This document shows, in pieces, positions 1 to 52,043 of a stretch of DNA of 52,043 bases (position 1 is its first letter; each line of letters begins with the position of its first letter). The notes under the pieces were generated by a model. It was given only the letters and a program-made list of their open reading frames with translations, was not told the origin of the DNA and searched no databases. Made by a program: the position numbers and the translations under genes. The DNA comes from Ancalomicrobiaceae bacterium. GTDB lineage: Bacteria; Pseudomonadota; Alphaproteobacteria; Rhizobiales; Ancalomicrobiaceae. The stretch covers positions 1 through 52,043 of the forward strand of contig JARLIU010000200.1 in assembly GCA_031291595.1 (NCBI GenBank). Direction: 5' to 3'.

Positions 1-40
1 CCTGGTGGGTTCAGGCACACGACGAAAAGGTTCGCGGATA

Positions 41-1384
41 ATGCGGAAACTGTCGCTTCTGTTGGTTGGTACCGTGCTCGGCGCCGGGCTGATGTTGGGC
101 GTCAACAACGGCGCCAAAATGCTGTCCGGTACGGCGCTCGCTGCCAGTCCGGAGACCTACCGGCAGCTGATGCTGTTCGGCGACGTGCTTGACCGCATCC
201 GCACCGACTATGTCGAGCAGCCGGACGAGGACAAGCTCATCGAGGCCGCCATCAACGGCATGCTGTCGTCGCTCGACCCGCATTCGAGCTACTTGAACCC
301 CAAGGGCTACAAGGACATGCAATTGTCCACCCATGGCGAGTTCGGGGGCCTCGGCATCGAGGTGACGATGGAGGACAACGTCCTCAAGGTCGTCACCCCG
401 ATCGACGATACGCCGGCGGCGCGCGCCGGGGTTCGCTCCGGCGACATCATCACCCAGCTCGACGGCGAGAGCGTGCAGGGGCTGACCCTCAATCAGGCCG
501 TCGACAAGATGCGTGGTCCGGTCAATTCCGAGATCAAGCTGACGGTCAAGCGCGAGGGCGTCGCCGACCCGATCGACATCAAGATCACCCGCGCCACCAT
601 CCAGATCAACCCGGTCAAATGGCATGCCGAGGGCGAGATCGGCTACCTGAAGATCGCCCAGTTCAACGAGCACACCTACGACCGGCTGAAGGACGCGATC
701 CAGAAGGCCGACGCCGAGATCGGTCCGGACAAGATCAAGGGCTGGGTGCTCGACCTCAGGAACAATCCGGGCGGTCTGCTCGATCAGGCGATCCAGGTGT
801 CGAACGCCTTCCTGGAACGCGGCGAAATCGTCTCCACCCGCGGCCGCAACGCCGACGAGAGCCAGCGCTACAACGCCCGTCCGGGCGGCGACCTGACCGC
901 CGGCAAGCCGGTGATCGTGCTGGTCAACGGCGGTTCCGCCTCGGCCTCGGAGATCGTCGCCGGCGCGCTGCAGGACCACCGCCGGGCCACGATCCTCGGC
1001 ACCCGTTCCTTCGGCAAGGGCTCGGTGCAGACCATCATTCCGATCGGTCCGGCCGGCGGGGCGCTGCGGCTGACGACGGCGCGCTACTACACGCCGTCCG
1101 GCCGCTCGATCCAGGCCCAGGGCATCACGCCCGACATCGAGGTGCTGCAGGATCCGCCGCCCGAACTGAAGGGCAAGGACTCGACCACCGGCGAGGCAAG
1201 CCTGAAGGGTCACCTGAAGAACCCCAACGACGCCACCCCGGCCGACGAAAAGACCGGCAGCCAAGCCTATGTGCCGCCGGATCAGAAGGACGACAAGGCG
1301 CTCGCCTACGCCCTCGATCTGCTGCGCGGCGTCAAGATCAATGCCGCCTTCCCGGCCAATCCGAAGACGGCGATCCCGAACTGA
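41..1384 (+). CDS. ctpA: C-terminal processing peptidase, S41 family
   Basis: A 447-residue tail-specific serine protease exported to the periplasm, where this family trims or degrades envelope proteins from their C-termini. The N-terminus (residues 1-36) is a hydrophobic signal or anchor ending near LAAS; a PDZ domain follows at about residues 80-165 (FGGLGIEV, VRSGDIITQLDG), then the S41 core with GGSASASE supplying the nucleophile serine and FGKGSVQ the general-base lysine of the Ser/Lys dyad. An in-frame GTG at position 5 would add 12 residues, but the ATG at 41 places the basic MRK directly before the hydrophobic stretch and has AAAAGG upstream, so it is preferred. The gene is followed by a clear intrinsic terminator and then by a divergent polysaccharide deacetylase, an arrangement common in Hyphomicrobiales. 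Family assignment is secure; the substrate is unknown. Confidence 0.95.
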   Translation: MRKLSLLLVGTVLGAGLMLGVNNGAKMLSGTALAASPETYRQLMLFGDVLDRIRTDYVEQPDEDKLIEAAINGMLSSLDPHSSYLNPKGYKDMQLSTHGEFGGLGIEVTMEDNVLKVVTPIDDTPAARAGVRSGDIITQLDGESVQGLTLNQAVDKMRGPVNSEIKLTVKREGVADPIDIKITRATIQINPVKWHAEGEIGYLKIAQFNEHTYDRLKDAIQKADAEIGPDKIKGWVLDLRNNPGGLLDQAIQVSNAFLERGEIVSTRGRNADESQRYNARPGGDLTAGKPVIVLVNGGSASASEIVAGALQDHRRATILGTRSFGKGSVQTIIPIGPAGGALRLTTARYYTPSGRSIQAQGITPDIEVLQDPPPELKGKDSTTGEASLKGHLKNPNDATPADEKTGSQAYVPPDQKDDKALAYALDLLRGVKINAAFPANPKTAIPN

Positions 1385-1411
1385 CGACTGGCATCGAGCC
1401 GATTTGCGACA

Positions 1412-1440
1412 GGCCGTCCGGACATCCGGGCGGCCGTTTT
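1412..1440 (+). terminator. Intrinsic terminator after ctpA
   Basis: GGCCGTCCGG and CCGGGCGGCC form a 10-bp stem with one G-T wobble and an ACAT tetraloop, followed at once by GTTTT. It begins 27 bases after the ctpA stop and has the classic rho-independent layout. It separates ctpA from the deacetylase gene, so the two are probably not cotranscribed from the ctpA promoter alone. Confidence 0.8.
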
Positions 1441-1606
1441 GCGTTCCGCCCGACCGCCGAATTCGCTGCCTGCCGCCGCCGCGAGATTGCAACGAAGCGT
1501 TAACGAATCGGGCACCCGAATCACCTAAGCTTTCTCATCCGGATTGGTGCTCGCCCGGATGCCGCTGCGAGTGCCGGCTTGCTCGCGTGCGACGCTCAGG
1601 AAAGCC

Positions 1607-2791
1607 ATGCCCAACGACCTGAAGAAACCGCTGGGGCTGAAGACGATCAAGAACGGGTTGTTGACGCACCTGCCGCTTGGTCTCATCGGCGCGACGATCC
1701 TGTCTGCCACCGTCCTCGGCGCCGCCGCCTGGATCGCCGTGGTGCGCGATCCGCTCGGCGGCGAGCCGGTGACCTATGTGCGCATCGATCGGACCAAGAC
1801 CGGCCTCAACCCGAAGGACGTCGCTTTCGCCGATCCGAAGAAGGCGGTCGAGCCGCAGCCGATGCCCGCTGCCGTCAAGCCCGACGACGACGAGCATCCG
1901 GACGACCCGTCGAAGTCGGCGCCATCGGCCGATGAGCAGGCGCCGACGAAACGGCCGCCGCCAGCCCAGATCGTCGAGGGCCAGCCGCTCACCTCCTCGC
2001 CGATTGCCAAGATCACCGAACGAGGCCGCTACGGCCTGGTGCCGAAGATAGCCGCCGACGGCTCGCGCCCGGTCGACCTCTATGCGCGGCCCGCGCCGGC
2101 GCTGCCCTCGGCCAGTGCCCGCGTCGTCATTATCGTCGGCGGCCTCGGCCTCAGCCAGACGACGACGCAGGAAGCCATCCGCCTGTTGCCGCCGGCGGTC
2201 ACCCTCGCCTTCGCCCCCTATGGCTCGAGCCTCGATCGCTGGATGCAGCGCGGCCGCCAGGAGGGCCACGAGCTCTTGCTGCAGGTGCCGATGGAGCCGT
2301 TCGACTATCCCGACACCGACCCCGGGCCGCACACGCTGCTGACCACGTTGACGCCCGAGCAGAACGCCGATCGGTTGCAGTGGCTGATGGCGCGCTTCAC
2401 CGACTATGTCGGTGTCGTCAACTACACCGGCGCCAAGTTCACCGCTGCCACCGACAAGCTCGAGCCGGTGTTGAAGGAACTCGGCCAGCGCGGCGTGATG
2501 TTCCTCGACGACGGCTCATCCAGCCGCTCGATGGCCGAGGGCGTCGCCCACTCGGTCCACACGCCGTTTGCCCGCGCCGACTTGACCATCGACGGCAACG
2601 CCAGCGAGGCCGCCATCGACACCCGGCTGACGCAGCTGGAAAACCTCGCCCGCTCCAAGGGGCTGGCCATCGGCATGGCCTCGGCCCTGCCGTTGACGGT
2701 CAGGCGCATCTCGCAATGGACGAAGACGCTGGAATCCCGCGGCGTCACCGTCATCCCGCTCACCGCCGCCATTCGCAGCGGCCAGATGTGA
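1607..2791 (+). CDS. Divergent polysaccharide deacetylase family protein
   Basis: A 394-residue protein with one N-terminal membrane segment (about residues 20-45), a Pro/Asp-rich linker (about 75-140) and a C-terminal divergent polysaccharide deacetylase domain (YibQ/DUF610 type), recognisable from VVIIVGGLGLSQ, LLLQVPMEPFDYP, VVNYTGAKFTA and VMFLDDGSSSRS. The family has the NodB-like fold; its substrate is not established and activity on envelope glycans is inference. An upstream GTG at 1544 is in frame, but ATG at 1607 has AGGAAAG at 1598-1604 with correct spacing and yields a conventional membrane-anchored start. The first Asp of the classical NodB motif is replaced by the VGGLG sequence. 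The gene is convergent with the DUF1488 gene. Confidence 0.85.
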   Translation: MPNDLKKPLGLKTIKNGLLTHLPLGLIGATILSATVLGAAAWIAVVRDPLGGEPVTYVRIDRTKTGLNPKDVAFADPKKAVEPQPMPAAVKPDDDEHPDDPSKSAPSADEQAPTKRPPPAQIVEGQPLTSSPIAKITERGRYGLVPKIAADGSRPVDLYARPAPALPSASARVVIIVGGLGLSQTTTQEAIRLLPPAVTLAFAPYGSSLDRWMQRGRQEGHELLLQVPMEPFDYPDTDPGPHTLLTTLTPEQNADRLQWLMARFTDYVGVVNYTGAKFTAATDKLEPVLKELGQRGVMFLDDGSSSRSMAEGVAHSVHTPFARADLTIDGNASEAAIDTRLTQLENLARSKGLAIGMASALPLTVRRISQWTKTLESRGVTVIPLTAAIRSGQM

Positions 2792-2805
2792 GGCGAAACC
2801 GCCTC
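2790..2805 (+). terminator. Short hairpin at the end of the deacetylase gene
   Basis: GAGGCG-AAAC-CGCCTC forms a perfect 6-bp stem overlapping the TGA stop codon. No T-run follows, so it is only a weak terminator candidate in the space shared with the convergent DUF1488 gene. Confidence 0.3.
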
Positions 2806-2867
2806 GACGATCGGTTTCTCCGCATTGTCTTGCCCGCCGTGCCAACGCGGGCCGAGCCTGCCGGCGC

Positions 2868-3131
2868 CTACATGTCCTGAGCCGAGAGCTCGACATATCT
2901 CTCCGGCTTGCCTTGGTACATTTTTTGGGCAGCGAAGCGGATACGGTCTCGATTTTCATCGAATGCTTTCAGCGCAATCGCCTCGCTGAGCGTATCGAGG
3001 CCGGAGAAGCGCTTGAGCGCCGTGGTGTCCAGACGGAACGTCACTTCGAAGGCGGAGTCATGCCCCCAGAAGGTGACGTATTGCCGGCTCGCATCATAGG
3101 ATCGCATGTCGTTCAGAAAATTGAGGGCCAT
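2868..3131 (-). CDS. DUF1488 family protein
   Basis: An 87-residue soluble protein beginning MALNFLND and containing VTFWGHDSAFEVTF, a pattern I recognise as DUF1488, a family of unknown function widespread in Proteobacteria. The reading frame stays open upstream to 3326, but ATG at 3131 is preceded by AAGGAAGGGG at ideal spacing and matches the family N-terminus; the longer version would run through the microprotein gene. It is the last gene of the leftward ndvB group, 59 bases after the microprotein stop. Whether it contributes to glucan synthesis is not known. Confidence 0.8.
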   Translation of the reverse strand: MALNFLNDMRSYDASRQYVTFWGHDSAFEVTFRLDTTALKRFSGLDTLSEAIALKAFDENRDRIRFAAQKMYQGKPERYVELSAQDM

Positions 3132-3190
3132 GGATTTCCCCTTCCTTTGGCTCGTAGTCGGCACTCGATGGGCGTCGGCGCATCCGCCAT

Positions 3191-3277
3191 TCAAAGCGCC
3201 TTGATGCCCCAGGTCATGAGAACGAGGATCAGGAAGGCGAGCGGCACGACGACGGGAGGAACAAACCAGGCGTTCAT
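3191..3277 (-). CDS. 28-residue single-pass membrane microprotein
   Basis: ATG at 3277 opens a 28-codon frame, MNAWFVPPVVVP followed by LAFLILVLMTWGIKAL, almost wholly hydrophobic and able to span the membrane once. Two facts support translation: AAAGGGGAC lies 5-13 bases before the ATG, and the ATG overlaps the TGA of the 76-residue gene in an ATGA arrangement typical of translational coupling. It is shorter than most gene callers accept. I recognise no family. Its position between ndvB and the DUF1488 gene suggests a membrane-associated role with that group, but this is inference. Confidence 0.6.
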   Translation of the reverse strand: MNAWFVPPVVVPLAFLILVLMTWGIKAL

Positions 3278-3504
3278 GACGCGTCCCCTTTCGACTTGAA
3301 GATGCCATCCGCCGGCACGGGCGCAATACGCGTGAGCGTGTCGCCGCGGACGCAGCGCTCGAACAATTCCGACAGGTCGCGGATGTGGTAGCTGCGGACA
3401 GAGCGCTCCGCCGGCATCACTTTGACGACCTGGCAGGTGAGCGTCACGCCGATGGTTCCATCGTGATAGGCGACTGCGTCGCCGACGGAGAAGTCTTCAG
3501 ACAT
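3274..3504 (-). CDS. Hypothetical protein, 76 residues, downstream of ndvB
   Basis: A small soluble protein starting MSEDFSVGDAVAYHDGT, with alternating hydrophobic residues that suggest a compact beta-rich fold (SH3- or KOW-like appearance: VGDAVAYHDG, VTLTCQVVKVMP). I do not recognise the family. Its ATG lies 8 bases inside the end of ndvB, so it is certainly in the ndvB transcription unit and probably translationally coupled to it; its own stop overlaps the start of the microprotein. A role in modulating or binding the glucan synthase is possible but unsupported beyond position. Confidence 0.7.
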   Translation of the reverse strand: MSEDFSVGDAVAYHDGTIGVTLTCQVVKVMPAERSVRSYHIRDLSELFERCVRGDTLTRIAPVPADGIFKSKGDAS

Positions 3505-6500
3505 GGTCGTTTCCTGGGTTAGGGGTTGAGAGCAGACCGCCCGCGGTCACGGGAAAATCCGATCGGGCTTTCGTGGCGGTTCTGCCCATGGCGACGATGA
3601 TTTCGTGCGTCTTGCCGTCGTCGATGAGCGGCAGGCGGAAGGGATCGGTATCGATTGGCGCGCCGTCGAGCGTTGCCGCCAGGATCCCGGTCTCGACGCC
3701 CTCCGGATTGACGACTCGGATGTGGTAGCGCGCCGTGCCGATCCGCTGCATCACCTCGTATCCCGGCCATCCTGCCGGGATGCATGGATCGAGAGAGAGG
3801 ACGCCGGCGAGCAGACGGATGCCGAGGATGCTTTCCAGTCCGGCGCGCTGCATCCAGCCGGCAGAGCCGGAGTACCACGTCCAGCCGCCGCGTCCGGTGT
3901 GGGGCGCGCGGGCATAGACATCTGCCGCGACGACGTAGGGCTCGACTTTGTATCGATGGATGTCGGCGCGGCTGCGGGCGTGGTTGATCGGGTTGATGAG
4001 GGAGAACAGCGCGTGCGCCTTGTCCCCTGCCCCCAGCTTGGCCAGCGCCATCACCGACCAAAGCGCACCATGGGTATACTGCCCGCCATTCTCGCGGATC
4101 CCCGGTGGATAGCCCTGGATATACCCTGGATCAGGCGACGACGTGTCGAACGGTGGGGCAAACAGCAGCGCCAGTCCGATCTCCGGCTTGATCAGTTCGC
4201 GCTCGACCGAGGCCATGGCCTGGGCCGCACGGGTCGGATCGCCGCCGCCCGACAGCACGCTCCACGATTGCGCGATGGCATCGATCCGGCATTCGGCGCT
4301 GACGGCACTGCCGAGCGGAGTGCCGTCATCGAAATACGCCCGACGGTACCAGCCGCCATCCCAGGCCTCGCGCTCGATCGACGCTTTGAGGGCCTCGGCA
4401 TGCTGGATCCAGCCAACGGCACGGCTACGGTCTCCGCGTGCCGTGGCGATCGGCGCCAGGGCTTGCAGCGCCGAAATCATCAGCCAACCCAGCCAGACGC
4501 TTTCGCCTGAGCCCTGTTCACCGACCCGGTTCATCCCGTCATTCCAGTCGCCCGTCCCCATCAGCGGCAGGCCGTGTCCGCCGAGCGCCAGACTGGCGTC
4601 CAAAGCCACGGCGCAATGCTCGTAGAGACTGGCGGTCCGATTGGACGTGGTGGGGAAAAACAGACTGTCGTGCTCGCCGTCGCGCAACGCCTGCCCCTCG
4701 AGAAACGGGATCTCGACGTCGAGGACGGCGGCATCGCCGGTCGCCTCGACATAGTGCGCGGCGGCATAGGCGAGCCACGAGCGGTCGTCGGAGATGCGGG
4801 TGCGAACGCCCTGCCCGGAATGTGGCATCCACCAATGCTGCACATCGCCTTCGCCGAACTGCCGACCGGCGGCGGCGATAAGGTGGCTGCGGACAAGATC
4901 GGGACGGGTCGAGACGAGAGCAAACCCGTCCTGCAACTGGTCGCGAAAGCCATAGGCCCCGCTTGACTGATAGAAGCCCGATCGCGCCCACACTCGGCAG
5001 CTGAGCGTTTGGTAGGTCAGCCAGCCGTTGAGCATGATGTCCATCGCCCGGTCCGGCGTGCGCACCTGGACTGTCCCGAGGGTCTCGTCCCATTGGGCCG
5101 TCGCGACAGCTTCGATCGCATGGCTGTCGGTCGCCCGATACGTGGCGATCAGCCGCCGCGCGGCGGCTTCATCGGCGGCTTCGCCGAGGAAGAACCGGAT
5201 TTCGACGCTGGCCCCGACCGCCAGTTCGATCCGCGTTCTGAGCGCGGCGCACGGGTCGAGCCCTGCTCCGATCGCCCCGGACAAGCGCCCCGCTCCGGCG
5301 AGCGCCGCGGGATGGGAGAGTGTGCCATTGCGGCCAATGAACTCGCGGCGGTCGCCGGTCCATTCGGTCTCGAGACCGGCGAGATCGGCAAAGGCGACCC
5401 GGCGGCCGAAGTCCATGCTCCAAGGATTGCGGGCGAAGATCGCCCCGGTCTCGCTATCCCGCTCGGTGACGATGAAGGGTGCGGTCTGGGAGCGCGAAGC
5501 ACCGAGTACCCACTCGACGTAGGCGGTGACGCTGAGCGAGCGGACATGCGACGAATGGTTGGTCAGTCGCAATCGGGAGATCTTGATCGGGCCGTCGACC
5601 GGCACGAACTGCGTCAGCACCGAGGCGATGCCGTGTATCTCGAACTCGAAGCGGCTGGTGCCGCGCCCGTGACGGGCGACATACGTCCCGTTGGCGCTGC
5701 GAATGGGCAATGCCGTCGGACTCCAGAGATCGCCGCTGTCCTCGTCGCGCAGGTAGAAGGCTTCGCCGGGACCGTCGGTGACGGGGTCGTTGGACCAGGG
5801 AGTCAGTTGATTTTGCCGGCTGTTGACGGACCATGTATAGCCGCTGCCCTCGGAGGAGACCTGAAAGCCGAAGTCGGCGTTGGCGATCACATTGATCCAG
5901 GGCGCAGGTGTCGACTGGCCCGGTCCGAGGATCGTCACATACTCCTTGCCGTCCTTGTCGAAGCCGCCGAGGCCGTTGAAGAACTCGAGCGCCGGACGCC
6001 TGAACGGGTCCGCGCGCGAGACCGCGGGTTGGTGGCGGAACGGCGGATGGCGGCTTGCGGATTTCGGATCGATGCGTCGATCCAATTGATCGAGCAGGCT
6101 GCCGCGCTGGGCGACGATAACGACCCGCGCCACGGCCGTCAGCAACGCGCGCGTTTCGCCCTGCATCAGATCGGAACGCAGGACGAAGACACGGCCCGCA
6201 GCTTCATTGCCCGGGCGAAGCGAACGCGATTGGCTGGTTCGAACCAGCGTCTCCAGCGCGATCTGCAAATCCTGCACGTAGGATGCTTGGCGATCGTTCA
6301 GAATGACGAGATCGACGGCGAATTGCTTCATGCGCAAATAGTCGTGGGCCTTCAGCAGTTGGCGGGCGATGTCCAGATAGTCCACGTCGGCGACGCGCAG
6401 GAGTACGATCGGCAGATCGCCTGAAATACCCTGGCCCCACAGGGCGGATTGCGGGCCGCTGCCACGCGCGATGATGTCCGAAGCAGGGCGCATGCCCGGA

Positions 6501-9500
6501 CCGGCATAGACGAGTTCGCCCGCAAGCCGCTGGAACAGCGCCGCTTCCCCCGCCGTGATGCCGAGATGGCGCAACTGCACCTGCGCCTGCGTCCAGGCCA
6601 GCGTCGCGGCGCGACCGAAGGCGGAAGCATCCCGCCGCCGGTCGATGAGGTCCACGGCCGCATCGTAGCTGTCCGCGATCACGGTCCAGAACGATACCCT
6701 GACGGTCGCGCCCGGCTCGATCTGGATGCGGCGGCGCAGCGCGAAGATCGGATCCAGTACCGTACCGACGGTGCCGGACAGCGCTTGGCCGTCGATCATG
6801 GCGATGGGATCGCCGACACCATGTCCGCGCCCCAGAAAGCGGGCACGGTCGGTTTCGATTTCCGGCTTCGGCGCCGTGTCGCCGTCGACGACGGCCAGAT
6901 GCGCGGCATAGATGGTCGGTTCGGACGGCGAGCGCTTGCGCCGGGTGGCGATGATGGCACCAAGATCGGCGCGGTATTCCGTTTCGACGAACAGTTTGGA
7001 GAAGGCGGGATGCGCCATGTCCTGCGATTGCGACGCCAGCACCAGTTCGGCGTAGGAGGTGATTTCGATGGTGCGGGCGTGGGCGCCGGAATTGGCGATC
7101 GAGATGCGGCGAACCTCGGCATCGTCTTCCGCGGAAACGATCACTTCCATGGTCGTGGTCAGGGGTCCATCGCGGCGGATGAACTCGGCCCGGTATTCCT
7201 GGAAACTCACATGGTAGCTGTCCGGCTCATGTCCCACCGGCTGGAAGCCTGCCGACCAGACAGCCCCGCTCTGAACGTCGCGCAGGAAGATATAGGAGCC
7301 GGTGGCGTCGCACGTGGCATCCTCCCGCCACCGCGTGATGGCGAGATCGCCCCAGCGGCTGTAGCCTGAGCCGGCTACGGTCAACATCGTGGTGAACCGG
7401 CCGTTGGACAGCAGATTGACTTCGGGCCTTGCCTGATGCGGGCTGGCGAACGCGCGTCCTCCGACCGGTTGCAGATCCCGCAGCGCCGCGTCGGATTGCG
7501 CTTCGGCCGCAAATGGACGTGCCACCAAGACGTCCCGCGGCATGCGCTCCTGCAACAGGAGTTCGGTTGCCTGCACCATCGGTTCGGCGTGAAAGCGCGA
7601 CCGCATGATGCCCTCCAGCAGCGTATCGGCGATGGCGACGATCGACATGCCCTGGTGGTGGGCCATGAACGCCTTGACCACCACGACATCCACGCCTTTG
7701 GGCAACCGCTCGGCCGTGTAGTCGAGCGCCTCGTAGAAGCCGTAGCGGCCTCGCCCGCCGGCCGCCACCAGCCGGATAAGGTTGTCGGCCGCGGCCTTTG
7801 GATCGACCATGGCGGCGAGCACGGTGGCATAGGGTGCGATGACCTGACTGCCGCCCAATCCGCGTTTCAGGCCGAGGCCGGGAACGCCGAAGCTCGAATA
7901 TTGATAGGTCAGTTCGAGATCGCGGGCATTGTAGGCGGATTCCGAGATGCCCCACGGCAGGCCGAGACCTTTCGCGTAGGAGATCTGGCGACGCACGGCC
8001 AGGCCGGTCGTCTGTTCGAGGAGGCTCCCTTTCGGTGCGCGCATGACGAGCGACGGCATCAGGTATTCGAACATCGAGCCCGACCAGGAGACGAGCGCGG
8101 CGCCATGGGCAACCGGCGTCACCACGCGACCGAGGCGGAACCAGTGTCGGGCGGGAATGTCGCCCTTGGCGATGGCGATGAAGCTGGCGAGGCGCGCTTC
8201 CGAGGCCAGCAGATCGTAGCAACTAGGATCGAGGGCGCCATCATCCACCAGGTAGCCGATCGACAGCAGCTTGCGCGACGGATCGAACAGGAATTCGAAA
8301 TCCATCGCCATCGCCATCGCTCGGACCGAGACCTCCAGCGACTCGATGCGATCCTCGATCGCTTGGCGTGCCGCACCTCCGGGTGCGAGATCAGCGATAT
8401 GGGCGGCGATCGCCGCACAGCTGGTCTCGGCCCAGAACACCATGTCGGTCGAGGTATCATGGCCCTGCTCGAGTGCAAGCGCGCGCGCCATATCGAGAAT
8501 GGTCTCGGCACCGGCAGCCATGCCGGCAAGATGCGCCGGCAGATCCGCATCCGCCACTGGCTTGCGGGCTTCGCCGATGAGTGCGGCAAGATCGGCATCC
8601 AACTCGGCCCAGGTGACCGTCTGCGTCCGACGACCATCCCGCAAGCGCGCCGCTGCCTCACGGCCGAGGTCAAGCGCATCGGCAATGCCGGCCAGGATCT
8701 GCGCCGGTGGCAGCGTCGCGCGGCCGCGCCAATCGGCGAGCGCGTTGGCAAGCGCGATCAGATGGCCAGCCAGATTGCCGCTGTCGACCGAGGAAATGTA
8801 GCGTGGCACCAACGGGCTCAGATCGAGAAGATCATACCAGTTGTAGAAATGGCCCCGGAATTTCGACAGCGCCGACATCGACGCCGTCGTTGCTTCCAGG
8901 CGCTTGACCGCCTCGTTCGTGGCGATCCAGCCGAAATCGCGGGCGCTGACGATCGAGAGCAGATAGAGGCCCATATTGGTCGGCGACGTTCGATGGGCGA
9001 TGACCGGGACCGGATCCTCCTGGAAATTGTCCGGCGGCAGCATGTGCACGGCAGCGGTCACGAAGGTCTCGAAGTAGCGCCATGTGCTGCGGGCAGCCAG
9101 GCGGAGAAAGCGCGCGTCTCCCGCCGCCAGGACACGATCGCCTGCCGCTCTCGGGCTGAGACTGACCCAGCGCGCCACGAGTGGCGAGAACGCCCAGACG
9201 ACCGAAAAGACCAGCGCAATCGTCCAGGCTTCCCCCTCCGACAGGAGGCTCGCTGCCAGACCGACGCCGGCGATCACCACCGCGCCGATCATCCGGCGGT
9301 AGAATCCGGCGACATCGAGCCGCGGGGCATTGGTCGCCGCGCCGGCAGGCACCCATTCGAGCATGTGCTTGTGACTGACCGCCAGCCGCCACACGGTGCG
9401 GGCGATCGCATCGCCCATCAGCACCGCCTGATCGGCGAGAAACACCACTTCCAACGCCGAAAGGCTTGTGGCGAGACGGAGATCTCTGAGCAGCGCGCGG

Positions 9501-12151
9501 AAATGGCTCGACAACGTGACGGAAGCGCGGCGCAGCGGCACCACGGCGATGACCGGGATCAGCGTTGGCAGGACGATGGTGGCGAGGATGAGCAGGGTCC
9601 AGATCAGCGCCGGTTCCAGCGGCATCGTCCAGCCGGCGACCAGCGCCATGACCGCGAACGGTGCCTTGAGGCTGCGGCGCAGATTGTCGAGCATCTTCCA
9701 GCGACCGACGGCCGGGATGGCGGCCTTGGCTTGGCGGAAAGTGCCGGATCCGAAGATCCAGGGCAGCAACTGCCAGTCACCGCGGGCCCAGCGATGCAGT
9801 CTCAGGCACGCGACGTTGTAGCGGGTGGGGAATTCCTCGACCACTTCGACGTCCGACGCCAACCCGGCGCGGGCGAAGATGCCTTCGAACAGGTCGTGAC
9901 TGAGAAGCGCCGCCTCGGGCACGCGCCCGTCGAGCGCCGCCTCGAAAGCATCGACATCATAGATGCCTTTGCCGGCATAGGAACCTTCGCCGAACAGATC
10001 CTGATAGACATCGGCAACGGCCGCCGCATAGGGGTCGATACCACTGAGGCTGGAGAACACCCGTTGGAACACCGATCCCTCCCGCGCCGTCGGTAGCGTC
10101 GGGGTGACGCGCGGTTGCAGCACGGCGTAGCCCGAGACGACACGGCCGGTCGCGGCATCGAAGCGCGGGCGATTGAGCGGATGCGCCATCTTGCCGATCA
10201 ACCGATGCACGGTGTCACGCGGCAGGCGTGTATCGGCATCGAGGGTCACGACATAGCGGATTCCCAGCGGCGCGACCGGCGCAAGGCCGTCGGTCGGGAT
10301 GAAGCTGGTGTCCGTGGCGCCGCGCAGCAGGCGGTTGAGTTCGTGCAGCTTGCCGCGCTTGCGTTCCCAACCGATCCAGCGCCCCTCGCTTTCGCTCCAT
10401 TGGCGTCGGCGGTGCAACAGCAGGAAGCGCGGACCGGCCGGGGCCGGGCCGTATCGGTCGTTCAGCCGGGCGATGCCGGCGGCCGCGGCAGAGAGAAGCT
10501 CCGCATCGCTGGCGGTCTCTTCCGTCGCGGCATCGAGCCAATCGGACACCAGCGCAAAGTGGAGATCGCCGTCCGGGCTGGCGAGATGATGGATTTCAAG
10601 CCCTTCGACCTGCTCGTCGATGGCCTCCAGACTGGAAAGTAGCGTGGGAACCGCAACCAGCGTTCGGTACTCGGCCGGGATGCCGTTCTTCAATTCCAGC
10701 GCCGGCAAAGGCGTCGCGCGCAAGCCCGACGAGACGCCGCGGTTGACCAGGGCGATCGCGGCGTCCATCGCCGGAATGGCACCCAACAGCAGCAGCAACG
10801 AGATCCATCCGGTGCCCAGGCCGTTGGCCGCCAACCCCCACAGCGGCAACGCCAGCAGGATCAGCAGCACGATGGCAATCGCGCCGCCGTAGCCGGCAAT
10901 TCCAAACCGGCGGATCAGGTGCGACGGCCATTTCGTCAACGGCAGGCGGAAGCCGAGTTCGGCCTCGAATGCCGGCCGTCCACCGGCAACGAGATGGTAG
11001 CCGGGATCCTTGTGTCGCGCGTCCGCGTCGGGCAGTTCCGAAGCGCCCGAGCGTCCGGCAGCTTCGACGGCGCGTTCGGCAGTCTCCAGCTCGGGCAATC
11101 CGCAACCGCGTGCCAGATCTTCAACGGCACTGCGGTAGAGATTGCGGGTGGGAAAATCCATCTGGCGGAAACCGCCCTGCTGCGACAGCACCTCGTCGAC
11201 CAGACTGATGCTTTCGACGGCATCGTTCCAGTCGATGTCTGCGATCAGGCGCAGGCTGGTGATGACGTTGCGAACACTGACGTTGGCCGCGCCCTGTCGG
11301 CGGTGCACCTCGCGGACCACAGCCTCGGCGTCGCTGCCGCGGGCGGCGAGGCGGCGATCCAGCCAGCTCAGCGCCGGCGCGACCGCCGCATCCATGTCCT
11401 GCAGTCGGTAGATAATCTGGACGGCAAATGCATCGGACAGTTGGACGGTGTCATAGGACGACAGTGCGCTGGTCATTGCCGCAGGCCCGCGCATGCCCGA
11501 GCCGAGCAGGCGGTCGGCCAGCGCGTCGGCATTCTGACGCTGCTGCCGGGCGTTCACCATGTCTTGCGCCAGCCGCCGCAGATTTTCGATCAGCACGATG
11601 CGCAGCGTGATCGGCAAGGCCCAGAGTTCGCCGATCGTCAGCGGTTCGACCTGCTGATAGGCTTTGGCAAAGCGCAGCAGCATTTCGGGCAAGAACCGGC
11701 TGTCGCTATGGGCAACGAAGGCCCAGGCGATGCCGAACACCCGCGGATAGCCGCGAAACGGCCCGCCGGCGAGCTTGGGGAGCTGACGATAGTATCCGGC
11801 CGGCAGGTCGGAGCGGATTTCCCGGATCTGCCGCTCGACGACGTAGTAGTTGTCGACCAGCCATTCGGCCGCCGGCGTGATGGCACGATCTTCGCCGATG
11901 GATTTGACGAAGGTACGATAGGCGTCGAGCAGGACGGCACCGTTCGCAGACAGCCGCTTCGCCAGCGGATACCCCTTGATCGGGCGTGAGGTGACGGCCT
12001 GTGTCGCCGCGAGACTGCGCGCATGCTCCTCGATGCGCTCGGCGCTGAACAGTTCTTCGCGGATCGGGTCGCGGCTATCCCAGAGGACGGGTGTCGGTGT
12101 GCGGCCGGTGACGTATCGCCGAAGAGTTGCCCAGTTCCACATTTGCTTCAC
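3497..12151 (-). CDS. ndvB: Cyclic beta-1,2-glucan synthase (NdvB/ChvB type)
   Basis: A 2,884-residue inner-membrane protein, close to the usual NdvB/ChvB length of about 2,800. The family initiates, elongates, cyclises and length-controls periplasmic cyclic beta-1,2-glucan from UDP-glucose. Visible order: cytoplasmic N-terminal region; membrane pair at about residues 415-470; glycosyltransferase core with DADTRLPRDT near residue 638; further membrane segments near 830-875 and 950-1000; two carbohydrate-binding-like repeats; and a C-terminal GH94 phosphorylase domain with TGDWNDGMNRVGEQG near residue 2535, where GDWNDGM carries the catalytic Asp. The GTG at 12151 is chosen because GAGGAG stands seven bases upstream; an ATG three codons later is the alternative. 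Cyclic glucans serve in osmotic adaptation and host interaction. No ndvA/chvA exporter gene is in the window. Three small genes follow in the same unit. Confidence 0.96.
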   Translation of the reverse strand: MKQMWNWATLRRYVTGRTPTPVLWDSRDPIREELFSAERIEEHARSLAATQAVTSRPIKGYPLAKRLSANGAVLLDAYRTFVKSIGEDRAITPAAEWLVDNYYVVERQIREIRSDLPAGYYRQLPKLAGGPFRGYPRVFGIAWAFVAHSDSRFLPEMLLRFAKAYQQVEPLTIGELWALPITLRIVLIENLRRLAQDMVNARQQRQNADALADRLLGSGMRGPAAMTSALSSYDTVQLSDAFAVQIIYRLQDMDAAVAPALSWLDRRLAARGSDAEAVVREVHRRQGAANVSVRNVITSLRLIADIDWNDAVESISLVDEVLSQQGGFRQMDFPTRNLYRSAVEDLARGCGLPELETAERAVEAAGRSGASELPDADARHKDPGYHLVAGGRPAFEAELGFRLPLTKWPSHLIRRFGIAGYGGAIAIVLLILLALPLWGLAANGLGTGWISLLLLLGAIPAMDAAIALVNRGVSSGLRATPLPALELKNGIPAEYRTLVAVPTLLSSLEAIDEQVEGLEIHHLASPDGDLHFALVSDWLDAATEETASDAELLSAAAAGIARLNDRYGPAPAGPRFLLLHRRRQWSESEGRWIGWERKRGKLHELNRLLRGATDTSFIPTDGLAPVAPLGIRYVVTLDADTRLPRDTVHRLIGKMAHPLNRPRFDAATGRVVSGYAVLQPRVTPTLPTAREGSVFQRVFSSLSGIDPYAAAVADVYQDLFGEGSYAGKGIYDVDAFEAALDGRVPEAALLSHDLFEGIFARAGLASDVEVVEEFPTRYNVACLRLHRWARGDWQLLPWIFGSGTFRQAKAAIPAVGRWKMLDNLRRSLKAPFAVMALVAGWTMPLEPALIWTLLILATIVLPTLIPVIAVVPLRRASVTLSSHFRALLRDLRLATSLSALEVVFLADQAVLMGDAIARTVWRLAVSHKHMLEWVPAGAATNAPRLDVAGFYRRMIGAVVIAGVGLAASLLSEGEAWTIALVFSVVWAFSPLVARWVSLSPRAAGDRVLAAGDARFLRLAARSTWRYFETFVTAAVHMLPPDNFQEDPVPVIAHRTSPTNMGLYLLSIVSARDFGWIATNEAVKRLEATTASMSALSKFRGHFYNWYDLLDLSPLVPRYISSVDSGNLAGHLIALANALADWRGRATLPPAQILAGIADALDLGREAAARLRDGRRTQTVTWAELDADLAALIGEARKPVADADLPAHLAGMAAGAETILDMARALALEQGHDTSTDMVFWAETSCAAIAAHIADLAPGGAARQAIEDRIESLEVSVRAMAMAMDFEFLFDPSRKLLSIGYLVDDGALDPSCYDLLASEARLASFIAIAKGDIPARHWFRLGRVVTPVAHGAALVSWSGSMFEYLMPSLVMRAPKGSLLEQTTGLAVRRQISYAKGLGLPWGISESAYNARDLELTYQYSSFGVPGLGLKRGLGGSQVIAPYATVLAAMVDPKAAADNLIRLVAAGGRGRYGFYEALDYTAERLPKGVDVVVVKAFMAHHQGMSIVAIADTLLEGIMRSRFHAEPMVQATELLLQERMPRDVLVARPFAAEAQSDAALRDLQPVGGRAFASPHQARPEVNLLSNGRFTTMLTVAGSGYSRWGDLAITRWREDATCDATGSYIFLRDVQSGAVWSAGFQPVGHEPDSYHVSFQEYRAEFIRRDGPLTTTMEVIVSAEDDAEVRRISIANSGAHARTIEITSYAELVLASQSQDMAHPAFSKLFVETEYRADLGAIIATRRKRSPSEPTIYAAHLAVVDGDTAPKPEIETDRARFLGRGHGVGDPIAMIDGQALSGTVGTVLDPIFALRRRIQIEPGATVRVSFWTVIADSYDAAVDLIDRRRDASAFGRAATLAWTQAQVQLRHLGITAGEAALFQRLAGELVYAGPGMRPASDIIARGSGPQSALWGQGISGDLPIVLLRVADVDYLDIARQLLKAHDYLRMKQFAVDLVILNDRQASYVQDLQIALETLVRTSQSRSLRPGNEAAGRVFVLRSDLMQGETRALLTAVARVVIVAQRGSLLDQLDRRIDPKSASRHPPFRHQPAVSRADPFRRPALEFFNGLGGFDKDGKEYVTILGPGQSTPAPWINVIANADFGFQVSSEGSGYTWSVNSRQNQLTPWSNDPVTDGPGEAFYLRDEDSGDLWSPTALPIRSANGTYVARHGRGTSRFEFEIHGIASVLTQFVPVDGPIKISRLRLTNHSSHVRSLSVTAYVEWVLGASRSQTAPFIVTERDSETGAIFARNPWSMDFGRRVAFADLAGLETEWTGDRREFIGRNGTLSHPAALAGAGRLSGAIGAGLDPCAALRTRIELAVGASVEIRFFLGEAADEAAARRLIATYRATDSHAIEAVATAQWDETLGTVQVRTPDRAMDIMLNGWLTYQTLSCRVWARSGFYQSSGAYGFRDQLQDGFALVSTRPDLVRSHLIAAAGRQFGEGDVQHWWMPHSGQGVRTRISDDRSWLAYAAAHYVEATGDAAVLDVEIPFLEGQALRDGEHDSLFFPTTSNRTASLYEHCAVALDASLALGGHGLPLMGTGDWNDGMNRVGEQGSGESVWLGWLMISALQALAPIATARGDRSRAVGWIQHAEALKASIEREAWDGGWYRRAYFDDGTPLGSAVSAECRIDAIAQSWSVLSGGGDPTRAAQAMASVERELIKPEIGLALLFAPPFDTSSPDPGYIQGYPPGIRENGGQYTHGALWSVMALAKLGAGDKAHALFSLINPINHARSRADIHRYKVEPYVVAADVYARAPHTGRGGWTWYSGSAGWMQRAGLESILGIRLLAGVLSLDPCIPAGWPGYEVMQRIGTARYHIRVVNPEGVETGILAATLDGAPIDTDPFRLPLIDDGKTHEIIVAMGRTATKARSDFPVTAGGLLSTPNPGNDHV

Positions 12152-12587
12152 GAATTAGCTCCTCGATTGACGGTCCAGGTCGGCACCACAAGTCCGAACT
12201 CGGCGGGTGGCAAATGGGCAGGATCCCGGCCGGACTTCCCGGCTTCTCCGTCCGCCGAGGCTCGCCAAAACCGGCAGACGTCGCGCAATCCGGCGGGCCG
12301 GTAGCGGCCAACGTCGACCGACCGCTTTGCATGCCCAGCCCGACGACGGCGAGGAAAGCCCCAGTTGCCAACACCTCGCGGCCAAACGGCTCGGCGGCGC
12401 CTGAACGAACTGGAGCCGATACCAGGATCGCTGACGCGCTCAGCGGGATCCGACACCACCCTAGGCGCGCGCGCGCGGAAGTCTCAGGCTCGGAATGTAC
12501 CCACGATGGGAGTGTCCGTTGGACCTGGGTCGTGATGCCGAACAACGAGGGACGCTGCGGCGACCGCCGCCGCCCGGTTTCCGGGCT
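12152..12587. other. Non-coding gap upstream of ndvB
   Basis: About 435 bases between the ndvB start and the 54-residue membrane protein. Frames crossing it have no ribosome binding site or recognisable protein. It should hold the ndvB promoter; I could not identify -35/-10 boxes with confidence. It contains one copy of the recurrent 18-base motif (12490-12507) and a short alternating GC tract near 12465-12480. Confidence 0.5.
12490..12507 (-). repeat. Recurrent intergenic motif, copy A
   Basis: TCGGAATGTACCCACGAT on the plus strand matches the copy at 28131-28148 in 17 of 18 positions. Read on the minus strand it lies about 340 bases upstream of ndvB in the same orientation as that gene. 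Function unknown; candidate regulatory site or dispersed repeat. Confidence 0.5.
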
Positions 12588-12752
12588 TTACATCCGCCCC
12601 GTCAGAACCAGCACCACGAGCACGAGGAGGACAACGCCGATGAGCCCGATGCCCTGATTGCCATAGCCGTAGCCATAGCCACGGAAGCGGCCGCTGAAAC
12701 CGCCGAGCAGGAAGATGACGAGCAGAATGACGAGAACTGTACCAACGGTCAT
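12588..12752 (-). CDS. 54-residue hydrophobic protein, DUF3309-like
   Basis: ATG at 12752 with AAGGAG seven bases upstream opens a 54-codon frame: MTVGTVLVILLVIFLLGGFSG, then a Tyr/Gly-rich hinge (FRGYGYGYGNQ), a second hydrophobic stretch rich in Leu and Val, and TGRM at the end. The two-helix hairpin layout and the GR-hydrophobic ending resemble DUF3309 proteins such as the one at 21529-21687. It is probably an inner-membrane peptide. Function unknown. It is first of three tiny membrane proteins encoded leftward in the next 850 bases. Confidence 0.65.
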   Translation of the reverse strand: MTVGTVLVILLVIFLLGGFSGRFRGYGYGYGNQGIGLIGVVLLVLVVLVLTGRM

Positions 12753-12833
12753 GATCGAACTCCTTGAGTTGATTGCGCCTTCCCGTTTCGGGCGAGCGGG
12801 TCCCGGGCGCCGGGGTCCCGCCTCGGCCGGCCG

Positions 12834-12977
12834 TCATTTCGTCTGAACGGAAAGCCCGTGCTTGCTGACGCTGATATCGATCCCAGCCGTCTGACGCTGC
12901 TGGTAGAATTGATAGCCGCCGATCGCACATACGACGATCACTGCGCCGAGTATCAGGAATAGAATGTTGCGCGTCAT
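12834..12977 (-). CDS. 47-residue single-pass membrane protein
   Basis: ATG at 12977, preceded by GGGAG nine bases upstream, opens a 47-codon frame. MTRN is followed by one membrane segment (ILFLILGAVIVVCAIGGYQFY) and a short polar tail with GIDISVSKHGLSVQT. The basic start and polar tail suggest an N-in, C-out topology with the tail in the periplasm. No known family was recognised. It lies 81 bases upstream of the 54-residue gene and could be cotranscribed with it. Confidence 0.6.
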   Translation of the reverse strand: MTRNILFLILGAVIVVCAIGGYQFYQQRQTAGIDISVSKHGLSVQTK

Positions 12978-13171
12978 GACTTATATCTCCCGCTCCGACA
13001 GATTTTTCCTGCCATGGCACGACGTATCGATAAAGTAGAAATGACCAACTTGACTTGATGCACTTCGCGCAGGTCTGACAACTCAATGACAAGTACCCGA
13101 TATCGAACTGAACTGATGCTCTTGAGGTCTCGCTTCTTCCGTAACGCCGCGATCAAGCTTCGACGGAACGG

Positions 13172-13426
13172 CTATTTGGGCGCGGGATTGGCGGGCAACT
13201 GTGCCGGGGCGGTCGCAGTCGGGACCGTCGTTACCGTCATCGATACATTGCCGTAGCCAAAATAGACGAGCGCGCCGAACACGGCAGCAAACAGCAAGGC
13301 GCTGAACAGAGCGCTGAGAATCTTGTTGCCGAACGCGAATGATGCACCGATGAGATCGATCACGAACACCACGATGCTCGCGATAAGCACGTGCTCGAAC
13401 CAGGCATATTGAGGAGGCAGGAACAT
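13172..13426 (-). CDS. 84-residue membrane protein of unknown function
   Basis: ATG at 13426 has AAAGGA seven bases upstream. The product has two or three hydrophobic segments: residues 10-30 (VLIASIVVFVIDLIGASFAF), 36-58 (LSALFSALLFAAVFGALVYFG), and a Pro/Ala/Thr-rich tail ending NPAPK that is likely exposed. I recognise no family. It lies 194 bases upstream of the 47-residue membrane protein on the same strand. Confidence 0.65.
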   Translation of the reverse strand: MFLPPQYAWFEHVLIASIVVFVIDLIGASFAFGNKILSALFSALLFAAVFGALVYFGYGNVSMTVTTVPTATAPAQLPANPAPK

Positions 13427-13689
13427 GGAACCATCCTTTGCATTTGCGACAGCTTCAATCGCATTTTGAATGCCTCGGTTATACGCCTCGGCGCGGCGAC
13501 CGGGGCGCCTGAAGTTGTTTCGAGTGCGGCAACCAGGCGCCGCCGGGCGTCGCAGCTTTCGGCGACCATAGGCGCGTATTGGCCACCGTCGCGGAAGCGT
13601 CGGACTCCACTCAAGCGCGGCAGGGACCAGGGTCTCTAAGGCGGCAAGACTGGGACGTCGCAGATCTGCGCCGCCAATTCAGGCAGTCG

Positions 13690-14223
13690 TCAATTCGCGG
13701 CCGGTGCCACTGCGGCGGTCAGAGCTGCATAGTCAGATTTTGACATGCCGGGCAGCTTGTTGAGAAAGGCGACCGTCTGCCAGATATGGTCGTCGTCTTG
13801 CGACTTTCCGAAACCGGGCATTGCCGTCATCTTGACGCCGTACTTTATGAACTGAAAGTTTTCTTTCTCATCCGGCTCGCGTGTTGCCGCAAACAGGTTC
13901 GGCGGCGACGGGTTCAATCCTTGCGCAATCGGGGTCGGTGCCACTTCGGGAGCGCCATGGCAAACGGCGCAGTTCTCGACGAAGAGCCGGCCGCCCGCCT
14001 TGATCGTTTCGGGCTTGTCGAGCCCTGCCGGCACTTTGTTGGCTCCGAGCCGCGCAGCTACCGAGGCTTCCGAAACGGTGTGAACGGCCCAGGCGACGAT
14101 CGCGTTGTCTGGAGCGGTGGCCGAAACGTCGTAGACGCCGGAATAGATGAAGGCCACGACCGCCAGGCATTCGAGGATCGCAAGCGCTACGATGGTCTTC
14201 ACGACGGTGACGAAAGCTTTCAT
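13690..14223 (-). CDS. Membrane-anchored c-type cytochrome
   Basis: A 177-residue class I cytochrome c. Residues 1-28 form a signal or uncleaved membrane anchor (IVALAILECLAVVAFIYSGVY). The haem attachment motif is CAVCH at 85-89, with Met135 in MTAMPGFG as the likely sixth ligand; the HIWQTVAFLNKLPGMS end is the usual C-terminal helix. Start ATG 14223 has AGGAG six bases upstream. No oxidase or dehydrogenase partner is encoded nearby, so the redox partner is unknown. It resembles small periplasmic electron carriers or the cytochrome subunits of alcohol or aldehyde dehydrogenases, but stands alone here. Confidence 0.9.
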   Translation of the reverse strand: MKAFVTVVKTIVALAILECLAVVAFIYSGVYDVSATAPDNAIVAWAVHTVSEASVAARLGANKVPAGLDKPETIKAGGRLFVENCAVCHGAPEVAPTPIAQGLNPSPPNLFAATREPDEKENFQFIKYGVKMTAMPGFGKSQDDDHIWQTVAFLNKLPGMSKSDYAALTAAVAPAAN

Positions 14224-14969
14224 CTTCGGCTCCTGGTCTGCGGCGCTACAGGTTTATTCGATCGATCCGCACAGCCAGTTTTCCGGCCACCCCAGCGGGA
14301 TCGCGGGCCCGCTGCTCGATGCCGGCGGGCGTGTTCGCTTGCAGCGGCGACAGAGCGTCGCGCGAGAATTTGTCCATCGCCGCCCGTCAGACCCGGCGCT
14401 GCAGCACATCGGTGCCGCATGAAAAGCAGTAGCGGGGTCCGACCGGAGCGGGGGCGACCCGATCGGACCCCAGGCGTCGGAAGAGGGTGCGGAGTCCTTC
14501 TCCCGTCGCAAACGAACCGGGCAGCCCTCGAGCGGCGGCATCCGCTCGCGCGACACGGGATTCACCTTGCCCGGACAAACAACACGATACGTGACTGCGG
14601 CCCATTCGCGGCAGCATCGGATACTACTCAGGGGCAGCATTTCGAGCCGATACGGTGCGATCTGACCTGTCGGCTTCGTTTTCCGCAGCACGTTTGCGGC
14701 GGGAACGCCGACGATCGCTTTGCGCCGCCAATCATCAACAGCCGGTTCGAGAGCGGCATGAAAAGTCGGCGGCGGCGCTCGTCCGTGCCGCATGTCACGC
14801 TCTGACCCGCTTCCAGAAAGCTCGAATCTCGCACGCGCCGCAGTCGCCGAGCTGAAAGCGGGTGTTTCCCGATCCTGCCGGCAGACCGGATTGGCCTGTA
14901 TCGCTCGATGGATGACGCGCGGCTCGTGGCCGCGGCTTGCCGCCGCCCGTCAAGCGACAGGAGTTACGC
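14224..14969. other. Gap of about 750 bases with no convincing gene
   Basis: Between the divergent cytochrome and gadB genes. A minus-strand frame (14254-14793) is open but Arg/Pro/Ser-rich, without a ribosome binding site or family resemblance, and is treated as chance. A weak relative of the recurrent intergenic motif lies at 14611-14630 (GCAGCATCGGATACTACTCA). The gap must hold the promoters of both flanking genes; none could be pinned down. Confidence 0.4.
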
Positions 14970-16454
14970 ATGCCGTTACACGAACGCGACGCTTCGAAGA
15001 TCAACGCCGACATCTACGGCACCGTCGCCGCCGATATCCCCGTGCCCAAATTCCGGCTGGGGCAGACCGAACTCAGGCCCGACGTCGCCCATGCGCTGGT
15101 GCGCGACGAGTTGTTTCTCGACGGCAACGCCCGCCAGAACCTGTCGACCTTCTGCCAGACCTGGCTCGATAGCGAGGTGCACGACCTGATGGACCTGTCG
15201 ATCGACAAGAACATGATCGACAAGGACGAATATCCCGCGACCGCGGAGATCGAGAACCGCTGCGTCAACATCCTCGCCGATCTCTGGCACTCGCCGGAAG
15301 CCGCTGACACCATCGGTTGCTCGACCACCGGATCGAGCGAGGCCTGCATGCTCGGCGGTCTCGCGCTCAAGTGGAAGTGGCGGCAACGCCAGGAGGCTGC
15401 CGGACGGCCGACCAACAGGCCCAATCTCGTCACCGGCCCGGTTCAGGTGTGCTGGCACAAGTTCGGCCGCTATTTCGACGTCGAACTGCGTGAAATTCCG
15501 CTCGAGGAAGGCCGCCTCGGCATGACGCCTGAGGAGGTGATCAAACGTTGCGACGAGAACACCATCGGCGTGGTGCCAACCTTCGGCGTCACCTTCACCT
15601 GCCAATACGAGCCGGTGGCCGAGATTGCCGCGGCGCTCGACAAGCTGCAGGCCGACACCGGGTTGGACATTCCGATCCACGTCGACGCTGCATCAGGAGG
15701 CTTCATCGCGCCGTTCATCGAGCCGGACCTCGTCTGGGACTTCCGCATCCCCCGGGTGAAGTCGATCAACGCCTCCGGCCACAAATACGGTCTGGCACCT
15801 CTGGGCGTGGGTTGGGTGATCTGGCGCGACAAGGCTGAGCTGCCGGAGGAATTGATCTTCAACGTCAATTACCTCGGCGGCGACATGCCGACCTTCGCGT
15901 TGAATTTCTCGCGCCCCGCCGGGCAGATCATCGCGCAGTACTACCTGTTCCTCAGGCTTGGGCGCGACGGCTACCGGCGGATCCAGCAGAACGGCTACGA
16001 CACGGCTGAACACATCGGCTGCGAGGTCTGCAAGCTCGGGCCCTTCGAGCTGTTCTTCGACAGCAGCAGCAAGAAGGGTCTGCCGGCGATCTCCTGGGTG
16101 ATCGAGGATGGCGCCAATCCCGGCTATTCGCTGTTCGACCTGTCGGACCGGCTGCGGGTGCGCGGCTGGCAAGTGGCCGCCTACACCATGCCGCCGAACC
16201 TCGAGCACGTCGTCGTCATGCGCGTGCTCGTCCGGCACGGGCTCAGCCGCGACATGGCGGACATGCTGATCGCCGACGTCAAGCGCGGCATCGACTATCT
16301 CGTGGCGCACAAGCCCGCGGTGCCGCTCTCGCCCGAGGAAGGGACGACGTTCACGCACCACGGCACGCCGAAGAAGCCGCTGCCCGCCGTGTCGCGCCTG
16401 CTCTCGCCTCCCAAGACGAACGGACTGAACGCCAACATCAGCAAGATCATCTGA
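14970..16454 (+). CDS. gadB: Glutamate decarboxylase
   Basis: A 494-residue PLP enzyme converting L-glutamate to GABA and CO2 while consuming a proton. SASGHKYG-type context (INASGHKYG) places the PLP lysine at residue 272, close to Lys276 of E. coli Gad[10 protein letters not shown] provides the cofactor-binding Asp, and [14 protein letters not shown] is a conserved phosphate-binding region. ATG 14970 has AGGAG six bases upstream; a frame extension to 14937 lacks such a site. The C-terminal part is somewhat longer than in E. coli and carries [11 protein letters not shown]. coli uses a C-terminal histidine for pH autoinhibition, but equivalence here is untested. It is followed directly by the antiporter gene gadC, so decarboxylation and GABA export are presumably coexpressed for acid resistance. 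Confidence 0.95.
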
Positions 16455-16574
16455 CATTTGACCCGCCGCGGCATCGCCCGCGGCCGGGCAACCGTGACCG
16501 CCGGAGCGCATTTCATCCGACCCGGCGATCGCGGATCTCGACATGGATCGTTTGCACGACAACAGGAGGCTCAC

Positions 16575-18062
16575 ATGGCCCTGGCAAAGAAAGCCGTGGT
16601 TTCCACATTCAGCATGGCGATGATGACGGCCGCCGCGGTCGTCTCCTTGCGCGGACTGCCGATGATGGCCAAGGAACAGCTGACGCTGTTCATCTTTATT
16701 GCCTTCGCCACCTTGATCTTTCTGATCCCGGCGGCGCTGGTCTCGGCTGAGTTCGGCGGCGCCTTCGGCGAGAAGGGCGGCGGCGTCTACACCTGGGTGA
16801 AAGAGGCGTTCGGCGCGCGCTGGGGCTTCGTCGCCATCTGGCTGCAGTGGATCCAGAACGTGGTGTGGTATCCGACGGTGCTGGCGTTCTCGGCCGCCGC
16901 CATCGCCTATGTGGTCGGCAAGCCCGATCTGGCCAACAACGGGTTCTACGTCGGCGCGTTCTGCATTGCCGTCTATTGGGCGGCAACCTGGGTCTCGCTG
17001 CGCGGCGTCGACGCGATCGCCAAAGTCACCAGTTGGACTTTCCTGATCGGCACGGTCCTGCCCGGCGTCATCATCATGATCCTGGCCGGCATCTGGATTT
17101 TCCAAGGCAACCCGATTGCCATGCTGCACCCGATCGCGACCGATTCCGCTTCCGTCATGTCGATGGCCGGCGGCCATGCCCATCCACGCTATTTTCCCAG
17201 CATTACCGGCCTCGGCGATATCGCCTTCCTCGCCGGCATCATCCTGCTGTTTGCCGGCGTCGAAGTGCATGCCGTGCACGCCAATGAGATGACCGCACCG
17301 AAGCGGCAGTTCCCGTTCGCCATTCTGATCGCCTCGGTGGTGATCATCCTCCTGTTCACGCTCGGCTCGTTCGCCGTGGCGACCGTGCTGCCGAACCAGG
17401 ACATCAACCTGCAGGAGGGATTGATGAAGGCGTTCCAGCAGATCTTCGACAAGTTCGGCATGGGCTGGGCGACACCGGTCGTGTGTCTGCTGCTCGCATT
17501 CGGCGGCATCGGCGGCGTCATGTCGTGGATCAGCGGCCCGAGTCGCGGTCTTCTCTGGACGGCGCAGGAAGGCGAGATCCCACCGTTCCTGGCCAAGACC
17601 AATGACCACGGCGTGCAGATCAGTATCCTGATCGTTCAGGGGGTGATCGTCACGGCGCTATCCCTCACCTATTTCGTCATGAAGGATGTCAGTGTGGCAT
17701 TCTTCCTGTTGAGCGCCATGACGATCACGCTCTACCTGATCATGTACATGCTGATGTATGCCGCCGCGATCCGGCTGCGCTATTCCCAGCCCGATCTGAA
17801 GCGCAGCTACCGCGTACCGGGTGGATCGGTCGGCATGTGGATCATTGCCGGGGTCGGATTTGCCGGCGTGCTGTTCGCCTTCGTCGTCGGCTTCTTCCCG
17901 CCGTCGCAGCTGCCTGTCGGCAGCCCGGCGCTCTACTTCGGCCTGGTTGCCGGCGGCACCGTGCTGTTCACCGCCATCCCCTTGCTGATCACGGTCCTCA
18001 AGCGAGCATCATGGCGCCCTGCAGCGATCCCGGTCCTCGTTCCGGTCGCGCCGGTCGCATGA
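16575..18062 (+). CDS. gadC: Glutamate:GABA antiporter, APC superfamily
   Basis: A 495-residue polytopic membrane protein with about 12 hydrophobic segments. The N-terminal region (STFSMAMMTAAAVVSLRGLP, FGEKGGGVYTWVKEAFG) is typical of the GadC branch of APC transporters, which import glutamate in exchange for GABA. ATG 16575 is preceded by an ideal AGGAGG; the frame extends to 16458 without a comparable site. It starts 120 bases after gadB and ends just before a strong hairpin, so gadB-gadC forms one unit. E. coli GadC is 511 residues and ends in a pH-gating C-plug; here the protein stops soon after the last membrane helix (LLITVLKRASWRP...), so the plug is shortened or absent. This comparison is from memory. 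Confidence 0.92.
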   Translation: MALAKKAVVSTFSMAMMTAAAVVSLRGLPMMAKEQLTLFIFIAFATLIFLIPAALVSAEFGGAFGEKGGGVYTWVKEAFGARWGFVAIWLQWIQNVVWYPTVLAFSAAAIAYVVGKPDLANNGFYVGAFCIAVYWAATWVSLRGVDAIAKVTSWTFLIGTVLPGVIIMILAGIWIFQGNPIAMLHPIATDSASVMSMAGGHAHPRYFPSITGLGDIAFLAGIILLFAGVEVHAVHANEMTAPKRQFPFAILIASVVIILLFTLGSFAVATVLPNQDINLQEGLMKAFQQIFDKFGMGWATPVVCLLLAFGGIGGVMSWISGPSRGLLWTAQEGEIPPFLAKTNDHGVQISILIVQGVIVTALSLTYFVMKDVSVAFFLLSAMTITLYLIMYMLMYAAAIRLRYSQPDLKRSYRVPGGSVGMWIIAGVGFAGVLFAFVVGFFPPSQLPVGSPALYFGLVAGGTVLFTAIPLLITVLKRASWRPAAIPVLVPVAPVA

Positions 18063-18091
18063 CCTGATCGTCCCGTCGATGGCCGATCACT

Positions 18092-18127
18092 GTGGAAGCG
18101 GCCGCCCCATTTGGCGGCCGCTTCCAC
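18092..18127 (+). terminator. Perfect 15-bp hairpin after gadC
   Basis: GTGGAAGCGGCCGCC and GGCGGCCGCTTCCAC are perfect inverted arms around a CCATTT loop, 29 bases after the gadC stop. There is no T-run, but the stability and position argue for a terminator or mRNA 3-prime end stabiliser for gadBC. Being symmetric, it could also act on leftward transcripts leaving the SPFH gene. Confidence 0.7.
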
Positions 18128-18404
18128 GACTGAAGCGCGAAGTGATCGACGCCACCTCACGGCCGCTTCCGTTTGAGGGGAATCCGACCGTCGCGCACCG
18201 GCGCCCCGCCGGCTGATCTGACCAGGCATCGGGACTTGGCTGCGGGGTGACGACGTTGCGGTGCTGTTCGGATCGCTTCGAGGCTGATCAGGTCTGCTGC
18301 AACGCAACGCCTGCCGTGGACAACGCGACGGCCCAGGCGCCGGTCTGGCGGCATGGGCCGTTGGGTCGTTGGTAATTCCCTGGCTTCCGTTCAGTTCGAG
18401 GCGG

Positions 18405-19238
18405 CTATTCCGGCACGGAGACGCCGATCGGCATTGCGTCCTGAACCGCGCCATTGCGGCTGCCAAGCACGTCGCGCGACTGCATCAGATCGAGGAACGG
18501 TTTGATGATGTCGATCGGCATCGGGAAGATGATGGTCGAGTTCTGCTCGGCACCGATCTCCGCCAGCGTCTGCAGGTAGCGCAGCTGCATCGCAGCCGGC
18601 ACGCTGGCGAGAATGCGCGCCGCATTGACCAGCGTCTGCGAGGCCTGGAATTCGGCCTCGGCGTGGATGACCTTGGCACGCCGGTCGCGCTCGGCTTCCG
18701 CCTGTTTGGCGATGGCGCGCACCATGTTGTCGCCCAGTTCCACGGTGCGGATTTCGACATTGCTGACCTTGATGCCCCACGGCTCGGTCTGCGCGTCGAC
18801 GATCGCCTGCACGTCGGTGCTGAGCTTCTTGCGGTCGGACAGCATCTCGTCGAGATCGTGCTGGCCGAGCACCGCCCTGAGCGTCGTCTGCGCCAGCATA
18901 TTGGTCGCCGGCTGGTAGGCCTGCACGTTGATGACGGCGCGCTCCGGATCGACGACGCTGTAGTAGAGCACGGCGTCAACCTTCATCGACACGTTGTCGC
19001 GCTAAATCACGTCCTGCGTCGGGATCTCGATGACCTGGATCCTGAGATCGACCCGGGCCATGTCCTGGATGAACGGGATCAGCAGCACCAGACCCGGCCC
19101 CTTGACCGCCTGGAACCGCCCGAGCGTGAAGACGACGGCGCGCTCGTATTGCCTCAGGATCCGCACCGCCGCGAACAGGCAAATCAGGATGATGAGCACG
19201 AGCGGCATCAGGCCGTAGTACAAAAGCTGTGACAGCAT
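18405..19238 (-). pseudogene. SPFH (stomatin/slipin) family protein interrupted by one amber codon
   Basis: The two halves are in one frame. The upstream part (19238-19002) encodes an N-terminal membrane segment and the start of an SPFH domain (QYERAVVFTLGRF, IQVIEIPTQDVI); a TAG at 19004-19002 interrupts it; the frame resumes [16 protein letters not shown] and runs through the rest of the band-7 domain ([34 protein letters not shown]) to a normal stop, about 277 codons in all. The family has Ser before RDNVS, so TCG-to-TAG by one substitution explains the break. Start ATG 19238 has GAGGAG upstream. Slipins scaffold membrane microdomains with partner NfeD proteases; no nfeD is adjacent. Either a recent pseudogene, a read-through codon or a base-call error: the remaining frame shows no other damage. 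Confidence 0.85.
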
Positions 19239-19603
19239 GGAGGGTTACTCCTCATTTGGAGGCGCGAAGGACTGGCCTTCGGCCGATCGGAGACGGTCGG
19301 CGGATGGCGCGGTCCAGCGGGCGGGGCTTGAGAAGATCACGTTCGCGGCGGCCGGGAGAGGGCCGGATTGTACTCAGCGCACCACGGCTCCAAGCGCCCA
19401 ATTGTTGGGTCGAGCCGGCCAGCGGCGATGCTTTCGCTCGATGATCGCCTGTTTGCCGAAGCTGTCGCTCCGGTCGCCCCGGCTGCCACAAGGCAAAAGA
19501 GTAGTTTCCGTCGCTGGCACCTTGGACGTCGATGCTGCCAAGTCTGTTCCAGGAAACCAACAGGCGGGCCCCGCCTGCTGCGCTTCGAATAGAAGGCACC
19601 CTA
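19239..19603. other. Divergent promoter region without a gene
   Basis: About 365 bases between the SPFH gene and the rightward 134-residue gene. No frame with a ribosome binding site was found. A perfect GC-rich palindrome, CAGGCGGG-C-CCCGCCTG at 19561-19577, stands just before the ribosome binding site of the rightward gene and could be a regulator site or a leader hairpin. Confidence 0.4.
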
Positions 19604-20008
19604 ATGCACGACGCCCTGTCAAAATTCACCGTTCAGATCGAGATCAGCCTGAAAGCTATGCAGAACCGGCTGGAAACACTTAACGCTGCGGCCAAATCGG
19701 GCGCCGTGGGAGCGAAGGCGGAGATCCGCAGCCAACTCGCCCATCTCGACGAGCAGGCGCACAAGGCCGAGGCCGTCTTCGTCAAGGCGCGCAACGACGT
19801 CATGGCCTGGACCGACGAGCCGATGGAGACGATTGCCGGGTGGAAGGCTGCGTTCGACAGCGCTCATCTGGCAGCTCGTGCCGAACGCGCCACACGATAT
19901 GCCGAGGCTGCCTCGCAGGTCGCGATCATCAGCCTCGCCCGGGCCGAGCAGGCGACGCTTGAAGCCAAACTGGCGTCCACCGAAGCCGATGCGGCCCGAG
20001 CCGCGTGA
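19604..20008 (+). CDS. Hypothetical alpha-helical protein, 134 residues
   Basis: ATG 19604 has AGAAGG upstream; longer in-frame starts to 19532 lack one. The protein is rich in Ala, Glu, Lys and Arg with heptad-like spacing (MQNRLETLNAAAKSG, RSQLAHLDEQAHKAEA, EQATLEAKLASTEADAARA) and one Trp-containing central helix (VMAWTDEPMETIAGWKAAFD). It looks like a soluble helical bundle or coiled coil. No named family was recognised. It precedes the DUF1236 gene on the same strand by about 110 bases, in a stretch of small stress-type genes. Confidence 0.7.
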   Translation: MHDALSKFTVQIEISLKAMQNRLETLNAAAKSGAVGAKAEIRSQLAHLDEQAHKAEAVFVKARNDVMAWTDEPMETIAGWKAAFDSAHLAARAERATRYAEAASQVAIISLARAEQATLEAKLASTEADAARAA

Positions 20009-20119
20009 TGGCACCGCTTGCCACCTGTCGCCCTCCACATTCCGCACCGCCGCCCGACCGCGCAGCCAAACCAGTTCCGGCGGCTGCGCTCAATCATTCA
20101 GCCGATATGGAGTTACCCA

Positions 20120-20533
20120 ATGAAGACGAAAACAGCCCTGTTCGCCGCAGCCATCCTGATCCTCTTTCCCGCATCAGCCCTGGCCCAGGGCGTCGTTCGC
20201 GGCGCCGTCGAGGGAACGCATGATGGCGAGCGCACGGCCGGACCGGTCGGCGCCGTCGTCGGCGGCGTGGTCGGAGCCGTGGTCGGCGGTGTCGACGGCT
20301 TGTTCGGCATCGATCAGCGCCCGCGCTTTCGCGACTACGTCATTCGCGAACATCGCCACTCCTATCGATACGACCACGTGGTGGCGGTCGGCAGCGAATT
20401 GCCCGACAGCGGCATCACCTACTACGATGTGCCGTCCGAATATGGCGTGCATGACTATCGCTACACGGTCGTCAACGACCGCACCGTGCTGGTCGACCCC
20501 AGGACCCACCGGGTCGTCGACGTGATCAACTGA
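20120..20533 (+). CDS. DUF1236 family exported protein
   Basis: A 137-residue protein with a clear signal peptide (MKTKTALFAAAILILFPASA then LAQG, cleavage near residue 23). A glycine-rich stretch (VGAVVGGVVGAVVGGVDG) resembling a glycine-zipper is followed by the DUF1236 module, recognised by DSGITYYDVPSEYGV and YTVVNDRTVLVDPRTHRVVDVI. DUF1236 proteins are common in Hyphomicrobiales, have no assigned function, and probably sit in the periplasm or outer membrane. Start ATG 20120 is set by the signal peptide. Two hairpins follow the stop codon. Confidence 0.88.
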   Translation: MKTKTALFAAAILILFPASALAQGVVRGAVEGTHDGERTAGPVGAVVGGVVGAVVGGVDGLFGIDQRPRFRDYVIREHRHSYRYDHVVAVGSELPDSGITYYDVPSEYGVHDYRYTVVNDRTVLVDPRTHRVVDVIN

Positions 20534-20552
20534 CGGACCGATCAAACACCAG

Positions 20553-20583
20553 CCCTGGCCGCGTCGACAAAGGCGCGGCCGGG
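20553..20583 (+). terminator. GC-rich hairpin after the DUF1236 gene
   Basis: CCCTGGCCGCG pairs with CGCGGCCGGG (one T-G wobble) around a ten-base loop, 20 bases after the stop codon. No T-run follows. Probable transcript end for the rightward gene. Confidence 0.5.
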
Positions 20584-20617
20584 AGCCGTTCTGAAATACG
20601 GAGATGGTTACATAGAT

Positions 20618-20657
20618 CGACAGCCTGTCAGCCTCGAAGGAGACTGACAGGCTGTCG
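20618..20657. terminator. Long perfect inverted repeat between convergent genes
   Basis: CGACAGCCTGTCAG and CTGACAGGCTGTCG are perfect 14-bp arms (16 with a T-G wobble and an A-T pair) flanking a 12-base loop. It lies between the end of the DUF1236 gene and the end of the leftward 85-residue gene, so a bidirectional terminator is the simplest reading, although neither side has a T-run. Confidence 0.6.
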
Positions 20658-20729
20658 GTGTTCGTCGATGGCAGGTTGGCCTCGTGGTTCGCAGCGCCGG
20701 CCGCCAGCCGCTGCCGACGGCGCCTCGCC

Positions 20730-20987
20730 CTAGTCCAATTCGCGAAACGGCGGCGTTCCGTTGAGCGGCTGTCTCGGCGCCTTGCGCGCGCGCAGGACCC
20801 GGCTGTCTTCGCCCGGGCGCATCTCGAGCCGTTCGGACAGGCCATCTTCGAATACTTTGCGGAATCCCGCTTCGATCTGTTCGTCGACGGCCCGGCCGGA
20901 CCGCCGACGCTGGTCGCGACCTTGCTGGTCCGTCCCTGCCAAGGCTGAGGATCGCTGCGTATTGTCGGAAGCTGGATCTGTGCCCAT
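20730..20987 (-). CDS. Hypothetical protein, 85 residues
   Basis: ATG 20987 is preceded by AGAGGAGA at good spacing, which argues for real translation. The product is polar and charged, with a disordered-looking N-terminus (MGTDPASDNTQRSSALAGTD) and a helical middle (VDEQIEAGFRKVFEDGLSER). The middle has a faint similarity to the NepR anti-sigma helix (QLRxxYxxVxxExxPxR), but the signature Glu-Pro is missing, so I do not assign it. No sigma factor or PhyR gene is nearby. Confidence 0.5.
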   Translation of the reverse strand: MGTDPASDNTQRSSALAGTDQQGRDQRRRSGRAVDEQIEAGFRKVFEDGLSERLEMRPGEDSRVLRARKAPRQPLNGTPPFRELD

Positions 20988-21118
20988 GTGGGTCTCCTCT
21001 CCGGTTCAAATTCGCTGCACGGAAGACGATCGCGGTAAACCTGCTCGCCGCCGGTCGCGGAGTTCGACCGGACGACGGACGCACACAAGTGGCGAAGCGC
21101 GTGTTCGGTCCCGATCCG

Positions 21119-21439
21119 TCAGTCGATCGGACTGAGGGCGCGGGACGAGGCAGGCATCGTCGTCCCGTCGTCGTTTTGGCCGACGACCTTCGCATCGGGA
21201 TCCGCGCGGCCGAGGCGATACTCGCCGAGCGCCGCCACCTGGCGGATGAACCACCCGGCGTGCTGGTCTGTCGTAGTAGCGTCCTGCTCGTTGCCCCCGG
21301 GCACATGGCCGGAGGCAACGGTCGCCTTCAGCCGATCCATGAATTTTGGTTCGGTCTCATCGATATGGGCGATGAGAGCCTGCAGGATCCGCTCGTGCGC
21401 GAGAACCCGGCGTTCGAGGTCGGCTGTCTCGATCGGCAT
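21119..21439 (-). CDS. Hypothetical protein, 106 residues
   Basis: ATG 21439 has AAGGAG at correct spacing; the frame upstream to 21523 has none. The N-terminal third is a predicted amphipathic helix pair (ADLERRVLAHERILQALIAHIDET, where LERRVLAHERILQALI has heptad spacing), followed by a polar region that looks disordered. No signal peptide, membrane segment or known family. It is one of four small leftward genes between 20.7 and 22 kb. Confidence 0.6.
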   Translation of the reverse strand: MPIETADLERRVLAHERILQALIAHIDETEPKFMDRLKATVASGHVPGGNEQDATTTDQHAGWFIRQVAALGEYRLGRADPDAKVVGQNDDGTTMPASSRALSPID

Positions 21440-21528
21440 GACGTAACTCCTTGTGGCGAGCGAACTCGGCCGGGACCTCGACACTGGCGGATGGACGTCG
21501 AGCGTGGGATGAAGCGGCGTCAAGCCGC

Positions 21529-21687
21529 TCAGATGCGACCAAGCACCACCAGGACCAACACGACGACAAGGATCAGGCCGATGCCGCTGCTGGGGTAGTA
21601 GCCCCAGTTCAGGCTGTGCGGCCAGGCTGGGAAGGCGCCGACGAGCGCGAGGATCAGGACGATTAGCAGAATGAAACCGATATTCAT
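21529..21687 (-). CDS. DUF3309 family membrane protein
   Basis: A 52-residue protein of two hydrophobic helices joined by PAWPHSLNWGYYPSSGIG, ending VVVLGRI. Both the WGY-PSSGIGL hinge and the LGRI end are hallmarks of DUF3309, a family of tiny inner-membrane proteins of unknown function seen often in stress-response gene clusters of Alphaproteobacteria. ATG 21687 is the only start giving the family N-terminus; its ribosome binding site (GGGGC) is weak. CsbD-family and other small genes flank it. Confidence 0.85.
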   Translation of the reverse strand: MNIGFILLIVLILALVGAFPAWPHSLNWGYYPSSGIGLILVVVLVLVVLGRI

Positions 21688-21802
21688 GGCGTGCCCCGTT
21701 GGGTTGTGCGGCGTCCGACCGTCCGGGCCGGGCGAGCGCATATGTTTCGCCGGATGACTGCGGGACGAACCGGCACGGAGGCGCGTCAACGAGACGTCGC
21801 GA

Positions 21803-21973
21803 TCAGTCCTTCATCGTGTCCTTGGCACCACCGATGGCGTTCTGGATGGCGCCCTTGGCTTTGTCGGCCTTGCCGTCGGCGACCAGCTTGGCATCGCCGA
21901 GAATTTTGCCGGCGACGATCTTGAGCGTGCCCTTGACCTGCTTAGCCGAGCCTTCGATGCGATCTTTATCCAC
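21803..21973 (-). CDS. CsbD family stress protein
   Basis: A 56-residue hydrophilic protein, MDKDRIEGSAKQVKGTLK followed by GKADKAKGAIQNAIGGAKD, which is the CsbD signature. CsbD proteins are general-stress proteins of unknown molecular function. The start is a GTG at 21973, preceded by GGGAG eight bases upstream; an ATG-only caller would miss it or extend it wrongly to 22153. I looked for a GGAAC-N18-CGTT type EcfG promoter upstream and did not find a good one. Confidence 0.88.
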   Translation of the reverse strand: MDKDRIEGSAKQVKGTLKIVAGKILGDAKLVADGKADKAKGAIQNAIGGAKDTMKD

Positions 21974-22176
21974 GTGACAATCTCCCGTTCCGCGAGGTCG
22001 GTCGCGGCCGTTCCGGAACCGGAGTTTGCAGGAGTTGGGACCTGGATCCCGAGCGCCAAGCAGGTCGCCCGATTTCGTCCCGAGCATTGCTTCGCCAAGG
22101 ACGGTTTCAGCCCCAGGTGAACTACCGTGTTCCGTGATATCGACAGACTGCACTCTTGCGGAGTGCTTGCGGAGCC

Positions 22177-22192
22177 TCGGAATCTACGCAAT
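22177..22192 (-). repeat. Recurrent intergenic motif, copy B
   Basis: TCGGAATCTACGCAAT shares its first eleven positions exactly with the copy at 28131-28148 and then diverges. It lies about 205 bases upstream of the CsbD gene, in the same relative orientation as copies A and C have to their genes. Confidence 0.4.
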
Positions 22193-22260
22193 GCTGCTGT
22201 CGGTTTGGGAGACTGGGGACACCGACCGCCCTGTCGCGCCATTCGGCGTCGCGAGCGAAG

Positions 22261-25200
22261 CTATTGCCCGGACGCCCGCTGCGCCGCGACCGCCATGCGG
22301 GCCAGATCGGGCAGCGACGTCGCCCCGGAGCGCTTCATGATGGCGGCGCGGTGGTTCTCCACCGTGCGCTGGCTGATGCCGAGGTCGGCGGCGATATTCT
22401 TGTTGGGATGGCCGACGAGGATCATGTCCATGATTTGGTGCTGGCGTGGCGTCAGCCCGGAGAGACGGGACATCGCGGCTTCATGCCATTCGCTGCTTTG
22501 CTGTCCGTCGCGCGCCAGCGCCAGCGCGCGGTCGACGCAGGCGATCAGCGCTGATGCGCCGACCGGCTTCTCGATGAAATCGGCCGCACCGGCCTTCATC
22601 GCTTCGACCGCGATTGCCACATCGCCGTTGCCGGTGATCATCACCGCCGGAAGCGTGTGCCCGTCGGCGTTGAGCCGGTGCAGCAACTCCAGCCCGGACA
22701 TCCCCGGCAGCGTGGCGTCGATCAGCAGACAGGCCTCACGCTCAGGCTGGAACGCGGCGAGGAATGCCTCGCACGTCGCAAAGTCCGCGACCGCGCGGCC
22801 CTCGGCCTCGAGAAGTTCGCGCAAGCCGAGCCTCAGGCTGTCGTCATCGTCGACGATGTAGACGACAGGCACAGCCGGAGCTTTGACAGGGGTGGCCGGC
22901 ACTTTCGGCGACGCCGGTTTAAGCCCGCGCCCGATGATCATCTGGCTCTGCACGATCTGGCGCATGTCGCCGAGCTTGACCGGCTTGGCCAGATGGATGC
23001 AGCCCGCGGCGGCAATATCGGCCAAGGTGCCCGTCGAGATGTCGCCGGACAGGATGATCACCGGCACCGTTCGACGCAGCAAGTGGCGCGCCTCGGCGGC
23101 GACCTGCAACCCGTTCATGCCGTTCGGCAGGTTGAAATCCGCCAAGATGACGTCCGGTCGCAAGGCCTTGCGAGCCATCAAGTCGAGGGCTTCGATGCCG
23201 TCCGCCGCCGTCTCCACGCGATAGCCGTCGACCGACAGCAGCGCCTGCAGCAGTCCGCGGATATCGGCCCCGTCCTCGATAACCAGAATGGTGCCGGTTT
23301 GCAGCGCCGGCTGACCGGCCGCCGGGTCGTCGAACACGCCGCGCGCTGCCGCCGGCGCCTGTCCAGCACCCGCATGCTGCCGGATCTCGATGGCGAAGAC
23401 CGAACCTTTGCCTGACTCGGAGCGGACGCTGATCTTGTGGCCGAGGAGATCGCCGAGGCGGCGGACGATCGCCAGCCCCAGCCCGAGTCCGTTCGCCCGC
23501 TGGCGGGCCGGATTGCCGATCTGGTGGTATTCCTCGAAGATCGCCCCGAGTTCGGAGGCCGGGATGCCGATGCCGGTGTCGCAGACCTCGATGCGCACGC
23601 TTCCGGCGCTGCGGCGAACCCCGAGCAGGATCTTTCCCCGCTTGGTGTATTTCAGCGCATTCGACACGATGTTGCGGATCATCTGCTCGATCAGCCGGAT
23701 GTCGCTGACGATCGCGAGACTGGAATCGACCACCCGGAATTGCAGGCCCTGGGCCTCCGCCAGGTAGGTGAACTCGTCGCGCAACCGCGTCAGCAGCGCG
23801 CTGACGGGAAATCGCGCGACCTCCGCGCTGACCGTTCCCGCCTCGATCTGGTTGATATCGAGCAGCGTATTGAGCATCGCCGTCATCGAGCCGAGCGTGT
23901 CGTCAAGCCGCTGCACCAGCCGCGTTGCCTTTTCGCCTTCGACATTCTGCGCCAGCAACCCTTGCAACAGCGCGAGCGTCTGCAACGGCTGGCGCAAGTC
24001 ATGGCTGGCGGCGGCAAGAAAGCGCGATTTCGCCGCATCGGCCTGCTGCGCCATCCGCTTGGCGGTTTCCAGGGCGTCGGCCGTCCGCTTGCGCTCGCTG
24101 ATATCGGTAAAGGTGACGACGACCCCCTCGGTGCCGCCGGTGTGGGTCCGATAGGGCAGAATGCGGCGCAGGTACCAAGCCTCGGCCAGCGATCGGATTT
24201 CCCGCTCCCTGGGTTTGCGGGTGACAAGCACCGCCTTGGCGTCCGCCACGAAGGTGTCGTCGACCGCCAGCGCATGCAAATCGGCGAGCGGACGGCCGAC
24301 ATCGCTGGGAATGACGTTGAACAGCGACTTCGTCGTCGGCGTAAAGAAGCGAATCCTGAGGTTGAGGTCGAGAAACAACGTGGCGACATCCGTGCTGTAG
24401 AGCACGTTCTGCAGATCGTTCGACGTGGTACGTTGCCGATCGAGGGTTTCCTGCAACTGCGCATTCAGAGCCGTCAGTTCCTCGTTGACCGACTGCAGCT
24501 CCTCCTTCGAGGCGAGCAACTCTTCGTTGGTCGACTGATATTCCTCGTTGACCGAGAGAGCCTCCTCGTTGATGGCCTTCTGCTCTTCTCCCGAGACTTG
24601 CAGGTTGCGAATGGCATCGGCCAGATCGCTGCGGGCGGTCGCCAGCTCGCGCTCGAGGTCGCTCAGCTTGGCGCCGTCGTCATGGGCGGCAGGTCGCGCG
24701 GACTTCTGCTCCACCTCGCGTGCTTCCAGAAACGAAATGAGCGTGAATTGGTCGGTTTCGCTCACCACTGGCTCGGCCGACAGGGTCAACAGCCAGATAT
24801 CTCCGCCGCGCTCGAACCTCCCGGCCGCCACGCTGACCCGGGCGGCCTCGGCATTGGCGCGCGCGACGGCGAGCCGCAGCTTCGGATGCAGCGCCGGCGC
24901 CGTCATGGCATAAAGATCCTGGGTCGGAAAACCCGATGGCACGCTCAGATGGCTGTTGATGGCGCCAAGTGTGAAAACGCAGGCGTTGGCGCGATTGATC
25001 AGCACAGAGGCCGGCGCGAAAGCATCGAGCACCAGTTGTCGCACGACCTCGCCGAGGACGGAGGCGCGAGACGGCGCCTGTCCGCGCGGCGGCCGAAGTG
25101 CCGGCAGATTGGCGTCGGCACCAGCGGTTGACACGCCCAGATCCAGATGGCTTGCCGGACCGATGTGGCGGTAGATCCGGGCCGATTTCGACATGACCTC

Positions 25201-26673
25201 GAACCTGTCCTCGGCGTCGCCCACTGTCTCGGATGTGCCAAGCAGCAGAATGCCACCCTTTCGAAGGGCAAAATGAAACAGCGCAATCGCCTTAGCCTGA
25301 GCTTGTGGCGACAGATAAATCAATACGTTGCGGCAGGAAATCAGATCAAGGCGGGCGAACGGCGGATCGACCAGCACATCCTGCACCGTGAAGACGATGG
25401 CGGCGCGCAGTTCCGGGATGACGCGGTAGCCGTCCGGTTGCCTGACGAAGAACCGGGCCAGACGGTCGCCGGAAACGTCGTCGGCAATGCGAACGGGATA
25501 GAGCCCCTCGCGGGCGGTGGCAATGGCATCCGGATCGACGTCGGAGGCGAAGACCTGCAGTTTCAGGTCAAGACTGGCCTGTGCCAGCTGTTCGCGGAAC
25601 ACGATTGCCAGCGAGTAGGCCTCCTCGCCGGAGCTGCAGCCGGTGACCCAGACGCGCACCGTCTGGTCGTTGGAGTGCTCGCGGAGAATGCCGGGAACGA
25701 TCTTTTCGGCGATGAGATCGAAGACGCTGGCGTCGCGAAAGAATCGGGTGACGTTGATCAGCAGATCGGTGGCAAGCAGCTCCAGCTCGGCCGGATCCTG
25801 CCGCAGCATCTTGAGATAGGCTGAACTGTCGGCCGGCCTCGGAGCGGCCATCGCCATGCGCCGCTCGATCCGCCGCTGCAGCGTGCCGGTCTTGTAGAGC
25901 GTAAAATCGTGCGGGGTCTTGGCGCGGATCAGGTCGATGATCGCCGCGATCTCGCTCTCGCCCGGCGCGGTCGAAATCGCGCCAGCGGACTCCTTGGCCG
26001 ACAGGATGTGCCCCCCGATCGGATTGTCCTTGAATTGCTGCAGCAGCGAGGGAATTTCAGCAACGACAACGGCGTGATCGGCGACCCCGGTTGCCATGGC
26101 GCTGCGTGCCATGCCGTCGAATCCGGCCTCGTTCGGGTCCTGCACGACGATCAACCCGCCTGCCGCCTTGATCGCCCGCGCGCCGATGCTGCCATCCGAA
26201 CCCATGCCGGACAGAATGATGCAAATCGCCCGCCGACCATAGTCGAGCGCCAGGGATTTGAGCAGAAAATCGAAGGGGCGTCGCGATCCATGCGGTTCAG
26301 TCGGAACTGTCAGGCGGAGCTTACCCGACTGCACAGACAGATAATTGCCGGGCGGAATCACATAGACATGGTTTGGTTGGATGACAGCACCATCGGCCGC
26401 CTCCAGAACTTCCATCTTGGTATGGCCGGCGAGAAGATCGACCATCATGCTGGCATGCGATGGGTCGAGATGCTGCACCAGGATGAACACCATGCCGCTG
26501 TCCGGCGGCAGCACATCCATGAGCTTGCGGGTCGCTTCGAGGCCGCCGGCCGAGGCTCCGATCCCGACGACAATGTCGCTTGCCCCATCCGGTGGGCCGC
26601 GTGCCAGCGGCGCAGTCTCGGCTCCGGGTGGAGATGCCACCGAAGCAAAATTCGCCGGCTCGTTTGCGTTCAT
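22261..26673 (-). CDS. CheB-CheR-PAS-histidine kinase-REC-REC-LuxR fusion regulator
   Basis: A 1,470-residue multidomain signalling protein. In order: CheB-like methylesterase (about 32-215; catalytic Ser41 in GASAGG, His68, Asp160 in SGMGSDG); CheR-like methyltransferase (about 235-500; TGCSSGEEAYS, SCRNVLIYL); linker; long coiled coil (about 668-750; NEELxxxKEELQSVNEELTALN); PAS (about 752-860); HisKA with His891 in ASHDLRQPLQTL; HATPase with NALKYT, DTGIGIP and GLGLGLAIV; REC1 (Asp1179 in ADFNLPNG, Lys1230); REC2 (Asp1319 in IDATLPGMSG, Lys1369); and a LuxR/FixJ-type HTH (about 1405-1465; LTPRQHQIMDMILVG, ISQRTVENHR). All phosphotransfer and catalytic residues looked for are present. No membrane segment is seen, so it should be cytosolic. 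CheB-CheR kinases are common in this order; a built-in DNA-binding output is unusual. No chemoreceptor, cheA or cheW is nearby. Stress genes flank it. Confidence 0.93.
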   Translation of the reverse strand: MNANEPANFASVASPPGAETAPLARGPPDGASDIVVGIGASAGGLEATRKLMDVLPPDSGMVFILVQHLDPSHASMMVDLLAGHTKMEVLEAADGAVIQPNHVYVIPPGNYLSVQSGKLRLTVPTEPHGSRRPFDFLLKSLALDYGRRAICIILSGMGSDGSIGARAIKAAGGLIVVQDPNEAGFDGMARSAMATGVADHAVVVAEIPSLLQQFKDNPIGGHILSAKESAGAISTAPGESEIAAIIDLIRAKTPHDFTLYKTGTLQRRIERRMAMAAPRPADSSAYLKMLRQDPAELELLATDLLINVTRFFRDASVFDLIAEKIVPGILREHSNDQTVRVWVTGCSSGEEAYSLAIVFREQLAQASLDLKLQVFASDVDPDAIATAREGLYPVRIADDVSGDRLARFFVRQPDGYRVIPELRAAIVFTVQDVLVDPPFARLDLISCRNVLIYLSPQAQAKAIALFHFALRKGGILLLGTSETVGDAEDRFEVMSKSARIYRHIGPASHLDLGVSTAGADANLPALRPPRGQAPSRASVLGEVVRQLVLDAFAPASVLINRANACVFTLGAINSHLSVPSGFPTQDLYAMTAPALHPKLRLAVARANAEAARVSVAAGRFERGGDIWLLTLSAEPVVSETDQFTLISFLEAREVEQKSARPAAHDDGAKLSDLERELATARSDLADAIRNLQVSGEEQKAINEEALSVNEEYQSTNEELLASKEELQSVNEELTALNAQLQETLDRQRTTSNDLQNVLYSTDVATLFLDLNLRIRFFTPTTKSLFNVIPSDVGRPLADLHALAVDDTFVADAKAVLVTRKPREREIRSLAEAWYLRRILPYRTHTGGTEGVVVTFTDISERKRTADALETAKRMAQQADAAKSRFLAAASHDLRQPLQTLALLQGLLAQNVEGEKATRLVQRLDDTLGSMTAMLNTLLDINQIEAGTVSAEVARFPVSALLTRLRDEFTYLAEAQGLQFRVVDSSLAIVSDIRLIEQMIRNIVSNALKYTKRGKILLGVRRSAGSVRIEVCDTGIGIPASELGAIFEEYHQIGNPARQRANGLGLGLAIVRRLGDLLGHKISVRSESGKGSVFAIEIRQHAGAGQAPAAARGVFDDPAAGQPALQTGTILVIEDGADIRGLLQALLSVDGYRVETAADGIEALDLMARKALRPDVILADFNLPNGMNGLQVAAEARHLLRRTVPVIILSGDISTGTLADIAAAGCIHLAKPVKLGDMRQIVQSQMIIGRGLKPASPKVPATPVKAPAVPVVYIVDDDDSLRLGLRELLEAEGRAVADFATCEAFLAAFQPEREACLLIDATLPGMSGLELLHRLNADGHTLPAVMITGNGDVAIAVEAMKAGAADFIEKPVGASALIACVDRALALARDGQQSSEWHEAAMSRLSGLTPRQHQIMDMILVGHPNKNIAADLGISQRTVENHRAAIMKRSGATSLPDLARMAVAAQRASGQ

Positions 26674-26697
26674 TGGAATTGCCGATCCTGGCGTAGC

Positions 26698-26714
26698 GCA
26701 ACTGGTCTAGTTGC
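26698..26714. promoter_or_regulatory. Dyad in the promoter region of the CheB-CheR hybrid gene
   Basis: GCAACT-GGTCT-AGTTGC has perfect 6-bp arms, 25-41 bases upstream of the hybrid regulator start. Candidate operator, possibly for autoregulation by its LuxR domain; this is inference from symmetry and position. The following AT-rich stretch to 26971 also contains TTCATGA twice, at 26843 and 26857. Confidence 0.35.
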
Positions 26715-26971
26715 CGAAATGTAACACAAATCCGGTCCGAAGTATATGATTGAAAGGCAAGTCGATCAGGGATCGGAAAAACGGGTCTCAGAATTTGATC
26801 GTAGCACTTGAGTATTTTCAGATCCTACTGTCGTATCCGTACTTCATGATAACATATTCATGAAATAATCTTTGCCTGAACTGCCAATCGAGGATAATCC
26901 GGACCATGTTGAGACGTCTTCTTTGGGCCGTGACGACTGATGAACCCTTTTCGCAGCGCCGGAGAACCGGA

Positions 26972-27294
26972 ATGCACGCAACCCACAATTCGACGACCAT
27001 CGATGCCGGCGTGCAGTCCGTCGAAGTCCTGAACAGACACCTTGCAGCTGCGATCGATCTGCATGCGCCAGTCAAACAGGCGCATTGGCACGTGCGCGGC
27101 CCGGGCTTCAGCGCCGTCCACGACCTGTTCGACCGCGGTGCGGGGACGCGGAAGCCTATTCCGACCAGATTGCCGAGCGTGCCGGAGCCCTGGGCGGCAA
27201 GGCCGAGGACACGGCGCGACGGCTGCGCCGAAGTGCGGCGCTAGCGGACCGGCTCCGACATTCGAGTTCGTCTCTCCCCGCGCGCGGGGATTGA
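26972..27294 (+). pseudogene. dps: Dps-family ferritin, frameshifted and truncated
   Basis: ATG 26972 (GGAGA upstream) starts a good Dps N-terminus: VEVLNRHLAAAIDLHAPVKQ then AHWHVRGPGFSAVHDLFDR, including the ferroxidase-centre His/Asp region. Between 27137 and 27144 eight bases separate FDR from the continuation DAEAYSDQIAERAGALGG, which is in the +2 frame; nine would restore the reading frame, so one base has been lost. The continuation degenerates after GKAEDTARRLRRSAAL, and the frame ends at 27294. The C-terminal half of a normal Dps of about 160-170 residues (second ferroxidase part and dodecamer contacts) is absent. The gene is therefore a decaying remnant, not a working DNA-protecting ferritin. 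Confidence 0.85.
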
Positions 27295-27456
27295 AAGGGC
27301 GAATTCGCTCCACGAGAGCGCCAATTCGGCGCGTCGATGGGTCGTGGTGCGATCTCCGTCTGCAAGCATCCTCTCGCCCAATCGAAACGACGACGGATCG
27401 CAGGTGTCCGGAGGCCGCGATCCGCCCGTTCGTACCTGTTCGCCGCATCCCGGATG

Positions 27457-27999
27457 TCACGCGTCCGCCAGGACCAGCGACGGCTTGCCGTCGTGCGTAT
27501 CGATGCTGGCGGCGGTGGTGGTCACCAGGATGGCCCTGGCGCGGGCGATATCCGCGGCCGATCCGTGCGCCATCACCAGGAAGCCATCGGCCTTCAGCGC
27601 CGTTTCATACTGAATGACGCTGTTCTTCGGAATGCCGAGGCCGTACAGCGCCGCACCGAGCGCGCTGGCGCCGCCGACCACGACCGCGCTTTCGATACCC
27701 GAGACGACCATGGCGGCCAGCGCGCCGAGCACCACGACGCTGCCGACGACCGGAAGCGTCATGAACAGCCCGCCGAAGAACAGGCCCCACAGGCCGCCCC
27801 ACATGGCACCGCGCGAGCCCCAGAAGGTGACGCGTTCACCAAAATTGTAGAAGCCCATCACCTTTTCCTCGGAATGATAGCCTTTGCCGACCACGCTCAG
27901 ATTCTTCATCTCGAAGTGCGCGGCCGCGAGCTTCTTCACTGCGGCTTCGGCCGCCGTGTGGTCGGCGAAGATGGCGACGACGGATTCGGTGGTGTCCAT
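27457..27999 (-). CDS. General stress protein with YflT-like domain, membrane associated
   Basis: A 180-residue protein. The N-terminal part (MDTTESVVAIFADHTAAEAA then VKKLAAAHFEMKNLSVVGKG) matches the heat-induced YflT-like alpha/beta stress domain. It is followed by two long glycine-rich hydrophobic segments (about 62-95 and 96-128; WGGLWGLFFGGLFMTLP, VVVLGALAAMVVSG), which probably form a membrane hairpin, and a C-terminal alpha/beta tail (ALKADGFLVMAHGSAADIARA). Such proteins occur in general-stress regulons; biochemical function unknown. Start ATG 27999 is followed directly by the family N-terminus. It is divergent from the SH3 protein gene. Confidence 0.8.
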   Translation of the reverse strand: MDTTESVVAIFADHTAAEAAVKKLAAAHFEMKNLSVVGKGYHSEEKVMGFYNFGERVTFWGSRGAMWGGLWGLFFGGLFMTLPVVGSVVVLGALAAMVVSGIESAVVVGGASALGAALYGLGIPKNSVIQYETALKADGFLVMAHGSAADIARARAILVTTTAASIDTHDGKPSLVLADA

Positions 28000-28130
28000 G
28001 GGATTTCCTCTGGGAGTTCGAGCGAAACGGCACGCGACCCAGCCGTATCGGTCTGATACCCGGCCCCAGTCGATCAGTGTGTCGTCCTGACTGTGCCAGA
28101 CTACGTGCGATCGACCGGCCGACAGCAGCT

Positions 28131-28148
28131 TCGGAATCTACCCACGAT
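28131..28148 (-). repeat. Recurrent intergenic motif, copy C
   Basis: TCGGAATCTACCCACGAT, 17 of 18 identical to copy A at 12490-12507. On the minus strand it points toward the YflT-like stress gene, about 130 bases from its start. A partner copy in the opposite orientation lies 68 bases to the right. Confidence 0.5.
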
Positions 28149-28216
28149 CGCGCCGGCATGCCGATCGCGCCGCAGCGCGGCCGCGCCTTCCGGTTTGCCG
28201 CAACGCGCTCGCGGTC

Positions 28217-28236
28217 TTGGGTAATTCCCGAAGCTG
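28217..28236 (+). repeat. Recurrent intergenic motif, copy D
   Basis: TTGGGTAATTCCCGAAGCTG corresponds to the minus-strand form of copy C (TGGGTAGATTCCGAAGCTG) with small differences. It points toward the SH3 protein gene about 140 bases downstream, giving one copy per direction in this divergent region. Confidence 0.4.
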
Positions 28237-28373
28237 ATCGCGTTCGCCCGACGCCCCTACAATCGCCAGCAACAATCCTCGGTGGGTTTCTCCCGTCCGA
28301 ATGCGGTCACGACAGACGTGATCTCGCGGAATACGGCGCTATCGGCATGCGACGATCGCAGAAAGCGACAATC

Positions 28374-29186
28374 ATGATCTCCCGATCATCGGTCCTGATG
28401 GCAGGCGCCATCCTGGCCATATCGACCTTCTCGACGGCCGCCGGCGCCGCCGACGGCGTCGCCACCAGATCCGACACGCTGAGAGCCGGCCCGGGCACGT
28501 CCTATCCGGCAGTCGCCGACGTCTCGAGCGGCGACAGGCTCGAGATCTTCGGCTGTCTGTCCGGCTACAGCTGGTGCGACGTCGCCGCCGAAGCCGATCG
28601 CGGCTGGATCCGCGGCTCGCGCATCGATTTCCTGCGCAATGGCACTCGCTATCGCATCTCCGAAGGCTATTCGGATTTCGGCCTGGTGATCGCGACGTTC
28701 GCCCTCAACGACTATTGGGGAAACTATTACGGCGAGCGTCCGTGGTTCACCGATCATCGATGGCGCCGCGGCCACAATGCCTTGCCCTCCAATTGGCAGA
28801 GCAACCGTCCGGCCTGGGTTCATCCGAACACGGTTTCACGCAATCCGCCTCACCCGGGCACGCCGCCCGGGGTGGCACAGCCCGGCGGGCAGACACACCC
28901 GGCGATCACCACCAGCCCAAGACCAGTCCAAGTGGCTCCGGGACAACCGCGACATCCCGGACCCGCCGCGATCACCCCGCACGCCAATGCGCCGGCTGCG
29001 ATCGTCCCGCACGCCAATGCGCCGAGGCCGATTATCGCCCCGCACGTGAACGCGCCACAGCTGCATGCGCCGCAACACCAGGCGCCGCACAACCAGCCGG
29101 CGGCCCGGCCGCGCGCGCCGCAGCCGAAGCTGATCCCCCGGCCGCTCGCGCCGGCCGCCGTTTGCCAGCCGCCAGCCAAATGCTGA
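28374..29186 (+). CDS. Exported SH3-domain protein with Pro/His-rich tail
   Basis: A 270-residue exported protein. Signal peptide residues 1-25 (ISRSSVLMAGAILAIS, cleavage after TAAGA). A bacterial SH3 domain at about 28-85 (LRAGPGTSYPAVADVSSGD, WIRGSRIDF) has a Cys pair, FGCLSGYSWC, that may form a disulfide. The middle is Trp/Tyr-rich (NDYWGNYYGERPWF), and the last 110 residues are a low-complexity Pro/His/Asn/Ala tail with near-tandem HANAP units (DNA about 28976-29056). Such SH3 proteins usually contact cell-wall glycan; that is inference here. A weaker alternative start is ATG 28347; ATG 28374 best fits the signal peptide. Confidence 0.82.
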   Translation: MISRSSVLMAGAILAISTFSTAAGAADGVATRSDTLRAGPGTSYPAVADVSSGDRLEIFGCLSGYSWCDVAAEADRGWIRGSRIDFLRNGTRYRISEGYSDFGLVIATFALNDYWGNYYGERPWFTDHRWRRGHNALPSNWQSNRPAWVHPNTVSRNPPHPGTPPGVAQPGGQTHPAITTSPRPVQVAPGQPRHPGPAAITPHANAPAAIVPHANAPRPIIAPHVNAPQLHAPQHQAPHNQPAARPRAPQPKLIPRPLAPAAVCQPPAKC

Positions 29187-29334
29187 TCGCCCGGCCGGTG
29201 GCCAGGGATGTTCCTCAGCCATCGCCCTGCATCGCCTCGCGTCCGGCCATCGACCCGATGGCCGACGCACAAACACCCCGGCGAAGGCCGTCCGGTCGAC
29301 GCCGTTACCGCAAGCCCTCGCTGAAGGAACTGCC

Positions 29335-29526
29335 ATGAAAACCCTCATCTTCGTGACCATGATCGCCCTGACGCTCGGTGCCTGCGCCGACGGGCGTGCC
29401 GTTCCCATCGTGGCCGCCGGCGTGGTCGGCGCCGTGGTCGGCGCCGAGATCGTCTCGCATAACCGCCACCACCGCCATTGCTACTACAGCCAGTATCAGC
29501 AGCGCCGCGTCTGCCATTGGCGCTGA
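29335..29526 (+). CDS. Small lipoprotein with glycine-zipper segment
   Basis: A 63-residue protein with AAGGAA before ATG 29335. The lipobox LGAC (Cys16) after a short hydrophobic leader predicts lipidation. The mature part has a Gly/Ala/Val zipper (VAAGVVGAVVGAEIV) and a His/Tyr/Gln-rich basic tail (NRHHRHCYYSQYQQRR) that might bind metal or polyanions. Many Hyphomicrobiales carry similar tiny lipoproteins of unknown function. It starts 148 bases after the SH3 gene on the same strand. Confidence 0.75.
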   Translation: MKTLIFVTMIALTLGACADGRAVPIVAAGVVGAVVGAEIVSHNRHHRHCYYSQYQQRRVCHWR

Positions 29527-29581
29527 CGCCGGGCCGAGGATCTCGCTTCGCCCGACAGCACGGCCTGGTTGGATCCTGAGG

Positions 29582-29609
29582 ATCCGGTCAGGCCGACAAT
29601 CCGGTCAGG
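29582..29609. repeat. Short direct repeat
   Basis: ATCCGGTCAGG occurs at 29582-29592 and 29599-29609, 17 bases apart, just after a near-palindrome GGATCCTGAGGATCC. It lies in the 234-base gap between the lipoprotein gene and the end of the WcbI-like gene, where GC content begins to fall. No function can be assigned. Confidence 0.4.
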
Positions 29610-29760
29610 AACGCAGCTCCCTGATCGATCCGCGCTGCGGCATGGATGCCCGCCGCGGCGCGCCCATCCGCAACAATCCAAGATTGCAGTCACTGAAGGG
29701 CCGGACGCCGATGGAGCGGTGCAGTGCGCGGTTCTGACGGAAGGGAGCTGCCGAGTCTGC

Positions 29761-30639
29761 TCAGCAAGCTTCACCCAGACAACCCGCCAGAGCGGCCCGC
29801 CACGCCGGTAATTCGGCCACTTCCGGCAATGGCTTGGCGTTGAGTTCCTGGAATGAAGCGTCGACAAACTGCTCGAGATCGAGCGTCCGATAGTCGTGCA
29901 CCCGCCCTTGACGCCAGATCAGCGACCCGTCGAGGCAATGAAGCCGAGCAATTTCGGGATAGATCGGCCATACAATCGATTCTTTGAGTTCATCAACGAC
30001 TCCCATGTCGGTATCGAGATCAAACTCGGACATGCGAATGATGCCGGCCGCAGCAAGCGCACGGCGAAGAATTTCCATCAGGACGTCGATGCGAGGATGA
30101 TTGTAGGAGTAAAGGAAATTGCCGCGGGCTAGCCAACGTTCAAAACTATCTGACAGATCAATGCCATACGGTCTGTAGCGATCAACCAGTTCTTGCTTTT
30201 CGCGGTCGTAACAAGACAAGAGGTCGAACGCCTCGTAGGTCTTCGAATTGAAGAGTTCGCAGGTCCGTGCCGCTGTCAGACCGGTCTGGAACGATGCCAC
30301 CACGATCCGGGAATACAGATTGCCCCCGCCCAGCGCCGAGACGAAACCGTTCAGACCGAAGCAATCCGGCTGCAGCCCACGAAACCAGAAAGGCGGAATC
30401 ACCACGCACCGGCTTCGCTTGGACAACAACTGGCCATATCGGGTTCCTTCCGGAGGAAATCCTATATAGAAGTCACAATCTTGCGTGTATTGGACAAATC
30501 CGGCGCGAGGTGGATCTGACGTCACCCACTGTTCAGCTAGGTCGCTCATTGCGCCACGAACTTCCCAATCTGGAAACAGACTCTTGAGCCCATGGACATA
30601 GGACGACGTGGCACAGTTGCTGACAACAAGAGCCTTCAA
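29761..30639 (-). CDS. WcbI-like polysaccharide biosynthesis protein
   Basis: A 292-residue protein. The N-terminus MKALVVSNCATSSYVHGLKS resembles the VVGNCQ opening of the WcbI family, which is linked to capsule or surface polysaccharide modification, probably acyl transfer. The best start is a TTG at 30639: GGAGAGG lies just upstream and the codon stands directly before the domain. A GTG at 30714 and ATG at 30699 are also open but lack a binding site and would overlap the upstream gene. It starts 22 bases after the GSCFA gene, so the two form an operon. The GC content is visibly lower than in neighbouring genes. Family assignment is moderate; the reaction is not established. Confidence 0.65.
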   Translation of the reverse strand: MKALVVSNCATSSYVHGLKSLFPDWEVRGAMSDLAEQWVTSDPPRAGFVQYTQDCDFYIGFPPEGTRYGQLLSKRSRCVVIPPFWFRGLQPDCFGLNGFVSALGGGNLYSRIVVASFQTGLTAARTCELFNSKTYEAFDLLSCYDREKQELVDRYRPYGIDLSDSFERWLARGNFLYSYNHPRIDVLMEILRRALAAAGIIRMSEFDLDTDMGVVDELKESIVWPIYPEIARLHCLDGSLIWRQGRVHDYRTLDLEQFVDASFQELNAKPLPEVAELPAWRAALAGCLGEAC

Positions 30640-30661
30640 CGATCCTCTCCACCAATTAAAT

Positions 30662-31693
30662 CTAATCGAACCCGATGCTGCGGACAATTTCTTCTTCATC
30701 GCAGATGGGCTCACTTACAACAGGTTTCGGAGTCGGGATCGAGATTTCCGCCGGGCCGTCTTCCGATGCGCCAAAATAAGTCTGACGGAAAATCGCCATA
30801 ACATGTTCTACGCCTTCTCTGGTCACAGAGCGCAGATTGTCGGCGTAATACGCCCCCTTATTGAAGTGTCCAGAGATAATTTCGTACGATGGAAAGTAAT
30901 GAACGAAATCGCACTTCGTATCGACTTCACCACACACAGCCCGAAGAATTGCTTTGCTATGTGAGGTCGCGACAAGGACGTGCTCCGCAGTATACGTGGC
31001 AATCAGCGGCACGGGCGACACGGTGAGGATCACCCGGATCGCTGGATTCACACTGCGCAAACGAGAGATGAAATCGTCTAGATCGGCCAACACTTCGGCA
31101 TAGGTGAAGTTGTGGAATTCATAATCGGCGGTGCGAATCTCTTCGCTCACCACCCCTGGCGCTACCGGGAAAACAGCCCCGTCCACCGCGGAGCGCCAAC
31201 TCTCGGTCAGACCCAATGTGAAGATGAAGACCGAGCTATCCATGAAGACGTGGCGGACTGCGTCGAGATGCACTCTGCGAGCGTTCTCTACGTGTTCGAT
31301 AGTGAGGAAACCGTCTCGGAACACATAAGGACGGAAGGGATCGACATAGCGTCCGTCGTCGCGCCGCCACGCCACATCGATCGGGGTCAGGCAGCCAAAT
31401 GCACGATCGAACAGCTGAACCAGTTGCCGCACCGTGTAGACATTACCGTAAAGGGCGGAAAACAAGGGTTGGTCTGGCTCGGGCGTCTCTGCGCGCAGGA
31501 GTGTCACGCCTGGCATCGTCGCGAGATGTTTCCCAACTTCCTGTGCGAAGCAGCTGCCGGCAGTTGCGATCAGGGCACCATCGTCGATGGGAAATCGCCT
31601 GGCACGGATTGGAACGACCGAACGAGGTGCCAATCCGGCAACGGCCGTCTTCCAGAAATGGATAGGTGCTTGATTGAGGTACGGATTTGGCAT
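30662..31693 (-). CDS. GSCFA domain protein
   Basis: A 343-residue protein whose residues 46-50 are literally GSCFA (ATAGSCFAQEVGKHL), the namesake motif of a family with an SGNH-hydrolase-like fold and no firm function. Further conserved pieces: FIFTLGLTESW, RVILTVSPVPLIATYT, HSKAILRAVC and VHYFPSYEII. ATG 31693 gives MPNPYLNQAPIHFW, the typical family N-terminus; the frame is open to 31870 but has no ribosome binding site there. It is paired with the WcbI-like gene, which suggests the two act on the same surface glycan. Lower GC and a transposition-gene fragment beside it point to horizontal acquisition. Confidence 0.85.
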   Translation of the reverse strand: MPNPYLNQAPIHFWKTAVAGLAPRSVVPIRARRFPIDDGALIATAGSCFAQEVGKHLATMPGVTLLRAETPEPDQPLFSALYGNVYTVRQLVQLFDRAFGCLTPIDVAWRRDDGRYVDPFRPYVFRDGFLTIEHVENARRVHLDAVRHVFMDSSVFIFTLGLTESWRSAVDGAVFPVAPGVVSEEIRTADYEFHNFTYAEVLADLDDFISRLRSVNPAIRVILTVSPVPLIATYTAEHVLVATSHSKAILRAVCGEVDTKCDFVHYFPSYEIISGHFNKGAYYADNLRSVTREGVEHVMAIFRQTYFGASEDGPAEISIPTPKPVVSEPICDEEEIVRSIGFD

Positions 31694-31848
31694 GATCGAA
31701 TTATTGCACGATTTTTCAAGAGTGACCCGCCGGCCAATAGACAGAAGCAAGTTGTCCTGGTCAAGCATCGATGGGTATCTGCGTCGTGGTGAGGCGGATT
31801 GCGGGGTTGCTGAAAAAGCGGAGGCCGCGTTGGAATATTGATTTCGAT

Positions 31849-31962
31849 CAGGGCCAGCGCCTGACAACAACGGTGCTCAAATTGATCCGGGACCTATTCG
31901 ACCAAAAGGGCGTAGGCATCACTCTGATCGGCATGCCCGGCATCGAACGGCATCGATCTCCG
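31849..31962 (+). pseudogene. Fragment of a TniB/IstB-like AAA transposition ATPase
   Basis: In frame from about 31849, DQGQRLTTTVLKLIRDLFDQ and KGVGITLIGMPGIERH match the region of TniB-like AAA ATPases usually written DEADRLKTAALEQVRD...LIGMPGIEK, including the sensor segment. The N-terminal Walker A and everything after GIER are missing, and the frame dissolves into unrelated sequence. No intact transposase, terminal inverted repeat or target duplication was seen. It is a scar of a mobile element at the edge of the low-GC GSCFA/WcbI patch. Confidence 0.6.
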
Positions 31963-32088
31963 CCGGCACCAGCTGCGTCCAGCCGTCGCGGGGAAGAGTC
32001 TGGATTGCACGGGCAGACGGCGCTTCCGCCGGCAAAGGCCCGGTGCCTGGCCGTCGTCTGGCCAGAGACCGACGCCATGCTGCCCGGT

Positions 32089-32559
32089 TCAAACGAACTG
32101 CATCTGCTCCAGGTGGCCGCCCAGGTCGCCGACCGAGACGTTCGTCAAGTCATCGTTGGACTCTCCGGCGACGCGGCTGGCGACCTTGTCGGAAAGGCAT
32201 AGCTTGAGGTCCCGCAGCATTTTCGGCGGGGCGGCAATGATAAGGCGCTCGTAAGCGCCTGCTTCCAGGCCCCTCGACAGGACTTCGGATAGTTGCTGAG
32301 CAAAAAGTGTCTTCAGCGTTCGCACGGGGACGATCGGTGGCACGCCAACCTCGCGGCCCAGCCCAGTGGCGTCGAGCGTGTACATCTGGTCGTCGGTATT
32401 GACGTCTTTGGTTGCGTCGTACTCGCCGGCGCTGCCGAAGACCATGCCGTCGATCGCCGTCCAGGCGTGCGCGCGCCCGCCGTTTTCGACAATCCGCGCC
32501 CAAGCGCCATCCGCGATCAGCGCCCAAGTACACATCACGCGCTTGGATTTCCGTGCCAT
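32089..32559 (-). CDS. Host attachment protein family
   Basis: A 156-residue soluble protein. WALIADGAWARIVENGG, the central acidic KDVNTDDQMY region and the C-terminal ERLIIAAPPKMLRDLKLCLS match the family annotated as required for attachment to host cells, first noted in plant-associated Alphaproteobacteria and related in fold to eukaryotic release factor eRF1-like domains. The biochemical role is unclear. ATG 32559 has AAGGAAGAG just upstream, better than the frame start at 32574. A weak copy of the recurrent intergenic motif (32633-32647) lies about 75 bases upstream. Confidence 0.82.
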   Translation of the reverse strand: MARKSKRVMCTWALIADGAWARIVENGGRAHAWTAIDGMVFGSAGEYDATKDVNTDDQMYTLDATGLGREVGVPPIVPVRTLKTLFAQQLSEVLSRGLEAGAYERLIIAAPPKMLRDLKLCLSDKVASRVAGESNDDLTNVSVGDLGGHLEQMQFV

Positions 32560-32762
32560 GACTCTTCCTTCCAATCTCGAAATCCGAATTTGGAATTACT
32601 ATAGCTGGCGCGGCAAAGCGTGCGCGAGGGACGGGATTTACCCATCCTTCGACTAAGGGTGTTCAGCCCGGATTTGGGAAATCGCCGCTCCCCTGCCGAT
32701 TTCTCGACGCTGCCGATTTGGCCGGCCACCGCACGCGCCACCGGCAGCTGTCGCGCCCATGG

Positions 32763-33698
32763 TCAGACCAGGGCTACTCCCTCGATGTTGACATAGAGGG
32801 AGTAGATCGACTGGCTGGCGGCCATGAACAGCCGGTTCAGCGCCACGCCGCCGAAGCACAGGTTGGCGCACCGCTCGGGCAGACTGATCCGGCCGATCGG
32901 CGAGCCGTCCGGGGAGAAGACCATGACGCCGTTGGTGCCGGGGGTGCCGCCCCAACCGGCCCAGAGATTACCGTCGACGTCGCACCTGATGCCGTCGGGG
33001 TTGCCGGCGCCGCTGCCGGCAAAGACCTTGCCGCCGGAAATGCGCCGACCGTCCGGAGCAACGTCGAATGCGACGATGCGTTCCGGCGACCAACCGGATT
33101 CGACCACATAGAGCCGCGTTTCGTCCGGCGAGAAGCACAGGCCGTTGGGCCGGGTGATGGCGTCCGACACCACAGCCAGCTCTCCCGTGTCGCCATCGAG
33201 CCGATACAGGCCGGTCGGCAGTTCGGCGTCGGCTTTGCCGCCCTCGTAGTGGCCGAGGATGCCGAACGGCGGATCGGAGAACCAGATGCTGCCGTCGCTC
33301 TTGACGACGACGTCGTTGGGCGAGTTGAGCCGCCTGCCGTCGTGGCGATCGGCCAGCACCGTCACCCGGCCGTCGTACTCGGTGCGGGTCACGCGGCGGC
33401 CGCCATGCTCGCAGGTGATCAGCCGCCCGACCCGGTCGCGGGTATTGCCGTTGGCAAACATCGACGGCTGGCGGAACACGCTGACAGTGCCGGTCTGCTC
33501 ATCCCATTTCATCATGCGGTTGTTGGGGATGTCGCTCCACACCAGCTGGCGGCCGTCGCCGAGCCACACGGGTCCTTCGGCCCAGCGCATGCCCGTCGCG
33601 AGGCGCTCGACGGCGGCATTGCCCAGCACGCAGGGCCGGAATCGCTCGTCGAGGATCTCGATGGCCGGATCCGGATAGCGCTCGCTTGGCTGCCACAT
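32763..33698 (-). CDS. SMP-30/gluconolactonase family protein
   Basis: A 311-residue beta-propeller sugar lactonase. Residues aligned with the metal ligands of SMP-30 are present: Glu41 in WAEGPVWL, Asn185 in RPNGLCFSPD and Asp235 in GNPDGIRCD; SPND (126-129) is the fourth conserved loop. The expected reaction is hydrolysis of a sugar lactone, made by a sugar dehydrogenase, to the aldonic acid. It is the last gene of the sugar operon, downstream of the DHDPS-family gene; the dehydratase in the same operon would act on its product. The cognate sugar is unknown. Confidence 0.9.
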   Translation of the reverse strand: MWQPSERYPDPAIEILDERFRPCVLGNAAVERLATGMRWAEGPVWLGDGRQLVWSDIPNNRMMKWDEQTGTVSVFRQPSMFANGNTRDRVGRLITCEHGGRRVTRTEYDGRVTVLADRHDGRRLNSPNDVVVKSDGSIWFSDPPFGILGHYEGGKADAELPTGLYRLDGDTGELAVVSDAITRPNGLCFSPDETRLYVVESGWSPERIVAFDVAPDGRRISGGKVFAGSGAGNPDGIRCDVDGNLWAGWGGTPGTNGVMVFSPDGSPIGRISLPERCANLCFGGVALNRLFMAASQSIYSLYVNIEGVALV

Positions 33699-33762
33699 GA
33701 TTGCTCTCCCTGCCTGCGACAGACGTGCCCCGGGTCACGACGCCCGCCGCACCCGGTTCGGA

Positions 33763-33781
33763 CCGGCCGGGGCCCGGCCGG
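33763..33781. repeat. Perfect GC palindrome between sugar-operon genes
   Basis: CCGGCCGGG-G-CCCGGCCGG is a perfect inverted repeat with nine-base arms and a single central base, in the 109-base gap before the SMP-30 gene. It may be a processing or stabilising hairpin in the polycistronic mRNA, or merely a GC-rich palindrome. Confidence 0.45.
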
Positions 33782-33807
33782 CGGCGATCGATCATCCCGG
33801 CCGGCGA

Positions 33808-34743
33808 TCAACCGGCTGCCGCGACGCGGCGGCGATAATGCTCCGTTCCTGCCATGATCTTGTCGATCAGCACATCGAGCGCCCAGAACCGCTCGCGCGG
33901 ATCGAAGTCGACCGCCCGGCTGAGCGTCCCCTGGAAGGTGCCGATGCGCTGATGATACAGCTTGGCGAGCTTCGGATAGCCCATCGGTTCGGCCATGGCG
34001 GCAAGCGCGAGATAGACGGAAAGCTCCGCGGCGAGATCGGGATGATCGGCCGAGTGGCGCAACAGCCAGGCGTAAAGATCGGGATGGAAGTTGGTGAATA
34101 CGCCGGAGAACCCGCGCGAACCGGCGCGCATCGCATCGTAGGCGATGGCGGCATTGGCGTTGATGATCGCCAGCGGCGATCCGGCCGCCAGTGCGGCGCG
34201 CCGCTTGACCGTGTCGAGATCGCACGAGACGTCCTTCAGCACGATGAACCGTCCCGAGTCGATGCAGACCTTGAGTTCGTCGTCGCTGAGCAGGCGGCGG
34301 AACGGCGCCGGGCATTCGTACAGGCCGAGCGGCAGGTCGGGCGGCAGCCGATCGATGAGCCAGCCGAGATCGTCGAGAAAGCGCTGGCCGCCCACCCTGG
34401 CTGCGTCAAGGCGATTGGTGACCAGCACGATGCCGTCGACTCCGGTGGCGGCGATGGCCTCGAGCTCGGCGATCTGGTCCTCGAGGTTGTCGCTGACGTG
34501 TCCAGAGGCGATCACCGGCAGGCGGCCGGCCGCACAGCGGACGACGAAGGCCGCCAGATCGATCCGTTCCGCAAGGCTCAGGAACTGCATTTCGCTCGAT
34601 TGGCAGACGGCGAACAGCGCATCGGCGCCGTGGTCGACATACCATTCGACCAGCCTGGCGAGGCCGGGGAAATCGATTGCGCCGTCGTCGGAAAACGGCG
34701 TGATCATGACGGGTACGATGCCGTCGATGTTCAGATGCGTCAT
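33808..34743 (-). CDS. Dihydrodipicolinate synthase family aldolase
   Basis: A 311-residue TIM-barrel protein of the DHDPS/N-acetylneuraminate lyase family. The Schiff-base lysine is Lys170 in FIVLKDVS and the catalytic tyrosine Tyr142 in LYECP, both at the expected spacing. The DHDPS GTTGE motif is replaced by CQSSEMQFLS, so it is not DapA. In a sugar-acid operon it most likely cleaves a 2-keto-3-deoxy sugar acid to pyruvate plus an aldehyde, or dehydrates it. ATG 34743 has AAAGG nine bases upstream; the frame-initial GTG at 34752 would leave no spacing. Confidence 0.88.
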   Translation of the reverse strand: MTHLNIDGIVPVMITPFSDDGAIDFPGLARLVEWYVDHGADALFAVCQSSEMQFLSLAERIDLAAFVVRCAAGRLPVIASGHVSDNLEDQIAELEAIAATGVDGIVLVTNRLDAARVGGQRFLDDLGWLIDRLPPDLPLGLYECPAPFRRLLSDDELKVCIDSGRFIVLKDVSCDLDTVKRRAALAAGSPLAIINANAAIAYDAMRAGSRGFSGVFTNFHPDLYAWLLRHSADHPDLAAELSVYLALAAMAEPMGYPKLAKLYHQRIGTFQGTLSRAVDFDPRERFWALDVLIDKIMAGTEHYRRRVAAAG

Positions 34744-34848
34744 GACAGTCACCTTTGCTGATGTATCGGCGGATGCCGGGCAGGCAGCCGCGTTCGTCGG
34801 CTGCGCCCATCAGAGCGGCCCCGCCGTCGGTTCGGAGGCGTTTGGCGA

Positions 34849-35730
34849 TCAGGAGAGTGCGGCGGAGATTTCGGCTCGGTTCGGTAGGCTCGACTGGCTC
34901 CCCTTGCGGCTGCAGGCAAGCGCTGCCGCCGTCGTGGCACGCGACATCGCCGCGGCGAGGCCGTCGCCGCGATCGAGCGCGGCGGCGAACACACCGATGA
35001 AACAATCGCCCGCCGCGGTGGAATCGACGGCGACAATCGGGCGAGCCGGCAGGCGGCAGCGACCGAACGGCCCGGCGAATTCCGCCCCCTCGGCGCCGAG
35101 CGTGCGCAACACGTTGGTGCCGAGCGCGGCACTCAGCGCCAAGGCGTCGCAGCCGCAGCCGAGACGGCCGGCAGCGGCAGCCGCTTCGTCTTCGTTGACA
35201 ATCAGCACGTCCGGCAGCCGCAACGCGGCCAAGTCGATGGCGATCGCCGGCGCCAGGTTGAAGAGCGTCCGCACGCCCGCGGCCTTTGCCCGAGCGAGGA
35301 GCGTCTCGACTTCGCTGACCGGGGTTTCCAGCTGCAACAGCAGGATATTCGTCGCCTTGAGCGTGGCGTCGCCGAGCTGTCCGGCCGAGGCTTCGGCATT
35401 GGCGCCGGCGGCGATGACGATCTCGTTGTGACCATCGTCGTCGACATAGATCGACGCGGTGCCGGTCGGCGAGCCGCCCGCGATCACGCCGCCGACGTCG
35501 ACGCCGGCCGACTTGAGCGCCGCCAGCGCCAGTTCGGCCAGGGAATCGCGTCCGACGGCGCCGATCATCACCACGGCCGCACCGTCGAGCGCTGCCGCAA
35601 GTGCCTGATTGGCGCCCTTGCCGCCGGCCTCGATCCGCATCCGACGGCTCTGCAACGTCTGTCCGGCTGTCGGCAGACGATCGAGTTCATAGATGAAGTC
35701 GGCATTCAGCGAGCCGAAACAGGTGATCAT
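34849..35730 (-). CDS. PfkB family carbohydrate kinase, ribokinase-like
   Basis: A 293-residue kinase. The ribokinase signature GGKGANQA begins at residue 36, and the second PfkB signature VDSTAAGDCF holds the catalytic Asp242. The N-terminus MITCFGSLNADFIYELDRLP is typical of ribokinases. Substrates of this family include ribose, 2-keto-3-deoxygluconate and related sugars. In this operon a 2-keto-3-deoxy sugar acid or a free pentose are the leading candidates; sequence alone does not decide. It is 30 bases downstream of the SDR gene and 105 upstream of the aldolase gene. Confidence 0.88.
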   Translation of the reverse strand: MITCFGSLNADFIYELDRLPTAGQTLQSRRMRIEAGGKGANQALAAALDGAAVVMIGAVGRDSLAELALAALKSAGVDVGGVIAGGSPTGTASIYVDDDGHNEIVIAAGANAEASAGQLGDATLKATNILLLQLETPVSEVETLLARAKAAGVRTLFNLAPAIAIDLAALRLPDVLIVNEDEAAAAAGRLGCGCDALALSAALGTNVLRTLGAEGAEFAGPFGRCRLPARPIVAVDSTAAGDCFIGVFAAALDRGDGLAAAMSRATTAAALACSRKGSQSSLPNRAEISAALS

Positions 35731-35760
35731 GACGAGTGTCTCCCGGCGGTCAGGGCAGGT

Positions 35761-36531
35761 TCAGGCGATGCCGCCGTCGGCGATCAGCGTCTGGCCGGTG
35801 ATGGCGGCGCTATCGTCGGCGCCGAGGAACAGCACCAATGGCGCGATGTCGTCGGGATAGAGCAGCCGCTTCAGGCATTGGCTTTCGAGGAGAGCCTTCT
35901 CCTTGTCCGCATCGATACGCAGTTCGCGCTGCTTGGGGGTCATGATCCAGCCGGGCGCCACGGCGTTGCAGCGGATATTGTGGGGCCCGAGTTCGCGCGC
36001 CAACGAGCGGGTCATGCCGACCACGCCGGCCTTGGCGGTGGAGTAGCCGATCACGCTGCCGGTCGCGAGCATCCACGAGGTCGAAGTGAAATTGATGATC
36101 GATCCCGCTCCTCGCCGCGCCATGTGCCGGGCGGCCGCCTGGGCAGCGAAGAACTGCTGCTTGAGGTTGATGTTCAGCCGGTCGTCCCAGCTCGCCGGCG
36201 TGAGTTCGTCCCAGCGATGACGGTCATCGGAGGCGGCATTGTTGACGAGGACGTCGAGGCCTCCGGCCATCGCGGCAAAGTGGTCGACCGTCGCGATCAC
36301 TTGCTCGCTGTTGCGCAGATCACATGGCAGGAAGGTCGGCATCACCACCGCTTCGCCCGCCAGCGAGGCCAAGACCTCGTCGGCGGCGGCCTTGTTGATG
36401 TCGATGAACCCGACCGTCGAGCCTTGCAAGGCGAAGGCGCGGACCAGTGCGGCGCCGATACCGGAGGCACCGCCGGTCACGAGAACGCTCCGCCCGGCAA
36501 GGCTTTTGTAGATCGTCGAAGTGGCGGACAT
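35761..36531 (-). CDS. SDR family oxidoreductase, probable sugar dehydrogenase
   Basis: A 256-residue classical short-chain dehydrogenase. The dinucleotide motif TGGASGIG is at 19-26, NNA at 97-99, and the catalytic pair Tyr163/Lys167 lies in GYSTAKAG. The acidic residue after the second beta strand (FIDINKA) favours NAD over NADP. Operon context suggests oxidation of an aldose to its lactone, feeding the lactonase. It starts 22 bases after the dehydratase gene. The exact sugar is undetermined. Confidence 0.9.
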   Translation of the reverse strand: MSATSTIYKSLAGRSVLVTGGASGIGAALVRAFALQGSTVGFIDINKAAADEVLASLAGEAVVMPTFLPCDLRNSEQVIATVDHFAAMAGGLDVLVNNAASDDRHRWDELTPASWDDRLNINLKQQFFAAQAAARHMARRGAGSIINFTSTSWMLATGSVIGYSTAKAGVVGMTRSLARELGPHNIRCNAVAPGWIMTPKQRELRIDADKEKALLESQCLKRLLYPDDIAPLVLFLGADDSAAITGQTLIADGGIA

Positions 36532-36553
36532 CGTGTCTTCCCTGTCTTTGCAG

Positions 36554-38344
36554 CTAATGGCTGTGGCGCGCCTCGCCGCGTGTCTTGATCACATTGGTGA
36601 AGGTCAGCGCCGGTTCGAGGCAGCCGCCGTCGCCGAGCTGACCGACCAGGCTGCGGTAGATCTGCTGCCAGGGCGTCTGATCGTTCAGCTTCGGCGGTAC
36701 CCAGGCTTGGCGTCGGCGCGCCAGTTCGTCGTCCGGGATCAGCGCATCGACCGTGCGTGCGGCGAGATCGACCCGCAGGCGGTCGCCGGTCTTGAGCAGC
36801 GCCAGACCGCCACCGACCGCGGCCTCGGGCGAGACATTGAGGATCGACGGACTGCCCGACGTGCCGGACTGCCGGCCGTCGCCCATCGTCGGCAGCGTCC
36901 GGACGCCGTCGCGAATGAGCGCGGCGGGCGGCTGCATGTTCACCACCTCGGCGCTGCCGGGATAGCCGACCGGGCCGCAGTTGCGGATGACCAGGATGGT
37001 GTCGCCGTCGATTGCGAGTTCGGGATCATCGATGCGGGCGTGGTAGTCCTCCGGCCCTTCGAACACCGCGGCACGGGCGACGAAGGCGTTCGGATGGGCC
37101 GGATCGCTCAGGAAGCGCTGGCGGAAATCATCGTCGATGACGCTCATCTTGATGACGGCGCTGTCGAACAGATTGCCCGCCAGCACGACGAACCCGGCGC
37201 GCGGCAACAAAGGCTCGCCGAAGGCCCGGATCACCTCGCGATCCGGGACCGGAACGTCGCGGCAATTCTCGGCGACGGTCCGCCCGGTCACGGTCATCGC
37301 GTCGGCATGGAGTACGCCGGCATCGACGAGTTCGCGCATCACCGCCGGCACGCCACCGGCGCGATGGAAGGCCTCACCGAGGAACCGGCCGGCCGGCTGC
37401 ACGTCGACCAGCAGCGGCATGTCGGCACCGAGGCGCTGCCAATCTGCGAGCGTGTGGTCGACACCCATGTGCCGGGCAATGGCGATCATGTGGATCGGGC
37501 AATTCGACGATGCGCCGATGGCCGATGCCACCACCACGGCGTTCTCAAACGCCGCCTTGGTCATGATCTTCGACGGGGTCAGCTTTTCCCTGACCAGTTC
37601 AACCGCACGCTTGCCCGTCGCGTAGGCCATCTGGCCGCGCTCGCGGTAAGGGGCGGGAATGGCGGCGCAGCCGGGAAGCGACATGCCGAGTGCCTCGGCG
37701 AGCGCGTTCATCGAGCTGGCGGTGCCCATGGTATTGCAGTGGCCGATCGATGGGGCCGAAGCGGTGACGACGTCGAGGAACTGGTCGTAGCCGATCTCGC
37801 CTTCGGCCAGCTGCTTGCGCGCTTCCCACAGCACCGCGCCGGACCCGGCGAGCTTGCCCTTCCACCAGCCGTCGAGCATCGGTCCGCCGGACAGCACGAT
37901 CGCCGGCAAGTCGACGGTGGCCGCGGCCATCAGGCAGGCCGGCACCGTCTTGTCGCAGCCCGTGGTGAGGACGACGCCATCGAGCGGATAGCCGTGCAGC
38001 ACTTCGACGAGGCCGAGATAGGCCAGATTGCGGTCGAGCGCCGCGGTCGGGCGCCGCCCCGTTTCCTGTAAGGGATGCACCGGAAACTCGAGCGGGACGC
38101 CGCCGGCGTCGCGGATGCCGTCGCGCACCCGGTTGGCGAGCTCGATATGGTGGCGGTTGCAGGGAACGAGATCGGATCCGGTCTGGGCAATGCCGATGAC
38201 CGGCCGATCACTTTGCAGCTCTTCCCGGGTGAGGCCGAAGTTGAGGTAGCGTTCGATGTAGATCGCCGTCATGCCGGGATCGTCTTCGTTGTCGAACCAT
38301 CTCCGGCTGCGCAGGTCTGCGCGATTTCGCTTGTCGTTTGCCAT
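36554..38344 (-). CDS. IlvD/Edd family sugar-acid dehydratase
   Basis: A 596-residue iron-sulfur dehydratase. Cluster-ligand cysteines by family analogy are Cys62 (PCNRHH), Cys130 (GCDKT) and Cys203 (GHCNTMGT). The opening RSRRWFDNEDDPGMTAIYIE is that of the arabonate/xylonate dehydratase branch, not IlvD itself; the family converts an aldonic acid to the 2-keto-3-deoxy acid. ATG 38344 gives the family N-terminus MANDKR; the 24 extra residues to 38416 look untranslated. Central enzyme of the operon, between the importer genes and the SDR. Which aldonate it uses (xylonate, arabonate, galactonate, fuconate) cannot be told from sequence alone. Confidence 0.92.
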   Translation of the reverse strand: MANDKRNRADLRSRRWFDNEDDPGMTAIYIERYLNFGLTREELQSDRPVIGIAQTGSDLVPCNRHHIELANRVRDGIRDAGGVPLEFPVHPLQETGRRPTAALDRNLAYLGLVEVLHGYPLDGVVLTTGCDKTVPACLMAAATVDLPAIVLSGGPMLDGWWKGKLAGSGAVLWEARKQLAEGEIGYDQFLDVVTASAPSIGHCNTMGTASSMNALAEALGMSLPGCAAIPAPYRERGQMAYATGKRAVELVREKLTPSKIMTKAAFENAVVVASAIGASSNCPIHMIAIARHMGVDHTLADWQRLGADMPLLVDVQPAGRFLGEAFHRAGGVPAVMRELVDAGVLHADAMTVTGRTVAENCRDVPVPDREVIRAFGEPLLPRAGFVVLAGNLFDSAVIKMSVIDDDFRQRFLSDPAHPNAFVARAAVFEGPEDYHARIDDPELAIDGDTILVIRNCGPVGYPGSAEVVNMQPPAALIRDGVRTLPTMGDGRQSGTSGSPSILNVSPEAAVGGGLALLKTGDRLRVDLAARTVDALIPDDELARRRQAWVPPKLNDQTPWQQIYRSLVGQLGDGGCLEPALTFTNVIKTRGEARHSH

Positions 38345-38440
38345 GGTCTTGCTTTCCGTTGCGGCCCGGCGTTGGCGGGAGCCGGGCTCCCGGCGGAACG
38401 TCCAACCGGTTTTCAATTCCTGGCTCGCATCGTCCTGGCG

Positions 38441-39514
38441 TCAGAGCGTCAGTCCCGAGGCGGGATCGAACAGATGTGCCCGCGTCCGGTCGACGCCGAG
38501 CGCGATCCTGTCGCCGACCTCGGCCGCGAGGCGAGCAACCAGCGTTCGGCCGGCGACGATGACATGAATGAGGGTATCGGCGCCGAGCGGTTCGATGACC
38601 TCGACGACGCCTGACAACCGGGCATCCTGCGGATCCCCCGGACCGGCGAGGTGGAGATGTTCCGGGCGGATGCCGAGCGTGACCGGACGCCCCGCCGGCA
38701 GGCCGACGTGAGCCTCCCCCAACGACAGACGGCTGCCGTCGGCGAACGTGAGGTCGCATGTTGCCGCCGCCTCGTCGACGACGGCCTCGAGGAAGTTCAT
38801 TTCGGGGCTGCCGATGAAGCCGGCGACGAACTTGCTCACCGGCGCGCCGTAGAGTTGGTGCGGCGTGCCGACCTGCTCGATCCGGCCATGGTTCATCACC
38901 ACGATGCGGTCGGCCAGCGTCATCGCCTCGGTCTGGTCATGCGTGACATAGATCGTCGTGGTGGTGAGCTGGCGATGCAGCTTCTTGATCTGGGCGCGCA
39001 TGTGCACGCGCAGTTTGGCATCGAGGTTCGACAGCGGTTCGTCGAACAGGAACACCTGCGGATGGCGCACCATGGCCCGGCCCATGGCGACCCGCTGGCG
39101 CTGGCCGCCGGAGAGTTCCTTGGGCTTGCGGCCGAGGACTTCCTTCAGCTGCAGCGTCTCGGCCGCTTCGTCGACCAGTTCGGCGATGCGACTGCGGCGA
39201 GTGCCGCGCAGTTTGAGGCCGAAACCGATATTCTCGGCCACCGTCATGTGCGGATAGAGCGCATAGCTCTGGAACACCATGGCGATGTCGCGATCGCGCG
39301 CCGGCAGGTGGGAGACGTCGCGCTCGCCGATGACGATGGCGCCGCCGCTGACGCCCTCGAGCCCGGCGATCATTCTGAGCGTCGTCGACTTGCCGCAACC
39401 GGATGGGCCGACCAGGGCGACGAATTCGCCGTCCGCGATCGAGAGGTCGAGGCCCTGGATGGCCTGATGAGTGCCGAACGTCTTGTCGACGCGCCTGAGC
39501 TCTACGGTTGCCAT
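38441..39514 (-). CDS. Sugar ABC transporter ATP-binding protein (MalK/UgpC type)
   Basis: A 357-residue ABC ATPase with a C-terminal OB-type regulatory domain. Walker A GPSGCGKST at 36-44, signature LSGGQ at 134-138, Walker B VFLFDEP at 154-160 and the switch histidine in YVTHDQTEAM. The MalK-like C-terminal domain (about 240-357; GIRPEHLHL) is complete. It powers the two permeases encoded upstream and makes a complete CUT1-type sugar importer with the binding protein. Located 41 bases after the second permease gene. Confidence 0.95.
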   Translation of the reverse strand: MATVELRRVDKTFGTHQAIQGLDLSIADGEFVALVGPSGCGKSTTLRMIAGLEGVSGGAIVIGERDVSHLPARDRDIAMVFQSYALYPHMTVAENIGFGLKLRGTRRSRIAELVDEAAETLQLKEVLGRKPKELSGGQRQRVAMGRAMVRHPQVFLFDEPLSNLDAKLRVHMRAQIKKLHRQLTTTTIYVTHDQTEAMTLADRIVVMNHGRIEQVGTPHQLYGAPVSKFVAGFIGSPEMNFLEAVVDEAAATCDLTFADGSRLSLGEAHVGLPAGRPVTLGIRPEHLHLAGPGDPQDARLSGVVEVIEPLGADTLIHVIVAGRTLVARLAAEVGDRIALGVDRTRAHLFDPASGLTL

Positions 39515-39554
39515 TCTAGCTGTCCTAAGTGCGGTATCCTGGCGTCGGTGCGGG

Positions 39555-40386
<832 letters not shown>

Positions 40387-40390
40387 GGCA

Positions 40391-41287
40391 CTACTCCGCC
40401 AGCGCAAAGCGGGCGCCGAGAACGCGCACCTGGAACAGACTGAGGGCGAGAGCGATGACCATCAGCACCACGGAGATGGCGGAGGCGTAGCCCATGCTCT
40501 GCAGCTTGAAGGCCTGCAGGAAGATGTAGTTGGGCAACGATTCCGTCGCGTGGTTGGGCCCGCCGTTGGTCAGCATGTAGATGAGCGGGAAGGTCTGCAG
40601 CGTGCCGATGACGCCGAGCAGGATCAGCGTCAGATGCACGTGGCGCAGCATCGGCCAGACGACATAGACGATGGTCTGGCGCAGCGTCGCCCCCTCGATC
40701 TTGGCGGCTTCCAGCGTTTCGGTCGGCAGGCCCTTCAGCCCGGCCACGTACAGCAGCATGGAAAACCCGGTCCACTGCCAGACGTTGACGGCAATGACCG
40801 CATAGATCGCCACCTTGGTGTCCGACAGGAACGGCACGGTCAGGAAGCGAAGGCCCGAGGCAAAGCCGATGTCGGACAACAGCCCACCGAACGGATTGTA
40901 GATGCGCTGCCAGACGATGCCGACCACCACGGGCGAGATGATCGCCGGCAGGTAGAAGATCGCCTGATAGATGGCCTGCCTTGGAACGCCGGTTTCCAGC
41001 ATGTAGGCGATGGCGAATCCCAACAGCATCTGCGGCAGGATCGTCAGCGGCGCCCAGAGAACAGCATTGCGGATCGCCAGGACGAAGGCCGGATCATGCG
41101 TGAACAACCGGATGTAATTCGCCAGACCGGTGAACGTCGCCTGGTTGATCCCGTCCCAACGATAGGCGCTGGAGCAGATGACGTAGAGGATCGGATAGAC
41201 CACATAGGCGACGAACAGCACCGTCGCCGGCAGGACGAACAGATAGGGCGCCAAACTGCCGGACCGCGGCGCGCTGGACATGGACAT
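40391..41287 (-). CDS. Sugar ABC transporter permease (MalF type)
   Basis: A 298-residue permease with six predicted membrane helices (first YLFVLPATVLFVAYVVYPIL, residues about 13-35) and the coupling loop PTETLEAAKIEGATLRQT. ATG 41287 has GGAG nine bases before it; the frame extends to 41335 without a binding site. It lies 60 bases after the binding protein gene, a common place for a hairpin that raises binding-protein expression, though I did not find a strong one here. Confidence 0.93.
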   Translation of the reverse strand: MSMSSAPRSGSLAPYLFVLPATVLFVAYVVYPILYVICSSAYRWDGINQATFTGLANYIRLFTHDPAFVLAIRNAVLWAPLTILPQMLLGFAIAYMLETGVPRQAIYQAIFYLPAIISPVVVGIVWQRIYNPFGGLLSDIGFASGLRFLTVPFLSDTKVAIYAVIAVNVWQWTGFSMLLYVAGLKGLPTETLEAAKIEGATLRQTIVYVVWPMLRHVHLTLILLGVIGTLQTFPLIYMLTNGGPNHATESLPNYIFLQAFKLQSMGYASAISVVLMVIALALSLFQVRVLGARFALAE

Positions 41288-41347
41288 GACGATGTTCTCC
41301 AGGGAGGGGTGCCGGGCAGCAAGCCCGACACCCAAACCTACTGCAGA

Positions 41348-42646
41348 TCAGTTCTTCTGGCTCTGCCAGGCGGCCTGGACCGTGGCCATGCCCTGTGCGG
41401 GCGTCTGGTCGCCGGAGGCGACGGCCGCCAGCGCGTCTTCGAGCGCCTGCTTGACCGCCGGGCTCTTGAGCTGGCGGGCGTAGCGCACCTTCGGCAGCCA
41501 CTCCTCGGTGAAGAGCGTCCACACCGCCTTCTGGTTGTCGGACTGATAGACCTGCGGGTTGATGCCCTTGAAGGCCGGCAAGTCGTTGAAGGTGTTGATC
41601 AGTTCCTGGGCACCCGCCCCGCTGACCCAGTCGGCGAGCACCTTGCATGCCTCGTCGACATGCTTCGACTTCTTCGAGATGCCGATCATCAGATCGATGC
41701 CGCCAAGCGGGTCGTTCGGGCGTCCCTTGCCGGTCACGTCAGGGAACAGCATGGGGGCATAGCCGTTGAGGGCGACCGAAAGCTCGGGCGGATTGGGGCG
41801 GGTCGCCTGCTGCTGCCACCACGCTCCCTGCGGAAAGGTCGCCGCCCGTCCGCCCTCGGTCAGTTCCATCGCCTGAGGCGAGACCGACAGCCCGAGCGCG
41901 CCGGGCTGGATGATGCCGTCGTCGAACAGCTTCTTCCACACCGTCATCGCCTCGACGAAGGGAGCGTCGGTGAATTTGGCGGTGCCGTCCTCGGCCTTGT
42001 AGATCAGCCCCGGCGCGACGTTGTGGATGAGCTGCATATAGACGTCGCGGCGTTCCCAGCCGTCGGCTGCGCCGACCAGCATCGTGGCGATGCCCTTGCC
42101 GCTCAGCTTCGGCACCATCTTCAGCATGTCGTCGTAGCTCTTGGGGGGCTGAAGGCCAGCTTCCTTGAGCACCGGGATCGTGTACCACATATTGATGGTC
42201 TGGGTCAGGACCGGCAGGGCATAGTAATTCTCGTCACCCTTGACGTTGCCAAGCCGGATCTGGTCGACCGCCAATGGGAAGAACTTGCTCTTCCAGTCGG
42301 CGCCCCACGATTTGACGGCACAATCCTGCAGCGGCAGCAGGAAGTCCTGGTATTGCCGGGTGAGAGCGCCCGGCTCGAGACCGATGAGGTCGGGCATGTC
42401 GTCGCTGGCAGCTCGCGTGTGCAGGTCGACGATATAGTCGGGATAGTTGAAGATCTTGTAGTCGATCTTGATACCGGGAAGCTTGGCTTCGGTCGCGACC
42501 GCCATCTTGGCAGTCGTTTCGACGATCGGGCTCCAGGTCCGGAAGGTGACCGTCGTATCCGCTGCGTTGACCGGTTGGGCTGACATCAAGACAGCCGCCA
42601 GCGCAAACAAGGACGCGCCGTCCCGCGCTTTGCTCAGATCCATCAT
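41348..42646 (-). CDS. Extracellular sugar-binding protein of an ABC importer
   Basis: A 432-residue periplasmic binding protein of the CUT1 class. The signal peptide is residues 1-28 (MMDLSKARDGASLFALAAVL then MSAQPVNA, mature from about ADTTVTF). Hallmarks include FRTWSPIVE at the mature start, GTAKFTDAPFVEAMTVWKKL and FPQGAWWQQQ. GGGAG precedes ATG 42646. First gene of the nine-gene leftward operon; it determines the ligand, a mono- or oligosaccharide not predictable from sequence. Confidence 0.94.
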   Translation of the reverse strand: MMDLSKARDGASLFALAAVLMSAQPVNAADTTVTFRTWSPIVETTAKMAVATEAKLPGIKIDYKIFNYPDYIVDLHTRAASDDMPDLIGLEPGALTRQYQDFLLPLQDCAVKSWGADWKSKFFPLAVDQIRLGNVKGDENYYALPVLTQTINMWYTIPVLKEAGLQPPKSYDDMLKMVPKLSGKGIATMLVGAADGWERRDVYMQLIHNVAPGLIYKAEDGTAKFTDAPFVEAMTVWKKLFDDGIIQPGALGLSVSPQAMELTEGGRAATFPQGAWWQQQATRPNPPELSVALNGYAPMLFPDVTGKGRPNDPLGGIDLMIGISKKSKHVDEACKVLADWVSGAGAQELINTFNDLPAFKGINPQVYQSDNQKAVWTLFTEEWLPKVRYARQLKSPAVKQALEDALAAVASGDQTPAQGMATVQAAWQSQKN

Positions 42647-42706
42647 AGCTCACTCCCTATCGGCGCCATGTGCTCTGGCGCTAGTTGGCGGTCAGTGTTC
42701 TAGCAT

Positions 42707-42718
42707 TGACATGTCAGT
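42707..42718. promoter_or_regulatory. Candidate GntR operator before the sugar operon
   Basis: TGACATGTCA is a perfect 10-bp palindrome, followed by GT, 60 bases upstream of the binding-protein start. Its core GACATGTCAGT recurs exactly at 43019-43029 in front of the divergent regulator. Small symmetric sites of this kind suit dimeric FCD-type GntR proteins. Inference from symmetry, repetition and position. Confidence 0.6.
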
Positions 42719-43017
42719 CTGTAAATACTGATTGCTGAAAAACCAATCGGGTATAATATGACAGAATACGCAGGGATGTCGCGGTTGGGAACGGCGCCAT
42801 TCCGCCTTATCGCCGAGTGGCATCCTCCGCCATCGGGCGCCCGTTTCCCTCGAGGGCCAGCGGCTGGAACCGGAAGTCACGCATAGGGAAGCTGTGCAAG
42901 ACCGCAGCAATCGTGATCGTCCGCCAGTACCCCGGCCGATCGGCACCTCGGGGCGAAGTTGGCGGGGGGACCTGACCGGCGGCGCCCGGACCAGTCCGTC
43001 CACACGCACCGCCGAAT

Positions 43018-43040
43018 AGACATGTCAGTTCTGCATGTCT
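43018..43040. promoter_or_regulatory. Candidate GntR operator before the regulator gene
   Basis: AGACATG and CATGTCT are perfect inverted arms 9 bases apart; the left part contains GACATGTCAGT, identical to the site before the sugar operon. It ends 40 bases upstream of the regulator ATG, so binding could repress the regulator itself. Confidence 0.6.
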
Positions 43041-43080
43041 AACATGCCACGAATGGAACATCGAAATGGGAGGATTGAAG

Positions 43081-43749
43081 ATGATTCAGCGCGACCAGGC
43101 TTACGACGCCTTCACGAGATATCTGCTCGAAAGGAAGTTGATGCCGGGTCAGTTCGTCTCGCAGCGGGAATTAGCCGAGATGACGGCACTGCCGCTCGGC
43201 GCCATCCGCGAGATGATCCCCCGTCTCGAAGCGGAGGGACTGCTGAAGGCCTTCGCCCAGCGTGGATTGCAGATCGTCCACATCGATCTTCGCATGGTGC
43301 GGGAGGCCTTCCAGCTGCGCGAAATCATCGAGACCGCCGCCATCCAGGCCTTCGTCAGAAACGGCTCCGCCGCGGCTCTGGAGGCCCAGCGGCGCGCGCA
43401 TGAAGTGCTGTTGCGGGCGGTCGAGCAGAGCTCGCCGGAATTGCTTAGCGAGGCGCAGGCGGTGGACTGGTCGTTCCACGACTTCCTCGTCGATGCGATG
43501 GACAATGACCTGGTGAAGAACGTCCACAGGGTCAATTCGATCCGCATCCGCATGATCCTGCAGGACAGGATCGGACTGTCGCCAGATCGCATTCCCTACG
43601 TGTTCGACCAGCATCATCGCATCATCAACGCCCTCGAGGCGCGCGATGCCGCCGCCGCGACACAGGCCATGCTCGCCCATCTCGCCAGCTCCCGGCAGCG
43701 GGCGCTGAATTGGGCCGGCGGCGTCAGCGTCGTCGACGACCCCGAATAG
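43081..43749 (+). CDS. GntR family transcriptional regulator, FCD domain
   Basis: A 222-residue regulator. Winged helix at residues about 5-68 (MPGQFVSQRELAEM, LGAIREMIPRLEAEGLL) and FCD effector domain at about 75-205 (REAFQLREIIETAAIQAFV, DWSFHDFLVDAMDN, FDQHHRIINALEARD), whose Asp/His residues usually bind a metal that helps hold the ligand. The start is ATG 43081: GGAGG at 43069-43073 is perfectly spaced from it, whereas the frame ATG at 43066 stands before that site. It is divergent from the sugar operon, which it most likely represses until a sugar-derived acid binds. Its stop is only three bases from the end of the convergent M75 gene. Confidence 0.92.
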   Translation: MIQRDQAYDAFTRYLLERKLMPGQFVSQRELAEMTALPLGAIREMIPRLEAEGLLKAFAQRGLQIVHIDLRMVREAFQLREIIETAAIQAFVRNGSAAALEAQRRAHEVLLRAVEQSSPELLSEAQAVDWSFHDFLVDAMDNDLVKNVHRVNSIRIRMILQDRIGLSPDRIPYVFDQHHRIINALEARDAAAATQAMLAHLASSRQRALNWAGGVSVVDDPE

Positions 43750-43752
43750 CCG

Positions 43753-44583
43753 CTACTTCACCCCGAGAACGCCGCGCAGCTTCGACAGATCTTCGGCAAG
43801 CGCGGTCACCGGGCCGCGAAGCGCCGTGCGATCCTTCTTGCTCAGGGCGTCGTAGCTCTCAAATCCGTCGCCGGCGGTCGAATATTTGGTCAGAATTGCC
43901 TCGACCTTGGTGAAGTTGTCGTCGAGCCGCGTCTGCAGCTTGGCATTGGCCTTGCTGGTCAGCGGCTGCAACAGGCTGACGATCTGCCTGGCTCCGTCGA
44001 CATTGGCCTTGAAATCCCACAGGTCGGTGCGGCTGTAGCGGTCCTCTTCGCCGCTGATCTTGGTTTTGGCGATCTCTTCGACGAGTTCGGCCGCACCGCC
44101 GACGACCTTGCCCGGGGGCAACGTCAGACCCTGGATGCGCGACTGCAGTTCGGTCACGTCGGCGAGCAGCTTGTCGGCCAATGGCCCAAGCGCATCTGTC
44201 GACTTCTTGGCGTACAGCCCGTATTCGATCCGGTGGAACCCGGTGAAGTTCGGGTCCGCTTCTTTCGCAGCGAAATCGTCGGCGCGCACGTCGATGCTCT
44301 TGTCCAGGTCGCTGAACTGGTCGGCGACCGGCTCGATGCGCTCATAATGCACTCGGGTCGGCGCATAGAGCGCCTGCGCCTTGGCCAGGTCGCCGGCCTT
44401 GACGGCCTCGGTGAAGTCGTGCGTCGCCTTGACCAGGGCGTCGACCTCGCCGGCGACGTAGATCTTGTAGTCGGCGATCGGCGCGACCAGGTCGGCCGGG
44501 GCGATCACCGAGGCGGCCGAGGCGACACCGCAGGCACCGAGCAAGGCAAAGCCGGCGGCGGAAACGGATAGACTGAGCTTCAT
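43753..44583 (-). CDS. EfeO-type M75/imelysin protein without cupredoxin domain
   Basis: A 276-residue exported protein: signal peptide to about residue 24 (AAGFALLGACGVASA; the Cys might be lipidated), then an M75/imelysin domain. It carries the HxxE motif of the family at His117-Glu120 in GFHRIEYGLY. It lacks the N-terminal cupredoxin that full EfeO has. It starts 74 bases after efeB as the fourth gene of the iron cluster. The HxxE motif is thought to bind metal in EfeM/EfeO-type proteins. Because the upstream EfeO lacks the motif, this protein may supply the iron-binding function. Confidence 0.88.
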   Translation of the reverse strand: MKLSLSVSAAGFALLGACGVASAASVIAPADLVAPIADYKIYVAGEVDALVKATHDFTEAVKAGDLAKAQALYAPTRVHYERIEPVADQFSDLDKSIDVRADDFAAKEADPNFTGFHRIEYGLYAKKSTDALGPLADKLLADVTELQSRIQGLTLPPGKVVGGAAELVEEIAKTKISGEEDRYSRTDLWDFKANVDGARQIVSLLQPLTSKANAKLQTRLDDNFTKVEAILTKYSTAGDGFESYDALSKKDRTALRGPVTALAEDLSKLRGVLGVK

Positions 44584-44657
44584 GGTCCTGATCCTTGACG
44601 CGCGACATCGTTCGCGCTGTTGCACGTTGGGAAACGGAGCGGTTGCGGGTGCGGGCG

Positions 44658-45965
44658 CTACGTCTGCGGAGTGAGCAGTCCGTCGGCGAGGTACCCGGCG
44701 TCGGTGGCGACGCCCGGCAGAACGAAGAAATAGCCGCCGCCCACCGGGTTGATGTATTCCTCCAGCGGTTCGCCGTTCAGACGGCGCTGGACAGCCAGAA
44801 AGCCGCTCTCGAGGTCGGCTTGGAAGCAGACGAACAGCAGTCCCATGTCCAGTTGCCCCGACGCGGTGACGCTGCGGCTGTAGTTGTAGCCGCGCCGCAA
44901 AAGGAGGCTCGACGCCGTCTCCGTCGTACGCGGATTGGCGAGCCGGATGTGCGCGTCGAGCGGGATGCGCAGGCCCTTGGGATCGCTGGCATAGGCGGGA
45001 TCGTCGTGTTCGCGGGATCTGCCGAGCGGAGCGCCGGTCGCCTTATCGCGGCCGATGATCCCCTCCTGCTCCTGCAGCGGCGTACGATCCCAGCGTTCGA
45101 CGAACTGGCGGATGATGCGGACGACCTGATAGGTGCCCCCAGCCGCCCAGCGCGGTTCGTCCGAGCCAGGCTTGACCCACACATGCCGGTCCATCAACTC
45201 AGGATCGGTCGACCTGAGGTTGGCGGTACCGTCCTTGAAGCCGAGCAGATTGCGCGGCGTCGGCTGCGCCGGCGCGTGTCCGAACGACAGCGGCTCGACC
45301 GGCAGAAAGCCGTCCTGCATCCAGCGCACCGCCAGCTGGTCCGGCGTCGTCTTGATGATGTCGCGGAGGGCGTGGATGACGGTATCGGCGCCGCTGGCAC
45401 AGATCTGCAGCATGAGATCGCCGTGACACAGCTCTTCCTGCAGCGAATCGTTCGGGAAGCCTGCCATGGCGACGAGTTGGCGCGGCTTCCGCGCCGCCAG
45501 CCCAAAGCGGCCGTCGAACAGCGAGGCACCGACGGAAGCGGTGATGGAGAGGTCGTCCGGCTGGATCACCGGGCCGACGATGCCGGAATCCGGCGGCGGG
45601 AATTTCGGATCGATCGCCTCGGGCGTGCCACCATGCATCAGGAAGCGGATGCGCTCGGTCAACCGCTTGAACATCTCCTGCAGCTCGTCGCGCGAGGTGG
45701 CGAGGACGTCGAAGGCCACGACCATGCCATGCGCCTGCTGCGGCGTGACGACGCCGGCTTGGTGCCGGCCATGGAATCGCAGCCGATGCCGACCCGAGGC
45801 GGCCGCGTCGATTGGCCGGTGCGGCCGCACCGCCGCGTCGGCGGACAGCGATCCGTCGATCGTCAAGCCGCCGAAGGCCGCGAGTCCGGTCAGCAGGCCG
45901 CGCCGCGAGGGTTTTGCGGCGGCAAATGCAAACGGGCAGCCGGAACGATTGTCGTGCTCGCTCAT
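44658..45965 (-). CDS. efeB: Deferrochelatase/DyP-type peroxidase
   Basis: A 435-residue haem peroxidase of the DyP superfamily. A Tat signal (SRRGLLTG at 20-27) predicts folded export. The GxxDG motif is LLGFKDGTANL near residues 238-248, with the catalytic Asp; FHGRHQAGV is the conserved N-terminal motif. EfeB proteins oxidise ferrous iron for EfeU uptake and have been reported to release iron from haem. Start ATG 45965 overlaps the efeO stop in ATGA, so the genes are translationally coupled. Confidence 0.94.
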   Translation of the reverse strand: MSEHDNRSGCPFAFAAAKPSRRGLLTGLAAFGGLTIDGSLSADAAVRPHRPIDAAASGRHRLRFHGRHQAGVVTPQQAHGMVVAFDVLATSRDELQEMFKRLTERIRFLMHGGTPEAIDPKFPPPDSGIVGPVIQPDDLSITASVGASLFDGRFGLAARKPRQLVAMAGFPNDSLQEELCHGDLMLQICASGADTVIHALRDIIKTTPDQLAVRWMQDGFLPVEPLSFGHAPAQPTPRNLLGFKDGTANLRSTDPELMDRHVWVKPGSDEPRWAAGGTYQVVRIIRQFVERWDRTPLQEQEGIIGRDKATGAPLGRSREHDDPAYASDPKGLRIPLDAHIRLANPRTTETASSLLLRRGYNYSRSVTASGQLDMGLLFVCFQADLESGFLAVQRRLNGEPLEEYINPVGGGYFFVLPGVATDAGYLADGLLTPQT

Positions 45966-47074
45966 GATTGGCTCAATCCCAGCGTGGAGGCCAGCTTGCC
46001 GACATCGCCGGCAAGGGCGGTCAGGGCGCCGCTGAGCGCGGGGCGGTCGATCGTCGCCAGGGCGATCGCCACAGCGGTCGGGGGCAGCAGCCGGTCGATT
46101 TCGGCGAGTTCGGCGGCAATGCGTTCCGAGCCCGCCTTGTCAGTCTTGGCGACGATCGGCTGGAACAGCTCGACGATCTTGCGCACGCCTGCCAGCCTGG
46201 CGCGCAGATCCGCCGCGTCCGCCGGCCGATCGAGCGCGCCGGCGTTCGAGGCTTGCGCGACGACTGCGGCGAGCCCCGAGGCGGCTCCCTTGACCATCGC
46301 CTCCGGGCTGGCGCTGACCGACTTGAACTGCGCCTGCAGTCTCGCCACGTCGGCGCCCAAGGCGCTCGCCACAGGTGCAAGCCCCGCCGTCGACCGCTCG
46401 ACCAACAACCCATGCGCCAGCGCGCCGAAGCCGGTCGATGCCGGTTCGCTGCCGGCTTCGGGTGGCGCGGCATCGATCCGGCCATCGAGATCGCCGAACA
46501 GCACCGCCACCGGCTTCACGTGGAGATAGGCGGCCCGCATGGCGGCAAATTGCATGGTGGCTGCGCCAAGATCGCCTGACCTGATCGCATTTGCCAGCGC
46601 GCTTCCGGCCGAGACCAGCGTCGCGATCTCGCCGTGGAGATAGACGCGATATTCGGCTGTCGGTCCGACCAGATCGGCGGCGGTCGGCGTTGCCGGCGCC
46701 GCGGTCGCCTGCGTCGTGCCGGGAGCTACGATCAGCTTGCCGCGCGGATTGCTGAGCAGTCCGCAGGTGATCTCGTAGTCGCCGGCCTCGAGCTCCGTCG
46801 TCAGTTTCTGGGTGAAGCCCGGCGCGATGTTCTCGCGCTCGTCGACCACCATGACGCCCTTGAGGATCTCCCATTCCAGCGCCCGGGTGCTGCTGTTGAC
46901 GATCTGAAACGTCGTCGTTCCGGCCGGAACCGTCAGCAGGTTGGGGGCGCACCCCTTGGCCGTCACCGTGACCACGACGGGGGCACGCGCCGTCTCCGCC
47001 GCATTCGCTCCGGTGTGACAGGCGGCGGCCACCGCCACGGCCGCTACCAGCGTATCTAGAAACCGCTCGCTCAT
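45962..47074 (-). CDS. efeO: EfeO iron-uptake protein: cupredoxin plus M75 domain lacking HxxE
   Basis: A 370-residue periplasmic protein. Residues 1-26 are the signal; 30-118 form a cupredoxin with the conserved EfeO core LEWEILKGVMVV and ERENIAPGF, with Cys42 and Cys104 (TCGLLSNPRGKL) retained. The C-terminal M75-like part (about 133-370) is degenerate: where the family has GFHRIEKGL, this protein has GFGALAHGL (residues 215-223), so the HxxE motif is lost. ATGA overlaps link it to efeU upstream and efeB downstream. Cupredoxin function is probably intact; iron binding by the M75 part is doubtful. Confidence 0.9.
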   Translation of the reverse strand: MSERFLDTLVAAVAVAAACHTGANAAETARAPVVVTVTAKGCAPNLLTVPAGTTTFQIVNSSTRALEWEILKGVMVVDERENIAPGFTQKLTTELEAGDYEITCGLLSNPRGKLIVAPGTTQATAAPATPTAADLVGPTAEYRVYLHGEIATLVSAGSALANAIRSGDLGAATMQFAAMRAAYLHVKPVAVLFGDLDGRIDAAPPEAGSEPASTGFGALAHGLLVERSTAGLAPVASALGADVARLQAQFKSVSASPEAMVKGAASGLAAVVAQASNAGALDRPADAADLRARLAGVRKIVELFQPIVAKTDKAGSERIAAELAEIDRLLPPTAVAIALATIDRPALSGALTALAGDVGKLASTLGLSQS

Positions 47075-47901
47075 CGCTTCGCTCCGGCTGGGATGGCGGC
47101 CGGTCGCGCCGAGACGAACAGGACGAGCGCCGGCAAGAGATAGGCAAGGTAGACGCCGACCTCGCTCACGGTCGGCGCCTCCTGGTAGCCGAACATGCCG
47201 CCGAGCAACGTCCCGAGCACGCTGTCGGATGGCAGCACGCCGGAGAGATCGAACACCACGGCCTGCCACCCATTCCAGATCCCGGCCTCGTGCAGGGCGC
47301 GAATCGATCCGGCGAGCAGTCCGGCGGCGACAAACAGGATCAGGATTCCGGTCCAGCGGAAGAACAGTTTGAGGTCGATCCGTACGCCACCGTAGGTGAT
47401 GGCCGCTCCGAACCCGACGGCGACCACGAGGCCGGCCACCGCGCCGATCGGCGCTGCGATCCCGACGTCCTGCTGGAAGGTGGCGAGCAGGAAGAACACC
47501 GATTCCAATCCCTCGCGGGCCACCGCAAAAAACGCCATTGCCGCCAATGCCCAGCCGGTGTCGGCGGATCGGTCGAAGGCCGCCTCGATCGATGTGCGCA
47601 TGGTGGCGCCGATAGACTTGGCCGCCCGCTTCATCCAGAACACCATGCCCGTCAGCACGACCACGGCGATCATCCCGATCGCTGCCTCGATCATTTCCTG
47701 CAGCCGCTGCGGAAATTCGGCACTCAGCCAGTTGAGCGCGACCCCGATGGCGAGACACATCGCCGCCGCGACCGCCGCTCCGACCCAGACCGCCGGCATC
47801 CATGCCCGGCGTCCGGTCTGCGCCAGATAGCTCGCGACGATGCCGACGATCAGAGCCGCCTCGATGCCTTCCCGCAGCATGATCAGAAACGGCACGATCA
47901 T
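47071..47901 (-). CDS. efeU: Ferrous iron permease, FTR1 family
   Basis: A 276-residue membrane protein with about seven hydrophobic segments. Both FTR1 iron motifs are present: REGIE at 10-14 and REGLE at 129-133. GAGGG stands nine bases before ATG 47901. It is first in the efeU-efeO-efeB unit, an acid-induced, low-pH ferrous uptake system in E. coli; the nearby gad pair would fit acid exposure, though they are 30 kb apart. The upstream region is AT-rich with a candidate metal-regulator dyad. Confidence 0.94.
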   Translation of the reverse strand: MIVPFLIMLREGIEAALIVGIVASYLAQTGRRAWMPAVWVGAAVAAAMCLAIGVALNWLSAEFPQRLQEMIEAAIGMIAVVVLTGMVFWMKRAAKSIGATMRTSIEAAFDRSADTGWALAAMAFFAVAREGLESVFFLLATFQQDVGIAAPIGAVAGLVVAVGFGAAITYGGVRIDLKLFFRWTGILILFVAAGLLAGSIRALHEAGIWNGWQAVVFDLSGVLPSDSVLGTLLGGMFGYQEAPTVSEVGVYLAYLLPALVLFVSARPAAIPAGAKR

Positions 47902-48000
47902 TCCCGACAGCCCTCGCTACATTGCGTCTCATTTCGATGGCGCGTTTATACCTCCAGCAAAATGAAGCTTTCAACCGAATTATCCGCGCTCGCGTTCGAT

Positions 48001-48016
48001 GATAATTCGAATAATT
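48001..48016. promoter_or_regulatory. Candidate metalloregulator site before efeU
   Basis: GATAATTCGAATAATT is an AT-rich near-palindrome centred on TTCGAA, 100 bases upstream of efeU in an otherwise AT-rich leader. It has the character of Fur/Irr/RirA-type sites but matches none exactly from memory. Confidence 0.35.
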
Positions 48017-48971
48017 ACAATATAGATAAGTTGTAAAGTTCGGACCGAGCCGATCCGCCGTCACATTAGAACGATTCTACGCACTGCGCCCGAAACGAAT
48101 GGCTATGGCGCTTGGCGTATTCGCGGTTTGAACGCGATATTGTGGCGTTTTGCATGTTTGATTTTGCTACTCGGACGCCGATCCACCCGCCGTGCCGGTA
48201 GCGGGACGGCATCGCCCGCGGGCCGCAGCTTGGGCCAAGCTGGGTGCTGCGGTGGCAGGAAGATGCGGAGAGACAGGACCAAACGGCAAATCGACCCGGA
48301 CCGGAGGTGGCCGCATTGATGCAGCTGTTCCTTGGCTCCATGTAGCGTGGCGCGCTTCGAGCCACTTGCGACGGTAATGCGCAAGTCTTTCTGCCGCAAC
48401 GCTGCAGCCAGACCTCAAACATCCCGCGGCGCCAGACAAGGATGACGCTCGCGCCGCCATCATGTAGTCATCATCTCGTTGCGCAAGCGGCATGTCAGGC
48501 AATCAATGCGACCGATACCTGGAGCGGCTGCCTCGCATCTGCTTCAAGTCCGGACGTCACAATTTTATGTTGAGGAAAATTCGGTAACACCGAAAATTAA
48601 CCCTTGGCGAGTTAATAGTGTTGATTGTTGAGATTAGCCGATTGCGGTGAACTGCGGCGCAAGCTGCAAGGCGTTGGTTGGTTGAGGGGACGACTTGGTG
48701 GGCGGTTCAGGGTGCGACGCATGCCACCCATCGGCAATGCCCCGATTCGGGCGAGGCCGGAGGCCAGGTTCACATGTTCGGCAATCGTTGACTGACGGAA
48801 CGGTTGTGTCGTCCGTGTGCGGCAAGTCCCGCTCCCGAATGCCGCCGTGCGCGCCGTCGTCCCGCAAGCCGCACATCGTGTCTCGGCATTCCCGGCACCG
48901 CAACTCCGCGCGGCTGGATTTCGCAATTCCTCCGCATGTCGCCTGGCGATAGCATGCCTTTTGGGGGCTCC
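48017..48971. other. Gap of about 950 bases without a convincing gene
   Basis: Between the divergent efeU and GGDEF-EAL genes. Several short frames are open on both strands, but none has a ribosome binding site, hydrophobic pattern or family resemblance. A dyad TTCGGT-AAC-ACCGAA at 48580-48594 in an AT-rich stretch, followed by a TTAA-rich segment to about 48640, looks like the promoter region for the rightward gene. The rest appears to be non-coding or decayed. Confidence 0.4.
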
Positions 48972-51900
48972 ATGCAACCGAATGGAACGCTTAAGAACTT
49001 TCCCTTGAGGCTTAAGCTTATTCTCGGCGCAGCCCTGATGACTGCAGCCACGGGAGTCCTCGGAGTCACGTCGCTCTACTACACGGATCGGGTCACGGCG
49101 ACGGCCGAGGTCACGACGGAACTGACCTCGCCGATGCTCTCCGGTGCGATGCAGGTCAGCGAAACCGCCAAGCGCATCGGCATCCGGCTGCGCGAGGCGA
49201 TCCAGACCTGCACATCATCGGGCACCACCGATTATCCGACCGCGGCGGCCGATGGGCAGATGTTCGCGGCACAGGTCGAGACGCTTAAGCGGCTCATCGT
49301 CAAGTCGCACCATGAAGAGTTGGCCATCCAGCTGTCGACCGATGCCGCTGCGCTCGCCCCGATTGCCGAGGTGATCGAAGAGCGTTGCTCCGAGCGGCAC
49401 CGCCTGGCCTGGAATCTCAAAGAGACCACGGATTCCGTGCATCAGGTCTCGGCGCTCATTCAGAATACGACGGACTACCTCGCCTATGTCCTGGAAATGG
49501 ACATGAGCAACAGCGAGACCTATGCCAAGAGTGCCATCGACAGCAGCACGGCGGGCGACAAGGACGCGGATCAGCAACTGTTGACGACGGTGCAGGAGAC
49601 CTGGCCGACGCTGAGAACGGTCTACAAGATCCGGGCACTGGCGCAGCTATATGCCGTCGGGGCGGACCGGCTGTCGGGAGCCGGCAGCATGACCGAACTC
49701 GCCAGCGCGCTCGGCCAGCAACACCGTCTGCTGAAGCAGATGCAAGTGTTCGTCACCGCGCTGGCGCCGCGGCTGCAACGGCGCTTCGAGCAGGAGCATC
49801 GGCACGACGATTCCCTCATCGCCGAAGACATGGTGCGATTGACCGGCCACACGTTCGGCGCCGGCGGCGTCGAGGGTCAGCGGCTGGACCTGCTCAACAA
49901 CACCGTGACGCTCCACAAGCTGTCCGGCTTCGTGGAGACTGCCGACCAGCACTTTGCCGAATTCATCTCGCGGCTGGAATCGGAGGCGAAGGCAGCCGAC
50001 GTCGCCGCGCGGGAGCAGATGGAATCGGCCATCGGCGCGGCATACACGTTTCAGACGGCCGGCCTGACCGCCTTCGCCGCAGCCTCCTTGGTGTTGGCGC
50101 TGGTGATGGCCGGCGTGATCTCCCGGCCGCTGGAGCGACTGACCGCGCACGTCAACCGGCTCAACGTCGACCAGACCATCGACGATCGCATTCCGCCCGG
50201 GCTCAGCGAGCGCCGGGACGAGATCGGCGCGTTGGCGCGGTCGTTCCAGGACCTGTTGTCATCGCTGGCCGAGGCGCGCCGCCAACTGCTCGAAGACACG
50301 CAGCGGCAGATCAGGACCCAGGCCGAGCGACTGTCGACCGCGATCGAAGCCATGCCGCTGGGTCTCTACCTGCTCGACGGCAGCGGGCGGCTATTGATCG
50401 CCAACCGGCGGATCATCGACATGTATGGCCTTCACGACGACGACGTCGCCATAGGCACGCCGGTCGAAGATCTGGTGGCGAAACGGGTGGCCAATGGCTT
50501 TGGCGTCGTCGATGCGCCACCGGATGCGTTCCGCAGCCGGATCGCTCGTTCGAGCACGATCACGCGAACCGTCGAGCAGTTGGTCGACGGCCGGGTGATG
50601 GTCGTCACGGTGGCGCCGACACCGGAGCACGGGTCGGTCGTCATCCACGAGGACGTGACCGAGCGGCGCCGGGCCGAAGCGCAGATCGAGCACATGGCGC
50701 ATCACGACGTGCTGACCGGTCTGCCCAACCGGGCGTTGTTCCAGACCGTCGTCACCGAGGCGCTCGAAGGCCTGGCCGATGGGCGCCAGATCGCCATCCT
50801 GTTCGTCGACCTCGATCAGTTCAAGCCGGTCAACGATACGCTCGGGCATTCGATCGGCGATCGGCTGCTGGTCGCCGTCGCCAAGCGGCTCAGAAAGATC
50901 CTGGGCGACGGCGACCATATCGCCCGCCTCGGCGGCGACGAATTCGCGCTGCTGCTCGACGACAATCCGCGCCCAGAATACGCGGCCTCGCTGGCCGAAC
51001 GGCTGGTGGATCAGCTCAGCCAACCGTTCGATGTCGATGGCCATCACGTCGTCATCGGCGCCTCGGTCGGCATCTCGATCGGACCGGCGGACGGCACCGA
51101 AGCCGATCAGCTGATCAAGAACGCCGATCTGGCGCTCTATCGGGCGAAAAAGGAGGGGCGTGGCACCCATCGCTTCTTCGAGGCTGAAATGGACCGGCAG
51201 ATGCAGCTGTGCCGGGCGCTGGAAATGGATCTGCGCAAGGCGGTGATCGATCGCGATCTGGAGATCTACTACCAGCCGCTGCTCTGTCTCGATGGCAACC
51301 ATATCGAGGGTTTCGAAGCGCTGCTCAGGTGGCACCATCCGCAGCGCGGATTCGTGCCGCCGGCCGAGTTCATCCCGCTTGCCGAGGAGACCGGCCTCAT
51401 CGGCCAGATCGGCGCCTGGGTGCTGAAGCAGGCGTGCATCGATGCTCTCGCCTGGCCGAGCAACGTGCGTGTCGCCGTCAATATTTCCCCCGTGCAGTTC
51501 CGCTGCCGTGCCTTAGTGCTGGACGTCGTGGCGGCGCTTGGCGCTTCGAACCTCAGTCCTCAGCGACTCGAGCTCGAGATCACCGAAGGGGTCCTTCTGA
51601 ACGACACGGTATCGACGCTCGATACGCTCAACCAGATACGCGCGCTCGGGGTCAAGATCGTAATGGACGACTTCGGAACCGGCTATTCGTCGCTCGGCTA
51701 CTTGCGCAAGTTTACCTTCGACAAGGTGAAGATCGACCAGTCGTTCGTGCACGAGCTGGATCATACGGCCGACAGCCTTGCCATCATTCGCGCGGTGACC
51801 GGGCTCTGCGACAGTCTCGGCATTACGACGACGGCGGAGGGTGTCGAAACGGAAGAGCAGCTGCGGGCGCTGCGCAAGGAAGGCTGCCATCAGGCGCAAG

Positions 51901-52043
51901 GGTTCCTGTTCAGCCGTCCGCTGCCGCTCGCCGCCAGCGCCGACCTCATCGCCCGCTTCCCGCCGAGGCCGATCGTCGATCCGGATCACCCCTGGCCGCC
52001 CGTCGATGCACCCAAGGTCGACGTTGGCGCCGGCGAGGCGGCG
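48972..52043 (+). CDS. Membrane GGDEF-EAL protein with HAMP and PAS (partial at right end)
   Basis: The frame is open for 1,024 codons and leaves the window without a stop. Order: TM1 (about 12-35), large periplasmic sensor region (about 36-360), TM2 (about 363-383), HAMP (384-437; ISRPLERLTAHVNRL), PAS (about 455-565; GLYLLDGSGRLLIANRR), GGDEF (about 570-735; GGDEF intact near 654-658, with DLDQFKPVNDTLGHSIGD), EAL (about 745-990; EAL intact at 782-784, DDFGTGYSSL near 898). It probably both makes and breaks cyclic-di-GMP, depending on the signal; which activity dominates is unknown. ATG 48972 has GGGGG five bases upstream. The last 30 codons are Pro/Asp/Val-rich, suggesting the C-terminus is near. 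Confidence 0.93.
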   Translation, partial: MQPNGTLKNFPLRLKLILGAALMTAATGVLGVTSLYYTDRVTATAEVTTELTSPMLSGAMQVSETAKRIGIRLREAIQTCTSSGTTDYPTAAADGQMFAAQVETLKRLIVKSHHEELAIQLSTDAAALAPIAEVIEERCSERHRLAWNLKETTDSVHQVSALIQNTTDYLAYVLEMDMSNSETYAKSAIDSSTAGDKDADQQLLTTVQETWPTLRTVYKIRALAQLYAVGADRLSGAGSMTELASALGQQHRLLKQMQVFVTALAPRLQRRFEQEHRHDDSLIAEDMVRLTGHTFGAGGVEGQRLDLLNNTVTLHKLSGFVETADQHFAEFISRLESEAKAADVAAREQMESAIGAAYTFQTAGLTAFAAASLVLALVMAGVISRPLERLTAHVNRLNVDQTIDDRIPPGLSERRDEIGALARSFQDLLSSLAEARRQLLEDTQRQIRTQAERLSTAIEAMPLGLYLLDGSGRLLIANRRIIDMYGLHDDDVAIGTPVEDLVAKRVANGFGVVDAPPDAFRSRIARSSTITRTVEQLVDGRVMVVTVAPTPEHGSVVIHEDVTERRRAEAQIEHMAHHDVLTGLPNRALFQTVVTEALEGLADGRQIAILFVDLDQFKPVNDTLGHSIGDRLLVAVAKRLRKILGDGDHIARLGGDEFALLLDDNPRPEYAASLAERLVDQLSQPFDVDGHHVVIGASVGISIGPADGTEADQLIKNADLALYRAKKEGRGTHRFFEAEMDRQMQLCRALEMDLRKAVIDRDLEIYYQPLLCLDGNHIEGFEALLRWHHPQRGFVPPAEFIPLAEETGLIGQIGAWVLKQACIDALAWPSNVRVAVNISPVQFRCRALVLDVVAALGASNLSPQRLELEITEGVLLNDTVSTLDTLNQIRALGVKIVMDDFGTGYSSLGYLRKFTFDKVKIDQSFVHELDHTADSLAIIRAVTGLCDSLGITTTAEGVETEEQLRALRKEGCHQAQGFLFSRPLPLAASADLIARFPPRPIVDPDHPWPPVDAPKVDVGAGEAA

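Follow-up and report, generated by a model that had tools for sequence, protein, structure and literature searches.

Division of cupredoxin and M75 metal-site residues between EfeO and EfeM in the EfeUOBM operon of an Ancalomicrobiaceae bacterium

According to the passages cited here from PMC9174327 and PMC3577903, it is unclear how the two domains of EfeO, cupredoxin and M75, divide the work of iron uptake between them. An operon of an Ancalomicrobiaceae bacterium raises the question of whether the two jobs can lie on separate proteins. The window, i.e., the whole stretch of 52,043 nucleotides analyzed, carries four genes, efeU-efeO-efeB-efeM, on the minus strand from 47901 to 43753, with efeO overlapping efeU and efeB by 4 nt each. 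The features are as follows.

47071..47901, minus strand: efeU, FTR1-type iron permease, 276 aa (Pfam FTR1, 206.5 bits)
45962..47074, minus strand: efeO, cupredoxin plus degenerate M75 domain, 370 aa
46721..46984, minus strand: cupredoxin domain of EfeO, about residues 31-118, conserved (Pfam Cupredoxin_1; strands at 33-117 in the model)
45971..46681, minus strand: degenerate M75 (imelysin) domain of EfeO, about residues 132-368 (Pfam M75, 45.9 bits)
46406..46432, minus strand: GFGALAHGL of EfeO, at the expected place of HxxE (G217 and A220 in the alignment with 7wgu)
44658..45965, minus strand: efeB, DyP-type peroxidase/deferrochelatase, 435 aa (Pfam Dyp_perox N and C)
43753..44583, minus strand: efeM, M75-only protein, 276 aa counted from its ATG (Pfam M75, 148.3 bits)
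44215..44241, minus strand: GFHRIEYGL, intact HxxE of EfeM (H117, E120)

Metal-site residues in the window

The layout is that of the known EfeUOBM (EfeUOB/M) system, all components of which are present: an FTR1 permease, a DyP-type EfeB, an EfeO with cupredoxin and M75 domains, and an M75-only EfeM. The NCBIfam models scored 318.1 bits for EfeU (equivalog, cut-off 255), 501.4 bits for EfeB (TIGR01412, cut-off 428), and 270.9 bits for EfeO (cut-off 270). Pfam found Cupredoxin_1 (74.5 bits) and a weak M75 match in EfeO, both over their cut-offs, and M75 alone in EfeM, whose open frame extends back to a GTG at 44625; these two proteins gave the only Pfam M75 matches in the whole genome. The claim of the original prediction that the fourth gene encodes an M75 protein that lacks a cupredoxin and keeps HRIE was thus borne out.

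Alignment with E. coli EfeO (7wgu) placed GFGALAHGL (residues 215-223) opposite GFHRLEKAL, with H and E replaced by G217 and A220; in addition, GEEDRY was changed to GALDRP and YERIEPIAELFSDLD to YLHVKPVAVLFGDLD. The loss of HxxE from the cupredoxin-bearing EfeO had been predicted correctly, but its extent was understated, since the published sites III and IV comprise 11 positions, of which 7 are lost in EfeO, whereas EfeM retains every one. The set made up of HxxE, GEEDRY, and the acidic residues of site IV is incomplete in EfeO and complete in EfeM. The degenerate domain keeps 54 of 100 M75 columns conserved elsewhere, and the two M75 domains of the window share 36% identity. Judged from these residues, EfeM is predicted to bind iron and the M75 domain of EfeO probably does not.

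The cupredoxin domain is well conserved between the window EfeO and that of E. coli in the same alignment. Nine of its positions are identical in 43/43 eroded EfeO proteins of the sample described below. The residues conserved in EfeO-type cupredoxins (Cys, Glu, Trp, and ERE), reported in a 2010 paper to bind copper, are present in the window domain, and copper binding by this domain is predicted. At another cupredoxin position, Met is replaced by Ile (ITCGLL for MTCGLL) in 44/48 four-gene EfeO, and three-gene EfeO have Met in 77/85 and Ile in 5/85; this Met is presumably a copper ligand, and the change was set aside as evidence.

Site loss, fold, and selection across relatives

Pfam PF09375 surveys yielded, among the listed matches, mostly imelysins of another type, and EfeO proteins were used as queries in their stead. 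A search for Pseudomonas-type operons gave 58 genomes with a match, from which 20 stretches were taken. Searches around G195 (69 genomes, the one match being G195 itself) and G1021 (229 genomes, two matches, G1021 itself and a weak partial one) added nothing new, and five matches (G237, G250, G277, G709, and G1062) were not taken in as operons. L147 and L197, which lie on the contigs of L074 and L078, are left out from the position counts onward; the very distant L107 and L108 do not enter the counts for cupredoxin, charge, and operon tree; L106 and L133, which have no EfeO beside them, are absent from the operon tree and from some of the group counts; pairwise identities omit L100 and L105, and the conserved-column comparison omits L170_M. 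The M75 and operon trees were thinned of near-copies and long rows.

Among EfeO without an adjoining EfeM, which by record titles came mostly from Enterobacterales, 87/87 had lost none of the 11 site III/IV positions. Widespread HxxE-less EfeO without an M75 companion, named beforehand as evidence against the original prediction, was not seen in this sample, where eroded EfeO without EfeM amounted to 0/87. At least 3 positions were lost in 44 of the 49 EfeO with an EfeM, and EfeM kept all 11 in 48/51. Within Pseudomonas-type stretches, 18/18 EfeO had lost five or six positions, and EfeM-like rows were intact in 18/22, the other four being fragments; one such EfeO, with five positions lost, has as its neighbor an EfeM that shares 99% identity with the protein crystallized from P. 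syringae. The split of probable copper- and iron-site residues is general among the EfeUOBM operons examined and common to Alphaproteobacteria and Pseudomonas-type genomes. Since this layout is known and the split is shared so widely, it is not a local event, and it predates the window genome.

HxxE did not hold up as the key marker of the split, being kept in 39/49 EfeO with an EfeM partner; its loss as the defining event was ruled out, as H and E are each kept in 36/44 eroded EfeO, above the average conserved column. An HxxE-to-AxxA mutant of the EfeO homologue FepA still functioned in haem-iron use, according to the part of PMC3577903 cited, and sequence loss therefore need not equal functional loss. 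Five EfeO with an EfeM partner are intact (both proteins are intact in four operons of the genus Labrys and one of Marinobacterium), so the presence of EfeM is not enough to bring about the loss. For an association of EfeM presence with erosion beyond shared ancestry, only 2 independent contrasts were available, which give no statistical power.

We consider it fairly probable that the EfeUOBM operon divides two jobs of the single three-gene EfeO, with iron going to EfeM and copper binding or electron transfer to EfeO. EfeM would be a periplasmic M75 protein holding iron in the cleft between two helix bundles. Sections cited from two papers bear on this step: in its favor, P. syringae EfeM bound ~1.5 Fe per protein (PMC9174327); against it, the authors of PMC3577903 remarked that, as of 2013, crystal structures of M75 proteins had revealed no metal. 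EfeO would keep its cupredoxin for copper binding or electron transfer, and its M75 domain, no longer forming a metal site, may be retained as a folded scaffold or a docking part, probably towards EfeU, EfeB, or EfeM. This division agrees with the mean pairwise identities, which in eroded operons were 40% for EfeO-M75, 62% for the cupredoxin, and 67% for EfeM, versus 77% for EfeO-M75 and 78% for the cupredoxin in three-gene operons.

Alternatively, once EfeM was present, the M75 domain of EfeO would have drifted without a role of its own and would be tolerated for the sake of the cupredoxin, the part still needed. Such drift is consistent with erosion across the whole domain: a loss aimed at the site was not supported, 10 site columns being kept at 43% versus 53% for 90 other conserved columns (p=0.13). 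The dN/dS of the eroded domain also exceeded that of EfeM in 13/14 pairs of relatives, yet it was well below 1 in all 14 (0.085-0.21 in 12 pairs, 0.31 and 0.52 in two), and the eroded EfeO-M75 is under purifying selection in these relatives. The degenerate domain of the window EfeO is full length and still folds in a confident model, whose M75 half matched the Algp7 and EfeM crystal structures (5y4c, 7q1g, and 3at7) with a TM of 0.84-0.85 (the window EfeM model had a pLDDT of 90.3). In Pseudomonas-type EfeO, moreover, the changed state is constant (E90Q, E93A, and E97Q in 18/18). We regard role-less drift as rather unlikely.

The changed domain could instead bind another ligand or a partner protein at a new site. 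The frequent charge reversals in eroded EfeO (E90 to R or K in 26/44, E179 to R in 24/44) and the retention of HxxE residues noted above agree with this, but the replacements vary between lineages and the 11 positions hold no new ligand set common to all of them; this reading appears very improbable. A wider form of the favored division, which we put forward tentatively and on balance doubt, is that EfeO-M75 in EfeUOBM generally is a conserved pseudo-binding docking domain, neutralized or charge-reversed, with copper and iron steps on separate proteins, a state reached more than once, the window being perhaps a further case. If true, this would also cover the Pseudomonas type whose EfeM was crystallized.

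History of the split

The division would have started from an operon in which both M75 domains were intact, as in Labrys. EfeO would then have lost its site, with E179 and E90 almost always hit and HxxE only in a minority, the window included. Labrys lies between two eroded groups in the operon-backbone tree, which is the ground for a state reached more than once; its operons look like the state before loss, and site loss in EfeO looks derived. Gene conversion as the source of the intact Labrys EfeO was disfavored, as this EfeO and the Labrys EfeM are placed far from each other within the M75 tree. On the operon tree, grouping every eroded operon in a single clade was borderline, with p=0.054 when the window was included and p=0.071 when it was left out, and parallel erosion of EfeO-M75 is therefore only suggested.

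The window split may have arisen alone from a three-gene operon, parallel to the main EfeUOBM group, an origin compatible with the division favored above. The window joins three-gene operons in the EfeU+EfeB+cupredoxin tree (88/81, not starred), its EfeM lies outside the main EfeM clade of the M75 tree, its two M75 domains as sisters were not rejected (p=0.335), and by eye its EfeO start resembles the signal peptides of three-gene EfeO. Neither a single clade of all four-gene operons without Marinobacterium (p=0.475) nor a window EfeM inside the EfeM clade (p=0.265) was rejected, however; the window EfeO-M75 groups with L074 and L079 (98/96), although long branches might cause this, and the gene order U-O-B-M is common to the window and EfeUOBM. 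A separate origin seems rather unlikely.

Recent duplication in the window genome was not favored, given the low identity of its two M75 domains and the widespread pattern, although the two as sisters were not rejected. The original prediction of duplication followed by complementary loss stands in so far as intact and degenerate sites are complementary in adjoining proteins; cupredoxin loss from EfeM does not follow, since duplication of the M75 part only would look the same. A subfunctionalized pair, each copy having lost a different ancestral feature, is thus partly supported by the sequences, for what appears to be the EfeO-side loss only.

Comparison with known systems

The closest counterpart, EfeUOBM of Pseudomonas syringae, has the same four components and, in the part of PMC9174327 cited, identical EfeM site III/IV residues. 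There, EfeO and EfeM share a single scheme for their M75 domains, with the sites reported as conserved in the selected alignment; by contrast, the EfeO site is gone in the window and in Pseudomonas-type EfeO beside the nearly identical EfeM, and the window EfeO additionally lacks HxxE. We suggest that the common scheme does not hold for four-gene EfeO and that the database name EfeO is applied to two kinds of protein whose predicted abilities differ. Four-gene systems seem to separate both steps, so that each could be studied on a separate protein, and Labrys offers a natural case in which both are intact.

E. coli EfeUOB (EfeO, 7wgu) has homologous EfeU, EfeO, and EfeB, but it comprises three genes without EfeM, and in its EfeO neither the cupredoxin nor the M75 site is degraded. 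The imelysin operon PA4370-PA4373, with an IPPA-type protein, likewise pairs a GxHxxE M75 protein with a GxxxxE one whose His is unconserved, but it belongs to another M75 branch and lacks EfeU, and the cited part of PMC3143127 mentions no cupredoxin. FepA/YwbM of Firmicutes is, like EfeM, an M75 protein that lacks a cupredoxin, and it is encoded in an efe-like operon; unlike EfeM, it is the sole EfeO-like protein there, with no cupredoxin partner described in the passages cited from PMC3577903. FtrABCD shares with the window an FTR1-type permease and a small periplasmic cupredoxin, and the divergence of FtrB was tied by its authors to operon content; its other components differ, and the portion of PMC11966278 cited describes no M75 protein.

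M75 site of the window EfeO and EfeM

The efe operon of the window comprises four genes:

47901-47071, minus strand: efeU, Pfam FTR1
47074-45962, minus strand: efeO, Pfam Cupredoxin_1 and a weak M75 match
45965-44658, minus strand: efeB, Pfam DyP N and C domains
44583-43753, minus strand: efeM, Pfam M75 alone

The efeU/efeO and efeO/efeB pairs overlap by 4 nt each, and the efeM ATG is preceded by a 74-nt gap. NCBIfam assigned one name, 'EfeO', to both EfeO and EfeM, the former barely over the cut-off (270.9 bits versus 270), and the window's genome yielded no further Pfam M75 match beyond these two. A GntR/FCD regulator gene (43066-43749) is convergent with efeM, with 3 nt between the gene ends, and an SBP_bac_8 solute-binding protein gene (41348-42646) lies on its far side. 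The efeU start lies 166 bp downstream of a perfect palindrome, TAGAA-N3-TTCTA (48067-48079), which may be Irr-box-like by its consensus. Neither the window (0.00 copies expected from shuffles) nor the genome contains a second exact copy, but the backwards control also occurred once per strand, and of 138 other efe operons just 9 had the core with at most one mismatch.

Upon alignment with E. coli EfeO (7wgu), the cupredoxin half of the window EfeO aligned closely, and its M75 half contained GFGALAHGL, GALDRP and YLHVKPVAVLFGDLD versus GFHRLEKAL, GEEDRY and YERIEPIAELFSDLD in the E. coli protein. Thus, HxxE is missing from this EfeO, as the original prediction had stated. Its companion claim, that EfeM keeps HRIE, also held, and the motifs of Algp7 and E. 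coli EfeO were retained in the alignment. Both proteins were then scored at the site III/IV positions named in the available text of PMC9174327 (Y82, E90, E93, E97, D103, D107, H126, E129, E179, E189 and D190), with the substitutions Y82F, E97D, D103E, D190E and D190N also counted as kept. The window EfeO had lost 7 of the 11 positions and the window EfeM none.

Site loss among EfeO with and without EfeM

Using the window EfeO as query, we obtained 38 matches in 397 genomes of the order (own genome counted), 5 in 385 of the class and 24 in 398 of the phylum, the three samples overlapping partially. Operon stretches were taken for all matches except those in genomes G237, G250, G277, G709 and G1062, the own-genome match being the window itself. 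A genome-collection scan contributed the best 80 of 585 relatives, and that sample is therefore biased to window-like EfeO. Genes were typed per locus with phmmer, and two duplicate loci were removed before counting.

In the sample including these best 80 of 585 relatives, at least 3 positions were lost in 44 of 49 EfeO accompanied by EfeM (hereafter eroded EfeO), and EfeM kept all positions in 48/51; the association of EfeM presence with EfeO erosion comprises two independent contrasts only. HxxE-less EfeO common without a companion M75 protein, which the original prediction had taken to speak against it, did not appear, as EfeO with no EfeM in the stretch had lost 0 positions in 87/87. Among these 87 are 71 named loci (from the best 80 of 585 relatives), 69 of them Enterobacterales by record name, for which 'without EfeM' refers to the stretch only, at most ~8 kb per side. 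The five intact EfeO with EfeM belong to four operons of one genus, assigned to Labrys by a contig in common with Labrys sp. KNU-23, and one of Marinobacterium. The three EfeM exceptions are L157 (one undetermined residue), L170 (a gap at the GEEDRY loop) and L106 (no adjoining EfeO).

In a Pseudomonas-type genus, P. syringae EfeM was matched in 58/99 genomes; EfeO was present in 18 of the 20 stretches taken, with 5-6 positions lost in all 18, and one of these eroded EfeO adjoins an EfeM that shares 99% identity with the P. syringae protein of the crystal structure. One Pseudomonas-type locus (L223, 5156-7435) carries a second efeM in tandem, with an efeB piece between the copies and equal scores for both. 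In L224 efeM is broken across two frames, and L225 and L226 hold efe gene remnants and no EfeO; these three Pseudomonas-type loci represent efe operon decay.

Residues lost and retained in eroded EfeO

E179 was lost in 44/44 eroded EfeO (replaced by R in 24) and E90 in 43/44 (by R or K in 26), the mean charge over the 11 positions being -3.0 versus -8.9 in EfeM. H126 and E129 were each retained in 36/44, and H, E or both were lost in 10/49 EfeO with EfeM, window included. As a control, we took 100 M75 columns, each at least 90% alike in EfeM and in intact EfeO. Eroded EfeO retained 43% at the 10 site columns versus 53% at the 90 others (p=0.13), which argues against a loss aimed at the metal site; the EfeO M75 domain has therefore loosened as a whole. 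Many of the least-kept columns fall in VVGGAA-LIEEVAATKISGEEDRYS. The better-kept parts include the HxxE helix, so HxxE was rejected as a marker of erosion. According to the available text of PMC3577903, a FepA HxxE-to-AxxA mutant still supported haem-iron use.

Across 43/43 eroded EfeO the cupredoxin was invariant at nine positions (C, E, W, E, E, R, E, N, C), the residue preceding ERE being variable (30 E, 10 A, 3 D); one further position is Met in 77/85 three-gene EfeO and Ile in 39/43 eroded EfeO. In eroded four-gene operons (808 pairs), EfeO-M75 had a mean pairwise identity of 40%, the cupredoxin 62%, EfeM 67%, EfeU 64% and EfeB 62%; in three-gene operons (3363 pairs), EfeO-M75 had 77% and the cupredoxin 78%. 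Over 14 overlapping close-relative pairs, the window not among them, dN/dS of eroded EfeO-M75 was 0.085-0.21 in 12, the other two giving 0.31 and 0.52, and exceeded that of EfeM in 13/14 and of the cupredoxin in 12/14; three Labrys pairs of intact EfeO-M75 gave 0.04, 0.06 and 0.22.

The AlphaFold model of the window EfeO had a mean pLDDT of 87, low at the N-terminus only, and its M75 half matched the Algp7 and EfeM crystal structures with TM 0.84-0.85 over ~250 residues. Its top structural match was the two-domain E. coli EfeO, with poor overall superposition (rmsd ~16), and the model thus suggests a different domain arrangement. Most four-gene EfeO have an uncleaved-looking N-terminal membrane anchor, often ending FYYAS (seen in loci L074-L132), three-gene EfeO have a Sec-type signal, and the window EfeO N-terminus (46985-47074) resembles the Sec type; a crude count of anchor-like segments gave 36/66 four-gene versus 2/85 three-gene EfeO.

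History and proposed division of labour

In an M75 tree computed with the site columns taken out, 31/31 eroded EfeO formed one clade (100/98), adjoined by three intact Labrys EfeO (99/81). A separate clade held 35 EfeM (90/97); the window EfeM was placed outside, and constraining it into this clade was not rejected (p=0.265). In the EfeU, EfeB and cupredoxin tree, Labrys grouped with 25 eroded operons (97/95), five other eroded operons fell outside, and the window grouped weakly with three-gene operons (88/81). Parallel losses of the EfeO M75 site are possible from these phylogenies, and unproven because the topology tests were borderline (all eroded operons as one clade, p=0.054) or gave no rejection (all four-gene operons minus Marinobacterium as one clade, p=0.475; window EfeO and EfeM M75 domains as sisters, p=0.335). 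In Marinobacterium lutimaris (L203) the genes run efeU-efeM-efeO-efeB, and the two M75 domains are intact and placed among three-gene EfeO, which suggests a separate duplication. The efeUOBM operon of L175, recorded as Mycobacterium sp. KBS0706, is very near the Inquilinus limosus operons (L170, L190) in the trees, and its organism name is doubtful. No EfeO match was found in 14 other genomes of the window's family; therefore the efe operon would have been acquired from elsewhere, or mis-binning might account for the contig, the window being the entire contig C49 of a 319-contig genome with 3.4% contamination.

The proposed division of labour between EfeO and EfeM fits these data in a broader, more careful form, without HxxE as its marker. 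EfeM would be the iron-binding M75 protein of the operon, and eroded EfeO a cupredoxin protein with a folded M75 scaffold that is predicted to be, and probably is, non-binding. The name EfeUOBM has reportedly been in use since 2010. In the literature as available, M75 site loss in EfeO of EfeUOBM was not found described, and earlier mention is possible in two 2010 papers defining EfeO-cupredoxins and EfeM. The accessible text on P. syringae EfeM reports that the protein retained iron, measured at ~1.5 Fe per protein, and handles the EfeO and EfeM M75 domains together, the sites being conserved in its selected alignment (PMC9174327). A precedent for one operon pairing an M75 protein that lacks the His with an intact one exists among imelysins, as described in the available part of PMC3143127.
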